64,000 nucleotides of DNA from Falciphora oryzae. Taxonomy: Eukaryota > Ascomycota > Sordariomycetes > Magnaporthales > Magnaporthaceae. Of this stretch, positions 1 to 64,000 are shown piece after piece. The DNA is taken from assembly GCA_000733355.1 (NCBI GenBank), contig JNVV01000007.1, positions 1,094,771-1,158,770 of the forward strand, read 5' to 3'. A program made the position numbers and the translations under genes. The notes under the pieces are model-generated. The model was given only the letters and a program-made list of their open reading frames with translations. It ran no database searches and was not told the origin of the DNA. The number at the start of each line of letters is the position of its first letter. Position 1 is the first letter of the stretch.

Positions 1-1572
1 CTTCGGCAGGACCAGGGATTGGGGGTTTCCGCCTGTCCCCCACTCGGCCAAGCGTCGCGCCATACCAGAGAGCCCTATGGCCGGCCCTGATCTATTCGGC
101 GAAGTGTGCGGGAAGTAGTATCGTGGTCCCCGAAGGGTTTTGTTATATGAGAGTGACACCATAGGCAGCTAGTCTGACAGGAGACACGAGATGGCAAGAA
201 GTCAAACGGAATGTGAGAAAATTCAAGATAGTTCTGTCGTCATCGACTTACATGGCAGCCACAGGTCAGCTGTCCGTGGGCGTGGATGTTTAGACATTCC
301 ATCTGGCACGCCCCTCAGCCAGCCACCCGGCACAATCCGGGTCTCGACATGGGCTGGGCCCGAGTCTCAAGCTTTCCGTTGTTATTCGAGAAGCCGCCCC
401 CGAGATGTGGCTCGCGGAGATGGGCGATGAACGATCTGGTGGCTCTTGAAAGTTACAGGGCCAAGGGGACGCCATTTGAAAGGACGAAAAGTGCTAAAAC
501 ATCAAACAGGCGCCCGACGTGCGCCATGGCGCATCTAATGGCGATGGCGACGGCTTTTCGAACAGGTCTCTCGGTCCCCTGATCCGCTCACATCTAGCCG
601 AGATGGGGAACATGTCGTGCAGCGGCCGCAGGGTCGCGCCGGCGACGCGCAGCGATTTCGCACGCGACAGGGGACCGGGCGGCCGGCATGGTGACCGGGA
701 AGCAGCAGGGTGGAAGCTTAGGCAGTGCCGACCTACCGTGCTACCCAGGTGGACGGAGCCCAGGGCTGAGCTTGTGGATTAATTGGCTTTGGGCTGGCAG
801 ATGACTTCGCGCGCGCGGTCCGTCCAGAGCACAGTCTTACGCACATACAGCTCCTACCGTCACAAAGGCCGTTCTCGGTGGCAGAAGACACGCAACCCAG
901 GGACAGGGTTGCCAGGGATGGAGCCAAACAGGCTGCATTTTGCCATGTGCTCCATGTTGGTCCCAACTCGTGTGGTTCCGAGCTCGGTTCCAGGCAACGT
1001 GGGGGAGTGTGAGGAGCTTTCCGTCCCCACAGCTGCAGCGTCCCCGCCACCTCTGGGCGAAAAGTGGGGCCCGGAAAGTTGAACCTGGGCGGCGCTTGGG
1101 GCTTGTTTGCCTGGCCTCTGTTTTTCGCTCCCGTTTGTGGTCCGCTTTCCACCCCTTTCTTTTTCCCCGACTCGACCTCAGCAGTTTTCATGGCTCCTCC
1201 CATGATCGCTGCATCTCTCTCTGCCATCCAATTCCATCCCCGACCATTCGCACCATCGATCCCTTTGGCGCGAGCCAGTCCTTAGGAGCTGGCTCACCCA
1301 GTTGCCAATTTTTTATAGTCTGCAGTCCGACGCGCCCGGCCATTCGCCTGCTGGAGCCGTTTTCCGGGCCTGAATAGCCTCGCGTCCGGACCGCTTGGAC
1401 GGCTTCCAGCCTGCCCGCTCGCACTTTGATACCGCCCCGATCGCATCAATCGCGCCGCAAGACTCGGTCGCACACGCCGTCCTGCCGCGCCAACCCATCG
1501 ACGCGCGTCTTTACCCAACCCGGGAACTCGTCGACGTCGCGCGCGAAACCCGAGTGACACCTCGCGCCCAAC
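1..1572. other. Region upstream of TUP1, no gene seen
   Basis: No reading frame here has a recognisable product or convincing exon structure; the open frames on both strands are short and low-complexity. The part from about 1100 to 1572 is pyrimidine-rich and then CG-rich, which fits a promoter and 5' leader for the TUP1 gene that follows on the plus strand. Confidence 0.5.
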
Positions 1573-3745
1573 ATGTCCATGTATCCCGCCCATCGGGGGA
1601 CCGGTGTCCCGCCGCAGGCCAATGGTCCCAGTCGGCTTAATGAGCTGCTGGACCAGGTCCGATCCGAGTTTGAGACTCAGGCGCGCCAGAGCGAAGGATA
1701 CGAGCATCAGAGTAAGCGACGCGCACTTCACCGTCGGGGCCCTGTCAAGTCAGGCGCCCAAATATCGCCAGCGCGTCGCTCAACGCATGTGCGCTAACGC
1801 TTGGAATCAAATCTAGTCCAAAGTCAAATCGCCGAGATGCACATGATTCGCGAGAAGGTTTACCAGATGGAACAAACACAGGTGGCGCTCAAGAACAAGT
1901 ATGTAGTCGCCGAATGTTTATTGACAGAGCATAACTGTCCTGGGCATGTCATATGTAGGGAGACGGGCTGACACAAACTCTCTAGGTACGAGGAAGAATT
2001 GGCGCACCTTCGCCGCCAGCTCGAGGCCCGCGGCGGCATGCCGCAAGGAGGCATGGGCGGCCCGTCTCAGCACGCGGGCCCTGCACAGCCTCCCAACCTC
2101 GGCGTGGGTAACAACGTTTTCGGTGCCATCATGGCTGGTCAGACTGGCCAGCCGCTGGCCCCGCCTCCTCCTCCACAGGAACAACAACAAGCTGCGCAAC
2201 ACCAGATGCCCCAGCCGCCTCCCGGCCTCGCTGGTCCTCCGCCTCCGCCGCCGCCGCCGTCGCAGCAGCAGCCGCCCTTCCAGCAACAGTACCCCCAGCC
2301 CCCGCCGGGTCCGGGAAACTTCCCCGCGCAGCCACCGCAGAGCACCGCTTCTCCGGGGCCTGGTAAGCGCGGCGGTATTGGCAGGCCCCCCGCTGGCGGC
2401 CCTGCGACTCCTCAGATCAACGCGCCCATGCCGTACCCTGGGCCGGGACAGTCGCCTCAGGTCCCTAACCACCCCACCCCAGACCACTCGCGGGTCATGC
2501 AGCACCCCCCGCCCGGACCGGCGCCGCAGGCGCCCAACTCGCTGGGTGATCTTGACGTCGAGCGTCTTCCCGCCCATTCTAAGAAGTCGCGGGATGACTG
2601 GTTTGTCATCTTCAACCCCAACGTCCCGCGCATTCTCGATGTGGACCTCCTCCACACCCTCCAGCATGAGAGCGTTGTGTGCTGTGTGCGGTTCAGCGCC
2701 GACGGAAAGTACGTCGCCACTGGCTGCAACCGCTCCGCTCAGATCTTTGATGTCGCGACGGGCGAGAAGATCTGCGTGCTCCAGGACGAGTCGGTCGAGA
2801 ACATCGGAGATCTTTACATCCGCAGCGTTTGCTTCAGTCCCGATGGCAAGTACTTGGCCACGGGCGCGGAGGATAAGCTTATCAGGGTAAGTTAAAGTCT
2901 GGAGTTTGAGTTGAACTTCGCACTTAGATGGACGCTAACCCGAGCGGAACACAGGTCTGGGATATTGCATCGAAGCAGATCCGAACCCAATTTTCGGGTC
3001 ACGAGCAGGATATCTACTCTCTGGACTTTGCTCGCGACGGTCGCACCATTGCCTCGGGCAGTGGAGACCGCACCGTCAGGCTTTGGGATATTGAGACTGG
3101 CGGTAGCGTGTTGACGCTGACGATCGAGGATGGCGTTACCACCGTTGCGATCTCGCCCGACACCAAGTATGTGGCGGCCGGATCGCTGGACAAGAGCGTC
3201 CGGGTTTGGGATCTCCACTCCGGCTTCCTCGTCGAGCGTCTCGAGGGCCCTGATGGACACAAGGATAGTGTCTACAGTGTCGCCTTCTCTCCCAACGGAA
3301 AGGACCTTGTCAGCGGCAGTCTGGACAAAACCATCAAGATGTGGGAGCTTGCCACCCCTCGCGGAATGCCGAACCAAGGCCCTAAGGGTGGCCGTTGTGT
3401 GAAGACTTTTGAAGGACACAGGGTAAGTCGCATCCTTGGCACATTATCTGCACGTTTTCAATACCGTTGCCTCCTAGGCTGCTAACGAGTAGTGATTCCC
3501 GTGTATAGGATTTCGTTCTGAGCGTCGCTTTGACGCCCGACGCCCAATGGGTCATGTCTGGCTCCAAGGACCGCGGTGTGCAGTTCTGGGACCCGCGGAC
3601 TGGCAACACCCAGCTGATGCTCCAGGGCCATAAGAACTCTGTCATCTCGGTGGCGCCTAGTCCTGCGGGGGGATACTTTGCCACGGGCTCGGGCGACATG
3701 CGGGCTCGCATCTGGTCGTACAACCGCCTGGGGCACGGCGCGTAG
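1573..3745 (+). CDS. TUP1: Tup1/RcoA/RCO-1 transcriptional corepressor
   Basis: General corepressor that works with Cyc8/Ssn6 and is recruited by DNA-binding repressors; nuclear. Five exons join into a 608-residue protein: 1573-1711, 1817-1898, 1986-2886, 2955-3422 and 3509-3745, all with GT-AG ends and matching phases. Residues about 10-85 form the helical tetramerisation domain ([15 protein letters not shown] followed by a heptad-rich stretch). A Pro/Gln-rich linker runs to about residue 285. Seven WD40 repeats then reach the C terminus, with typical blade ends such as KLIRVWDIAS and [10 protein letters not shown]. Length and architecture match fungal Tup1 proteins. The start is the first ATG of the N-terminal domain, in the context ACATGTCC. 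Exon boundaries are my inference from splice consensus and phase. Confidence 0.95.
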
Positions 3746-4972
3746 TGAATATGCCGCGTTCGGTGCGGTTTGTGGCAGCCAGTCTTGCCAAGGTGGGATT
3801 TGGATGGGGTGACTCGAGGGACAAGATCAAGAAGAGCAGGAAAAAAAAACCTATAAAAAAGAATGGCTCGGCGCACACAAGAAAGAAGGCTCGACGCTGG
3901 GCAAGTCATGTTATCTTTTTCTCCTTCAGCTTCCTTATTTCCTTGCCTGTGGAGCAAACACTGTCTCTTTACGATATCTGCTTGATGGAATTTCTGGCGT
4001 CTGGGAAGACTGTAAGGGTAGTCGGGCCAAGGCAGTTGAAGGTTGGAGATGTCTTTGTTTTGCCAGCCGAGGACTGCTGGCAAATGCTGTTTTTCCTGGA
4101 ATGCTTGCTCTCGTTTTCTTGATTTTCTTTTCTTTTATCTTTTTTTCTTTATTCGATTATTATTTTTCCTTGGACATTTCGTCTTTATCCCGATGTGTTC
4201 GTCGTTTTGAGTGATCGTGCTATGTCATCGAGGTTCTCATTTCTGACCGGCCTCGACACCCCCGCCTATGATCTCATTTCGGCCCGTTTCCTTTCGACCT
4301 GGGTGATTGTCTTTTTGGTGGCGCGCATGAGGGCCGTGTGAGTGGGCGAGGGCGAGCGTGCGAGTGTGTGAGTGACTTTCAGCCTCGGTCCTCGATCCTC
4401 CAGTCGCTCAGGCACCTGCCACACACTCGCCCACTCACACAATCACCTTGTGCGCGGCGTGGGCAGCATGATCTCGCGCCGAGAACGGCGGTGCCCTGCA
4501 TGCGGGTGTGGTTCTGGCAGAGTCTGGAAGGCTTGGGAGGCGGGCGCGCTGTATCCATGGATTGAGTGCATGCAGGCGGGTGCGCTGCCGAATCCAGAAG
4601 CCACAGGGCCCCACACTGACACCTCGACCGCCAGCCCTGGGCAGCGAATTGGCCTCGCTTCGCCTCCACCAGCCGGTCCATCGTCCGGAAAGCTAAAGCG
4701 GCGTCCAGCTAGGTTTTCACCTGCGCTAGCTGGTTCCCCTCACCACACACGTTTTACCTGCGGTAGCACCGAACGTATCAAAAGAAACCTTTTCCCGGAC
4801 GCCGTCGAGCCGAGTCAAGCCTGCCATCTAGGTTCGGGCGAAACAAAGACCTTTTGTGAGCCAGAGGGCCGTCATGTGCAATTAGCCCCCCGCGCATTGA
4901 CCCGGCGCCCTCCCCTCCTGCCGCCGCTGCTGCTCCTACAAAGAGGCCCTCGCGCCTCCGACCGCTGCGGCC
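3746..4972. other. Intergenic: TUP1 3' region and next promoter
   Basis: About 1.2 kb without a supported gene. It begins with an A-rich, then T-rich 3' untranslated region (for example the T-rich run near 4115-4175) and ends in CA- and CG-rich DNA before the next start codon. Nothing else is recognisable. Confidence 0.5.
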
Positions 4973-7105
4973 ATGGACGACGCCAGCTCGCTGATCTCGG
5001 ACCTGCTGGCCAAGCTCGCCGACCTCGACGACAAGGTCGCCTCGTACCGCAAGGACATGGCGGCCGAGTTCCGGCGGCACTCCGACGACCTCCTGCGCCA
5101 CGTCCCCGCCAAGGTCTCCGACGAGGTCAACCGTACCATTGCCGTCGCCTCCAGGTCGGGCCGTTATTCGAGCCTGTACCCTAGCGACGACAACGCCGGC
5201 GGTTGTTCTACCCCGACCGGCACCAGCGCCGCAGACGAGCCCCCCGCATCACCCACCATCGATCGCACGCGCTGGGACGGCCACAGCCCTTCGCCCCCGC
5301 CCGTTCTGCACCACACCTCGGGCACACCATCGAGTGCATCCCTCGCCGGCGTCGTCAGTAGCCGCGTCCTTGGCAGCAGTCCCAGGGACGGGCCGGCACG
5401 GGACCCCCACGCGCGCGAGAAGGAGTTCCACGGCCTGTTTACTCCCAGCTATCTGCCCCTGCTGGAGAGCAGTGATCGGATACCGCACTCGCCACCGCAG
5501 CCAGTACTTGCGCCTGTACCAGCAATAGCAACAGCACCGGCCTCCTCGCTGCCCGCCGTATCTGTGGATCCATCATTGCCCGAGGCTCTGCAAGCAGCGA
5601 AGGATTCATCAACACCAACCACTACTACTAGCAGCAGTACCAGCAGCCCCACCATGGCCAACAGCAGCGGGCTGACCCCCAGGATCCCGCCCGTCCGGAG
5701 CTTTACCGATCCGTCGGCGGACTGCGGGTCTGGTGGTGACGGCAGAAGCGCGCGACGCCGGAGCGCGCTGCGCAGGAGTTCCAGCTCGTCCAATCGCACC
5801 AGTCCTCGCCGGGTACGATTCGAGTTTGAGGGCGAGGAGGTCCTGCCCACGTCGCCTCCCGACGAGGAGGACTGGCAGGGCGAGGCGGCGGCTGCGGCTG
5901 GGTCGCTGCCGGTGGTGACGACTACGGAAGCCTCGCCCACACCGGCTCCCCGTGACTCATTAGGGCCCACCGCGTCAATCTTTGACGATGGAGACGAGGC
6001 TTCCCCGCCGCCCAAGAAAGTGTCCTCGTCGCAAGCGCTCCGTGCGCTCTCGAAATTGCCACTAGAAAATCCGGGCACGTGGACTGTTGTGAATCCCAGC
6101 TCGGACCCGGTCGCCCCATTATTCGGTGGCACGCGACCAGCTGCGCAGCCGCAGGCAGCCTCATTCCCCGCCACCAACACCACTACTACTAATATGACGA
6201 CCGCCACCCATGCCCGCCTGCGCTCGCCGCTGGATCTCGAGGATCTTGAAATCCAATCCGTGACGAATCCACAACTGGGCTCGCCGCTGCAGGACCTCGA
6301 GGCTTACCCCGACGACGCCAGCGACTCGGACGACGACTTTGTGTCGATGCCCATAAGACAAGGACGGAAGAAGTCTATCTCGCCCGAATCGCGCTCTCCG
6401 CTGCCGTCCACGCCCCCGTCAGGAGGTGCCGACGCGCAGTCGCAGAGCGCTCCCAGCGGCCCTGCGGTGGGTGGCACCAAGGCCATGCCCACGCCGGAAA
6501 CCCCAGGAAAGAACGGAGTCAACGGGAAGTCTGGCAAGACTGTAAAAAAACCTAAACCAGGCGACAGCATTGCCGTCGATGTCGCCTCCGATGTTGACGG
6601 CGAGGATTTCTTCGAGATGGAAGATGACGACTCGGGAAGCCGGACTAAGCGCGAGACCCGACATTATATAGAAGAGGAAGAGTCGGAACCAGAGGTCGAG
6701 GCTGTCGGTACGCAAGAAGCGGCGGCGCGGGCAGCAGCAGTTGAGGCACAGGTGCTGTCGCACTCATTGACGCCGAGCCGGCCGTTTGCTGGCAGCGGTG
6801 TCGCCGGGGACCCTCTCGGCAGCCCGACAACAGTGCCCGTCTCTGTAGGATCCTACAAGGGGAGGCCAATCTCTTTCGACATCATCAAGGACCCGATCGT
6901 GCACCAGAAGGCGGCCGAGCTGGGCAACCTCCCTACTTTCGTCGGCAGCGTTCACGACAGCGCAGATCCGGCCAGCAGCTTCCGCGGGGGCAACAGCTTT
7001 TCGGGCGGTGGCAGCAGCGCTTTTGCGGGCACGCCGAGGAGCCTCGTGGAGAGGCTGATGTTGGAGGAGATGGTCGACCAAGGCGGTGTGCCCACCCGGC
7101 GATGA
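4973..7105 (+). CDS. Ser/Pro-rich fungal protein of unknown function
   Basis: A single uninterrupted frame of 710 residues beginning at a good start (GGCCATGGAC). Residues 1-60 look helical and may be a short coiled coil (SLISDLLAKLADLDDKVASY). Most of the rest is predicted disordered and rich in Ser, Pro and Thr, with basic patches such as ARRRSALRRSSSSSNR and an acidic block near residues 540-580 (EDFFEMEDDDSG). The C-terminal 80 residues look more ordered: a GSYKGRPISFDIIKDP segment, then TPRSLVERLMLEEMVDQ. I recall similar C-terminal patterns in uncharacterised proteins of other filamentous fungi but cannot assign a role. No catalytic motif or membrane segment is visible. That the ordered N and C termini bracket a disordered middle suggests an adaptor or scaffold, which is only inference. 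Confidence 0.75.
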   Translation: MDDASSLISDLLAKLADLDDKVASYRKDMAAEFRRHSDDLLRHVPAKVSDEVNRTIAVASRSGRYSSLYPSDDNAGGCSTPTGTSAADEPPASPTIDRTRWDGHSPSPPPVLHHTSGTPSSASLAGVVSSRVLGSSPRDGPARDPHAREKEFHGLFTPSYLPLLESSDRIPHSPPQPVLAPVPAIATAPASSLPAVSVDPSLPEALQAAKDSSTPTTTTSSSTSSPTMANSSGLTPRIPPVRSFTDPSADCGSGGDGRSARRRSALRRSSSSSNRTSPRRVRFEFEGEEVLPTSPPDEEDWQGEAAAAAGSLPVVTTTEASPTPAPRDSLGPTASIFDDGDEASPPPKKVSSSQALRALSKLPLENPGTWTVVNPSSDPVAPLFGGTRPAAQPQAASFPATNTTTTNMTTATHARLRSPLDLEDLEIQSVTNPQLGSPLQDLEAYPDDASDSDDDFVSMPIRQGRKKSISPESRSPLPSTPPSGGADAQSQSAPSGPAVGGTKAMPTPETPGKNGVNGKSGKTVKKPKPGDSIAVDVASDVDGEDFFEMEDDDSGSRTKRETRHYIEEEESEPEVEAVGTQEAAARAAAVEAQVLSHSLTPSRPFAGSGVAGDPLGSPTTVPVSVGSYKGRPISFDIIKDPIVHQKAAELGNLPTFVGSVHDSADPASSFRGGNSFSGGGSSAFAGTPRSLVERLMLEEMVDQGGVPTRR

Positions 7106-9009
7106 GGGGTCTATCTAATCCTGCGTTATCTCTTTCTGCTTGGGCCTCGTGGCACTTCCCTTTTTTGTCCGCCGTCTCCTGGTCTCTTTGCGTTTTGCCC
7201 CATCCTGCGCGGCGTTCGTTGTCTTGTGAAGGTCATTTTTTTTTTTTTTTGCCACGTATTGCTACCTACGAAATTTACCTAACCAGGGCATACATATCTC
7301 TAGGTACCACCTTACGTAGTTTGACTGATGGTATAGTATAATGTCCCACGAGCAAACTACAAACATTAATATCACAATACAAAATGGAGCATTCAAGTTG
7401 GCGGAGTTTTTTGTGGCGTGTGGATTTGGCCCATATTCTCTATCCGGAAAGAAAGGCCCCTGTCAATGGATAGGTTCCTTTGGATTGCGTCAGCCCACAC
7501 ACACCTCATGTTATTACCAGATATGTGACAACTTACTGCTGCTGACGAGGATGGGGTGGGGCGGTGTTTCTTGCAGCCTGGAGATGAGGCTTTGCGGCTC
7601 CTAATGTGGGTGCAGGTCGCCTACTTGCAGCAGATTCTTGGCAACGGACAGGCCTGGGGACGGGAGGTGCCTGTTTTCGGTAGGTGATAGGTGCCCGTGA
7701 AAATGACCAGCAAATCGGCAGGCGATATTTGATCAATATCAATCTGGCACAGGCCGCGACGGGGCGTCTGTGTAAATACTGGGGACGAGGGGTGTTTGCA
7801 AGGAAAAAAAAAAACAACAGATCACCTTTGCAGCGACATCGGCTGCATCCCGAATCGATCGGACAATCGCTGCAACGTACAGCGGCAAGACGCACACGAC
7901 GGCAGACGCACTTTGATTTTGCCCGTTGCCTGCGGATTAGTCTAGGCATCCAGCTGGTGTTGACAAAAGGCCGCGCGGAAGAAACCCATTGTCAAAATGT
8001 ATCCCATTGCTAGTACGAATCCAACGTTGCCTCAAATGCATTTGAGCAGCAACCGGCAACCTAGACGGGCCACTGGGGCAGGTTCTGGGCCTCTCGAGAA
8101 GACGCCAGAGGGCTGGGCAGAAGTCTTGGGTTTGGGTCAAAAATAGCACGAATCGAGGCTCTGGCGGTGCGTGCGGGCGAGTGTAGTGTACCATGTGGCG
8201 CAGTGGGGGGAGTGGGCGAGACCGAGATCTCACTGGGCCTGTAGATCAGGCCGCGGTTTGCTGCTCTCTGACTGCCCTGCTGGGCCGCTGCGCGCACGTT
8301 TTCGGGTGCGGGTCCTGCTTTTGCGCAGCCCACTTTGCGGCGCGCGGCAAAGCGAGAAGCTGGGTGTGCTTTTGGGCTGCTGCGCTTGGATGACAGCCGC
8401 CCACGCCACCCCTGTGCCGCGGTGGAGACTGGGAGCCGGGGCCAGCAGCTAAAAGGGAAAAAAAGAAACCGCCGAGCAGCATGCACGAATAATACATCAA
8501 TAGAACACGATCCTCAGACCATCCCCCGCCCGTCTCCAATGATTCAAGTCAAGTTCACGACAAGAATACGCCGACTTCTACTGCTGATCTGAGGCTTTCG
8601 ACTCGATTTTCAAAGGACCAGAAATTCCTCCAAGTGTCGCCAGCCAAGCGGGATTGTTCTCGAGCCCCTCCAACGCCCAACATTTCCGCCACCTGACGCA
8701 CCGCCACCCACCACCACCGGGCCTCGCCGACAACCAAGTGCGCCCAACACTCGCACTTTATTTCCGCACTCGACTCTTGACGGAAACCCGCAGAGCCTGC
8801 GTCGACAGCCAACAGCCGCAATCACGACGACGGCGTCCCAGGGCTCTCGGTCTCCGGATCTGAGAGATCTTTTGTCCCGCACCGTCACCGCCGGCCGCGT
8901 CCTGTTCGACCACCCCTCGCGCGCCGACAGGCCGAAGCAGCCTCCGCCGGTCCCTCACTACCGTGTCTATCCGACGGTCGCGGGCGTCAGGGAATTCAGA
9001 GCCGAAAAG
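7106..9009. other. Intergenic: promoter and leader of PHO85 homologue
   Basis: About 1.9 kb with no supported gene. It holds short homopolymer runs (T near 7237-7250, A near 7804-7813) and a TAGGTA-type cluster near 7261-7316. The last 500 bases are CA/CT-rich and probably contain the transcription start and 5' leader of the kinase gene. The frame in phase with the kinase is open back to about 8872 but has no ATG there. Confidence 0.5.
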
Positions 9010-10160
9010 ATGGACGGCAAAAGGCATCTCAACTCGTTCCAGCAGCTGGAGAAGCTGGGTGAGGGCACATATGCTACCGTAAGATCCAATTCTCCCAGGC
9101 TCCGGGACAGAAGCTGGGCGGGGAACCCAGCCACGTTTGGGTTTCGCTAACCGTTTTTCTCTTTGTCGCACAGGTCTTCAAGGGCCGCAACAGGCACACG
9201 GGAGAGCTGGTCGCGCTCAAGGAGATCCACCTCGACTCGGAGGAGGGCACCCCCTCGACCGCGATCCGCGAGATTTCGCTGATGAAGGAGCTCAAGCACG
9301 AGAACATTGTCGCGCTGCACGATGTTATCCACACCGAGAACAAGCTGATGCTCGTGTTTGAGCACATGGACGGCGATCTCAAGAAGTACATGGACACCAA
9401 GGGTGACAGGGGCGCCCTGCAGCCCATGGTGATCAAGTCCTTCATGTATCAGCTCCTCAAGGGCATTGACTTCTGCCACCAGAACAGGGTTCTGCACCGC
9501 GACCTCAAGCCCCAGAACCTGCTCATCAACAACAAGGGCTCGCTCAAGCTCGGCGACTTTGGCCTGGCCCGCGCCTTTGGCATCCCCGTTAATACCTTCT
9601 CAAACGAGGTCGTCACGCTCTGGTACCGCGCCCCCGACGTGCTGCTGGGCAGCAGGACCTACAACACCAGCATCGACATCTGGTCCGCCGGCTGCATCAT
9701 GGCCGAGATGTACACGGGCCGCCCGCTGTTCCCCGGCACCACCAACGAGGACCAGATCGTGCGCATCTTCCGCATCATGGGCACCCCTTCGGAGCGCACC
9801 TGGCCGGGCTTCTCGCAGTTCCCCGAGTACAAGAAGACGTTCCACACGTACGCGACCCAGGACCTGCGCCAGATCCTGCCGCAGATCGACGCCGCGGGCA
9901 TCGACCTGCTCGGCCGCATGCTGCAGCTGAGGCCCGAGATGCGCATCAGCGCTCACGACGCGCTCAAGCACCCCTGGTTCAACGACCTCATCATGCAGCA
10001 CCACCAGCAGCAACAGCAGCAGCAACAGCAACAGCAGCAGCAGCAACAAATGCAGCAGGCTGCCCAGGCGCAGGCTCAGCAGGGCCGCGCTGCCGCCCCT
10101 GCTGGCGGCCAGTACCCGCAAGCCGTGCCTTCACAGGCCCAGCCTTACGACAACTACTAG
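9010..10160 (+). CDS. PHO85: Pho85-type cyclin-dependent kinase
   Basis: Ser/Thr kinase of the Pho85/PhoA group, which with Pho80-like cyclins controls phosphate response, carbon metabolism and morphogenesis. Two exons, 9010-9078 and 9174-10160, give 351 residues. Visible motifs are the glycine loop GEGTYATV, catalytic K39, the cyclin-binding helix PSTAIRE at residues 50-56, HRDLKPQN with catalytic D133, DFG at D151, and an activation segment with [12 protein letters not shown]. The start [20 protein letters not shown] matches the family start, so I chose the first ATG rather than a non-ATG extension. The C terminus carries a long glutamine tract (about residues 280-297, mixed CAG/CAA codons) and an Ala/Gln-rich tail absent from the kinase fold. 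Family assignment is strong. The function in this species follows from the family. Confidence 0.95.
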
Positions 10161-11594
10161 TTACATTTTCCACTGGCGCGGCGGTGAGCACTTGGAACAT
10201 CGGGGTGGCAGACGCACAGCTAGTGGATGCTTTTTTGATCTGTATCCGCGATGATACGGTCGTTGTCCTCGTTCCACGATCTTGTTGGTTTTCCTCGTCA
10301 CTTCGACATCAGTTTCCTTCGTCACTCCATCGGATTTCCATAGTCTGGATGTCCAGGTTGAGGAACCTTAAAAACATCCACCGGCCAGAAGTTTCCAAAG
10401 GCCAAATGAACGAACGCAAGCCTGTTTTTACGCTTCTGTTTATATCTTGGTCTTGTTATGTCGGGTTTCTGGATTTGGTGTTGGTTTGCATTATGGTTTA
10501 CTATGGGCAGCGATTCTGTACCTGTTTAGTCATTTTTCTTCCGAGGGGAGGCTCTCTCCTCTTTCACGAATACCTAATAGACAGGTTATGCGAACTGTTG
10601 TCGGGTCTAAAGATTGTTAATATCGTGGCATGTTTTTTCTAGTCTTTTGGACCAGTCGTCCTGGAGGTAACCAGCTAAAGAAGTCCAAAAATAACGAATG
10701 AAATACGTACAACACCAGGCATTCGCTTGTGGTCACCCACCAAACTACTACTCTAGCCCTCAATCTCTTAGTACTTGGGAGAAGTTGAGAGCCAGTGGGA
10801 TCCAGAGCGCCCAGAAACGGACACTTTGGGGGGAGCCCAGCATCGTGTGACAACAAGATAAGATAAGGGGTGATCACTCCCTTCGATTTCTTGGCGTTTT
10901 CCCAGGAACGGAAACTCTGTTTCCAGACATTTCTGGCCGCACGCCGGTCTACAGCCACCAATGGACCGCCGCCAACATGTTCCTCCACGAACCCATACGC
11001 GGATTAAGCGACCAGAACCGGAGCGCCCTGTTGCACGGACCAAAGGTGTCCCGCAGGCACTGGACCCGCAAATGGTTGGTAGACAACGAGGGCACTTTTT
11101 TTTTTTTTTTTTTTTACTCGTAGATGGGTGTGTCACGGCACGCAGGGCCTCGTGACTTTGGCGGGCATGGACCCACCTCGCGGAGTATATTCTCTCCTGG
11201 CGGATCCGTCCCTCCGGGCCCGCGATTGAGAGAAAGAACAATGTTCTGCTCCACATTTGACTTCCCAGAGTGCTTTGACAAGGTGTCAACCACGGAGCAT
11301 ACAAGTGAGGCGACCCCAACAATATGGACTTGATGACGATCTGCTTAGGTGGTCCATCACAGCATCCATAATGCACATTTACCACCAGTCAATACACGTG
11401 GGGAAGCGCATATCAACATGAAGTGTCACGGGCAGTAGGGCCCCACAGGCACTAGGCCATCAATCCGACCACCGTATTGACCGTCACATGAAGTGCCTCG
11501 TTCCGCAGCCAGGGGCCGGGCGCCACCCGACCTCAGGCGCTACCTAGATAGTCGGTTAGTTCTGCCACTAGTTACCTAAATAATATAACTAAAG
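10161..11594. other. Intergenic between convergent 3' ends
   Basis: About 1.4 kb between the 3' ends of the PHO85 homologue (plus) and the protease gene (minus). A 19-base T run lies at 11097-11115. Short palindromic CTACCTAG and TAGTTACCTA motifs lie near 11540-11580. No coding region is supported. Confidence 0.5.
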
Positions 11595-14500
11595 CTAATT
11601 TCGATACGTATTTTCCAGCGCCACCGATAAAGTCTCGCAGAACTGGCTCCTCTGCCTCCTCCTAGTCTCCGCTGGCGACACATTGTCATCCACATCCAAA
11701 AACTGACTCCACGGCACCAAGCAGCGGAGCCCGCCGTCCAGTCCCCTGTTGCATAGAGCCTCGAAGACCGCGCTCATGCCCTCTACGCGTCTCAGCCACG
11801 TGCGGTTCCTGATCTTGTCGCGCACATCCTGGTGTTGTGAGAAGTCCAGCAGCCGCCCGGCGATGCCCGCGGCGATGACGGCCGAGTAGCTCGTCCCGGA
11901 CAACAGGTCCGGCACGTTGGGCAGGCGGACACCCTGGCCAATGATGGCGAAGCTGTTGCCATGGACCTTGGGAGGGCTGGGGTTGAACTCGACGAGCGAA
12001 GCCTTACACCCAGGCGTGGTGGCGTACATGCAAAACAGCTTGCCGGCCGAGTGCAGGTTCCCGGGGAACGTTACGCCCCTGAGGCCCGAGTTGTTCGAAG
12101 CCGCGGCAAACACGAGAACGTCCTTCTGCTCGGCGCGCGATATGGCCTCCCTGACGCAGTCGTGCTCCTCGTAGAAGCCCGAGGGAATCACGATGATGTC
12201 GACATCCCATGTAAAGCAAGCGTGCTTGATGGCGTTGGCCATGCGTGTGGGGGTTTCCTCCGTATAGTCGCCGCCTTTGTCCCAAACCCGGCCGACGTGG
12301 ATTTCGGCGTCGGCGTACACGTACGCTAGCAGTCGAGCCGCGTTGGTGCCGTGATTGGTGCCGCCACGGACGCCGGTGCTGTCCTGGCAAGAGGAGTGGT
12401 TTCCGTCGACGAAGTCATGGTACTCCTTCAAGTAGACAGTGCCCTGCAGGCTCGAGTCGATTCCAGTGTCGATTATGGCGATTCGGGACGGGCGTGCTGA
12501 TGCGTCCCTGTCTCGAGGTTTGATGCGCAGGGCTGCGCTGAATTGTTGTAAATGTTCGAACCACTGCTCGGAGTTGAATCCGCCGTCCCTGGGCCGGGTT
12601 GTCAGCTTGAAACAAGACAGGAAGCACGACAGGAAATAGAGGGGAAAAAGGAACAAGAAAAAAAGGAAATAGACCAGGAAATGGAAAATAAAATGGGACA
12701 CGAGACGGGATAGGAGGGAGAACAAGAACAGAACAGGAAATAGGACAGGACGCTTGACAGAGTACAGGACGGAGACGCATACCCTACAGCAGCTGTTTGT
12801 CCATGTTTCGGACCGGTCTTTTTCGAAGCTATGTGTTTCGAGAGAGTGACTGGCAGTGCAGCAGGTTCGAGGAACGACACCTCAGCCCTGTCTTTTGATG
12901 CCAAGTGTTGGGGAAAAGCATCCGGTGGCTTGAAATTCTCCCTCGGGATGCCTCTGACGGCGGAGACCGTCCAGGTGGCCTCCCACAACACTCGAAGTGG
13001 GGTCACGATCTTCTCGTGGATAGCATCTCTCATTTCATGCTCGCGCGTTGTCAAGAACTGCGGTTTCAAGCACAGCTTGATCACGTCTCTCAGAATTGGA
13101 TAGGTACCATCTGTACCATTTGCCTGGGACCAGGTTTCTTCTTTTTCGGACAGCCTGAGGGCAACGAGGTGATCTGCATTGATCGCTGGCTTTCCTAAGG
13201 GATCAAAGAATTCGGGAGTATAGTGATCCTTAAGGCGAATCCCGAGCTCAACCTCCATCATCATGATGCCGAGCGCAAGCAGCTTTGGAAACCTGTGCGT
13301 CCGCAGTTCCTGGTGGTCGGTGCGGTGCGTAGGGTCTTCGTGGGCAAAACGAACAAGCAGCAAGGGATCGTCGACATAAATCCCCAGCTTCTGGGCCTTG
13401 GGCTGCTGGAACATGAAGTGGACGACGTCGTTTGTCCAGACCTGGCGCATCCAGTCCGAATCGTAGAACTGCCATACAGCCTTGGCCAGCTCATAGCAGA
13501 GGCGCAGCCTCGGCATTGGCGTCAGCGGGGGTGCGCTGCGGAGCACATACGCCAATGAAAGGCTTGGTAACTGAAGGGCATAAGTCCGCTCCGGCAGCCT
13601 GACACCCTGGCAGATCAGGGAGCCGTTGAATATCTCGAGTTCCAGTCGACCGAGAGGTCGCTCTGAGATAAAGTTGCAGAACTCGGAAACCTCCAGAACA
13701 GGGCCCGTCTGACTGACAGCACTCGGTTCGTTCTCGCCGAGCCTTACCTTTTTTTGGCGGGATACTTGGATGATGGTGTCTTGCCACTGGCCGCAATTTA
13801 CCGCATGGTGATCGTGCGGATGATCCAGGAACAGCAGGTCGAAATTCGCCGTGTCGCCCTCGTGCTCGATACTGCATCCATCGCTGTTAAGCCTCAAGTT
13901 CGCCGAGATTGTAGTCCCTGCGTTGTCTCCTCGTGCACATACGCAATGTCGCGACAGCACGGAATGTAGTATTTTGATGTGCGCTTGGTAGTCGATCGCT
14001 TCGATTTTGCTTTCGTCTATTTTGACATCGTTGAGATCTGGGTTGGGGGGATCCTCGAGCCCCGCTAAAGTCTTGAGGGCTCGATGGAGCTTGCGCTGTG
14101 CTTTGCTCCCGTGCGGCGCGCAGAGTTTCTGAATGCTCTTTTCGACGGCGAGCTTGCCTGTCCGAATGTCCCTGAGGCCTCGATATGAGTCGAGATCGAG
14201 CCCGCGCGGGTCTCGAGAGGGTTTGCTCTGTGGGTTACGAGACCGAACGGGCCGTTGGCCCCCCTTCACTGGAGCATTAGTGGGACCTGATTCCCACGCG
14301 GCGTTGCCCGCCCGTGCGAGCAGCATCCAACTTGACATGAACTCCAATGATCCGCTACGGAGCCCGCCCGGTCGGGTGCGCCCTTGACGTACCTGAACAA
14401 GCGCATCCAGGTGATGGAGAAGCTTAGGAAGGTCTCCTTTGAGATGGCCATCCTGAAGCCGATTGTGCAAGGGAACTAGCACCTCCTCGAGGGTGAGGCA

Positions 14501-14620
14501 CCAGGCCTTCAAGCCCTTCGTGCCCTTCGTGCTCTCCCTGGACCGAAGCTCCAGGACCTCTTTCCGTATCTTGGCCACCACCTTAAGCGCAAAGGCGGTA
14601 GCCTCTTCGGAATTGTCCAT
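11595..14620 (-). CDS. DUF7580-like domain fused to subtilisin (S8) protease
   Basis: Two exons on the minus strand, 14620-12783 and 12588-11595, join to 943 residues. The intron has a GTATGC donor, a GCTGAC branch site and a CCCAG acceptor, with matching phase 2. Residues 1-610 resemble the fungal DUF7580 / prion-inhibition type region, with AKAVWQFYDSDWM and FPKLLALGIMMMEVELG as characteristic pieces. Residues about 640-870 are a peptidase S8 domain with D653 (IIDTG), H692 (TNHGT), oxyanion Asn near 778 (AASNNSG) and S846 (SGTSYSA), so the triad is intact. There is no signal peptide, so the protein is probably cytosolic. It is divergent to a candidate gasdermin-like gene, an arrangement known for HET-Q2-type activating proteases. 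A role in programmed cell death or allorecognition is inferred from context. The start is the ATG at 14620; an upstream in-frame ATG at 14758 would add 46 basic residues. Confidence 0.85.
12589..12782 (-). other. Polypyrimidine-rich intron of the S8 protease gene
   Basis: A 194-base intron. On the minus strand it is almost all C and T for about 150 bases, with repeated CCTGTC and TTTCC words. The splice signals are a GTATGC donor, a GCTGAC branch site and a CCCAG acceptor about a dozen bases after it. Retention would shift the frame and end translation at a TGA at 12604-12602. Confidence 0.75.
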
Positions 14621-14939
14621 TTGACGGTCCGTGATGGAGAGAGCCCGGTGTAGTTGGTGTTGGGGACGTCGTTGCAAGTCATGAACAGACCAGATCGATT
14701 TGGTCGCCGTCGGGAAACGCAAACGCACGCGACGCCTACTGCGCGCAGATGAGGCCAAGAGGCGGGGCTCAGCGCACTCGAAGCAGCTCTTGGGATGTCG
14801 AGGCGTTCGGTTGCCACGTGATCAGAGCAGCCGAACTGTCCTTTAGAATCAAGGATCAAACCAACGATTGCTATTCCTCAGCGAGAGAATGCATCTGCGC
14901 TGCTGCCTCTCAATCTTCCACCCCTTATACGCCCTCACA
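14621..14939. promoter_or_regulatory. Shared bidirectional promoter of protease and gasdermin-like genes
   Basis: Only 319 bases separate the two start codons (minus-strand ATG at 14620, plus-strand ATG at 14940). Both genes must therefore share this promoter region. A CACGTG E-box lies at 14815-14820 (the centre of the interval is near 14780). The boundaries are set by the chosen start codons. Confidence 0.6.
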
Positions 14940-15994
14940 ATGCTGGAAAAGTGCTGGTTCGTGCTGAGGTCGCCCTTCCCTGCACCTAGTCTCCCGGAGC
15001 ATGGTGTCGGACGAGCCAGGGGTCCATGCTGTCCAGGGCACCTGGTCCCAAACCTCAAGGACCTCAACTTCGTCATCAACGGCCGGCCGGGCCCTACCGA
15101 GTACCCGCCGGATGCGCCGCTCTGGTCGTTGAAGAAGTTCGACTTCAACTGGAAGAAAATCGACGATGGCGCCGCATCTCTGTCCGCTAAAGCCGTAACG
15201 CCGGTCGGGGGTATCGGAGCCGAGGCTGCGATCCAGTTCCAGAAGACCGTGTCGAACTACTGGAAGTTTGACACTCTAGAGACCTTCGAGCTGCAGCTGA
15301 CTCCCACCTACCTCGAGGAATCTCTGGAGGAGTCTGTAGTCGTCGATTACATCAAGAACCACAGGTCTCCCGTCGGACTCTGGTCCATGTTCATGATCAC
15401 GGGCATTATGGTCGCCCGCGGAACAACGCGCGAGTTTTCCAGCAATAGAGAATACGGATTCAAGACAGCGACCCAGGTGTACGTAATATACCTAGGAACC
15501 TCGTACGGCGAGCTGCCGTTAACATTACCTACGCCCCAACATTTTCCCTTCTGTTTACACTTATTTTTCCTCTCCCTTTCCCCCTTCTCCCCAGCTATAT
15601 GCATCCCCTGAATATCCGAGCTAACACCGGTAACCATACCGGCTGGATCCTGAACAGCGAGACCCCCGCTTTGGGCGGCGCTGGTGGAAATACTGAGCTA
15701 CAGTTCAGATCTCAGGCAGGCGAGGATTCGAGCTACCGACAGGACGACCCGTTTGTCTGGGCCGTCAAGTTAAGAAAGATTACCAAGGGGATCTTGGATC
15801 GTAAATGGAACTCCAAGGCATTCACAAAAGGATCACAGTTTGGACTTGGCGGTGGCGCTATTCAGAAGGACGAGCAAGAGATACTGGCGCAGCTTGCTGA
15901 AGAGGGCGTTAAAAACGTCCGGCTGTTCGGATTCCGTGACAACGAGGACGGTGGCTTCGTCGTTTGGGAGGATGACGGCCTACCCCGCTCCTGA
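14940..15994 (+). CDS. Candidate fungal gasdermin-like pore-forming protein
   Basis: Two exons, 14940-15478 and 15595-15994 (GTACGT donor, CCCCAG acceptor, phase 2), give 312 residues. The ATG at 14940 sits in CACAATG, a strong fungal start context; upstream in-frame ATGs at 14868 and 14889 are weaker. Recognisable pieces are HLVPNLKDLNFVING near the N terminus, a beta-rich middle with LEESVVVDYIKNH and LWSMFMITGIMVARG, then DPFVWAVKLRKITKG. These resemble a fungal family I associate with RCD-1/HET-Q1 gasdermin-like proteins, which oligomerise in membranes after proteolytic removal of an inhibitory part. No signal peptide is seen. The divergent S8 protease neighbour is the expected partner. 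The assignment is inference from remembered sequence patterns and context; an unrelated beta-rich protein remains possible. Confidence 0.6.
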
Positions 15995-16348
15995 CCCCGC
16001 GGCCCCGAAGGCGTGAGCTGATGCTGCAGGTAGGAGGAACGCGTGCAGAGGATCAAGTGGTGAATACCTATCGAGGTACACAGTGCGACGGATAATACAA
16101 GGTAGATATGGAGGTAAATGCGAGCTCAACAAGGCTTAAGGAAATAAAGAAGAAAAAGGAAAAGAAGGAGGATTACAGAAATGCTGGGTAGACTTGTGTC
16201 ACCTGTTTTGCCGGCCAGCCGGTCGCCGCCCGCAGCATTGCATTGTATAGGTGCCCTTTCCTCCAGCCCTCGCGGGTGCTGATGCTCCCCGCACAATCAT
16301 CGACTGCGACAACTGGATGTCCGTTCGGGTCACAGCAAGCACTTCAAT
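15995..16348. promoter_or_regulatory. Spacer between gasdermin-like and ankyrin genes
   Basis: These 354 bases between two same-strand genes must hold the 3' end of the first and the promoter of the second. The part near 16140-16190 is A/G-rich. No other feature is visible. Confidence 0.5.
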
Positions 16349-19300
16349 ATGGGCGGAGCATCCGAAAACGCCGCCGTCTATCAGCAAGGCATCTCGTCTG
16401 CCCTCTTCCATGAGGGGGGGATTGGCTGGCGCACGAGGAGGTGCCAGGCACTGTTTGAGAAGTGCGCGCAGACCGAGCCACTCGCTGCGGAATGGCTGGA
16501 GAAGCGACAAGGCATGTTCAACCTCTGGTCGTTCGCGCTGAAGGCCTCGGAGGCAGGGAAGCAATCTCTTGACCACCGCGTCAGAACGAGGCCCGACATC
16601 GCGAAGCCGATCGAAGACCTTCTCGACGGGCTGCAAGAGGCGCTTGAACTGTGTTTGGAGATAGCGTGCCAGGAACAGCCTGTGGATCATCACTCTGATG
16701 ACGCAAGTGACATCGAAATGACCGACTGGAGCGAGGAAGACGAGGATTCTTCTGAGGATGACAAGGACTGGCAGGACCCCTTCGCCCAGCAAAGGCTCTA
16801 CATAACCTCAATCGTGGACCAACTTCGAAGGATTTCGATAGCAATTCGGAAGACGGGAGCCAAGTATCGATACGAAAAGGCCGACAAGGAGCTGCGCGAG
16901 GACGAATTTCAAGATTTCCGCAGCGCTTTGACCGCCACAATATTGAGGGAGCAATGGTGGCAGGCCAACAGCATGGCGCCGCTGGAAGCAGGGGACGGGG
17001 GCCAGTCGGAGGCAGAAGATGACTTTCTGTCAGACGCAGAAAGCGAGTCTCGGCCTGAAGTCAAAGATGAGCCTGCGCAGACGACGGAGCTCAACGTCCA
17101 GGCACTTTGCGAGCAGCTGCAACAGCCGTCCAAACAGCTCACAACGGTCCAGGACCGTCTCGTCCGGGCCAACATACTTCGACGACATCGCATACGGTTC
17201 TTAACGGAGCGCGCCAGAATTGTCCAGCTGGCTTCGGCAAAAACCCAGGTTCGATTTCAGAGCATACCACAGAAGCGCCATGCCGCCAGCCCTTTGCCAG
17301 CCAAGCCGGAAGAAGGGACAACACCGGCGCCCCCGAGATCCAGACAGTCGCTACCACAGGTGACTCCGCCACCTAAGCCCCCCTCACGCGAGGATGGTCA
17401 GTCTCAGGTGCAAACAGCGACGGCAATTCCCACAGAGTTCGACATCAAGCAAGTAATCAAACCCAAGTCGTCACCCTCGGCGGTAACCGTCGGCACCAGA
17501 ACGGGGGCAGGACACGAGTACCCGCGATGCCCTAAGCCTGCGGTTGACGGGCGAGAAAAGGGCATGATAAAGTGCCCATATTGCGCTGAAATACTGGCTG
17601 GAGAATACGTGCGTCATAAACAGCGCTGGAGGTAAGGGAACTAAACTTTTGATATCCTCCCCTATCCTTGCCCCTGTTATTTTNNNNNNNNNNNNNNNNN
17701 NNNNNNNNNNNNNNNNNNNNNNNNNNNNNNNNNNNNNNNNNNNNNNNNNNNNNNNNNNNNNNNNNNNNNNNNNNNNNNNNNNNNNNNNNNNNNCCAAATG
17801 CCCGGTATAAGCCCAAAGCTTACTGTTGCGATTGGAATTTTCAGGGGCCACGTCGCGCACGATCTCATACCTTACGCCTGCGTGTTCGAAGATTGCAGCA
17901 AGCCCGACGAAATGTATCCTTCTACATTCGAGCTCACTCGGCACACGATCAAAGAGCACGGAAGGACTTACTGGGTCTGCGACCGCTGCCCCATCCAGTT
18001 CTCGGGCGCAATCTCCGAGACCGCGTCGAATTGGCAGGCGCACATGAGAGCAGAGCATCCCGATTGCTTTCTGGAGACCGAGCTCCCTCTCCTCTGCAGT
18101 GCGAGCCGCCAGACCCTGATCCCTCCCGTCGCCTGCCCGCTATGCCACGCCTCGTCCGACGTGCCATCAGAGGCCTTGAACGAGCATGTGGCCGACCACC
18201 TGCACGCTTTCGCGCTACGTGCGCTCCCGTGGGATGCTGCATGCGGAGCCGAGTCGGTGTCGGATGATACTTTTCGGGGACACTTCCATAAGGGGAGAAA
18301 GCCGGAGGAGCCGAGGGTCCTCGACGCCGAATTCATACATAGATGGCGGCTCGGTATTTCCCAGCAAGAAGACCTTGATATCATTTTGGGCAAGCCGGGA
18401 GCAGATGTGGTAGCGGCTGCCGACTGGCGTGGACCGGCATCCACAGAAGCCATATCCTTGGCCCGCGCGATCGAGGAGACGATGGATGCCCTCTTTGGCC
18501 ATGATTCTGTGGGCGGGGAGTTCACCTGGTCTGTTAAGGCTCTCTGGTCTCCTGAACAGCCTGTCTACGAGTCGATACCCTTGCATGTCAAACGGAATGG
18601 CGGGAGGTGGAGAGCCTACGCCGACGAGATCGAAGCAGCGCTCTCGTTGTGGCTTTACTCCGTCGACAAGTGGGAGAACAACGTTCAAGGGGCAAAGGAA
18701 GAAGGGCTGAAACAGTCCCCAGACGATGGAAACGCCAGGGAGGCCCAAGGAAAGGACGGCGGAGAAAGGCCCAAAGACGACGCGTGGCTGCGGAAAGAGA
18801 CCCCCGCAAAGCCTAGCCTCCGGCTTCTAGGCCCGTATACGGCGGCTCTTTATCGAGACCTCCAATGGTGGATGCCTGACGGTGCCGCCAGAGTCATCGA
18901 GGTGGGTGATATTAAACCGGAAAACGACAGCAGCACAATGAAGGTGGAGGCCCATCGAATTGTTGGATTCGCGCCCGGCGTCAGGTTTCCTCCCGCAGAC
19001 ATTGACATACATCCGTACGAGCGGAAATCTCCGGAATCTCCCTGCGAAGATGCTCCCCTGGCAGTCGAATCATATAGTCCTTTGAAGACACTATACGCCC
19101 AGCACATGTTCTCCGCCTTCATGTGGGCTGCGGCGAAAAAGATGAAGCAAATCGAGGACAGAGCAGATGTACGACCTGCACGGAGAGACGGTGAAAGTGG
19201 CGATTCGACGTGGCAATCGATTGCGCTACGCAGCAGCCGGCTCTCCAAATTGGCTCAGGACATCCAAACCACCGGACTCGGAAGCCTGGAAGAAATCTAC

Positions 19301-20395
19301 CTGGCCATCATTCCCCCACTAAGTGTGCAGCAGAAGCTTCCACGAGCTGACGCGATTGTCGAGTTGGCGCGACAACATGCCAAGCAACACGAGCAGTTAC
19401 AGCATTGGAAGCAGGCTCGCGACGCATACGTGTGGCTCTTTCGAGTGGCAAAAACATTCCCGGAACAAAGTGGCATTGCCACCAAAGCTACAGCCGTGTT
19501 GATGGAATATTTAAGAACGATCACTCAAGCTTCCAAATTGAAAGAGGCTCAACAGTACTACGGAAGGGATATCGATGAGCTGAAAGAGGTGAAATCAGAT
19601 CTCGAAAAGGAGCTGGAAACTGCTTGTTCTTCGACCTTGTCAAGTTTTATGAAGCTATATAAGGACCAGGGCCGTCAGTGGGAGTGTGACCTTGTGCAAA
19701 AAACCGGGTCTGCTGGAAGTTACCCCGACACATTCAACTTTACGGAGCTGCATCAGCATGCTGGATCCGATAAATGGCCGGACCTCCAGAAGATGCAGAA
19801 GATGTTGGAAGGGGGAAGTGATGCGAATCTGAAGGACATCCACGACTGGACGCCGCTCCATTACGCCGCGGCAAAGGGATCTGCACGCGCCGCCGAAGAA
19901 CTGTTAAAACGTCGAGCTGATGCCAATGCCCGGGACCTTCTCGGATGGACACCACTATATTACGCCTGTCAAGCCGGCCAGACTGCAATCGTGCAAAATC
20001 TTCTCCGAAAAGGCGCAGAACTTGATGTGCGCGGCAGAGATGGAGTGGCGCCGCTGCACTGTGCGGCAATGAGTGGCCGTTTCGATGTGGTGAGGCAGTT
20101 GATTGAGGCAGGAGCAGCTCTTGACGTCCTGGACGCCTCGGGAACCACTCCACTACACTGGGCTGCATATAATGGGAATAAGGACGTCGTTGAATATCTA
20201 TGGCGAGACGCGAACAAAAAGCTGCGAGACCATTACGGCAGGACTGCCTTGCATCTAGCAGCGATAGCGGGAATGGCGGAAGTGGTTCAGCTGCTTAAGG
20301 GCGCCGAGAAGGAAGCGAAAGATCGCTCTGGGCGCACGCCGCTGCACCTGGCCGCGGGGAACGGGCACGAGGCCGTTGCAAGGCTTCTCAAATAA
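16349..20395 (+). CDS. NLR-like fungal protein: C2H2 fingers and ankyrin repeats
   Basis: Two exons, 16349-17631 and 17845-20395, give 1277 residues; the intron contains the assembly gap. The splice joins WR to GHVAHDLIPYACVFEDC, restoring a typical fungal finger region, so I treat the two frames as one gene. Residues about 10-100 match an N-terminal helical domain common in fungal zinc-finger/ankyrin proteins (MFNLWSFALKASEAGKQSLD). An acidic, then Gln/Pro-rich linker follows. Cys/His fingers span about 420-550 (CPYCAEIL, CDRCPIQF, CPLCHASS) and end in HVADHLHAFALRALPW. A middle region (SPLKTLYAQHMFSAFMWA) and a helical region follow, then six ankyrin repeats from about residue 1083 to the end. 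No P-loop is seen, so it is not a canonical NACHT/NB-ARC protein. The last repeat ends abruptly. Its place beside the protease/gasdermin-like pair suggests a sensor role, which is unproven. Confidence 0.8.
17684..17793. other. Assembly gap (110 N) inside an intron
   Basis: A run of 110 N lies in the intron between GTAAGG at 17632 and TTTCAG ending at 17844. If the gap size is right the intron is 213 bases. The true length is unknown, and a repeat or low-complexity tract may have prevented assembly. Confidence 0.95.
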
Positions 20396-21285
20396 CGACT
20401 TTACCACCTCCCCACCCACCACCTACTGCCTGCCCTCACTTATATACCTAAGACGTGGCAAATAGAAGGCTTAAGAGTGTGAAAAAAAAGTTGCTAGGCT
20501 AATGTTTATCAAATGGTGGCAGCTCCGTGTGGCAATTACATTGGGGTGCTCTGTAGACCTGACTATCGAATTTTAGTTTCGGTGGATTTGGCCGGGGTTT
20601 TGTGCTGTACAAGGACGAGTCTTGCCTGAACTCAGCCGCAGCCCGGCGCGCGACAGATGGCAGGTATGAAGGAGAGCAAAAGAAATCTGTGAGGGACAAG
20701 AAGAGGAGGTGGAGAACTCGCTGGGTGTAATGCTGCGATACCTCTCATGTGCGGTTGTGTGGGTAGGGTACCTACCTCTAGGTACCTAACTATCTAGGTA
20801 CCCAGCTGCAGATCCCACACCCGTGAACCAACAGCCCCGCTGTTGCTTTTTTGAAATTTCCAGCGGCGGTTGTTGGCACAGGAAGGTACGCCGCGTCCTT
20901 CAAGTTCAAGATCATCCCCGCATTGCCCTCCTGAAGCGCCAGAAGTGGTCTGGTCTTCAGGGGGTCTGATCTTACTGACTTGGGCGTAAAGGCCACACAG
21001 ACAACAAAGAGTGGCCTGTATGGCTTATCTAGAGTGACTTCTAGTAGCATAGGAAGTGATTGTAGGTCGCTCTAGATGTCCATGCGGCAGCTGTCTTTCG
21101 TGCCTAGTTTACATGATGGCAAATTGCCGGCTGAACTTTTGAGTGTCTACCTCCAATACACGATATATCCAGGTAGGTAACTAAGGAAGAACAAGACATC
21201 ATCGTCCACTTGTAAGGGTTCAATGCAAACATCAAATCCATCCCACCTGCATCTTGCGCTTCCATGACCCTAATCTCTCCCCGGC
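20396..21285. other. Intergenic with palindromic TAGGTACCTA repeats
   Basis: About 890 bases between the convergent ends of the ankyrin gene and the 275-residue orphan. Clustered TAGGTACCTA-type words lie at 20761-20802 and more near 21163-21187. No coding region is supported. Confidence 0.55.
20761..20802. repeat. Clustered palindromic TAGGTACCTA words
   Basis: Within 42 bases there are four copies of the GGTACC core, each flanked by TA-rich arms (GGGTACCTACC, TAGGTACCTAAC, TAGGTACCC). Similar words recur in other non-coding parts of the window. Confidence 0.8.
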
Positions 21286-22113
21286 TCACCAAGAAGTCCA
21301 CCCATGGTCCCTCGCATACTCCCACTCCGCACCGCCCATACGTTCTCGGTGAACCCGATCCCACATGTGCTCGCCAATCGAGTCTACAACACACCAGCCA
21401 TCGCCGATCGGCTTGCGGTACCCCGAGCTGCTCTCGCAGAGCGCCTCGGGCGTTGATTCGGTCTCGGGGAGCACGTCGGGCTCGCGGGGGTCTTCCGGGT
21501 CCTTGCTGAACTCCTCGTACTCTTCCTGCGACAGGGGCTCGAACTCGAGCCGGGTCACGGTCTCGTCCTCGCCGCCCAGCCAGCCGTCGGCGTCGCAGAC
21601 GTAAATGAGGGCGTGGTAGCGGTGATTTGCCATACTGTAGACGTACGAGGGCACCATGCCGGGCATCCTCATCGCCGCCGTCCCGCCGTCGCTGTTTTCC
21701 CCCTCTGCGTCGGGAGGGCGGCCGGCGCCGCTCTCGGCGGCGTCAACGGCTGCGACTTGGACCTCGAAGCTGCCCCGGGCGTCCCGCTCGGCGCGGTAGT
21801 GGCGCATGCAATCGTCCCAGCTGCCGTTTGGGATAAAGTACATGTCCAGACGGAATAGGAAGTCGTTGGACGAGTGGAAACGCCTATGCTGCGTGATCGT
21901 CTCCTGCAGGCATTTCGCGGCTTCCGTAGAACCGGACGTGTCGGGACGGATGTTGGGGTGGGTGAAATAAATGGAAAAGCTGTAGAGGGGCGGAAGTGAG
22001 GAGCGCTCCTCGCTGCGGAACGCGGTGAGCGCCCGGTTGCCGGCGTGGTCCGGGAATGGGATCACCCACGTGCGGGGGTAGACGCGCCGTGGGCGTTTGC
22101 CGCTCACGCTCAT
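21286..22113 (-). CDS. Hypothetical protein, 275 residues
   Basis: A single open frame from ATG at 22113 (GAAAATGAGC) to a stop at 21286. The first 130 residues look ordered and mixed alpha/beta (YSFSIYFTHPNIRPD, FLFRLDMYFIPNGSWDDC). A Glu/Asp/Pro-rich stretch follows at about 200-230, and a Trp-rich end (MWDRVHRERMGGAEWEYAR). I see no known motif, signal peptide or membrane segment and do not recognise a family. It lies 90 bases downstream of a broken TLDc-like gene on the same strand, in a part of the window that looks degenerate. It may be a lineage-specific gene or part of the same decaying locus. Codon use looks like that of neighbouring real genes. Confidence 0.55.
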   Translation of the reverse strand: MSVSGKRPRRVYPRTWVIPFPDHAGNRALTAFRSEERSSLPPLYSFSIYFTHPNIRPDTSGSTEAAKCLQETITQHRRFHSSNDFLFRLDMYFIPNGSWDDCMRHYRAERDARGSFEVQVAAVDAAESGAGRPPDAEGENSDGGTAAMRMPGMVPSYVYSMANHRYHALIYVCDADGWLGGEDETVTRLEFEPLSQEEYEEFSKDPEDPREPDVLPETESTPEALCESSSGYRKPIGDGWCVVDSIGEHMWDRVHRERMGGAEWEYARDHGWTSW

Positions 22114-22202
22114 TTTCTCGAAACGACGAAGAAGGAGGGACGATACTTGTTAGGTTGGCGCACGTAATTATCGAATTGTCTTCGGAGGGCCGGCGGGCCC
22201 CT

Positions 22203-23939
22203 TTAAAAGTCGCGCCAAACCTCGACCTCGCTCACCGCAACAGTCACCGGCCAACCAAATGCCGCCTGCATCCGCGCGTCAACCGTGCCCTTGTCCGGAA
22301 ACACCACCAATCTCCGCTCCGGCTGGTCCGGCTGGGCACCGTCGCCCTCGCTGCCGAGAGCCAACGCCACGCCGCCGTCGGCGTCCTCCCGTCGCCACTG
22401 CTGGTGCTGCAACTTGGTCCAGCGCGGCGACGGGAGCAGCCGGAACGGGTACGAGCTGCACGCCAGCGCGTTCTCGGCGCCGTCATAGTCGGTCGCGCAC
22501 AGCACGCCGCCCATGAATACTTCCTGTGGCGGCTGGTCGCCGAGACAGCGCCCGCCGAAGACGAGGAATGTCCCTCCTTGTAGCATGTGTTCCTGCGTGT
22601 CCCTCGGCCGCACATGTCCCCGGACGGCGTCGCCAGTGCTCAATTTTGTGGATGATAGCTTCAGGTGCGTGCTGCATCAGTTTAGGGACTCGAAATCGAC
22701 CAGTGGCGGCAGCATGGAGCTGATCAGGCTGACCCAGCCGATGGTGAATAGGGGCCCTTCTCGCAGCTCCGATTCACCGCCCGCCCGGCCCAGAGCCTCA
22801 GGCGGGACCTCATACATCTCGTTATCGCCAAAGTAGCTGCGGAACATGACCTCGGTGCCATGCCTCTGGTCGAGGCCCAAAAGCTTCCTGCTGACCAGGT
22901 GGTAGAGCGGCCTGAACGGGTACGGCATCCGCCGCAGGCCCTGGTCAAAGGCCAGCCATGCCACGAGCTGCGCGCCCGCGCCTGCCGCGAGTGGGGCCTC
23001 GTCTCCTCCCCCCTCAAAGGAGAAGGCGGCCATGGCGGCGTCGGCGGCCTCCTGGAACGGCCTCGGGTCGATAGGCTCGTCCATGTGTGAGTGTTCAAAC
23101 TGCGGCGCCAGCAGCGCGTAGACGAGCTCCCTCAGCTCAGATCTGGCCACCGTGAGGGTGTGAAGAGGAGGCACGCCGGTGGCGGCCCTGAGCTCCTTGG
23201 CCAAGGGGCGAAGCTCGTCCCACGAGGACGCGTAGGGGTAGTTCTCGGGGACGCTGCGGTGGACGACGTCCAGGATGCCGTGGAACAGCTCGTCGCCATC
23301 GTCCTCACGGCTGGGCTTGCAGAGGTCGGCCACCCATTCGTCCTGATCCTCGTCGGGAGATCAGACCGCCGTGCCGCTTGCGGATGTACTCAACGTCATA
23401 GGCGTTGCGGTGTGCATGTGCGCGGCGCGCCCTTTCCGCCTCAGCAGTCTCATTGCTGCTACTGGTGGTAGTGGTGGTAGCCAGGCTCTGGAACAGCAGC
23501 CGCCTGTGGTCGGCTGGTGTCCGGGAGCGGCCCATGTTGCCTTCTACCGACATGGATATGTGCTGGTCCGGCAGGAGCCAGACCACGGCGCGCTCGACAT
23601 CCAGCAGGGACAGCGACTCCGGGACCGGCGCCGTGGGGAGAGGTAGAAGGGCGCGGTGCTCAGGTAGGCGACGGCGCGGTAGACGCAGTCCGCGAAGGCC
23701 GAGGGGAAGCCTGCAGGGAGCTTGGACTGCAGTTCCTGCACCAGTGTGGCTCTGTCTAGACGCGGGGGGCCGCCGCCGCTGTTGGTGTTGACGCTGCCTG
23801 CCCTCCCGACAAGACGGCCGAAGCCCCGTTCGATTGCCGCACGCTCTGCATCACTGAGGGCGCCGTGGTGGGCTTTTGGGATGTTTATTCGCCCTGAGTG
23901 GTACTGCTCTGCCAGCCATTCCTGCGTCGGCACCGTCAT
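22203..23939 (-). pseudogene. TLDc-like fungal gene with broken reading frame
   Basis: Coding-like segments follow one another on the minus strand but not in one frame. Segment A starts at ATG 23939 (MTVPTQEWLAEQYHSG) and reads well to about APFYLS. The good frame then changes at a C4 run (23635-23638) into segment B (ESLSLLDVERAVVWLLPDQ, SRTPADHRRLLFQSLA). It changes back at a C3 run (23355-23357) into segment C, which ends in an in-frame TGA at 22679-22677. The same frame continues after that TGA into a region like a TLDc core (LQGGTFLVFGGRCLGD) and closes with VAVSEVEVW, like TLDc ends. No GT-AG intron explains the two shifts. Either it is a pseudogene, or the assembly has indels at short homopolymers plus an unrecognised intron at the TGA. 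TLDc proteins are linked to oxidative-stress protection and V-ATPase regulation; that role is not shown here. Confidence 0.55.
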
Positions 23940-24885
23940 TGCGGATGCTAACTTGGGCGATCGGGGCGCAATGCGTCCGCCAAAATCGAAGTGTTGGTCC
24001 GTTGATGAGAAGAAAACGATGTGCAGACTGATCTTTTTGTTGGTAACATCATAATATCTCGGTCCAGAAACACAGGGCGGACAGTCGGGTGTTTGTAAAT
24101 GCTAAAATAGAAACACGAAAAGGCCAGCAAAAAAGCCAAGGACTACTTCGATGACCCAGCCCACAGGGTGTACAGCGTCGAGTCTAACAACTGCAACACC
24201 TTTGCTCAGGCGTTGTACGCGGAGGTTTAGCCTAGGGGGACTTTCTCGTGCTTATTGAATGCAGTGTTTTGCAGGCGGTTCCGGTTACGACAAGGTGTTA
24301 AATATGGAGGGTTCGGAAAGTTTGTATTGCTTGCAAATACAGGATTATAGGTGACCTCTTGAGCTGAAGAAATAGTTGTAAAGGGGTTGCTGAGTAGAAT
24401 AGATTTAGCCACGGAAAATATATAAACATATACCTAGGTACCTATGTATCTCCGTAAAGCAGAGGGGGGGCTGATATTCAGATTCGGTAAACGCCATTAA
24501 CCAGCCTCAGCAACAAAGTGCAATGGAGAATGGTCGATTTTCCATTTTGGTCAGTAACAAAACAAAGGGACCTGGGTTGAGCCTCCACGGTCCCGCGTGG
24601 ACCCACATGTGGCGGCCCACTCTGCATCAGGCTGGCGTTCTCTGCGATGCGCCTGACTTCGACATCAACGACAATCCATCGAACATCGACCTCCCGTCAT
24701 CTCCCGCAACCATCGCCGTCGCCTAGACGAGACCAACCACCGCTCTCCCGAATAAAAATTCTGGAAGTTACTTGCGATCGAGACGCTGCGTCGACCTGCG
24801 CGGGCCGATATACGAAGTTCCCGGCCGAAACCCGAATTGATCGCGGCCGGGCGACGAACCGCGCCGACCAGCGGCGAAGCCCAGC
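23940..24885. other. Degenerate stretch and SGF73 promoter
   Basis: Apart from the short remnant annotated separately, no gene is seen. A TACCTAGGTACCTA palindrome lies near 24431-24446. The last 200 bases are CG-rich and probably carry the SGF73 promoter and leader. Confidence 0.5.
24112..24230 (+). pseudogene. Orphan C-terminal fragment with NNCxTFA motif
   Basis: A 39-codon open stretch bounded by an upstream TAG and ending in TAG at 24228-24230. It reads KDYFDDPAHRVYSVESNNCN, then TFAQALYAEV. A Tyr-Ser..Asn-Asn-Cys-x-Thr-Phe ending is typical of the last residues of small fungal proteins and resembles the NC.xF motifs of papain-like PPPDE/NlpC-type domains. Nothing upstream supplies the rest of such a protein, so I read it as a remnant. 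Chance similarity is possible given the length. Confidence 0.35.
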
Positions 24886-26431
24886 ATGCCCGACTCGGCC
24901 CCCCGCAAGGGTCTGGCCTCGTCGCCGGCTCTGAGCAATGCTACCCCGTCTAAGAAGAGTGCCAAGGCCAGCACCCCCGCCACTGCCGGCGGCGACGAGG
25001 GCACCATCAAAGTCGCCTCCAAAAAGGAGTCCAAGGCCAAGGCCGTCAACGGCGTCATAAAGCTCAAGAAACAGGCTCCCCGGCATAGTAATCCGGGTAA
25101 CTGGAAAGATGGCGGTGTTATTGACTGTACGCAGCCCCCTCCCCTCTCTAGCTGGACACTCTCCTCGGGGCTTGTGGTGGCTGACATGGGGTCGCCTCAC
25201 GTAACTTGCAGCCGACTCCAAGAAGTCCAAGGCAAACTCCTCTAGCGTAACTGCGGCATCTCCGGGCCCGATGGTCAACCTCCTAGACGACAGCGCGCGC
25301 GAGACCTTTGCGACCGGCTATCCTCTTGAAGACTACATGGACATCACGCAGTGCAAGCACTGCAAGAAGAGCATCCTTGCAACGGCCGCCAAGGCGCACA
25401 TCGCCGGCTGCTTGCGGCTCAAGAAGGAAAAGGCACAGCGCAAGAAGGAAGCTCGGGAGGCCCGCGAGCGGGCAAAGGAGGCGGCCGCGCGCGAGGAGCA
25501 GGCGCGCAAGGAAGAGGAGGAGGGCGGGGGCGGCGACGACAGTAGTGACGATGACGACGACGACAAGCCCGGCGGCGGAGCAGGGAAGACCACCAAGAAG
25601 GCGGCCAAGAAGACGGGCGGCGATGGTGACAAGACGGGCAAGAAGCGGAAGGCCGACGGGGACCCAGACGGTGGCAAGGGCGGGCCCAAGCCCAAGAAGA
25701 AGAAGGACGAGCCAAAGCCCAAGGTGGCGAAGCCCAAGGGTCCCGTCGATGTGGAGAGGCAGTGTGGTGTCATCACGCCTACGGGCCAACCCTGCGCGAG
25801 GTCTCTTACGTGCAAGACCCATAGCATGGGTGCCAAGCGCGCGGTCCCTGGGCGGTCACTGCCGTACGACATGCTGCTCGCGGCATACCAGAAGAAGAAC
25901 CAGGCGAAGCAGCAGAGTAAGTCTCCCGGCCGCTGAGCTACGTCAGCTACATCTCCAACTGGAATCAAGTTGCTAACTGGGTCGTGTGTTTTTGCAGAGG
26001 CGGCACTCGATGCCAACGCACCCTTGGAAGATGAGGACGAGGCAAACGCAGGGCCAGTGGACTCAGACGAGGAGACGGCGCTCGTGATGACGGCACTCTC
26101 GCGGTGGAAGCCACAGCCAGTAGTGCCACAGCCTGTCTTCACGCCCATCAAGCGGCAGTACCAGCTCTCGCGGCTGCATGAGCAGCTGCAGATGGCCACC
26201 AACGGTGGGCGGCTCAACATTTTCAAGGTCGCCGGCTTTGGAGCGCAGCGGCTGCCCGAAGGCCACCCAGGCCTCACGGCTGACAACGAGGACGCGCCGG
26301 GCGAGCCCGATCACGGCATGGGCATGGGCCCTGCCTCGCGCAGGTCCTCGAGTTACAGCGTGTCGATGCAGTCGGCGCACCCCCACCATCCCCCACAGAG
26401 GCAGCCATCGGTCGCCGCGGGGCGAGCATAG
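24886..26431 (+). CDS. SGF73: SAGA deubiquitinase-module subunit Sgf73 (ataxin-7 homologue)
   Basis: Anchors the Ubp8 deubiquitinase module to SAGA; nuclear. Three exons, 24886-25126, 25212-25916 and 25998-26431, give 459 residues with consistent phases. An N-terminal Lys/Ala-rich region is followed by a C2HC zinc finger (C128, C131, H143, C147) and a long charged Lys/Glu/Asp-rich coiled or disordered stretch. The SCA7 domain has C265, C275, C281 and H284 ([17 protein letters not shown]), then [19 protein letters not shown]. This order (finger, then SCA7) defines the family. The start ATG at 24886 is the first in a frame that leads directly into a family-like N terminus. The frame stays open for 318 codons beyond the TAG stop. 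Confidence 0.93.
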
Positions 26432-26527
26432 GAGCCTCGCCCCGCCAAGCCGGACCCGTCTCCTTCTCCTCCACCCGGTCACCGGCTTCGAGCAGTATCG
26501 ATATCATCCGACGATAGCGTCATTGAA

Positions 26528-27388
26528 ATGCCGCCACCAAAGAAAACTCGACTCTCCTCCTCGTCATCCTCTGATGTCTGCGAGGTTCCACCGCCACCAT
26601 CGCAACGGGCGCGTCCCCCGGGAACACCGGGCCCTTCTCGACGTCGTTCACCAAACTCCCTACGCTACAATCCTGGCTCTAAGCTCGGGGTGCCCCCACA
26701 GAGGGGCGCATCGTCTCCCGCTCCGCGGTCGCTTAAAAGGCCACATGGGAATACCGCCGCTCCCCCTTGGCGACAGGGTCCGCCTCCGGGCAGACCTCGG
26801 CCTGGACCGTCACCTTCGATCCATCATTCGAGGCTGCCAGGGGTGACAACTGCAGCCACCCCTCAGCGTCCGAACCCTCCTCGGCCTTCCGCATCTCGGG
26901 AGCCTCGGTCATTCATCAACGGGACTGTAGCCACTCCCCGACGGCCACCGAACGTGTCTCAAGGCCCTGGTTCAGTCATCCGTGAGACTGTAACCACTTC
27001 ACGCCGGCCATCGCACGCATCTCAGGCTGCGTCTCCCGGCGAACGAAGCCGGGTGGCTGTCCCTCAAACCCCACGAATGATTCGAGTCCAGGCACCTGTG
27101 CCCCATACGCCAACGGGGAGGATGATCCGGAACGGCACGCCCGAAACACCCCGGACGGCCCCGACAGCTATGCGGGTAAACACACCTCGGACCCCAGAGC
27201 CGAGGGTTGCTCGGGCCACACCTGCAGCCCAGCCCCCCTGGTCCAATCCCACTCATACTCCGACGCGGCGGATCCCCAAAGTCAACTTGATCCTCCCACC
27301 GAAGCCGCCCGCTCCGCAACCGCAAAACCCGTCGGGGGCGCCTTCAACACAGAAACGGCCAGGTGTGGCCCGAGAACTACACACGTAA
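26528..27388 (+). CDS. Pro/Ser/Arg-rich open frame after SGF73, doubtful
   Basis: From the first ATG the frame encodes 286 residues, very rich in Pro, Arg, Ser and Thr (PPPKKTRLSSSSSSD, TPRTPEPRVARATP). It is in the same frame as SGF73 exon 3, and the open stretch actually begins right after the SGF73 stop. Two adjacent 45-base units, near 26922-26965 and 26985-27030, are imperfect copies (TVATPRRPPNVSQ and TVTTSRRPSHASQ). It could be a C-terminal extension reached by readthrough or an unseen intron, a separate disordered protein, or a chance frame in GC-rich 3' DNA. No domain is visible. Confidence 0.35.
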   Translation: MPPPKKTRLSSSSSSDVCEVPPPPSQRARPPGTPGPSRRRSPNSLRYNPGSKLGVPPQRGASSPAPRSLKRPHGNTAAPPWRQGPPPGRPRPGPSPSIHHSRLPGVTTAATPQRPNPPRPSASREPRSFINGTVATPRRPPNVSQGPGSVIRETVTTSRRPSHASQAASPGERSRVAVPQTPRMIRVQAPVPHTPTGRMIRNGTPETPRTAPTAMRVNTPRTPEPRVARATPAAQPPWSNPTHTPTRRIPKVNLILPPKPPAPQPQNPSGAPSTQKRPGVARELHT

Positions 27389-29452
27389 ACACTAAGAAAA
27401 TGAGGCATCTCTTCCTCTTGAACGATGCTCCTATATCTCCCCGAGGGACGCGCCTCCCACCCACCGAGACGTATCCTTGTACAAGACCTTACGAATTGTT
27501 TTTATATCATACACCTACGCCAAGACATTCAGAGGCATAGCTTTCTCTTCTGGTTTCTTTTTATACCTTGTCGTTGGTCTCAAAATCACCGAAAATCACA
27601 GTTTTCTCATCTCATAATTTTCGCGTTTGCTGGGGCTCGGTGGCGGCAGAATAATCGGGCTCCCAAGCTTACTTGCGCGCGAGGCCGCGCAACTTGTTTC
27701 TCCTTTTTTCTCGGTATCAGGGCTGCGAACGCTGGGCACAAATTCTTCTTTCCTTTTTTTTTCTCGTCTCGTTGCATTGTAAAAACAACTCCTAGCTTAT
27801 TCCCCACGCGGCTTTCGTCTGGAGTACAAGGCGCACTCTGGCGACTCGATTGGTCTTTGCACCCTTTGGATCTGCATCACTTTGGACGGACCCCCTGGGA
27901 CCTTTTGTTTGGTTGGCTGGGGGCGGGCCCTTGTGGGTTGTAAATATACATACGGGCAACTCCGCACAAAAGTTGCTTCCGGGGCGGGTTTAGATTTTTT
28001 TTTTTTTTTTTTTTTTCCTTGCCCTTTCACCGGTGGTTCTAGAACCAGATCCAGGTAGCCTATAAAAGGCGGATAAACAGCCCTATTCCTCGCCACCTGA
28101 GGCTACGTGGAAGTGATTTGAGCGCCCGACTTGACTCTTGACAAGCAAGTCGGGCAGTTTTCGTGATTTTGGCATGGTTGGCTACAGACGCGCAGGAGCC
28201 CGACTCGCTGTTTTTTTTTTCCCCTGTCGACAAACGGGCGGAATTCCTCAGCCACGTATCTTGTCTGGCCGGGCGCCCTTGACGGGGGTTCCAGTGGCTC
28301 GGCCGATTCCGAATAGGGGTTGGCTGATGGCGATGAGTTGTCTCTGCCGCTAGTGCGTGATCACGGCGGCAGGGTTAGCCAACCGCTTTTTGGCAGGCTT
28401 GGTGTTTCGTTTTCTTTGCTTTTGCTTTCTTTTTTTTGTCCTTCCCGTCCCTTATTTTTTTTTTTCCTCATTCCATTTGAATCCATGCTAGACGCATGCT
28501 ACGCGCCTCCAATCCCTACCTAGATTGAACAACGCGCCGACCCAGTTTAAAAACCAGTTTTGTCTTCTGTGTCAGGGTCAATCACGAAAATGCGTCGTTC
28601 AACGGAAACCCGTCGCGGCACATTGACAGAAGCGGGCTAGCCCAGCTGCTCGGGTTCATTGTTTTGCGGGGAGCTTCTGGCGGGCCGTCACCCAGACTCG
28701 GCTGTTCCCAAAAAGTCTTGGAAGACGGCGAAGTTAGGGGACCCGAGCTAGGTTCTCATGCGGGCAGCTCCTTGTGCTACGGGATGACGTCAACGTGTCG
28801 TCCAATGGGGCTATCTACTGCGTGCGTCTTCACCAGCCAGCCAGCCAGCCTGCCAGCCGGTCAGGGCGCTTGACACCTTGCATGGCATGGATGATGTATC
28901 ACCTCTCCTCTCGCTGCCCGACGATGCGTTGTTCCTGTCGACAAGAAAAAAAAAGTGGCCTGTGGGCTTTTTTTGGAAATGCACTCTGCGAACTGTGTAT
29001 TAAACCCCGTTCAGCTTCGCTCCTGCATGCGTCTCGTTTCTACTAGCCGGCCCCTTTCTTCTCTCCTCTCTTTCTCTCTTCATCTTTTAATTCGGCGTGT
29101 CACCTGAGGAGACAACAGTAGTCCATCCACCAGACCGTCGCTGAACGTTTGGTCTGCTCCGAGATCTCTAGCCGCATACTTGGTCTGTTTAGTTGTCTTG
29201 ACATTCTATCCCTACAGAGAAGACACTCCACAACACCAAGGGAGAAGAAGCCGTCCGTCTTTTAAGCGACAATTGCGTCACACCATCAAGACAAGAAAAA
29301 GAAAGGGAGACACAAAAAGACACAAAAAAGGGACACGCCATCGTGCTCCGACACCGGGCAACTGGCCTGCGTTTCTGCCGCTAGCTACCCGGGCAGAACA
29401 AAACACAACCCACATCAAAAGAAACCGACCGCACACACAGAAACACACAAAC
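27389..29452. other. Intergenic: promoter region of the carrier gene
   Basis: About 2 kb with no supported gene. It holds several long T runs (27995-28016 is 22 bases), a short CCAG tandem near 28833-28858, and an A-rich leader from about 29240 to 29452. Confidence 0.5.
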
Positions 29453-31513
29453 ATGTCATCGGGCGGCATCCTCCCCGCCCTGGGCCACGCGGCCTCGGGC
29501 TCCCTCGGCGCAGCCATAGCGACGGCCGCGACGTACCCGCTCGACCTGATCAACACGCGACTCAAGGTCCAGCGGCAGCTCGCCCGCGACGGCGGCGCCG
29601 GCGACGCCTACGACGGCGCGGTCGACGCGCTGCGGCGGATCCTGCGCGACGAGGGGGGGCCCTCGGCCCTGTTCGTCGGCCTGGCCTCGGACGTGGCCAA
29701 GTCGGCGGCCGACTCGTTCCTCTTCTTCCTCTTCTACTCGTGGCTGCGCTCGCACCGCCTCGCCGCCCGCGCCGGCCGCAAAGGGGGCAGGGGAGGCGCC
29801 GCCAAGAACCTCAGGAGCGTCGAGGAGCTGCTGGTCGGCGCCGTCGCGGGCGCGTGCGCCAGGGCCCTGACCATGCCCGTGGCCAACGCCGTCGCGCGCA
29901 TGCAGGCCGCGGCGTTGGCGGCGGACCGGTGGGACGCCAGGAAGGGCCTCGTCGGCGAGCTGCGCGACCTGTGGGAGGAGAACGGCGTCAAGGGCCTCTG
30001 GGCTGGCTACTCGGCCGCCCTGGTCCTGACCCTGAACCCCAGCATCACATTCTGCCTGGACCAGACGATCCGGGGCGCCGCTGCGGGCGGTGGTAAGCCC
30101 CGAGGGGGCGGTCGTGGTGGTGGTGGTGGCGGCGGCGGAGGAGGAGGTGGAGGAGGGGACCTCGGCGGGTTCGCGACGTTCCTCAGTGCGGCTGTGAGCA
30201 AGGCCGCCGCCACTGCCCTCACATACCCGTTCCAGATCGCCAAGGCGCGACTGCAGGTGTCGACCATGATGGCGTCGCCGGCGGTGCCGAGGGCGCCGTC
30301 GCCGCCGCCGCCGCCGCCGCCCCTGCGGCCGTTCATCCCGCCCGTCATCATAGAGCCCGCGCCGTCGCCCGAGCCCGAGAGCAGGAGGGCGAGGGCGGAC
30401 GATGCGCCCAGGCAGCCGGCCGACCTGATCGACGTCAACGGGGGCGACGCGGCACCGGCGGCTAGGCAGGACGACAGGGACGAGGTGGAGTCGAACCACA
30501 GCCACATCAGCCACATCAGCCACATGACGGCCGAGGACGGGATGACGGGGCGCGGGCTCGGGCTCGGGATCAGGAACAACGTCTTCCACACCCCGATGAT
30601 CGGCTCGCCACAGGAGGACGCGGTGGAAGAGGTCAAGGAGGCCGTGGCGTCGGCGGCCCAGACCGTCGGGGCCGGCGTCAAGAGCATCGCCCACGACAAC
30701 ATCTTCACCATGCTGGTGCACATCTCCAAGAGCGAGGGCCCGGGCGCCCTGTACGACGGGCTGGCCGGCGAGCTGCTCAGGGCCTTCTTCAGCCACGGCA
30801 TCACGATGCTGTCCAAGGACCTGCTGCACAGGCTGGTCGTGCGCCTGTACTTTGGCCTCGTGGCCGTCTGGAGGACCGTCAACGGCGGGCAGCGGCCGCA
30901 GACTGGTCAGCACGCGCGAGACCAGGCAACGCGGGACGATGCATTGCTCGCATCCTTTGGTTCGGACCCGTACGCGCAGCCATCATCATCATCGCACAAT
31001 CCGTTTGGCAATGCTGCCCCCAGAGGACGTGGCGCCGCCAGCTCTTCGGGACGTTATCCCACGAGCTATGAAGACCGAGAGCCTGCTGGCTATGGAGGAG
31101 GAAGAGGAGGCCCGGCTTATTACGATAGGCGAGGCGGCCCGGCTGGCTATGACGACTATGATGGCTCGGGCGGCTATGGAGGTGGTCCGGGTAGTTACGG
31201 AGGTGGCCGGAGTGGTTACGATGGCCGGAGCGGTTACGGCGCAGAAGATGGCCGGAGCGGTTATGGTGCAGAAGAGCCAACCGGCTACAGGGGCAGAGCC
31301 CCCGCCGGATACCCGCCCTACCGTGACGACGCTAGGTCGCAACACAGTGTTCAGCCCGCCCAAGAGGAGAGCCGGGGGTTTTTCGGGTTTGGCAAGGCGA
31401 AGCCAAAGCCCACATCGACAACACCAGCTCGCAATGTGGTAAAAGAAGTGACCGAGGTCTTCTTGACGAACATGCTGGATAGTAGCCATCGCATGATCAA
31501 GGACAGGTCGTAG
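29453..31513 (+). CDS. Mitochondrial-carrier-family protein, peroxisomal Ant1/PMP47-like, with large extensions
   Basis: A 686-residue single-exon gene starting at CAAACATGTC. Carrier repeats are visible: repeat 1 has TYPLDLINTRLKVQ (about residues 27-40), repeat 2 TMPVANAVARMQ (degenerate), then LTLNPSITF as in peroxisomal ATP/AMP carriers, and repeat 3 TYPFQIAKARLQV. Usual carriers have 300-350 residues. Here repeat 3 is split by an insertion of about 150 residues (Pro- and Asp/Glu-rich, with a SHISHISHM repeat). A glycine run of about 14 residues sits in the loop before repeat 3. A tail of about 200 residues is Gly/Tyr/Arg-rich (SGYDGRSGYGAEDGRSGYGA). Family membership is clear. The substrate (adenine nucleotides, peroxisomal membrane) is an inference from the LNP motif and degenerate signatures. 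The tail resembles low-complexity phase-separating sequences. Confidence 0.82.
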   Translation: MSSGGILPALGHAASGSLGAAIATAATYPLDLINTRLKVQRQLARDGGAGDAYDGAVDALRRILRDEGGPSALFVGLASDVAKSAADSFLFFLFYSWLRSHRLAARAGRKGGRGGAAKNLRSVEELLVGAVAGACARALTMPVANAVARMQAAALAADRWDARKGLVGELRDLWEENGVKGLWAGYSAALVLTLNPSITFCLDQTIRGAAAGGGKPRGGGRGGGGGGGGGGGGGGDLGGFATFLSAAVSKAAATALTYPFQIAKARLQVSTMMASPAVPRAPSPPPPPPPLRPFIPPVIIEPAPSPEPESRRARADDAPRQPADLIDVNGGDAAPAARQDDRDEVESNHSHISHISHMTAEDGMTGRGLGLGIRNNVFHTPMIGSPQEDAVEEVKEAVASAAQTVGAGVKSIAHDNIFTMLVHISKSEGPGALYDGLAGELLRAFFSHGITMLSKDLLHRLVVRLYFGLVAVWRTVNGGQRPQTGQHARDQATRDDALLASFGSDPYAQPSSSSHNPFGNAAPRGRGAASSSGRYPTSYEDREPAGYGGGRGGPAYYDRRGGPAGYDDYDGSGGYGGGPGSYGGGRSGYDGRSGYGAEDGRSGYGAEEPTGYRGRAPAGYPPYRDDARSQHSVQPAQEESRGFFGFGKAKPKPTSTTPARNVVKEVTEVFLTNMLDSSHRMIKDRS

Positions 31514-31656
31514 GACCGGCGGGGAACTAGGTTGCGCTGTGGTGTCTCGTCGGCTGTTCGAAAACATATGTAATGTCAAAGAAATAGAGCGTTGTGGGTC
31601 TCTGGGTTTCTGGGTTTCAGTCTTTTTATCTTGTCTATAATAATAACGAGCGAATT

Positions 31657-32930
31657 TCAGCACTGAAATGCCACGCCAAGCTTTTTGACCTGGTTCACGC
31701 CGCCGGCCGAGAAGCCTGTGCCTTCGCTCCGGAGCTCGACGAGCCCCGGTGCGATCTTGTCTTTTTTGTGCTTCTCCGACGACGACCGGGATTTCCTCTC
31801 GGTCACGTCGGCGTCGCACACGAAGCAGCGGACCTGGTTCGGGTCGGCTTCGGGGGCGTGCGGGTCTATTTTGCCCGATGGCGTCATGAACTGCGCGACG
31901 CACGACTTGCACAGGACGTGGCCGCACGGCTTGGCCAGCACGGCCTTGGAGCTGTTGGACAGCGCCTTCCTGCAGGCCGGACATATCCTCTGCCGCGCCG
32001 CCGCCGACGAGGAGCCGCCCTTGGCGCCTTCTTCTGGGCTATCCTCGGTGAAGTGGATGGTCGTCAGCGAGTGCAGCGACAGCGGGTGCGGGCTGCCCTC
32101 CTTGGAGCTCGGGCAGACGGGCTCCTTCTTGACGGCCTTCTTGACCTCGTGCAGCACGTTGTGCTGGTTCGACGTCGGCGTCACTGTTGGAGCCCAGAAC
32201 GACGGCAGCGTGGGCTTGGCCGCCTTTTCGCTGTCGATGGTCCTGCGCGCCTTGGCCCGGTCCTCGGCCGCGATGCGCGCCACCTCCTCCTCGTCCAGCT
32301 CGAAGGCTCGCTTTTTCGACGAGCCGCTGCCGTCCTGGCTGCTGTCCAGCAGCGCCTTGGGTGCCCCCTGTGCCGTCCTCGAGCCGTCTGCCGCGCCCTG
32401 TAATAATGATGCTGCTGCTGCTGCCGACGTCCCAGCCCCCGCAGCAGACGACAATCCCCTTTTGTCCCCGCCGCCGTCCCTGCCGCCCTTTGGCGCGGAG
32501 ACGTCGAAGCCGGCCTGGACGAGCTCGAACTCCCTGACGGCGCGGTCGTGGGCCTCCTGCTCGCTCAAGCTGTGCGCCTGCGCGCTCTCCCTCTCCGCGT
32601 CGAGGCGGGCACGCTCGGCGCGCTTGATCTCCTTCTTCTGGGCCAGGATGTTGCTGAGGGCGCACTCGCGGCAGAAGATGTCGCCGTAGGTGCAGGCGAC
32701 GGGCTCGACGGCGGCCTCGAGGCAGAGCGAGCACGAGGCGAAGGGCAGGAAGGACTCGCGCGACAGGCGCGCCGACGAGGCGCCCCAGGCGGCTTTTGCC
32801 TGCGACCGCTCGTGCGACGTGAAGACGGCCCTGCTGGTGTTCCTTTTGCCTGTCAAGACGGGTGGGTCAGATGTGTATTTTCGAGAGGTAGAAGCTTTCA
32901 GATTTGAGAGAGGGACGTACTGTGGGACAT
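31657..32930 (-). CDS. NOSIP-type RING/U-box ubiquitin ligase
   Basis: Two exons, 32930-32921 and 32849-31657, give 400 residues. The first coding exon is only 10 bases (ATG TCC CAC A) with a GTACGT donor, and joining yields MSHSKRNTSRAVFTSHERSQ, the classic NOSIP-family start. An N-terminal half-RING/U-box (CSLCLEAAVEPVACTYGDIF, then CRECALSNIL) is followed by a coiled KKEIKRAERARLDAERES stretch, a disordered middle, and a C-terminal RING (CPACRKAL, CGHVLCKSC, CFVCDADV). NOSIP proteins are ubiquitin ligases also found in spliceosomes; the role in fungi is poorly defined. The gene is convergent to the carrier gene (143 bases apart) and divergent to TAZ1. Confidence 0.9.
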
Positions 32931-33288
32931 CTTGGGGACTCGGACGGGTCGCCGAGGAGAAAGCGCTCGTGGCGTAGCAGGTTTGACAGCTCCGGGTAAT
33001 CTGGTGATGGTGGTTGGGAGCTTTTGGAGAGCTTGCGGCGCGTTGGGCTGCGCGATGAAATGGGTTCAATGATGAAGTCACTCCTGCGCTGTTCCGAGGC
33101 GGGAGGTACGCGACCAATTGACCCCAGCCAGCAAGTGGGGCCGCTAATTGGCCGCTCACTCCCCTGAGCTGGCGGAATGGCGCCGTCAGCCGTGCGATTT
33201 TTGCAGCCAAGAAAAAACCACAGCTTATTTCGAGACTCATGGGACATCACCGTCAGGACACCTGCGTCGGCAGCAAGACAGGTGCACC
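32931..33288. promoter_or_regulatory. Bidirectional promoter between NOSIP-type gene and TAZ1
   Basis: 358 bases separate the two divergent start codons, so both genes must be driven from here. No specific operator is recognised. Confidence 0.6.
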
Positions 33289-34713
33289 ATGGCCCTGACG
33301 CCCGTCGTGCCGCCCCAGAAGCCCAGCCTGGCATGGCGGGCCGGCTCGGCCATGATCATGGGCCTGACCGGCCTCCTGTCCAAGGGCTTTCTCTACGGCC
33401 TCAATGACGTCGAGGTCATCGGCATGGACAGGTTTCTTGATCTCCTCGAGAGCAGGAGGGATGTCGACAAGCGGCGACGGGGTCTTATTACTGGTGATTT
33501 AGCCAAATTCTTTATTGTTTCTATTTCATGGATCGCTGGCCCAGGATCTTGGCGCTGACTTTCATGCTTCTTTGGTGTTCCTTGAGGTTGAGTTTTCAGT
33601 GAGCAATCATGTTTCTGTGTGAGTACCCCCTGACCCTAAGGTAAGAATATGTACTTACAACATGCTTAAAGTCTCGACGACCCTCTAATATGGGGGATCC
33701 TCCCTCTCAAATACAACTTCGACCCGGCCAGCCTGAGGTGGTCGCTCGCCGCGCACGACATCTGCTTCAAGAACAACTTCCTCACCAAGTTCTTCCAAAT
33801 GGGCCAGACCCTGCCAACCTACCGCTTCAAGCACTCGCCCCTGGGCGGGCTCTTCCAGCCCACCATGACCGACGCCGTCCGCCTCCTCTCCGGCGGCCGG
33901 GCGGCCTCGAAGTTTCCGCCATCCGCATCATCCGTCCCCAAGGACGGTGGCTCCCCCACACCTGCATCCCCAACGGACCCAGCTGCAGCTGCAGCAGCCT
34001 TCCGCCCCTGGGCCCCGCCGCACGCCTGGGTCCACGTCTTCCCCGAGGCGTGCGTTCACCAGCAGGCCGAGCGCGGGATGCGCTACTTCAAGTGGGGCGT
34101 CGCCCGCCTCGTGCTCGAGACCCCCGGCAGCGACGACATTTCTGCTGCTACTGTCGGCGGCGGCAATGACGAATCACCGCCGCCGCCGCCGCCGCCAGAC
34201 CCAGCCGCTACCGCCGCCGCCGCCGCCCCAGACATCGTGCCCATGTTCATCGACGGCACTGACCGCGTCATGGCCGAGAACCGCGGCTTCCCCCGCTTCC
34301 TGCCGCGCGTCGGCCGCCGCGTCCGCGTCGTCTTTGGCGAGCCGCTCGACGCCGAGGTCGTCTTTGGGGACCTGCGGCGCCGCTGGAGGGAGCTGGTCGC
34401 TGCTTCTTCTTCTCGCCGACCATTGCAGGACGACGAGAAGAACTCCGGCAGCAAGACGGTCGCGCGGCCGGAGACGATGGCGCCGGCAACGGCGGCAGCG
34501 GAAGCGGTGGACCTGGAGCACGGCGAGGAGGCCCGGGCGATCCGCGTCGAAGTCGCCCGGAGGCTCCGCGACGAGGTCCTCAAGCTCCGCCGCAGCCTGG
34601 GCTACCCCGACGAGGACCCGAAGCTCGGCCTGGCCGAGACCTGGGCCAGAGAGCCCGGGGCTGGCTACACCTACAAGAGCAATGTTGATGACAGTATCGT
34701 TAGCCAAAGGTAG
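33289..34713 (+). CDS. TAZ1: Tafazzin, cardiolipin-remodelling transacylase
   Basis: Phospholipid-lysophospholipid transacylase of mitochondrial membranes that remodels cardiolipin. Three exons, 33289-33493, 33600-33618 and 33672-34713, give 421 residues. The middle exon has only 19 bases and encodes part of the acyltransferase motif: the spliced product reads VSNHVSVLDDP, with the catalytic H72-x4-D77. Downstream are AAHDICFKNNFLTKFFQMGQ and a PTYRFKHSPLGGLFQPTM segment typical of tafazzins. The first 40 residues include a hydrophobic stretch (AMIMGLTGLLSKGFLYGL). A Pro/Ala-rich insertion lies around residues 185-215, with another disordered segment near 270-310, so the protein is longer than many homologues. 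Start context is CACCATGGCC. Confidence 0.9.
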
Positions 34714-35339
34714 GAAGCTCGATGGCACCACGAGGCTACAGAGACGCCATGTTCAACGCGTTACGTCGTGCATTCTAGATGGAGTAGGGTCGGGAAAAAG
34801 GGGGTATGGGCAAAGCCCCCTGGTCGATCATGGGCTTCCAATGTTGTGGCATTATATACTGTTACTGATTACGAAAACCATAGTAAAATACCATCACATA
34901 TAGTAACCATCAAATCCAATCGGACGACACCGGACCCTCAGGTCCTTGGTTTACGGATTTTTTCAGATTACATGCTCAACATGGCAATAGTGACTAAGGG
35001 TAGCGGCAACATGAATAAAAAAGGAGAAGAGGGGAGATAATCATGACGTCGTTTCCGCTAATGAACGCAATTGGTGAGAATATACAAAGCTCAGGCTAGT
35101 TCCCGTGGCGCCCTCCCATACGCCGAAACAATAGGGGTCACGTCGTGTCCTTATCCCGGCGTGGACTCAACAGAATGGTGCTTGCCATGCCCGGATACTT
35201 TGGGCGAGCATGGCCTTTGATGACATGAGTCCTTCCCGGAATCCAGTCCCCTCACCGAGTCCCAATCACGACCTGTTTGTGCGGAGGCCCGTGGCGACCA
35301 CCGACACACTCCGCCACTTTGTCGCTCAGCGTCCAGGTT
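34714..35339. other. Intergenic between convergent TAZ1 and FYV10
   Basis: About 630 bases that include both 3' untranslated regions. It is AT-richer than its surroundings near 34850-35040. No coding region is seen. Confidence 0.5.
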
Positions 35340-36852
35340 TTATGTGATGTACACCTTTTTGAGATCGCTCCATGGGTAGATCTCGCCGGTCCGGAGATCC
35401 TTGACGCGGTGGTGGGGCAGGCCCGACTTTTTGGCGTACTCTTCGAGCCGGGCCTTGCCGTACACCCTGGAGTTGGGCAGCATCACCAGATCGGGCTCGA
35501 CGTGACTCTTGCTGTGGTGTGCGTAGGGCACGTTGCGAGCGAGCTCGTTCAGTTCTGTTGAGCAGATGGGGCACATCGAGGAGCCGAGTGTTATAGCCGT
35601 CGACGAGGGAGCCGCCGTAGCGGATGAGGAAGCGTCGGCACTGGCGGGGGTAACCGACGCGCTGTTGCTATTGCTGTTGCCGCCACTATTATTGGGGGCG
35701 GCAACGTCGCGCGCCTCGCTTGAGTGGCAGGCTGGCGTTTTAAGAGCCGAAAGGCCAGAGGACAAGGCGATATGCAGCAAAGGGAAAGAGGGGAGTGACA
35801 ACAGGCGGTTGTGGGTGGAGGTGAAAAGATCCGCCAGCATTTCCCAGCGTTCCAGGCTCCAAAGGTCGCCGTATGAGTCTCCGGTGCGGTCGGGCGTGAC
35901 GGCAAGCAGACCCGCGGCCTGGTTGACTTCGAGCGGGTACGTTTCCTTGAAGGGGATGAGGTACTTCCTGGCGTGTGTTATCGCCTCCAGGAACCTGGGC
36001 ATCGACTGCGACCTCACCAGTTCTATGTACTGCTGAAAGCGCAGCATAAACTCAAGGTTGCTCTGCGATCAGGGTATCCTAGGTCAGATGGAGATGAAAC
36101 AAGACAGAATTCCGCCAAGAAAAAAAAAATCATCGTAACTCACGTCGATCTTCCGCAGCTCCTTCTTGTTGTCTATACACCATGCCAGCGCCTCGGTGAC
36201 GCTCCTGTTCCTCAGGCTCTCTTGTATCTTGCTCATTTGGACAAAAGTCTCGATATCAACCAGGTTGCGCATGTCTCGCTCGTCAGCCAGGGCGGTGGCG
36301 CTGTTGTTGTAGCCGTGGCGGAGAAGGTAGTCGACCAGCAGGCGGTCTAGGCGGCGTCGGGACCACTGCTCGTACTTGACGTCATCCAGGGTTTGCATCG
36401 AGGCCAGTTCACCGAGGTGAGCGGCGCGGGCGTCGAGATGGCGGTACAGGCGGGCCTCCTCGTCGGCGCACGCGGAGAGTTTGCGCTTGATGCCGCGCAC
36501 TCGCGCCAGCATGGAGTCGATGTTGCGGAGCACATCGTCGGGCGAGGCCCGTCCGTTGAGCGAGTTGGTGGCCGTGTCCTTCAGCAGGTTCTTGACTGCC
36601 AGCGATTCCTTCTCGACTGTGAAGTGGGCCGACCGGAAGTTTTTGCGCATCAGCTCGTAGGGGAGCCGGAGCAGCGGTTGGTCCTGCGCACAAGGCCGCG
36701 AGCTTCGTCAGCATTCCGCAGTGCCGGCCCGGCCGGGTTGGGTACTCGGCCGTTGCTTGTTGCGGCCTAAGAAAAGGGTGGGCTCCATCTCAGGGCCTTA
36801 CGAGAAGAAGGTGGTTCGCCTTGTCGATTTTTGTGGTTTCATGGTCGGCCAT
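35340..36852 (-). CDS. FYV10: CTLH-complex ubiquitin ligase subunit Fyv10/Gid9 (MAEA)
   Basis: Subunit of the GID/CTLH ubiquitin ligase that degrades gluconeogenic enzymes when glucose returns. Three exons, 36852-36802, 36683-36144 and 36062-35340, give 437 residues. After an N-terminal helical region there is a LisH motif ([20 protein letters not shown]), a CTLH region ([18 protein letters not shown]), the CRA region, and a degenerate C-terminal [13 protein letters not shown] with only one Cys pair, then [11 protein letters not shown] and a [18 protein letters not shown] end. The incomplete zinc ligands are normal for this subunit. A Ser/Asn/Ala-rich low-complexity insert lies just before the RING. 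The start is [17 protein letters not shown], which leads straight into the family pattern. Confidence 0.92.
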
Positions 36853-39800
36853 GATGGGTTGTGTGCCCGAGGTGGTCTCACCAACGGGGCTTAGGTGTGG
36901 CTTTGGGTTACGGCAGAGGAACTAGGAGCGGGAACGCGGCCAGGAACCGAGTATATTCGGGTCTGTCCTTGGGGCCCCGTCTGGCCGGGTTGAGGGATGA
37001 GCCGTCATACAGCTCTTCTTAGACGTGAGGGGAGCGACGTGGCCCGTCGGGATGGGCTTGTCGCGCCACTCAATGCAGGCCAATTCTTGTCACGGCGAGT
37101 CGGGTGATTTGCAGGGCAGCGGGCTAGCTGGGCTAGGCCAGGCTGTACGTGGTCGGGTCAGATCGAGGCTAAGGCGCCGGGTTCTGGGGAGGTATTCTAG
37201 GGCCGTGTCTTCGGGTATCTCAGGGCTTGGCTGGGCGGGAGGAGATGGATCGATAGGTCGGCAGGTCGGTCGGCGTTTGCAGAAGCTCCGCGTCGTCAAA
37301 GCCAAGGGCCCATCGTGGTGACCTGCGATTGCAGCTGGGGGCCCGGGCTCCAGTTTTGGTGGGGTCGCGGATGAGCAGGAGGCCAGGCCCGATCCTTGAC
37401 AGTGGGGCCGCCTGCAGCACCACAGCACAACACCCCCCGCTGTGCTTCAAACCCATGTCGGCTGCGGTTCATGTTTGGTGATTTCCATTCCAATCGAGAT
37501 GTGCGGGAGCTTCGATGGTCAAGTCGAAACGGGCGCCTGATTGTGTGGAAGACAGTCGCGCGCGCGATGGCGTCCAGCCCAGCCCAAACACCACGCATCG
37601 GGCCGAACATCCTTGGTCCTTGGAAGCAAAAAAGCCGGGCAATCAATCACATGACACGAATGCTAAGAGAAAGCACACATGCACCTGGTGTCCGCTTCTG
37701 TCATGGTGCCAACCTTGCGCATTTTGTGTTTGGGTGTAAGACCGTCATGGCAGTCCTACCCCCCAAGTTCAGACTTCACACAGGGAAATCGAGTCACCTG
37801 CCACCCTCGTCTCGTCAGATTGTTTTGGGGGCGTCGACGGCTATCAGGATGGATGGGCCTCGGTCACGTCGAGTAGAGCGATGCGTGTTTCCCGCAACCA
37901 TCACCCACCACCTGTCCGTACCCCCGTCCGGCTGCGTGCTACAGGCGCGAAAGGGTCCCCACCCGACTGGCGTCATATCAGCTGCGAGACATCTAATATT
38001 AGGTCTACACGTACGGTTGGGTTGGGCAGGAGGGTACGGCTGCATTCGCACAGTCGGCTGCTTGTGGTTCCGTCTTCCCCGCCGACACACCCAAACACCC
38101 CTCGATCATGGAGCTTGGCAGAAACAAAGAGAAAAGCTAGTTGGCACTGCTCGGGACTCTGCCTTGAGGCTGCAGTATTATTGATCTACTTGTCTCCCCA
38201 ACAGGCTAGATCGAGCACCTGGCCGCCTATCCTTTCCACAGGTGTCCACGGATGTGTACGAAGTAGGCGGGCGGCCGCCTTGAACGCAAAGGAGGGAGGG
38301 AACCGGTGGGTGTCAGTGGTGTCCTCGCCAGCCAGCCAGGCCCCTCCCTCCCCTCTCCAGACTTCACGCGCCCTCGCACGAGACTTTCCTGTGTCCTTCC
38401 TCAGCCGGGATGGAGGGAGTGGGCCAAGGCAGCCAAAGAGAAGGTTCGCCCGCGCCTTTCTCGCGGGCTTAGCACCGCGACTCTCTCCCCTCCTGGCGCG
38501 GGATGGTGGCCCGTGCACAGAGTCCAGGCAGGGTGGAGGCCCGCACCTGACCCAAGAGGCTTCTGATTGGCCTGGCGCGAAATCCCTCCTGCCCGTATTT
38601 ATTCGCCCTCCCTCGCACCCGACCTCCCCCAACACGTGCTCCCTCCTTGCTCACCTGACTTCCGCTCCTCCCCCAAACCACGACCAGCGAGGCGCCGGCG
38701 ACGACATCTGCGGCCACAACGCCTTGCTCACATATTTTTGTTTTTTCTCAGGCACCGTTGTCGTTTCGAGGTTGACCCAGAGCTCTGTCTTCTACTTGAT
38801 CATCTTTCTTTTTTTCATTGCGGTGGTTGATTTTTGCCAGGTTTTGGCCGCCGACAAGCCCAAGCTCAGAACCGACGAGAGCCAATCCGCGCCCCGTGGT
38901 TTGCCGACGCGCGCTCTCACACGCTCAAGCACATGACCGAACAAGTGAGTTGGACGGGTCCCGGCTTTTCTATTCTTCTGCATTTGACCCTTGGACTCGC
39001 AATGCACTCCACAAGTCGCAACCGTCTAGTCCACGGCGAGCGACACTTTGATCAGGCGAAATGTTGCTGCATTTCGCCCGGATCGTGACGGCGAAAGGCA
39101 AAAAAAAAGCATAATGGAATCGCCTGTCCCCCGCGCCAGCCATCAGCACTGCCTGCAGCAGACAGCCCCTGAATCAATTCGTTTTCCTCTTTCTTCGGCC
39201 ACTGCTGCCCGTCGCACTTTTTCGCGTCGCACTGCGGTCGACCAACTCATCCCTTGGCTGCCCTCAATCGCCATCGCTGTTTTCATTTGTTTCGCCCTTC
39301 TCTTTGTCGTGGCTACGCATCTTTCCTGTGGTTGTCGCCGACATTTAGACGGCCAGAAAGAAACAAACTGCTGTGCAACCTTGACCACCTACTCGGGGCG
39401 TCGCATGTGCACCTCGTCTCGGCCCCTCCAAAGCCTCCCACCCATTCTCGATGCAGCGTCTGCCTCACTACATGGAGCTCAGGGCTTGTCTCGACGGCCA
39501 AGAACCAAAAGCCAGTGCTTTGTTCTATGTCGCCACGTCTTCAGGACAAGCAATGACGTACATGCCCGTCTGTCCATCACCTGACTCTAGGGACACGGCT
39601 TTATGCTGCTGGCTCACCAGGGCTTGACCAGAACCAACGGGCTCCCCGAATGCCCCCCTTCTGGACTTGTGCAGCACCAGCACCATCCCCTTACCTACCT
39701 TACTTGCCTCAACCTGTGTATCACCATATCTTTCGAGCCAGAAAATAGACCCATGGAAACACCATTTTTTACCGTCTTGCGGATATCCAGATTACTAACT

Positions 39801-39949
39801 GGTCGTTGTAGTCATCACACGCATTTGACCCGTGACTGAAGTTGCATCACGCGCATCTCAGCCACCCTGGCAATCGCCGTGGCCCTCTGAGCGAAGATTC
39901 GGCAGCACAGCCTCCCACTCGCTATCTGTTATCATCAAAAGCACTCGTT
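36853..39949. other. Long intergenic between FYV10 and CBF1
   Basis: About 3.1 kb. Open frames up to 351 codons exist but are compositionally irregular and show no domain. From about 38630 to 38945 the DNA is CT-rich with a possible transcript start and ATGACCGAACAA followed at once by GTGAGT (38933-38950), which could be a short 5' exon or upstream ORF of CBF1. Confidence 0.45.
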
Positions 39950-40958
39950 ATGGCCGAAGTTGCAGCTTTGGAACAGCCCGGCCTGAAGGGCGACACAACA
40001 GCCCCTGCGTCGCCGACGCAGAAGCGCAAGCGTGGCACCGAGTCCGCGTCTCCAGAGTCGCGTCGCTCCAAGCGGGGAGTTGCTGCTGCCAACATGCAGG
40101 TGGCCAACGGCGACCCGACCGACCAGCAGGTCTTCCTAGACGGCACCATGGCAGGAGAGCACCCGCCGCCGCCTGATAACCTCACAGACGCCGACTTTTC
40201 TGCCCTGCAGCAGGCTACGGTGGACCACAACGACGTGTCGGACCCCGCCAACGCCTCCAGCACCGCAGCCGCCGCCCTCGGGTCCATGTACCCGACCCTG
40301 CATGTCCCCCAGACCACAGAGGAGACGTTTGCGGCCCAAGCAGGGGTAGAACCGGAGCACTCGGAGACGACATTCAGCGTCACGGCCGATGGCCTACCAA
40401 TGGATGCGTCGACACTCGAGACCATACAGCAGCCATCCCCACCAAACGGGATTCGACAGGACCTGCCTAGATATCCCCAGACCCAAAAGCCCGCTGTCGG
40501 TTCGGAGGAGTGGCATAAGCTGCGCAAGGACAACCACAAAGAAGGTGAGCTCAAATACATCTAATGCTCTTCCCCTCCCATTATAACGCACTGTGATTCC
40601 CTGGGCAATACGCTTACAGACATGTGCTTGTCCAGTTGAGCGGCGCAGGCGAGAGACCATCAACGAGGGGATCAACGAGCTAGCCAAGATAGTGCCTGGG
40701 TGTGAGAAGAATAAGGGCTCCATTCTACAGCGCTCTGTTGCGTTCATCACACAGCTCAAGGAGAACGAGACGCAAAACATCGAGAAATGGACTCTGGAGA
40801 AGCTGCTTACGGAGCAGGCCATCGCAGAGCTGAGCCAATCGAACGACAAGCTGAAGACGGAGTGCGAGAGGCTCTACAGAGAACTGGAGAACTGGAAGCG
40901 GGTAGCTATGGCCGCCGGGCTTTCTCCTGAAGCCAAGGACGGGGGTGTGACCAGCTAG
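39950..40958 (+). CDS. CBF1: Cbf1-type bHLH transcription factor
   Basis: Binds CACGTG (CDEI) sites; in yeast it acts at centromeres and sulfur and phosphate genes. Two exons, 39950-40544 and 40636-40958, give 305 residues. The splice completes the basic region: HKEVERRRRETINEGINEL, with the H-E-R residues that read E-boxes. The helix-loop-helix follows (KIVPGCEKNKGSILQRSVAF), then a leucine-zipper-like helix (LKTECERLYRELENWKRVAM). The N-terminal 200 residues are disordered and acidic, with a basic patch (SPTQKRKRGTESASPESRRS) that may be a nuclear signal. The reading frame extends upstream without an ATG, so the ATG at 39950 is the start. Confidence 0.92.
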
Positions 40959-42494
40959 GAGGTGTGATCAGCTAGACGTCCCGGTCTCAAAGGAGCCCGA
41001 TACCCTTTTGCCCACTTCGCCAGCCCGCTTTGCTGTCTTTTTTTTTTCCCTTCGCACTGAACCTAGCGCTGGTTTTCCATAAGCGCATTAATTCCCCACG
41101 AGGGGCATTCTTGGACGGCTCTGCCTGATATTTGAATTTTTTGGGCTTTTTTGTCTTCTTGGGGGGTTTTTTTTTACCACCCTCTTACCAACATGGCGTC
41201 TGCAAATCCGGCGGCGGACTTTTGAGCGCTGCTATTTCAGTTTTTGAGCATTGGTTGCTACTGGAGTCGGCACCAATGTAATATGGGAGGTTGAGGCTGA
41301 GGTTGCAAGGGTTTTTGATAGGTTATTGCTATATATCTGGGCCGGTAGGGGTAGGTGGGATTATTCCGTATTCATTACCTTCCCTTGTTTTCTGCTGCCA
41401 ATCTATCCCTGGTAGGCCCCTGATAGGTCGGCAGGGAGCACGACGGCATGGCCATCCGATGCTGCGTGGGATCGAGTTTGGTGCGGGAGGAAGCTTTTGC
41501 ATGTAACGATTATGCAGAAGAACGAGATCATCTTGGTGGGGACCCCACACCCACTCTCAGGCGAGGCAACGTGCAATTTATCTGCACTTTCTGGGAGGCA
41601 TGCACGCAGGCAGGCCCAAGCTGAGCTTACGTCCCGAGCGAACCGAGAGCTCACCTCAGCTGCCGCCGCTACCCATCCCTGATGTTGGGGCGCTACGGCT
41701 TTTGGTCAGGAAGAGCACCGCGTCAGCACAAAGCCAAAGTTCAGTCGCATGGACTTTCCCGAATAAGGTAAAGCCCACTAGCTACCCCAGTTTATCAAGC
41801 CCTGGTCACAATGGGGCTGCCTCTGGGGTCTCCTCAATCGGCTGTCCAAGGCCGATGCTCGGGGCAGCTCGAGGGAGGTACCGAGGTGGGAGCACAGCTG
41901 CTGGGAGCTACAAAACGGTCAGCTTTCGCGCCGTTCGCTGTTGGCAGTGCCAAATGCCTGGTGTGCCTGCTCATACCGGGAACGTACCTGCCTAGGTACT
42001 AGACTAAAGGTTTTAGGGCAAGCGCTTGCGGCATCCCTCCTAGGACAGGCCGAGCCACTCACTCAGCTCGGGACTTCCTGATCGACCGTATCGCAGCCGG
42101 TGTGACGTAAGGTATATTCGAGTCGTGCCGCCCCCCGCCTCGTCTCGCCGCGATAAGGTTCCCCACAGGCAACCCGTCCGGGGCCGGCGCTGACTCCCTT
42201 TGATTGTTCCCAACCACGAGACTCGTCTGGCTAGCCCCATATCGCCCATCGTGCCCCTCGTTGCCTACCGTACACACAAGGCATCCTTTCCTAGGTGTCA
42301 ATCCGCCTTGTTCGCCCCTCAATCCCGCACATAAAGTCCCCGAACCGACCCTCGCCCCCTCCCTAGGCACAGGCAGGCAGCCAGGAAGGCAGGCAGGACG
42401 GCAACGACAGGCGACAGTTGTATCGTCTAGAGCACTGCGCCCATAGATACAGCAGCACACTCGTGGCAAACACACCCACACGCCCTCGCACAAA
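40959..42494. other. Intergenic: CBF1 3' region and GABA transaminase promoter
   Basis: About 1.5 kb without a gene. There is a T-rich 3' region near 41030-41175, a TGCCTAGGTACTAG palindromic motif near 41989-42002, and a CAGG-rich leader at 42365-42415 just before the next start. Confidence 0.5.
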
Positions 42495-44033
42495 ATGGCG
42501 TCTGCGGTCCGGAGCGGCTGCGGCGCCGCCATGCTGCGCCCTCTCTACCGCCCCGCCGCACGCCTGTCGTCCAGGCCGGCCCTGATGACGGCTGCCGCTG
42601 CCCGCCGGCCACTGACGGGCTTCGCCAACTCCAAATCCCCGTTCTACTCGTGGGAGCCCGAGGGGCCGTCGGTCAAGACGGAGATCCCGGGCCCCAAGGC
42701 CCAGGCCGCCACCGCCGAGCTGGACCAGGTCTTCGACACGAGGAGCCTCAACATGCTCACCGACTACCCCGCCAGCTCGGGCAACTACATTGTCGACCCG
42801 GACGGAAACGTGCTGCTCGACGTCTACGCCCAGATCGCCTCCATCCCCATCGGCTACAACAACCCGGCCCTGCTCGAGGCCGCCCGCAGCCCCGAGATGC
42901 TGCAGGGGCTCGTCAACCGCCCCGCGCTGGGCAACTTCCCGCCCCACGACTGGGCCGAGGTGCTCAAGTCGGGCATCCTCAAGGTCGCCCCCAAGGGGCT
43001 CGACCAGGTCTTCACCGCCATGGCCGGCTCCGACGCCAACGAGACGGCCTACAAGGCCGCCTTCATGTGGCGCCGCCAGAAAGAGCGCGGCGGCCGCGAC
43101 GTCGCCTTCACCGAGGAGGAGCTCGAGAGCTCCATGCGCAACGAGGCCCCCGGCGCCTCGCAGCTGTCCATCCTGTCCTTCAAGACGGGCTTCCACGGGC
43201 GCCTGTTCGGCTCGCTCTCCACCACTCGCTCCAAGCCGATCCACAAGATGGACATACCCGCCTTCGACTGGCCCCAGGCCAGCTTCCCCCTGCTCAAGTA
43301 CCCGCTCGACCAGCACGCCGAGGAGAACGCCAAGGCCGAGGCCGCCTCGCTGGCCGAGGTCGAGCACCTCATACTCAACCACCCGCTCCCGCCCGCCGCC
43401 GTCGTGGTCGAGCCGATCCAGTCCGAGGGCGGCGACAACCACGCGACGCCGGCCTTCTTCCGCGGCCTGCGCGAGGTGACGCGCAAGCACGGCGTCCTGC
43501 TCATCGTCGACGAGGTGCAGACGGGCGTGGGCGCCACGGGCCGCTTCTGGGCCCACGACCACTGGGAGCTCCAGGACCCGCCCGACATGGTCACCTTCAG
43601 CAAGAAGGCCCAGACGGCGGGCTACTACTTTGGCGACCCGGACCTGAGGCCCAACCTCCCTTACCGCCAGTTCAACACGTGGATGGGCGACCCGGCCCGC
43701 GCCCTCATCTTCCGCGCCACCATCAACGAGATCGAGAGGCTGGGCCTGGTCGAGAACACGGCCCGCGTCGGCGACTACCTCTTCTCGCGCCTCGAGCGCC
43801 TCGCTGCAAAGTACCCGACCGAGTTCCAGAACCTGCGCGGCAAGGGCCAGGGCACCTTTATCGCCTTTGACAACCCGCGCCGCGACGAGTTCCTCAAGAG
43901 GGCAAAGTCGTTCGGCATCAACATCGGCGGCAGCGGCGCCTCGGCCGTCCGCCTGCGGCCCATGCTCATCTTCCAGGAGAAGCACGCCGACATACTGCTC
44001 GAGGCGCTCGAGAAGATTGTTGCCTCGTGGTAA
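42495..44033 (+). CDS. UGA1: 4-aminobutyrate aminotransferase (GABA transaminase)
   Basis: Converts GABA and 2-oxoglutarate to succinic semialdehyde and glutamate in the GABA shunt; PLP-dependent, class III. An intronless 512-residue frame starts in CAAAATGGCG. The N-terminal 40 residues are Arg/Ala-rich without acids, fitting a mitochondrial presequence. Family motifs are SGNYIVDPDGNVLLDVYAQI, GSDANETAYKAAF, VVVEPIQSEGGDNHATPAFF, LLIVDEVQTGVGATGRFWAH and the PLP-lysine region TFSKKAQTAGYYF; by alignment of the motif the Schiff-base lysine is K371. Third-position GC is extreme, which produces a 540-codon open frame on the opposite strand. The Aspergillus name for the orthologue is gatA. Length is normal for the family. 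Confidence 0.96.
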   Translation: MASAVRSGCGAAMLRPLYRPAARLSSRPALMTAAAARRPLTGFANSKSPFYSWEPEGPSVKTEIPGPKAQAATAELDQVFDTRSLNMLTDYPASSGNYIVDPDGNVLLDVYAQIASIPIGYNNPALLEAARSPEMLQGLVNRPALGNFPPHDWAEVLKSGILKVAPKGLDQVFTAMAGSDANETAYKAAFMWRRQKERGGRDVAFTEEELESSMRNEAPGASQLSILSFKTGFHGRLFGSLSTTRSKPIHKMDIPAFDWPQASFPLLKYPLDQHAEENAKAEAASLAEVEHLILNHPLPPAAVVVEPIQSEGGDNHATPAFFRGLREVTRKHGVLLIVDEVQTGVGATGRFWAHDHWELQDPPDMVTFSKKAQTAGYYFGDPDLRPNLPYRQFNTWMGDPARALIFRATINEIERLGLVENTARVGDYLFSRLERLAAKYPTEFQNLRGKGQGTFIAFDNPRRDEFLKRAKSFGINIGGSGASAVRLRPMLIFQEKHADILLEALEKIVASW

Positions 44034-44940
44034 AGGGGAGTGTGTGGTTTGGCGTCGTTCAGGTTTTTTTTTTTTTTTAGGAGAACGGCGAATGTGCGCA
44101 TTTGTTCATGTCACAAATATCCAAACCCTGTTATGGAAGTCATCATATTTGTTTGGTCTTGAGACTCTTGCCGACCAGCTGAGGTCGGCCCTCGTTAGGG
44201 GTACCTTGGCATACCTTGATAAGAATACTGAAAGAAATCCGAAGTTTTTGACCCATGCTAAAACAAAAAAAAAAAAAATGTGCTCGCTGTTTGTGAGTTG
44301 AGTGCACCTCGGTTCTCGCCCTCGGTTATGGTGACTAGGTGGTGTTATCAGAAATCAAGCTCTCCCATTACCTGACACCTTCATTTGACGTTCCCTCACT
44401 GGTCTTGAGGGTAGGGAACCCGCAAAGGTAACAAATTTATTACGATACAGCCACCACTCGAGATAATGACCATTTTGGAGGTGGAAAAAAAGGGTAGAAT
44501 CGCTAGTTGCGGCCGCTCAAGCGGCACCGACTTTACCGCTGTACGCAAGATGTTAACAAGGCACTGTGGTAACGGGAAAATAAAACGAGAGAATAAAGGA
44601 CGGGGAGGGTAAACGAATACGACTAAACGTTATCTCCAGAAGCTTTGGTTTGTTGTTTTTGTCATCATAACTGCTCGCAAAACCGAGGGAATTTGTCCCG
44701 CATCCCTCCTTTCCATCCTCCCCTCCAGAACGCCAATGCAAAAGAAGAGAAAGAGACAGACAGAAAAAAAGAATCACGTCCTTGTCCTCGCGTCTCGATT
44801 ACGTTGCTTTTTCTTTGCTGCCAGTCCCCTGAAAAGTCCCCTTGAGAGCGCCCTCCAGCGAAAGTAACGCAGCAGTACAAATAAGCGTGGCGGGGTGGTC
44901 GAGCTTGTTCTAGCAAATAACGGGACCCAAGCCCGGTTGT
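44034..44940. other. Intergenic between convergent GABA transaminase and RAD23
   Basis: About 0.9 kb holding both 3' regions. Short A and T runs (T at 44065-44078, A at 44266-44278) are likely transcript-end composition. No gene is seen. Confidence 0.5.
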
Positions 44941-46871
44941 TTATTGCGGGCCAAGTTCATCGTCATCCGGCTGGTCAAAGAGGAAGTTGGCAGCCAGCTC
45001 CTCGTTCTTGTCACACGCGAAGTACGCCTGGATGGCCTGGTCGCGGTTGAAGCCCAGGCGACATAGCTGGGCGGAGGTGAGTTCGTTAGTAAAACGAGCA
45101 CTGTCAAAGTACTAGAAACGAGCGAGAGAAATAACCAAGACTCACTCGCTCAATGGCGTCGCGCTCTTCCTCGGTGACCGAGATGGCCTGCGCACCGGGG
45201 GGCAGCGGCACGTCGTCGTCAGCATCCTCGCCCAAGAGGCCGAGGAACTGGTCGGGATTGGCGGCGATAAGCTGTGCCAGCTGCGGGTTACCGGCACCGA
45301 GCTGCTGCAGAATCGGCTCTAGCATCTGCGGCTGCTGCTGGACGACCTGCCGGAGCTGCTGAAACTGCGCGTTGTTGCGCAGGAAGTCGAGATTGCCGAA
45401 TGCCTGCCCACCGGCACCGGCACCTGCGCCAGCAGCCGCAGCCGCAGCCGCAGCAGCCGCCGCGGCACCAGCACCGGCACCGACACCAGCACTGGCCCCG
45501 CGGGAGGCGCCACCGCTGCTGCCGCGGCCCTGCTGTGCGGCGAGGTCGAAAAGATTGACCGCATCGCCGCCGTCATAACCAGAGGGAGCCGCCGCGGCAC
45601 CACCGGCGGGTGGGGCAGCAGCTTGGGGCGCTGCTTGGCGAGGAGCCTGAGTGCTCTGGCGAAGGTTCTCAGGGATGCCCTACAGGCACGAGCATGTCAG
45701 TCTGGTTACCTTTCTCCCAGCCACGCAATGGAAGTCAAGACAGCAGCGGCATAGACAGGTGGTGAGGGGTTGGTCCTCCTCTTACATTCAGGAGATACTC
45801 GACGGCACGGTCGGGGTTGAAAAAGGCGGCGCGCATGGCGGCGTCGATTTGGGAGCGCTCGAAGCCCATGGCCTCCATGTTGGCAATGGCCTCTTCACGC
45901 GCGGCGCCAGTACTCAGCATGTTCGGGTCATTGTACTGACCGGGTTGTTCGCGCTGCGGCGGCGTCGGGGTTGCCGGGACGGCGGGGCCGGAGGGGGCGG
46001 CGGCCTGCGCAGGAGCCGCAGGGGTGGCGGCCGGGGCCTGGGCCGCGGGCGTTGCCGGTGGTGCCGCCGACTTTGAGGACTCGGCTGCGGGGGCTGCGGG
46101 GGCTGCGGCGGGCTTGGGCTGTAATGCACGAAAGTAGCCTTAGCTTCTTGCTTGTCGCGCCAGGGACGTCACCGGACAGGCAACGACGCATTGAGGAAAC
46201 GAGGGAGAGTGTTTGCTCACCTTGTTCACCACGCAGACCACGAAGCCCTTCTCCTCGATCTTGTACGACTCCACGGTGTCTTCATCCTTCAGGATTTTAC
46301 CTGCGCCAAACCATGATTTGTTAGGTCCGGACACTGCAGAAGTAAAAGCCGGTGGCTGGTTCTTTCTGGCGGGATAAACAAAAGGCTGCTCACCGGAGTA
46401 GATCAGCTTCTGGAGCTTGGGGTCCCATCCTCGCTCCTCCGAGATCTTCTGCTTGACGGCCGAGACCTAGCACAACACAATCCTTCTCATCAGCTATTGA
46501 TTTCCCGCACGCGCTTCCCGTGCGACCCGAGAGCGGACAGTCGTGGTGATGGGAGGTTGGGCAATGGACGGCCGGCCCGGTCTGGCGAGGCGAGGGCCAG
46601 GGCGGGACGATGGCGGGGTTCTCCATACCAGGTCGGTCGGCTCGACTTCGATGACGAACTTCTGCTGCTTGAGGTCCTGCACGATTTGAGGATGGCCGAC
46701 GAGTCAGCAGATGCGCGGGCGGGCTGAGGGCAAGTTGTGGGAAACGAGCCGCCTCGCCGGTCGGCCGGTGGTCACAACGGCGTCGTGGGGTCCAGCCTCC
46801 GGGGCCGGGGGACCCGCCACCAGGCACCAAGTGAGCAATGCGCAGCAGCGTACCTTGAATGTGACCTTCAT
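44941..46871 (-). CDS. RAD23: UV excision repair / proteasome shuttle protein Rad23
   Basis: Delivers ubiquitinated proteins to the proteasome and stabilises Rad4 in nucleotide excision repair. Seven exons on the minus strand: 46871-46854, 46676-46629, 46466-46394, 46300-46221, 46118-45786, 45679-45146 and 45066-44941, all GT-AG and in phase, giving 403 residues. A ubiquitin-like domain spans 1-75 ([28 protein letters not shown]) and is encoded by four small exons. A Pro/Ala linker follows, then UBA1 at about 130-175 ([20 protein letters not shown]), an Ala/Gly-rich linker, the Rad4-binding domain ([20 protein letters not shown]) and UBA2 at the end ([18 protein letters not shown]). All four family domains are present in order. 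Confidence 0.94.
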
Positions 46872-48240
46872 GATGGGCGGATTCGTGCGGGGGATGCTGG
46901 CGTTTGGTGGTGTTTCGTGCGTTCTGTTATGGTAGCTCTGCGGTTTTCGGGTTTTGGGGGGGACGATTTGGTTTGCCGCTCCGCCCACAACAGGAATCGC
47001 CAGGCAGAAAATGTGCAGGTGAGGTGAGGAGGCAAAAGATCGATGACCTGCTGTAGGTCGGACTGGGGTCGTGGGCGCCCGTCGTTGAACGTGGGTGGAG
47101 ATTCAATGCCAATCACCGTGGGGCGGGCCTGCAAACGCGCACGCTGCACCGGAGCCTAACCGGGCGCGGGTCTGAGGGCTGCTGCAGTGGGATGCCCGCA
47201 CCACACCACCTAGCGACATCATTCTGCCTGCCCGTCTGTCCGCCGCATCAGCGCCACAGCACGCCCCACATTTTGATCCGGAGCATAACGCCCAACCAAA
47301 AGAGCCGAGCCCCACCTGCACCTGCCGTGCCTGCCCTCAACTTCCAAGCCAATGCAGGTGCCGGCGCCGCTTTCTGGCCGCAGCCGACGGCGTGGGCGAA
47401 AGATAGCAGCAAACGGTACGGCTTCGATTGGAATCACTAAGCTCTCGGTTTCTGTTTGCTCGGCCAACATGGAAAACGGGACTGCAAACCTCGCGCGCCC
47501 TGGCGATCGGTGCGCTGTATATGCCGCCACGGCTAGACTTGCACGCCATTCGACTCTCCCTCGAATGAGAAAGACGGAACGGGTAGCATCCCAACCACTC
47601 CCTTTTCTACCCTCAACCTCGCCACCTTGACTCTAAATTTCCAGCCGGCCCAACTTATTTTCTTCCTCGGTATTCTTTGATCTCCAGCTTTTGGGTATTC
47701 GATTTTTTTTTTTTTTATCTATTATTCTTACGTTTTAGTTCAACTACCTAGAGGTGCTTTTTGGTTCCGCCATTCGCTCGCAGCAAGCCTCAAAGAAGAT
47801 CCAGGCCTCGAAGCCGAGACTCTTAGAGACGCAAAAATAACAAAAAATCGCAACAACGAAAGAACAGGTAAAGGAAAAACGATCTAGTGGGATCGAAGTC
47901 GACCCAGTGTGGTATCATCCCTCCGCCTTAGACCCCCGACCAAAGGAAGTCATAAACCCTCCCGTGGCCAACCGAAAAAAAAAAAAAACCAAACATTAGA
48001 AAGACGCAAGGAAATAGGTACTAGATGGTACATGGTATAGTATGGTATAGGTTCGTTCCCCTCCGCCAGGCCCTCCCACAGCGTGCCTCCCAGGCTTTTT
48101 CCTCTTTTCCTGAAGACCCAGAGACTCCTGAACGTAAGGGGGAATCAAAAAGCAAATGAGCAAGGAAAATCCTACCCGCACATAACGAGGTCATTTCAGG
48201 GTTCATAAAAGCGTCATGTCTGCCAACCCCCCACCTGTGG
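46872..48240. other. Intergenic: RAD23 promoter and 3' region of membrane protein gene
   Basis: About 1.4 kb with no supported gene. T and A runs near 47703-47716 and 47974-47988 and a TACCTAG motif near 47744 are the only notable features. Confidence 0.5.
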
Positions 48241-49764
48241 CTACTCCCGCTCGTCTGTCCGCTTCACTCTGCTGTTGTAGCGGTGCAGGCTCGTCCGACA
48301 CCCGGCCGTCAAGACCCAATCGGGTATGTCGGGTATTGTCGGTGTCAGCTGCCTCTCTTCGTCTTCGTCTGATGCCGAGGCTGTCTTCCGTTCGGGCTTC
48401 TCCTCCTCTTCTTCTTCTTCCTCCTCTTCGCGAAGCTCCAATCCCGCCAGGCGCCTGTCGTCGCGCGGTGAGATGCCCCCAGCCCGTGACCTCACGGAGC
48501 CAAAGTCCTCGATGCTCCCCTGCCGGCTGAGTGGGCTCGAGGCCTGGGGCATGCTCCCGCTGCGCATCCGGCAGCTTATCGATAGCGACCGGATGCTGTG
48601 CGAGTCCGAGGCCAACACCTGGCCGCCGTTGGGCGACGCTGTTACGATTGTGCCGGGCGTGACCAGCGGCGGGGGCGTGGGCGAGTCGGAGCGGAATAGC
48701 GGGTGAATATGCGATTCGCTCACGGTTGGGTGATGTGTGAAGCCCCCCGATTGGGCCCGCGCCCTCAGTCCGACAGGGCTGTAGCTGCGAGCCCTGCGCG
48801 GACGCCGCGGCGGGGGGTCGAGCTCGAGGGGCATTCCAGGGCTGGGGCTCCGGCTGGTCGTGGGGCTGGCGGGGATGGTCTCGAGGAAGTGCTTGGCTGG
48901 CAACGTCACCACCGTTCCGGTCGTCTGTAGCACCATCTGCCGGCTCTGGGGGTCGACCGACGACGTGTCCCACGAGTCAAAGGCATCCTCGCCCGTGCTC
49001 ATGCTCTCCTTGTTCGCGCACGAGTCGACCGATCCGGCGCGGCGCGGCGACTTCTGGCTGCCGCCGCGGATCAACCTCGTCTTGGAAGTGATGGGGCGGA
49101 CGACGTGCGAGAAGGATGACCGGAAGGAGCTCATCGTCTCTGCGGTCGAGCGCCCGCTGCTCGAGCCCGGCGGGGTCGGCGAGCCCACGGAGCCCTTGCG
49201 GGTCCCGGTGGTGACTGGGCTCGAGGTCTGGCTGTACGGGATGGACTTGATCTGCACTGGCGTCCTCTGGCTCCCTTGCTCCAGGTCGTCGGCGGTCCGT
49301 CCGATGCCAAGCATCCCGTGCAGAGCGAAGTGCGCGACGAGAAATACGAGCTGCAGAGCAAAGGTCACACCGAGAGTCACAGAGGCGCCAATCAGGAACG
49401 GGATCGCGGCGGATCCCATAATGGTATCGGGCAGGCTGCTTGCCGCGTTGTTAAGGCACACCATGGCGCCCGCCGAGACGGTGGCCGAGGTGACGCAAAG
49501 GAGGGCCAAAAGCCCAAACCAGGTGGCGCCGCGGCTGTCAAAGGGGTTCTTGGCTCGTGTGTTGACGTGGAGCGAGAACATCCAGGCCAGCACGGCAAGG
49601 ACGACTGCTTCGAGCACCGAGGCAGAGACGGCGGTGACCCTCAGCGGCGATGAGGGCGTTGATGTCAGGGCCTGCGCCAGGACCATGTGCACCACGACCA
49701 ATGTCGCCGTGGCCACGATGGCTGCCGCGCCCAGCAGTGCTGGTATCCGTCGAGTGAAGCTCAT
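48241..49764 (-). CDS. Four-helix fungal membrane protein with long cytosolic tail
   Basis: A single open frame of 507 residues from an ATG at 49764. Four hydrophobic segments lie in the first 150 residues, at about 8-31 (LLGAAAIVATATLVVVHMVL), 45-65, 82-104 and 118-147. The remaining 350 residues are hydrophilic, rich in Ser, Pro and Arg, with many potential phosphorylation sites (SPTPPGSSSGRS, SRSPSPGMP) and a run of ten glutamates near residue 450. The topology resembles small MARVEL- or SUR7-like fungal membrane proteins, but I see no diagnostic motif and do not assign a family. The upstream flank is a gene-free region more than 9 kb long. Confidence 0.78.
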   Translation of the reverse strand: MSFTRRIPALLGAAAIVATATLVVVHMVLAQALTSTPSSPLRVTAVSASVLEAVVLAVLAWMFSLHVNTRAKNPFDSRGATWFGLLALLCVTSATVSAGAMVCLNNAASSLPDTIMGSAAIPFLIGASVTLGVTFALQLVFLVAHFALHGMLGIGRTADDLEQGSQRTPVQIKSIPYSQTSSPVTTGTRKGSVGSPTPPGSSSGRSTAETMSSFRSSFSHVVRPITSKTRLIRGGSQKSPRRAGSVDSCANKESMSTGEDAFDSWDTSSVDPQSRQMVLQTTGTVVTLPAKHFLETIPASPTTSRSPSPGMPLELDPPPRRPRRARSYSPVGLRARAQSGGFTHHPTVSESHIHPLFRSDSPTPPPLVTPGTIVTASPNGGQVLASDSHSIRSLSISCRMRSGSMPQASSPLSRQGSIEDFGSVRSRAGGISPRDDRRLAGLELREEEEEEEEEEKPERKTASASDEDEERQLTPTIPDIPDWVLTAGCRTSLHRYNSRVKRTDERE

Positions 49765-52257
49765 CTTGTCTATGAAAGCCTTTCGGGCCTTTTGCCTTTC
49801 TAGTCGTCTTTTCGTTTCTGTCTACTTGTTGGAACCGTCGACCCTAGCAGGCGTCGAGCAATCCAGCGCCCGAAGCCAGGAGAGAGCCCAATGGATGCGG
49901 TGCGCTGAGGCGGTCGACGCGGACGGCGTGAATGTCGAAAAAAGCGTCCAGCGAGGATCCTTCCAGAGGCCGAAGCCGGCAAGATTGTGGTTGCGGTCGT
50001 CAAGCAAGGATCCACCTTGACCTCGCGCCTAGACTTCCCAAGCGGGAATCTGGCTTGAAAAGAAAGAACAAGAAGAGAAGAAGAAAAAAACTGAAATGAA
50101 AAGAAGGCACGGAGGAAAATCCGGGTTCGGTGCCAGTCAAAGTCGACAGGTCGTCAGCGGGTGGCACAGGACGGGCTGTGTGGTCCCGCCCAGTTGGAGA
50201 CTGATGGATAAAGTCGTCGTAGTCGACGGGTCGTCGCCGGCGCGTGGAAGATGCGGCAGAAGCGTGCTTGCGCAGTCGATGTGGTTGGAGTGCGGTTTGC
50301 GAGCCGTGTTCATGGAGACAGTGTTGATTGGGTCTGGTGAACTCCTTATGGGGCAGACCGTTGGCCAGAAACGACAGCGATGGCGATATGCGACGGGATA
50401 ATAACGAATGACAGCCGGGAAAACCGAACGAGTTGTGTGGGGGGACGTGGACTTCAGTTCGTCCCGGTGTGGCCGCAATATCAGGCCTCGTGGAACACTC
50501 TCGGTCTCAGTCTCACACGCTCACTTGGCTGGGAAAGGGCAAGGCTGGGCCTTCTTTTCGGACAAAAAAAGTCTAGACTGTCCCGAGTCCCACAAGGCGC
50601 AATGGCGGGAGGATCGCAAAGATGCGATGGCAGAGAGACGAGACCAGCAGGGGAAGGAGAGAAGAAAAAAAACACCCCGCGAGCACACGATGACGATGGC
50701 TCAAACGGCGCGCTTGGAGATATGGTGGGGGGTGGGCGACGAATAAGGCTAAATGTTATCGTGTCCAACGCGTCGCGCGTGGAGGAATATGGGCAGTCCC
50801 GGTTTTTGTTGGTTCTCTGCGATCCGGATCTGGGCGCAAGCCAAGTCTCGTCGCATTGGTTGGCGAGGACGGGACGAGAGTCGCAATGGGGGTGGGCGGT
50901 TTGCGGTGGTGTGCTGCCTGCTGTTGTTGGTGTGGTGTGATGGGTGGGCGTGTGAGGCCCTGGCAGGGAGTGCCTGCAGGCTTGGTGGGATCGAGATGTT
51001 GCACGGGCCCCACGCAGGCAGACCAATGCAAGGCGGGTGGGCAAGGTACCAAGCTCAACGTTGTTAGTTGGGGCCGATGGATCGTTGTTCCTCGGTGCTG
51101 CTGCCCGACTCGACTGGTTGTTTTTTCTTTTTTTTTTGGTTCTTTTCGGTCGGCTTCTCAGCGCTCCGAAGGCCTCGGAGGAATTTTTCTCATCGAAGAT
51201 TGTGCCGGACCGATTTTCCCCTCGTCTCCCTCTCTCTTCACTCGGCACACCCTGCTGCGGCTGAGCTTGTTCCCCGTTTCTTCTTTCCCAGTAGTCGGCT
51301 GGGTTCGTCCAATCACAGCGGCGGGCGGCGTTTTTGGGCTGGTGGTGTTGCCAAATTTGGATTTTCCCCGAGAATGAATGTGCCGGCTCAGCTGGTGATG
51401 GTTGGGTAGCGTGGGCGACGACGTTTGGTCAGGGTGTATGACGCCACTCCAGGTGCCGGGAAAGACTGTATGCGGAAAGAGAAGCAAGCGAGCGAGCAAG
51501 ATAGGGCCAAACGGCAAAGCCGAGAAGGGGCCGGGTATAGAGCGAACGAATAGAGAAGAGAGGTAGACACCGAGAAAGAGTGAGGTAATGAGTGACTGCG
51601 GCGCGGCTCTCTTTGTCGTGCAAAGGTCCAGCGGGGGGAAAGCAAACCAAGAGACGGGAGAGGGAAAGGAGTGACCTTGGTGGAGGGGGAGGGATCTGGG
51701 AGTTATACCCTACTCCTGACTGCACACACACCACGCACGCAAGCGGCAGAGCAAGAGCGGAAGACCCGGGCGGACCGCATACCCTGCACAAGTGGTTAGA
51801 CCCTGGCGGTGCAAAGTTGCGCACATATGAATCCTAGCTCCTTTTTTTTTCATCCCACACACAAGTCATAGCTTTTTTTTTTTTTTCCCTTCTTCCCCCC
51901 TGCTCCATACAAGAAGGCGACCTAGCCCATCTCGGATCCTCATGTGTTATGTAAAACAAGGGCCACAAGGGCCACATGCCACTGTATTGCGAAATATGAA
52001 CCCCTTGTCTTGGCCCCTCACAAAAAGGTCCAGGCCGTTGAGAGAGAGCCTGGTTGTGTTTTGTTTTTTTTTTGCTTGTCCCCGGGGGAAAAACACAGTC
52101 TCTAGGTCATCGCTTCTCCTCCTGGTTAAGCGACAGTCCCGCTGCGCTGGGGGAGCGGATACCCGAACCCACACAACGAGCAGGCCAGCAACCGATCTAG
52201 GGGAGGGGAGACCCGCCTCTTACTGGGTATGCCAGCAGCAGCAGGGAGAGGAGAGAC

Positions 52258-52278
52258 AAAAAAAAAAAAAAAAAAAAA
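52258..52278. repeat. Poly-A run, 21 bases
   Basis: An uninterrupted run of A within the gene-free region. It does not adjoin any element with target-site duplications that I can see, so it is not clear evidence of a retroposed sequence. Confidence 0.9.
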
Positions 52279-54770
52279 GCATGAGCCAGCTCCAACAAGA
52301 AAAAGAGGCCCGAGAGGCACAGTCATGTCGACAGTGTGGTGAAGCAGAACGGCCAGGGATAGCCCACGTACACGGCGTCGAGTACGATCCCACCCACCCT
52401 CCTCTTCCTGCTTCCTTCTCAACCCAAAACTTCTGGCTCACGGCCGTCCGTGATGTGATTCGCTTCCGGTACTGTTCCCCGAGGTGGAGACCGGGGCTGG
52501 ATGTGGACGGACAGAGGTGGAATGGATGGGAAACGATTTCCAAGGAACCGCAGAAGCAAAAAGCATGCTGGCTCGGGTACGTTGCCGTTCGAGGCGTGGA
52601 CAGTTACGCTGACACGCTGGTCATTTTCTCTGCCGTCGGTATGGACTTTTTTACTTTTTTCTCTCGACTTTGGGTATGATTTCGGACCCATTAGCTTCAC
52701 CAGCCACAAGGCTTCCCAAATTGACTCACTAAGCAATGCGCAGGAAACAAGGCAGCTCGGCAGGGGAATAAGAGAAAAAGGAAACTGCTTTGGCTTCTGC
52801 TGACCAAGGCATTCGAGCCATTTTCTTCCTTCTTTTTCCTTTTTGTTCTTTTTCTTCTTTCTTTTCTTGACCCAGCCCGGGAGCTACCTCAGTCGTCGAG
52901 GCGAAAAAAACGGGGCGTTGCCAGGAACCAGGGGTACCGACATGCTTGCTTGCTAAGCGAAAGCGGAGTGAACCGTGCGGTGCAGGGCAGGCAGAGCCGG
53001 TCGGCACACGATGACGTCTGGGGGAGGGAGAGAAAACGTCGGCCTCGATTGGGCGCGCCCCGACTCAGCTCTGCAGGCTCAGCCAGGCCGTTTCGGTCTG
53101 CCTACCTGGGTTAGCTGATTTCGCAATAAATTCGCAATCCTGATTTCCTGCGCGCCCGATGCAAGGCACGGGTGCTATTCGAGGCTGTGAGGGCCCGATT
53201 CGGCAATTGTGGCTTTCGTATATTTCCTGCCTGTCTCACCCCAGCGTCCTGGAATCCCAGCAGATCAATGGATCGCCGGGAAGGTGCTGTGAAACACGCG
53301 CAGAAAAAAAAAACCCACGTCCAGATGCGTCCCCATCTTTGCTCCGAGGGGTCCTCCTGCCAGGTAGTGCGAATAGGGTACACGCATTCGAAACCGACGG
53401 ACGGACGAACCACGCTCTGCAGACGTTCGGGCGGAGTGCTATGGGCCATTTGTGATTGTGAACACGCCGGGGTCCCTTGTGGTTTGCTCGTTGCTGCTCT
53501 GCCTGCCATTCGTCAGTTTTTGTTTCTTACGTGATCTCGGCGCGGCTTTTCAAGCAAGAAGGAAAACCCGACTATATCGTAAGGGGATAAAAAAAAAAAG
53601 GTCGAGAGCGAAAAAAGAAAAAATTTGCGCTGCAAACAGATTGCCCGAGGTGCCATCGAACTGTACCTCAAACAAACTAGTGGACTGCAACGTCCGCCGC
53701 AGCCCGTTATCGGTCGGCAGAACTACCTAGCCTCTCTTCCTGTCCTTCCTTCTTCTGATCCTTCATCGGCGCATGGACTCGAACGTGAGAAGGGTCCAGG
53801 ACTGAGGGGTATGGGATCGGAATACCCCATCCCATCGCCCTCCACCCCATAATGGATGGTTTGTTTTCTCAAAAACAAACCCGGGGGTCTGGGCGGCAAC
53901 CACCGTTGCCTCGCGAGCATTGTCGCCATGGAGCCCACTCGCGGAGAATAGAAAAAAACATAAAGGGAGGATGCATGTTTCGTTTCCCGCCCGCACGGAT
54001 TCCCTCTGCCCTTGCGGCTCCACGAGAGACGCGCGGGGTGGAGTCGACCACGGGTTGCTAAACCCCACTGATGGACCCGAGCTTTTTTTTTTTTTTTCTT
54101 TCTCCCTTCGCAAGGAGACCACGCCTTTTACAGGGCTGGCACGGCTGGTTTGGCTGGGTCCCCGGCTAGGCAGGTAGGCGAGCCGCGTGCAGTTGCGCAA
54201 GCCAGGCCCGGGCTTGGAGATGAACTGAGCTGCACGCGGATGGGGTCCCCAAGGTTCAGCAAGGCAAGGGGCCCCTTGGAGCCGCCCCAGGATCTAATTT
54301 CCGAACAAGGCGAAAGAAGCGGACAGGGCAAGACTGAAGCGGCGCAAGCTCAGCAAAGCCCAAAGTAAACAAAAAGCGATGGCAACGGCCGGCCCCAAAC
54401 AAAAGCCCACATTTGGAAGAAAGTAAATAATGCAGGGCCAGCTCTTTGCATAAACAAACAAAACAAGCGAGCGACGACAGCGGCACCTCCCCAGTCCGTG
54501 CCCCGCCTGTATGTCTGACTGTTCTAGGCAGATGTGCCGCGTGGGGGAATTACCTATTGGTTGGGATGGCGTCATATGACAGATAATGTCTCTTGGGCGG
54601 AAGCGAGAGAAGTGCGTGGTGTGTGTGTATGTGAATCTCGGCCTCTGCCGACAGCCAATATATTTAGACATAAAACGGGGAAATGGCCGAACTGTCCAAG
54701 ACGTGAAAGCCGCGCCATTAGATCTGGTTCATCGTAAGGCTGTCGGCATGTCTTGTCTTGGGGCTCTCTG

Positions 54771-54772
<2 letters not shown>

Positions 54773-54807
<35 letters not shown>
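54773..54807. repeat. GT dinucleotide microsatellite
   Basis: A perfect GT array of 17 units plus one base, followed by a short A run. It is the only long perfect dinucleotide repeat I found in the window and would be a natural length-polymorphism marker. Confidence 0.97.
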
Positions 54808-54808
<1 letters not shown>

Positions 54809-56586
54809 AAAAAAAAGGGAGAACCAAAAGGGAGGCCAAGTGGCAGGTGGGCTCGGCAAACAAAAAAAGACTAATAGCGTACCATCATCTCGGCAAACCG
54901 CTGTGATCGGCCTCACTTCAGCGTCTCAGCCGGGCGCCGTGGCCTTCTCTTCTCTGTGCGGGCGTTGCTCTCGCTTGCGGCCATGTCAAATTTCCAAGCC
55001 CCGCCGCTACCTTCGATTGGCTGCCAGTCGAAGGGGAAAGGTTCCATTGCGACATCACAGCCGCTACGGGAAATGACGCGAGCCATCTGCCCACCGAATT
55101 CTGTTGTTTGTTTGCTTGTGATTCTGATTTCTTCGTCTGGTTTGGCTATGGTATCTTCTCTCCTCACCGTACCAAACGGAATAATCAACCCAGAGCCGTG
55201 GTGATTCAGGTGCTTGCGTCTTTGCTCATTTGACACGAACGGTGCTAAACCAAAAACCCGCATCTATACTTGCCTGTTTGGGAAGGTTGGTCTCCATTTC
55301 GTGAGCCTCACAGCCGCCCGACTCCTGCATTAGGGCCAGCATCAGATAATTCCGTCTGCTAGCATCAGCAGGTGAGCCACAAAGCGGGCCACCCTCCTTA
55401 CTCACCCTCCCTTCTGTGCGCAAAAGGGTGCTGCAACACCCCTCTCCTCTCTCGTCGAGCACATTCAAAAGCCTTGTTTGCCGAGTCCTCACCAGCGTCT
55501 TGCAATCCCAGCACACGGGGATCACCACCGACCGAGCGCCCGCTGCCTGCCGACCTGCCTGCCTGCTCTCCGGGGGAGGGGAAGGAAGCGCCAGGTGCTG
55601 TGGAACCTTGATGTGCTGGCCGGGCTGGCACTGCCCCCCGTTGGCGCCGGCTCGAGCACAGCAGGCCCGCGACGGCAGGCAGGCGGGAATGCATTCAAGT
55701 GGATGGATGGATGAGTGGGATGCTTCCGTGGCGGCGGCACTGACGCGCTCTGTGCCACCCAAGGACACATACACACATCTACACACATGCCCGCCCATAC
55801 AACACACGCACATCCACGTACCCCCTTGTCTCCTTCGGCCCTGCTCGGCCTGTCGACCTGGCTGGTCCCCGCCTAGTGGCGCGAGAATGTCGTCGGCGTT
55901 GGAGCCGCGTGGCCTGCTCTGTTCCCGCCACGTGCCTACACCCAGGCAGAGATCCTCGCAGCCGAGGGCCATCCGATTGTTCCCCAGGACGCCTTTTCTC
56001 TTCCCTCTCTCACACCCCTCGGCGTCCAGGCCGGGCCCGGGTCCCCCCCTCCCAAGCGGGACGGCCAGCACGGCATGCAGCGTGTGCTTCCCGATGGCTC
56101 GGGGGAGGAGCTGCTGGGACGAGGAAAATCCGGGGTCTGACGGGCAACGCACCTCTCGGCCGAGTTGGCAAGGAGAAAGAAAGACGGCAAACATGGTGCT
56201 GTCCTCGAGTGCTGTCCCCTGGATCGTTTGCCCGAGTGCGTGTGACCAGGGCGGAAATCAACTGGCTGCACAGATCGCATATGCACCTAGCCTAAGAGGC
56301 GGGAGCTGTGGTCCGGTTCGCACCACCTCAACCCATCGGATATGGTGATCAGGGCAAACGGGCATTGTTTCCAGGTCTTCCCTCAAACTGCATTGGCGGT
56401 CTGTTCTGTCCGACCTCGGTTCCTCCGATGCCATCCATATCTATCGAACTGGTGTTTTCGGGAAATGGGCGTCTCATGATCCCGCACGCAAAGAAGCCGC
56501 CTCGAGGTTTGGTCGATAGTGCAACGCTTGGCACGGAGAACGACAGCCTATCCCTGCAACCTGTTTCTTTTCGCGCGGCATTTGAA

Positions 56587-56609
56587 TTTTTTTTTTTTTT
56601 TTTTTTTTT
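56587..56609. repeat. Poly-T run, 23 bases
   Basis: An uninterrupted T run in the gene-free region, next to a short CT repeat. No associated gene end is identified. Confidence 0.9.
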
Positions 56610-59009
56610 CTCTCTCTATACACCCCCTTGGCTCGCACCCGTTCCGCTTCTTCCACTCTCGCTTTTTTTTTCTGCTATAAGCTTGGCGCTCCTGTAAAGC
56701 CATAACCCGTCAACGTCGCACTATGAGAGTTCGCACCGCTTCCCTTTCGCACAGCCTCTTTGACGGATGGTGTTGGGGGCTCTTTACATCACGCCCGAAA
56801 GGGCACGCGAACAACGGCCGTTCGCAGCGCCATCGAACTTCCATGCGCGAAGGGACTTCCCCGCGGCGTACTCCGCGCCCGCCCGTTAGCATCGTATCGA
56901 AAGCTCGTGAGCCTTCGATCCTGAACGTCTTGCACGTGCTTTCCACGCCATGCCACCGGTGTGGCTGGGAGATGGTCGATGCCCGTTCGAGCGACACTTT
57001 TTTTTTCTTTTCTTTTTTTTTCTCTTCCTTCATTCTGTGTCTTTGACCGCTCAGTCTACATGGTGGTCTGTTTGAGAGGGAGGGACGCTTAGCCTTGTCG
57101 AACTGCCTGAATGCCCGTGCCCTAGGGGCTCATGAAGGCGGGAATGCCACTGGGAGTGAGTCTACTCGGATCCTAGGCGCGCGGTCAACCCCTTCGATGC
57201 AGGCATCACCCCGTCGTGCTTGGTTCCTTGCGTGCTCGAGGGTGATCGGTACCTACGGCGTGGCTGCCGCCAACAGGCCACCTCGTTCGCGACGAAAAAA
57301 AGATGCCGCCCTATTGCTTCAATTCTTTTCCTGATCGATGTGGCCAGTGGCTGGTGGGAGTACTAGAACGTCTGCCCCGGACCTTGGAAGTCTTGCATAT
57401 TTCAATGCCGGGCTTTTCCGACTCCAATGCTAAACTTGGGCTATCGGATCCATCTATTCTACACGCTTTCTCTGCATCCTTTCGAGTCGAGAAATACCAA
57501 TGTATCCACGAAGAATGAAGAGATGCAGAAACAGCTTACAATCCCTGTCGTTCTAGAGCAACAAGGTCTAGAGCACGTGCCACCACAAATCACCGTGCCT
57601 GGGAAAATCCTGCGCAATCCCCGGATTCCAACGGAAACGGCAGCCTCGTCGCAGAACACCCAGTATACGTGGTCTTTGGGGAAGGATGAGAAAACCCCAC
57701 GCATTTTAGCCGTGGTTAGGTTGGGTTGGGCAGTGCTGGGATAGAAGAGGCTGCCCGCGTTTTCTCATCAGGCCGGATCCGACGCCCATTGGCTACCGTG
57801 AAATCACGACTTTCTGCACACACAAGTCGCCGACCTCGTCAAGCCCGCTCGGGCCAGCCCGATTCCGAGTGGACCGACCGGTCATACAAAATAAGCCGCG
57901 AGACGAGAAATAGCGAAATGTTTCCAACAATCTCCCCTCGCGTCCAATAGGATCAAGTCGGATATGGCGGTTCCGAGTAGTCCATTGGGCGGGTGCGTAT
58001 GGCTGGCGACATGGAACCAGCCAAGTTGAAATGCTCTAAGTTTATCCCCTGATAGGCTGCATATATATCCACGTCGCAGGAATGGCACGGCCAACTGGCT
58101 GACCAGTGGATAAGAATTATTATCTAAACTATTCACTACTACGACGCTCGTAGGATCTGATTTGACGGCAGCATTAGATCAAATATGTGGTCAGTATTCT
58201 GTGTTGACTGCAAGCCTCCAAACTCATCAAGTTGTCGCTCTTTACTTCGCCCGCACCCAACGTCAGCACCAGAATAGAACATAAGCATAACGATTGGCTT
58301 CAATGCCACGACACTGATAGTGACGTATTCGTATGTAGCATAGTGCTAGCTAACTCAATACAATAGCGTCTTGCATATACAATTTGTAGAAGAAGAAGGG
58401 GTGCCGGCCGCCGCGTGGGATGTTTGTTAGATGAAAAACCATTCCCCAAAAAAAGAACCGAGCCTGACCATGTGCCAAGAAAAATGAACCTCTCCCAAAG
58501 TCCGGGATACTGGAGTGTCTGTTGAATCCCCGTAAATCGATTCGATCCTGTGGTGAACCGATGGGAATAACAAGAAAATTGACAAAAGATGCCCCCAAGA
58601 AACGCCGCTAATAGCAAAGCGAAAACCCAGAACAAGAAGAAAAAACAACAACAATCGCAAACGAAAAAAATGTGTTTGTAAACGGAGTGATGAATGAAAC
58701 GGTCACCGACTGATCTGGCGCCGTTCGGAAGCCACCCGTTTTTAAACCAAGTTTATGGCCCAAGTTTATCATGCGTTCCTTGTCTTACACCCGTCGCATA
58801 GCGTGTCATGATCCGGTCTTGCCGGAACAAAAGAAAAGAGAGGAGTTAATCAAGGAGGAAAATGAACTAGGGAGGGTGGGAGTGGCCAGCAAACCCTTCT
58901 CGGCGCCCGGTTTGCTGGGGCTGCCGCCTGTCTCGAAGTGCCAGGCGTGATATGTGCGCTCAGCAAAGAGTGCGCCTCGCCAACTCCCGAAAAGAAGTGT
59001 TTCTTCCCC

Positions 59010-60451
59010 TCACGCCGGGTTGCTGACCGGCGCATGCGCATTAAGATTATGCCCATTATTCTCGTGCTTGAGATGTTCGACTCCAGGCTTGGCCTGGCCA
59101 CCGCCGCCGCCAGAGCCGCCAGAGCCGCCATACGTCCTATGCCCGGCAGCAGCCGCCTGGGCCGCGGTCGGGCTGTAACGCGATGCTGCTGCAGCTCTCG
59201 CTGTAGAATAGTCCATTTCCGGCTCGGGCGCTGATATCAGGTTGCTGACAGAGGGCGACCGCTCTGAACGTTCAACGCTCTTGGCTTCTCGAGGAGGCGC
59301 CCTCTGCGCTGCCGAGTCGGAGACGGCGCGGGATCCTCTTTTGTCCATAGCTGGGTAGTCCGAAGGAGATGTGATCGGGCGCCAGCGCACGAGACCACTC
59401 TTGTTGACCTCTTCTGACCCTACAGACGCGTTTGCCGCGGGCGACCTTCCTCTGCCTCCTCCCGTCCCTCCTTTTGGTGCCCCATAGGAACCGAGGGTGG
59501 TCTGGTAAGGTGATTGTCCAGCAGGTGGTGGCGGTGGGGGCGGTGGAGGTGCTGCCGGATTCTGTTCGGGAGGAGACGGTACTGACGTCGGAGGAGGAGC
59601 AGGGGCAGCCTGGAAGGCCGGTTGCGGGGCTTGGGAGGGCATGGGCGCAACCGGCACATATCCCGTCGACGCGTTAGCGCGCGCCTCTTTGTCTGCCTTG
59701 GAAGGCCGTCCGCGTTTGCGCACTGAACCAGCTGGAGACACGATGGGAGGACTAGCAACAATAGGCGCAAGAGTCGGATATCCGTTGGGAGCGGGGCGCG
59801 GCTGAATATTCCGCGGCAAGGTGAAGGGTGCGGCAGATGGCGGCGGTAGCGGTTGCGGCGCATGGGGGGGCGGGGGCTGCTGCTCGACGGGACTCATGGC
59901 GAGCCGCTTCGGTGTCGATTCATTCAGATCGTCGATAGACTTGCGCTTCAGGTGAGGGATTGGTATTGGCGGTTGTTGCGCCTGAACCTGGAACATGGTC
60001 TCGTACGCCCTTATCACTTGGTTCAGGTTGCGACCTGACCGGGCATGCCGCGTTAAAACAAATGAACACAACACCAGAAGACGTTGCCCGACGTGGACAA
60101 GTTTCGTGCCCGACTTACCACCCGGCAGCTGCATGGACAGCCAGTCTGGTTCAACATTGTATGACCTTACAAAGTCGACCAGCGTGCTGACATCTAGGCT
60201 GCTAACTTTGATTATTTCGCCGAGGACGAAACGCTGCGGCAATCGTGTAGAAGGCCCAGAGGCCGAGGCGTGTCAGAAGAGCCCAAATCAGAATTCCGCG
60301 GGGCATCGCGCACGGCAAACCCAGACAGGGTTTACGTTCAGGCCCGAGTTTTGGGTGGGAGGGGAGGGGCGGACGCGCGCATGGCCCGGCAGGCACGGTA
60401 TCAGGAAATATGCGAGCTCACCTTCTCCGTGTCCGTGAAGGAGGAGTCCAT
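59010..60451 (-). CDS. AT-hook fungal protein, probable chromatin/transcription factor
   Basis: Three exons, 60451-60422, 60233-60119 and 60034-59010, give 389 residues with consistent phases (GTGAGC and GTAAGT donors). The first exon is MDSSFTDTEK. The ordered N-terminal part reads FVLGEIIKVSSLDVSTLVDF, then VEPDWLSMQLPGGRNLNQ, a short helical domain I recall from uncharacterised fungal proteins. Then come a probable nuclear signal (HLKRKSIDDLNESTPKR) and an AT-hook (RKRGRPSKADKEARA). The remainder is Pro- and Gln-rich with a nine-proline run, then Gly-rich (GGSGGSGGGGG) near the C terminus. DNA binding is inferred from the AT-hook. No enzymatic motif is seen. It has long gene-free flanks on both sides, as regulator genes often do. 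Confidence 0.8.
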
Positions 60452-63400
60452 CTTGGAGCACTGGGCAGGGCGCCAGGACGAGGCACCGCGTGGCGGGAAG
60501 GAGAGCAATGATAAAAGAATGGGGAAGAAGCGAGCGTGTGCGGACACAGGGAATATGCCAGGACTGGCGCGGTTAGTCATTGAGGCGCAAGGTGACAGAT
60601 GGAGCCAAAGCCAAGGGCCAAAGAAGGCTGGGCCGAGAACCTTGTAGGAGGCTCGCGGCAGCGGCGAACGCAGACGGACAGGGTCACGGGGGGTGCCTGG
60701 AGGTGAGCGGGCAGCCAGCTGATTATAGCTATCAAGGTTGGGGTAGCCTTCTCAGTTCCTGGTCGGCCCCCCTGCCAGGCAGCGGAGGACTGGCCGTCGA
60801 GAGAAACACAAAAGCCTTTGTGTCGTCTTTCTGTCTGGCGCTTCTCCAAGCGAAAGCATGGAGCCACTGCTTGTCTAGCCGGGCACCGAAATCTCGTTTC
60901 GGAAGTTGGATGGGAGCACAAAGAGATCGAGAAGGGGCAGAAAAAGAAATAAATAAAATAAGAAAAAGACGCGAGGCCCCACGATTGCTTAGTTGCCGAT
61001 GCAAGGTCGCCTCGAAACAGCAGGGGAAGCGAAGCCGTGCTCGCAAGAGGAAAAAAAAAAACCCCCCACGCGACGGGGCCGAGACAAGCGCGCGCCTCTT
61101 TCCTTTTGATTTTTCTCTGCCCTTTTTTTTTCTGGTGGCTTGTGGTTTTTTTTTTTTTTTTTTGTTGCTTGAACTTTGCCACCTTCTTTCGCGGGGTGAT
61201 CTTTTTGTTCAGGCCTGAACTTTCCGTTGTTTTCCAGAGACGGAGAAACAAGCCGAGCGAGATTGCAGCTTGGATGGGAACCCTGGCCCTGCAGAGTGGG
61301 TGGCCTGGAGTCTGCAGGGTTGCACAGGTAAAGTGAAAAGGGGAGACGCGATGTTTGCGGCTAAGACCCGGGAACCTTTTGGACTGTGGATCGTATTCTT
61401 GGTTGATGAAACCGGGGAGGAGGGACGAACAGCGTTTTTTTGCCAGCGACCTGTTTCTGACCTGTTTTCCCCCTTCTAGCGGCAGATCGCCAGCACAGCA
61501 GGGATGAAGGGCGTTGTCTGTTACGACGTTTCTGCTGGGCTCTTCTGCCCTGTGAGAGTGTGCGTGTGCCCAGGGAGGCAAGCTGTGTTGCGCAAAGGTC
61601 CGGGAGGCCGCAGATGCCCGATTCGCCTCTAGCGAATTTTGACACCCCTTTCTTCCCGTTGCGCGGCTGTTCTTGCCCGTCTTCCTGCTGCGCTCCCTTG
61701 CCGGGGTTGGTGGTGGTAGTGGTGGTGGTAGTGGCCGCCGCCCGCTCAGCGTTTCTTTCACCAGCGGAAAAGCCGCCAGTGCTTTTTTTTTTTTTTTTTT
61801 TTTTTTTTTGGTTAATTCGGCGCCGAGCCTGAGGGAGCCGGCATGGATGCGCCGCGCAGGCTGGGTGTTGCACGAGCGATGCTGCAGTTGCTTTTCGGGG
61901 ATTCGATCGTGCGTGCCGCGCGCTGCGGCGGGCCTGGGGTGTGTGGGCTGGCTGCTGCGTAGTGGCTCGTCTGTGACCTCACCTCACATCAGGTCACATG
62001 CGACTCTAGGCGTCGAGGATGCCATCCGATGGGGTGTGCCAGGCAGGTGGGCAGCGCAGGTGGTTCCTGGTGGTTGTGCTGTGTGGCTCGTGTCGACAGG
62101 ATCGCAGTCGATAGTCGATGGCCGATGTTGAGTTGATGTTTGATGTCGGTCTTCGTGCCAGTGGGTGTCAATCGAACCTTGGCCTGGAGGGGTGGCCCCG
62201 GTCTGCTTCTGGTGATGCTTGCTTGCACGCGCTGCTGGTGCTGTTGGAGGAAGGTGCGCTCAATGCCCCAGTCCGTGTAAGCTTGAGCCAAAAAATCAAA
62301 CCAACCAAACCCAGTCTCGACCGTCTCCCAGTTCGGGCAAGCGTGCTCGATCCGACAGTGCACACCCTGTCTTCTCCAGGGATCTGGGATCGAACACACA
62401 TTCAACATTGGACGGCTCGCTGGCCAGGGCTAAGTTAGCTGCCAACCGCCAAGCGGCGCCGAACAGGGAATCTTCCATTTCTGCTGCTGATGCGCTTCTG
62501 CTTCTGGTGCTTGACTGTGACCGCGCCGGCAGCAGACCACGCACTCCGATTCATCGAGGCCAGCGAGGTTGGGCGTTGACTGGCGTTGACTGGAGCGCTC
62601 GCTCTCTGGCTGCTGCATGCCGCCGAGCTACACACCTTGCAGTGCGCGCGCTCGCTGGCTGCATGCCCCTGGTCGTCAAGCTGGAACCCGCAAAATCAAA
62701 CCCATCTGTCTGGCTCGCTCTGCCTTCCGTCTCTTCAATTTTCTTTTCTTCCCTGCGCAAGCGCGCCACCACGCACGAACAACCCACCTCGACGCTGCAA
62801 GCAATTCGTCCATTTCGGGGAGCTGTTCTCACCAGACTTAGCCCCTCCCCTCAATGTCATTGCCGCATGCGCCTGCAGAAGTTCCCAACCAATTGAACAT
62901 CCGCCTGACCCGGCGCATGACTTGCCCAAGGTAAGCTTCCCCAAGCATGTTCTCGATCTCCATCCGCCGGTGCTTCTTTCTGGGAGAGGAGAAAAAGACG
63001 ATGCTGCCCAACGACTTCTTTGGGCTCCGCCGGCCGCTGGTATTTCACCAAGCCAAGCACGCACCACCAACGAAAGATGCGAGAAGTGAGATATGTCCCA
63101 AAATAGCCAGCCAGGCCAACCAGACTCGCACTGGCAAGAGGCTGAGGCGCGTTCCTAGCCCATGGCTGGCCCGTGGCTGGCAATCGCAGGGCCATTCCGG
63201 ATGGCGGCCAATCGCAGGCCACCCAGATCCCGGCCACCGGGGGAGGTTTGCCAGGACAGGAGCCAGCTCTGCTAGCCTCCGCAAGGCGAGAGGTCCGAGT
63301 TGTCGAATGTCGGGTTGACGTCGATCCGTTCTGGGAAGGCTTCCAGACCCTCTCCCTTGGCCGTGCAGGACGGCGGCCACCCAATCGAATCCCACCAAGC

Positions 63401-64000
63401 CCTCCTCCGCGATCTCCCGCTCAGCTGCCACTCAGGAGCCTAAAAGGTGGGACGTGGCCGGCCGGGCGCCCTCTGGCCTTCTCAGTGGTCGGCGCCGAGG
63501 AGCCTGCTCGCCAATGAGGTGTCGAGAACGAGCCCTCCGCCGTCACAAAGACGGGCAGGTCTGGCTCGACACGCACTACCGGATCCCTGGGGCGAAGAGC
63601 CGCATCGCGTCGTTTTCATTTCGTCTGGGGTCTGGGCGACTCGTCATTTCGGGGCTCGGAGCTGCGTGATAGCTCATCGTGAGTGGGTATAGGACATTCG
63701 GTGCGTGTTGGTATTGTGGCTCGAGGGCGGGCAGTCGGGAATCAACAAACAACAAAGCTCACAATGCTCGCCGATCAATCTCGCAAACAAACGAAAAACC
63801 AAGTGGATTGAGCTTCCGTCTCTTTTATTGCTTTTTTTTCTTTTTGTCTTCAATTTGCCAACTCCTGCTTCATTTTCCCAAAGTCTCCTAGCGATGCCGC
63901 CGCGGCTGGTTTATGTACCCTGATGCGGTTCGGCGGCCCCCCCAACTCCACTCAATTGCTGCACGATGTGCTGGCACCCACGACCGATGCTCTGGGCCAG
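60452..64000. other. Gene-free region upstream of the AT-hook gene
   Basis: About 3.5 kb to the window end with no supported gene. Long open frames, such as the 394-codon minus-strand frame at 60577-61761, are Lys-, Pro- and Ser-rich low complexity without a start or splice context. T runs lie at 61147-61163 and 61783-61809 (27 bases). The region probably contains the AT-hook gene promoter and perhaps the start of another transcript beyond the window. Confidence 0.5.
61783..61809. repeat. Poly-T run, 27 bases
   Basis: The longest homopolymer in the window. On the minus strand it is a 27-base A run. No gene or mobile element is identified at its edges. Confidence 0.9.

What the first reader, a model, noticed from the sequence alone, without database searches (positions are those of the whole stretch)
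11595..15994. Head-to-head S8 protease and candidate gasdermin-like gene: possible cell-death module
Seen: two divergent two-exon genes share about 320 bp. One encodes a DUF7580-like region fused to a subtilisin domain with intact D653, H692 and S846. The other encodes a 312-residue beta-rich protein with MITGIMVARG and FVWAVKLRKITKG-type pieces. Known: fungal gasdermin-like proteins (RCD-1, HET-Q1) trigger death, and in Podospora HET-Q1 is cleaved and activated by the neighbouring subtilisin-like HET-Q2; such gene pairing is common in fungi. Inference: this is a protease-activated pore system controlling regulated death or allorecognition, with the DUF7580-like region as sensor or regulator.
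Basis: partly seen in the sequence, partly recalled or inferred. Interest (0 to 1): 0.88.

Follow-up and report, generated by a model that had tools for sequence, protein, structure and literature searches.

The report
Fungal protease–gasdermin cell-death gene pair
Two neighbouring fungal genes encode a pore-forming gasdermin-type protein and a subtilisin-type protease that probably switches it on, a known kind of fungal cell-suicide pair, here with a protease that carries a dead-kinase-like control domain.

Summary
At 11595-15994 two divergent two-exon genes lie 319 bp apart. The minus-strand gene encodes 943 aa: DUF7580 (E 7e-15) and S8 (E 4.7e-7) with D653/H692/S846 intact. The plus-strand gene is a fungal gasdermin: RCD-1 match E 1.7e-26, by profile 1e-65; the better model has 291 aa, not 312. 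The pairing is not chance: of 17 DUF7580-S8 loci found in this genome 16 have a gasdermin-like neighbour (15 without a profile search); none was seen at 10 DUF7580 loci with no S8 detected. Endocarpon, Oidiodendron and Gaeumannomyces relatives carry consecutive or near-consecutive locus tags. The gasdermin has a 61-aa C-terminal tail, the kind of piece that HET-Q1 loses; RCD-1 lacks it. DUF7580 models as a kinase fold without HRD or DFG. Correction: het-Q1 and het-Q2 are idiomorphs, not neighbours (PMC12881547). A new member of a published kind (fGSDM plus Q2L protease). Cleavage, pore formation and trigger are inferred.

The parts
12783..14620 (-). Protease gene exon 1: residues 1-612 plus two bases of the next codon; N-terminal mostly helical region (about 1-190) and DUF7580 kinase-like domain (211-551)
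12589..12782 (-). Protease gene intron (GTATGC..CAG, 194 bp)
   Evidence: no transcript evidence
11595..12588 (-). Protease gene exon 2: S8 (subtilisin-type) domain with D653, H692, S846, and the stop codon TAG
14621..14939 (.). 319-bp shared 5' region between the two start codons, presumably a two-way promoter
   Evidence: promoter function is inference (the sigma-70-type scan does not apply to fungi)
14940..15478 (+). Gasdermin-like gene exon 1 (KCWFVL start, MITGIMVARG core motif)
15479..15657 (+).
   Evidence: agreement with M. poae P0001
15658..15994 (+). Gasdermin-like gene exon 2: strand FVWAVKLRKITKG and, after the conserved W, a 61-residue C-terminal tail (candidate inhibitory piece)

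Best explanation
A receptor-type protease paired with its own gasdermin (an fGSDM / HET-Q2-like two-gene death module). At rest the gasdermin is held inactive by its roughly 60-residue C-terminal tail, and the S8 protease by its N-terminal helical and DUF7580 (pseudokinase-like) regions. An unknown cue releases the protease, which cuts the linker just after the pore domain; the freed N-terminal domain oligomerises in the membrane and lyses the cell compartment. Shown by sequence: both protein families, the intact catalytic triad, the tail, the pairing. Inferred: inhibition by DUF7580, cleavage, pore formation, the cue.
For: RCD-1 homology E 1.7e-26, profile 1e-65; triad intact, and 13 of 17 protease homologues match all three triad patterns. 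In the own genome 16 of 17 detected DUF7580-S8 loci have a gasdermin-like gene beside them (15 of 17 without the profile search); none was seen at 10 over-cut-off DUF7580 loci with no S8 detected. 18 of 19 gasdermin loci found by four single-protein genome searches lie within about 4 kb of an S8 match; leaving out the four query loci, three of which were picked beside proteases, 14 of 15. Consecutive locus tags: Endocarpon pusillum GJ744_004803/004804, Oidiodendron maius OIDMADRAFT_170236/170237; G. tritici RB598_004373/004371 on contigs of one length. Tail 61 aa, median 58 in 46 rows, as HET-Q1 loses about 5 kDa, likely cut at F238 (PMC12881547 passage) of 278 aa (PMC10989679 passage).
Against: No expression, cleavage or death data. 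The gasdermin model (orthologue P0001) has mean pLDDT 53. One DUF7580-S8 locus (C9) has no gasdermin found in 331.0-341.0 kb and one gasdermin fragment (C70) has no protease found in 8 kb. The head-to-head order is the only one among the 16 DUF7580-S8 pairs here (8 convergent, 7 tandem), so the order is not conserved among them. Three gasdermins pair with an S8 for which no DUF7580 was detected, so DUF7580 is not essential to the scheme.
Confidence: 0.85

Rival explanations
1. An allorecognition (heterokaryon incompatibility) locus of the HET-Q1/HET-Q2 or RCD-1 kind, in which different strains carry incompatible versions and death follows cell fusion.
For: The two fGSDM systems described in the reviews that I saw are incompatibility systems (PMC12881547 passages).
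Against: het-Q1 and het-Q2 are idiomorphs; here both genes coexist in one haplotype and the protease carries about 640 residues before its S8 domain (943 aa against 388 aa for HET-Q2, PMC10989679 passage), which suggests a controlled receptor. The window gasdermin keeps a tail that RCD-1 lacks. No second strain could be compared.
Confidence: 0.15
2. The protease and the gasdermin are co-inherited, but the protease acts on other substrates, or the gasdermin works in secretion or membrane remodelling rather than death.
For: [quoted passage not shown] one orphan of each type was found here.
Against: The near one-to-one pairing whatever the orientation, and the conserved tail.
Confidence: 0.08
3. 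A decayed or non-expressed copy of such a module.
For: No transcript evidence; the S8 Pfam score is modest (29.8 bits against a cut-off of 21.8).
Against: Open frames, canonical splice sites, intact triad; 51% identity over 100% of the protease with G. hyphopodioides and 59% over 98% of the gasdermin with M. poae.
Confidence: 0.05

Closest known systems
RCD-1-1 / RCD-1-2 gasdermins, Neurospora crassa (PDB 8jyx, 8jyy, 8jyz)
   Same: Same pore-domain family by sequence over almost the whole length of RCD-1
   Different: RCD-1 has no long C-terminal tail (at most 19 and 9 residues after the conserved W, read) and works by two antagonistic alleles, not by a protease (PMC12881547 passage). In the tree RCD-1 nests among tail-bearing relatives (99/96 with Orbilia P0064/P0072), in another branch than the window protein; RCD-1-2 is a long, less safely placed row
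HET-Q1 / HET-Q2, Podospora anserina (PDB 9uv9 for HET-Q1 pores)
   Same: Gasdermin with a short C-terminal piece removed by an S8 protease (passages); distant sequence match to HET-Q1 (E 2.4e-4)
   Different: het-Q1 and het-Q2 are idiomorphs; HET-Q2 has 388 aa, too short for the roughly 640-residue arm seen here
Q2L (HET-Q2-like) multidomain S8 proteases clustered with fGSDM genes
   Same: Two-gene cluster of an fGSDM with a multidomain S8 protease; about 63% of fGSDM genes lie with S8 genes (PMC10197012 section 15); fusion of the protease to other predicted kinase-like domains is mentioned (PMC12881547 passage)
   Different: The partners stressed in what I read are ANK, TPR, WD40 or NLR parts; DUF7580 by name was found in 0 papers of the library. 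The paper that lists the 18 architectures (Clave et al. 2022) was not held, so this architecture may be listed there

Membership tests
Fungal gasdermin (fGSDM) | Sequence homology to the pore domain of known fGSDMs | tested here: met
   RCD-1-1 E 1.7e-26; profile 1e-65; HET-Q1 2.4e-4
Fungal gasdermin (fGSDM) | Gasdermin fold | tested here: met
   AF2 of orthologue P0001 (mean pLDDT 53): 14 of 14 hits at E<=0.001 are RCD-1 chains; the window protein itself was not modelled
Fungal gasdermin (fGSDM) | Short C-terminal tail beyond the pore domain | tested here: met
   61 residues after the conserved W, median 58 in 46 rows
Fungal gasdermin (fGSDM) | Pore formation and cell death after removal of the tail | not testable with these tools
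   needs expression
Q2L protease | S8 domain with intact catalytic triad | tested here: met
   PF00082 E 4.7e-7; D653, H692, S846
Q2L protease | Gene next to an fGSDM gene | tested here: met
   319 bp apart; so are 16 of 17 detected loci of this architecture in the genome, the window's included
Q2L protease | Cleaves its gasdermin | not testable with these tools
   no experiment
HET-Q1/HET-Q2-type incompatibility pair | The two genes are idiomorphs, so not together in one genome | tested here: not met
   both genes lie in the same genome, 319 bp apart; other strains not seen
NLR receptor | NACHT or NB-ARC domain in the protease protein | tested here: not met
   Pfam lists only DUF7580 and S8 at E<=1; residues 1-190 remain unidentified
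Pseudokinase (DUF7580 part) | Protein-kinase-like fold | tested here: met
Pseudokinase (DUF7580 part) | Loss of the HRD and DFG catalytic motifs | tested here: met
   neither motif at the corresponding places in 17 of 17 aligned rows; the correspondence was judged by eye

The most novel reading that the evidence does not exclude
DUF7580 is a pseudokinase switch: a degenerate kinase domain, whose model matches BRAF, RIPK1 and the IRAK3 pseudokinase among others, that senses a partner or ligand and releases a fused subtilisin, which then fires a gasdermin. That would join a necroptosis-style control domain and a pyroptosis-style executor in one fungal module, present as 16 pairs found in this genome.
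Probability: 0.4. Interest if true: 0.6.

Novelty: new member of a known kind. Interest (0 to 1): 0.38.

Why it matters
What stimuli activate the protease receptors of fungal gasdermins is called a major open question in print (PMC12881547 passages). This family gives a tractable case: a two-gene unit, a domain of unknown function that looks like a dead kinase, and 16 pairs in one genome to compare. The tree also fits the view that tail-less RCD-1 came from a tail-bearing, perhaps protease-controlled gasdermin.

Tried and rejected
Chance or mis-annotation: rejected by E-values and pairing. Secreted digestive subtilisin: set aside because the window protease matches DUF7580-S8 proteins over its whole length; no signal-peptide tool was run. 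Bacterial defence models: PADLOC gave 0 families for P0001 and P0012 at E<=0.01. The bacterial-type promoter/terminator scan says nothing about a fungus. The PDB search with the whole protease profile showed only subtilisin-type proteases in the 60 rows shown of 148, so it could not test DUF7580; no domain-only profile was run. The N-terminal helical region (about 1-190) was not identified. The main paper (Clave et al. 2022, PMC8851545) is not held and was not read; what I say of it comes from reviews. Searches for gasdermin with Magnaporthe and with Gaeumannomyces listed no paper whose title concerns gasdermins of these fungi (listings only). That DUF7580 is unmentioned in print rests alone.

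Counts and dropped rows. Tail count: the window plus 45 of 83 candidate proteins, those over 235 aa; P0002, P0005 and P0007-P0011 were left out beforehand; 42 of the 46 rows have W in the reference column; P0004 (partial, 13) and P0107 (165, probably misaligned) are the extremes. Genome counts: 16 of the 17 DUF7580-S8 loci follow alone; the S8 part at C58 94 kb was seen only by profile. The C31 gasdermin scores E 0.0125 by single protein and 1.3e-5 by profile and runs into an assembly gap, so 15 of 17 hold at E<=1e-3 by whole-genome single-protein search and 16 of 17 with the profile. The second profile (gsdm2) was trained on hits in the same stretches, so its E-values flatter them. For the DUF7580 loci with no S8 detected only about 1.5 kb on each side was at hand, besides the genome searches. 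Triad patterns: 13 of 17 homologues match all three; P0024 and P0025 have the His in a variant context (read), P0019 is annotated without the S8 part, P0026 did not match and its sequence was not read.

Full report
What is there. The window is part of a 50.2-Mb, 123-contig assembly; the closest relatives, in Magnaporthiopsis and Gaeumannomyces, suggest Magnaporthaceae, which is inference. On the plus strand, 319 bp away between start codons, a two-exon gene encodes a protein with no Pfam hit that matches N. crassa RCD-1-1 in the PDB at E 1.7e-26 and RCD-1-2 at 2.3e-20. A profile of 12 relatives hits RCD-1-1 at 1e-65 and the HET-Q1 pore chain at 2.4e-4. The alignment with M. poae P0001 moves the intron's 3' end from 15594 to 15657, giving 291 aa.

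Pairing in the own genome. Family and profile searches found 17 loci where DUF7580 and S8 lie together. Sixteen have a gasdermin-like gene within about 2.5 kb: the window pair (divergent); C58 102, 113 and 119 kb, C12, C17 82 kb, C98, C2 52 kb and C40 (convergent, 8); C58 90 kb, C17 571 kb, C27, C31, C2 43 kb, C15 and C41 (tandem, 7). C9 had none in 331.0-341.0 kb. At the 10 over-cut-off DUF7580 loci with no S8 detected (C67, C55, C32, C15 463 kb, C58 70 kb, C37, C20, C9 988 kb, C51, C11) no gasdermin was found by the genome searches or in the 1.5 kb held on each side. Four single-protein whole-genome searches gave 19 gasdermin loci at E<=1e-3; 18 have an S8 match within about 4 kb, and the C70 fragment has none found in 8 kb. 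Three of the four queries were themselves taken from beside proteases; without the four query loci the figure is 14 of 15. Three of the 18 (C17 545 kb, C52, C4) pair with an S8 that matches the same protease profile but with no DUF7580 detected. So the gasdermin goes with the protease, and DUF7580 is one of its regulatory arms. The tool warns that counts of large families are lower bounds, so these totals are not a census.

Pairing elsewhere. Protease and gasdermin relatives carry consecutive tags in Endocarpon pusillum (GJ744_004804/004803; Eurotiomycetes) and Oidiodendron maius (OIDMADRAFT_170237/170236; Leotiomycetes), and tags two apart in Gaeumannomyces tritici (RB598_004371/004373; Sordariomycetes), each pair with one contig length; in Coniochaeta ligniaria two members share a contig length but not neighbouring numbers. 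Adjacency is read from tags and contig lengths; the DNA of these genomes was not seen.

Tail and relation to RCD-1. After the conserved W the window protein runs on for 61 residues; the median in 46 rows is 58, often with a KGATF-like linker, a stretch with EGL, and a final strand such as FVV. RCD-1-1 and RCD-1-2 end within 19 and 9 residues (read). HET-Q1 loses about 5 kDa, likely cut at F238 of 278 aa (PMC12881547 and PMC10989679, passages). In a 53-row tree RCD-1 sits inside tail-bearing relatives (99/96 with P0064/P0072, 100/97 with P0091, P0095, P0096), while the window protein groups with P0001 (100/100) and, more weakly (82/78), with a set that holds the Endocarpon and Oidiodendron proteins. 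The tree flags RCD-1-2 and several own-genome paralogues as long rows, whose place is unsure. Loss of the tail on the RCD-1 line is the simplest reading, and agrees with the pseudogenisation model in PMC10197012 (passage).

Reading and literature. PMC10197012 section 15 (read whole) reports about 1900 fGSDMs in 400 genomes, about 80% clustered with genes of protease-bearing activators (63% S8, 19% CHAT), and 18 architectures of Q2L proteases. [quoted passage not shown] The find is therefore a well-supported member of a published kind. What this work adds is modest: the corrected gene model, the probable pseudokinase nature of DUF7580, the number of such pairs found in one genome, and a head-to-head order that is the only one among 16. 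Because both genes lie in one haplotype and the protease has a long N-terminal arm, a conditionally activated receptor fits better than a HET-Q-type incompatibility pair; strain data would decide.

Noticed in passing
window 16283-20395 (+): Long open frames with ankyrin repeats in the second part, starting about 300 bp after the gasdermin stop, same strand, interrupted by a run of N in the assembly in the 17-18 kb stretch; whether they belong to the module is unknown.
   Followed up: partly
own genome C58:90000-124200 (loci L011, L012, L014, L024, L033, L043, L048, L052): Four DUF7580-S8 plus gasdermin pairs within about 35 kb, a local island of such modules.
   Followed up: partly
own genome C70:13560-14148 (L061) and C9:334300-336300 (L044, L058, L060): An orphan gasdermin fragment with no protease found nearby, and an orphan DUF7580-S8 protease with no gasdermin found nearby.
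   Followed up: partly
own genome C67, C55, C32, C15:463 kb, C58:70 kb, C37, C20, C9:988 kb, C51, C11: DUF7580 also occurs at ten over-cut-off loci with no S8 detected; what it is joined to there was not examined.
   Followed up: no
window 9063-10157, 29108-31510, 31660-33246: Surroundings include a protein kinase, a mitochondrial carrier and a NOSIP/RING-type protein, so the pair sits among ordinary genes; seven of the ten further long frames scanned had no Pfam match at E<=0.001 or are unexplained strands of them.
   Followed up: no
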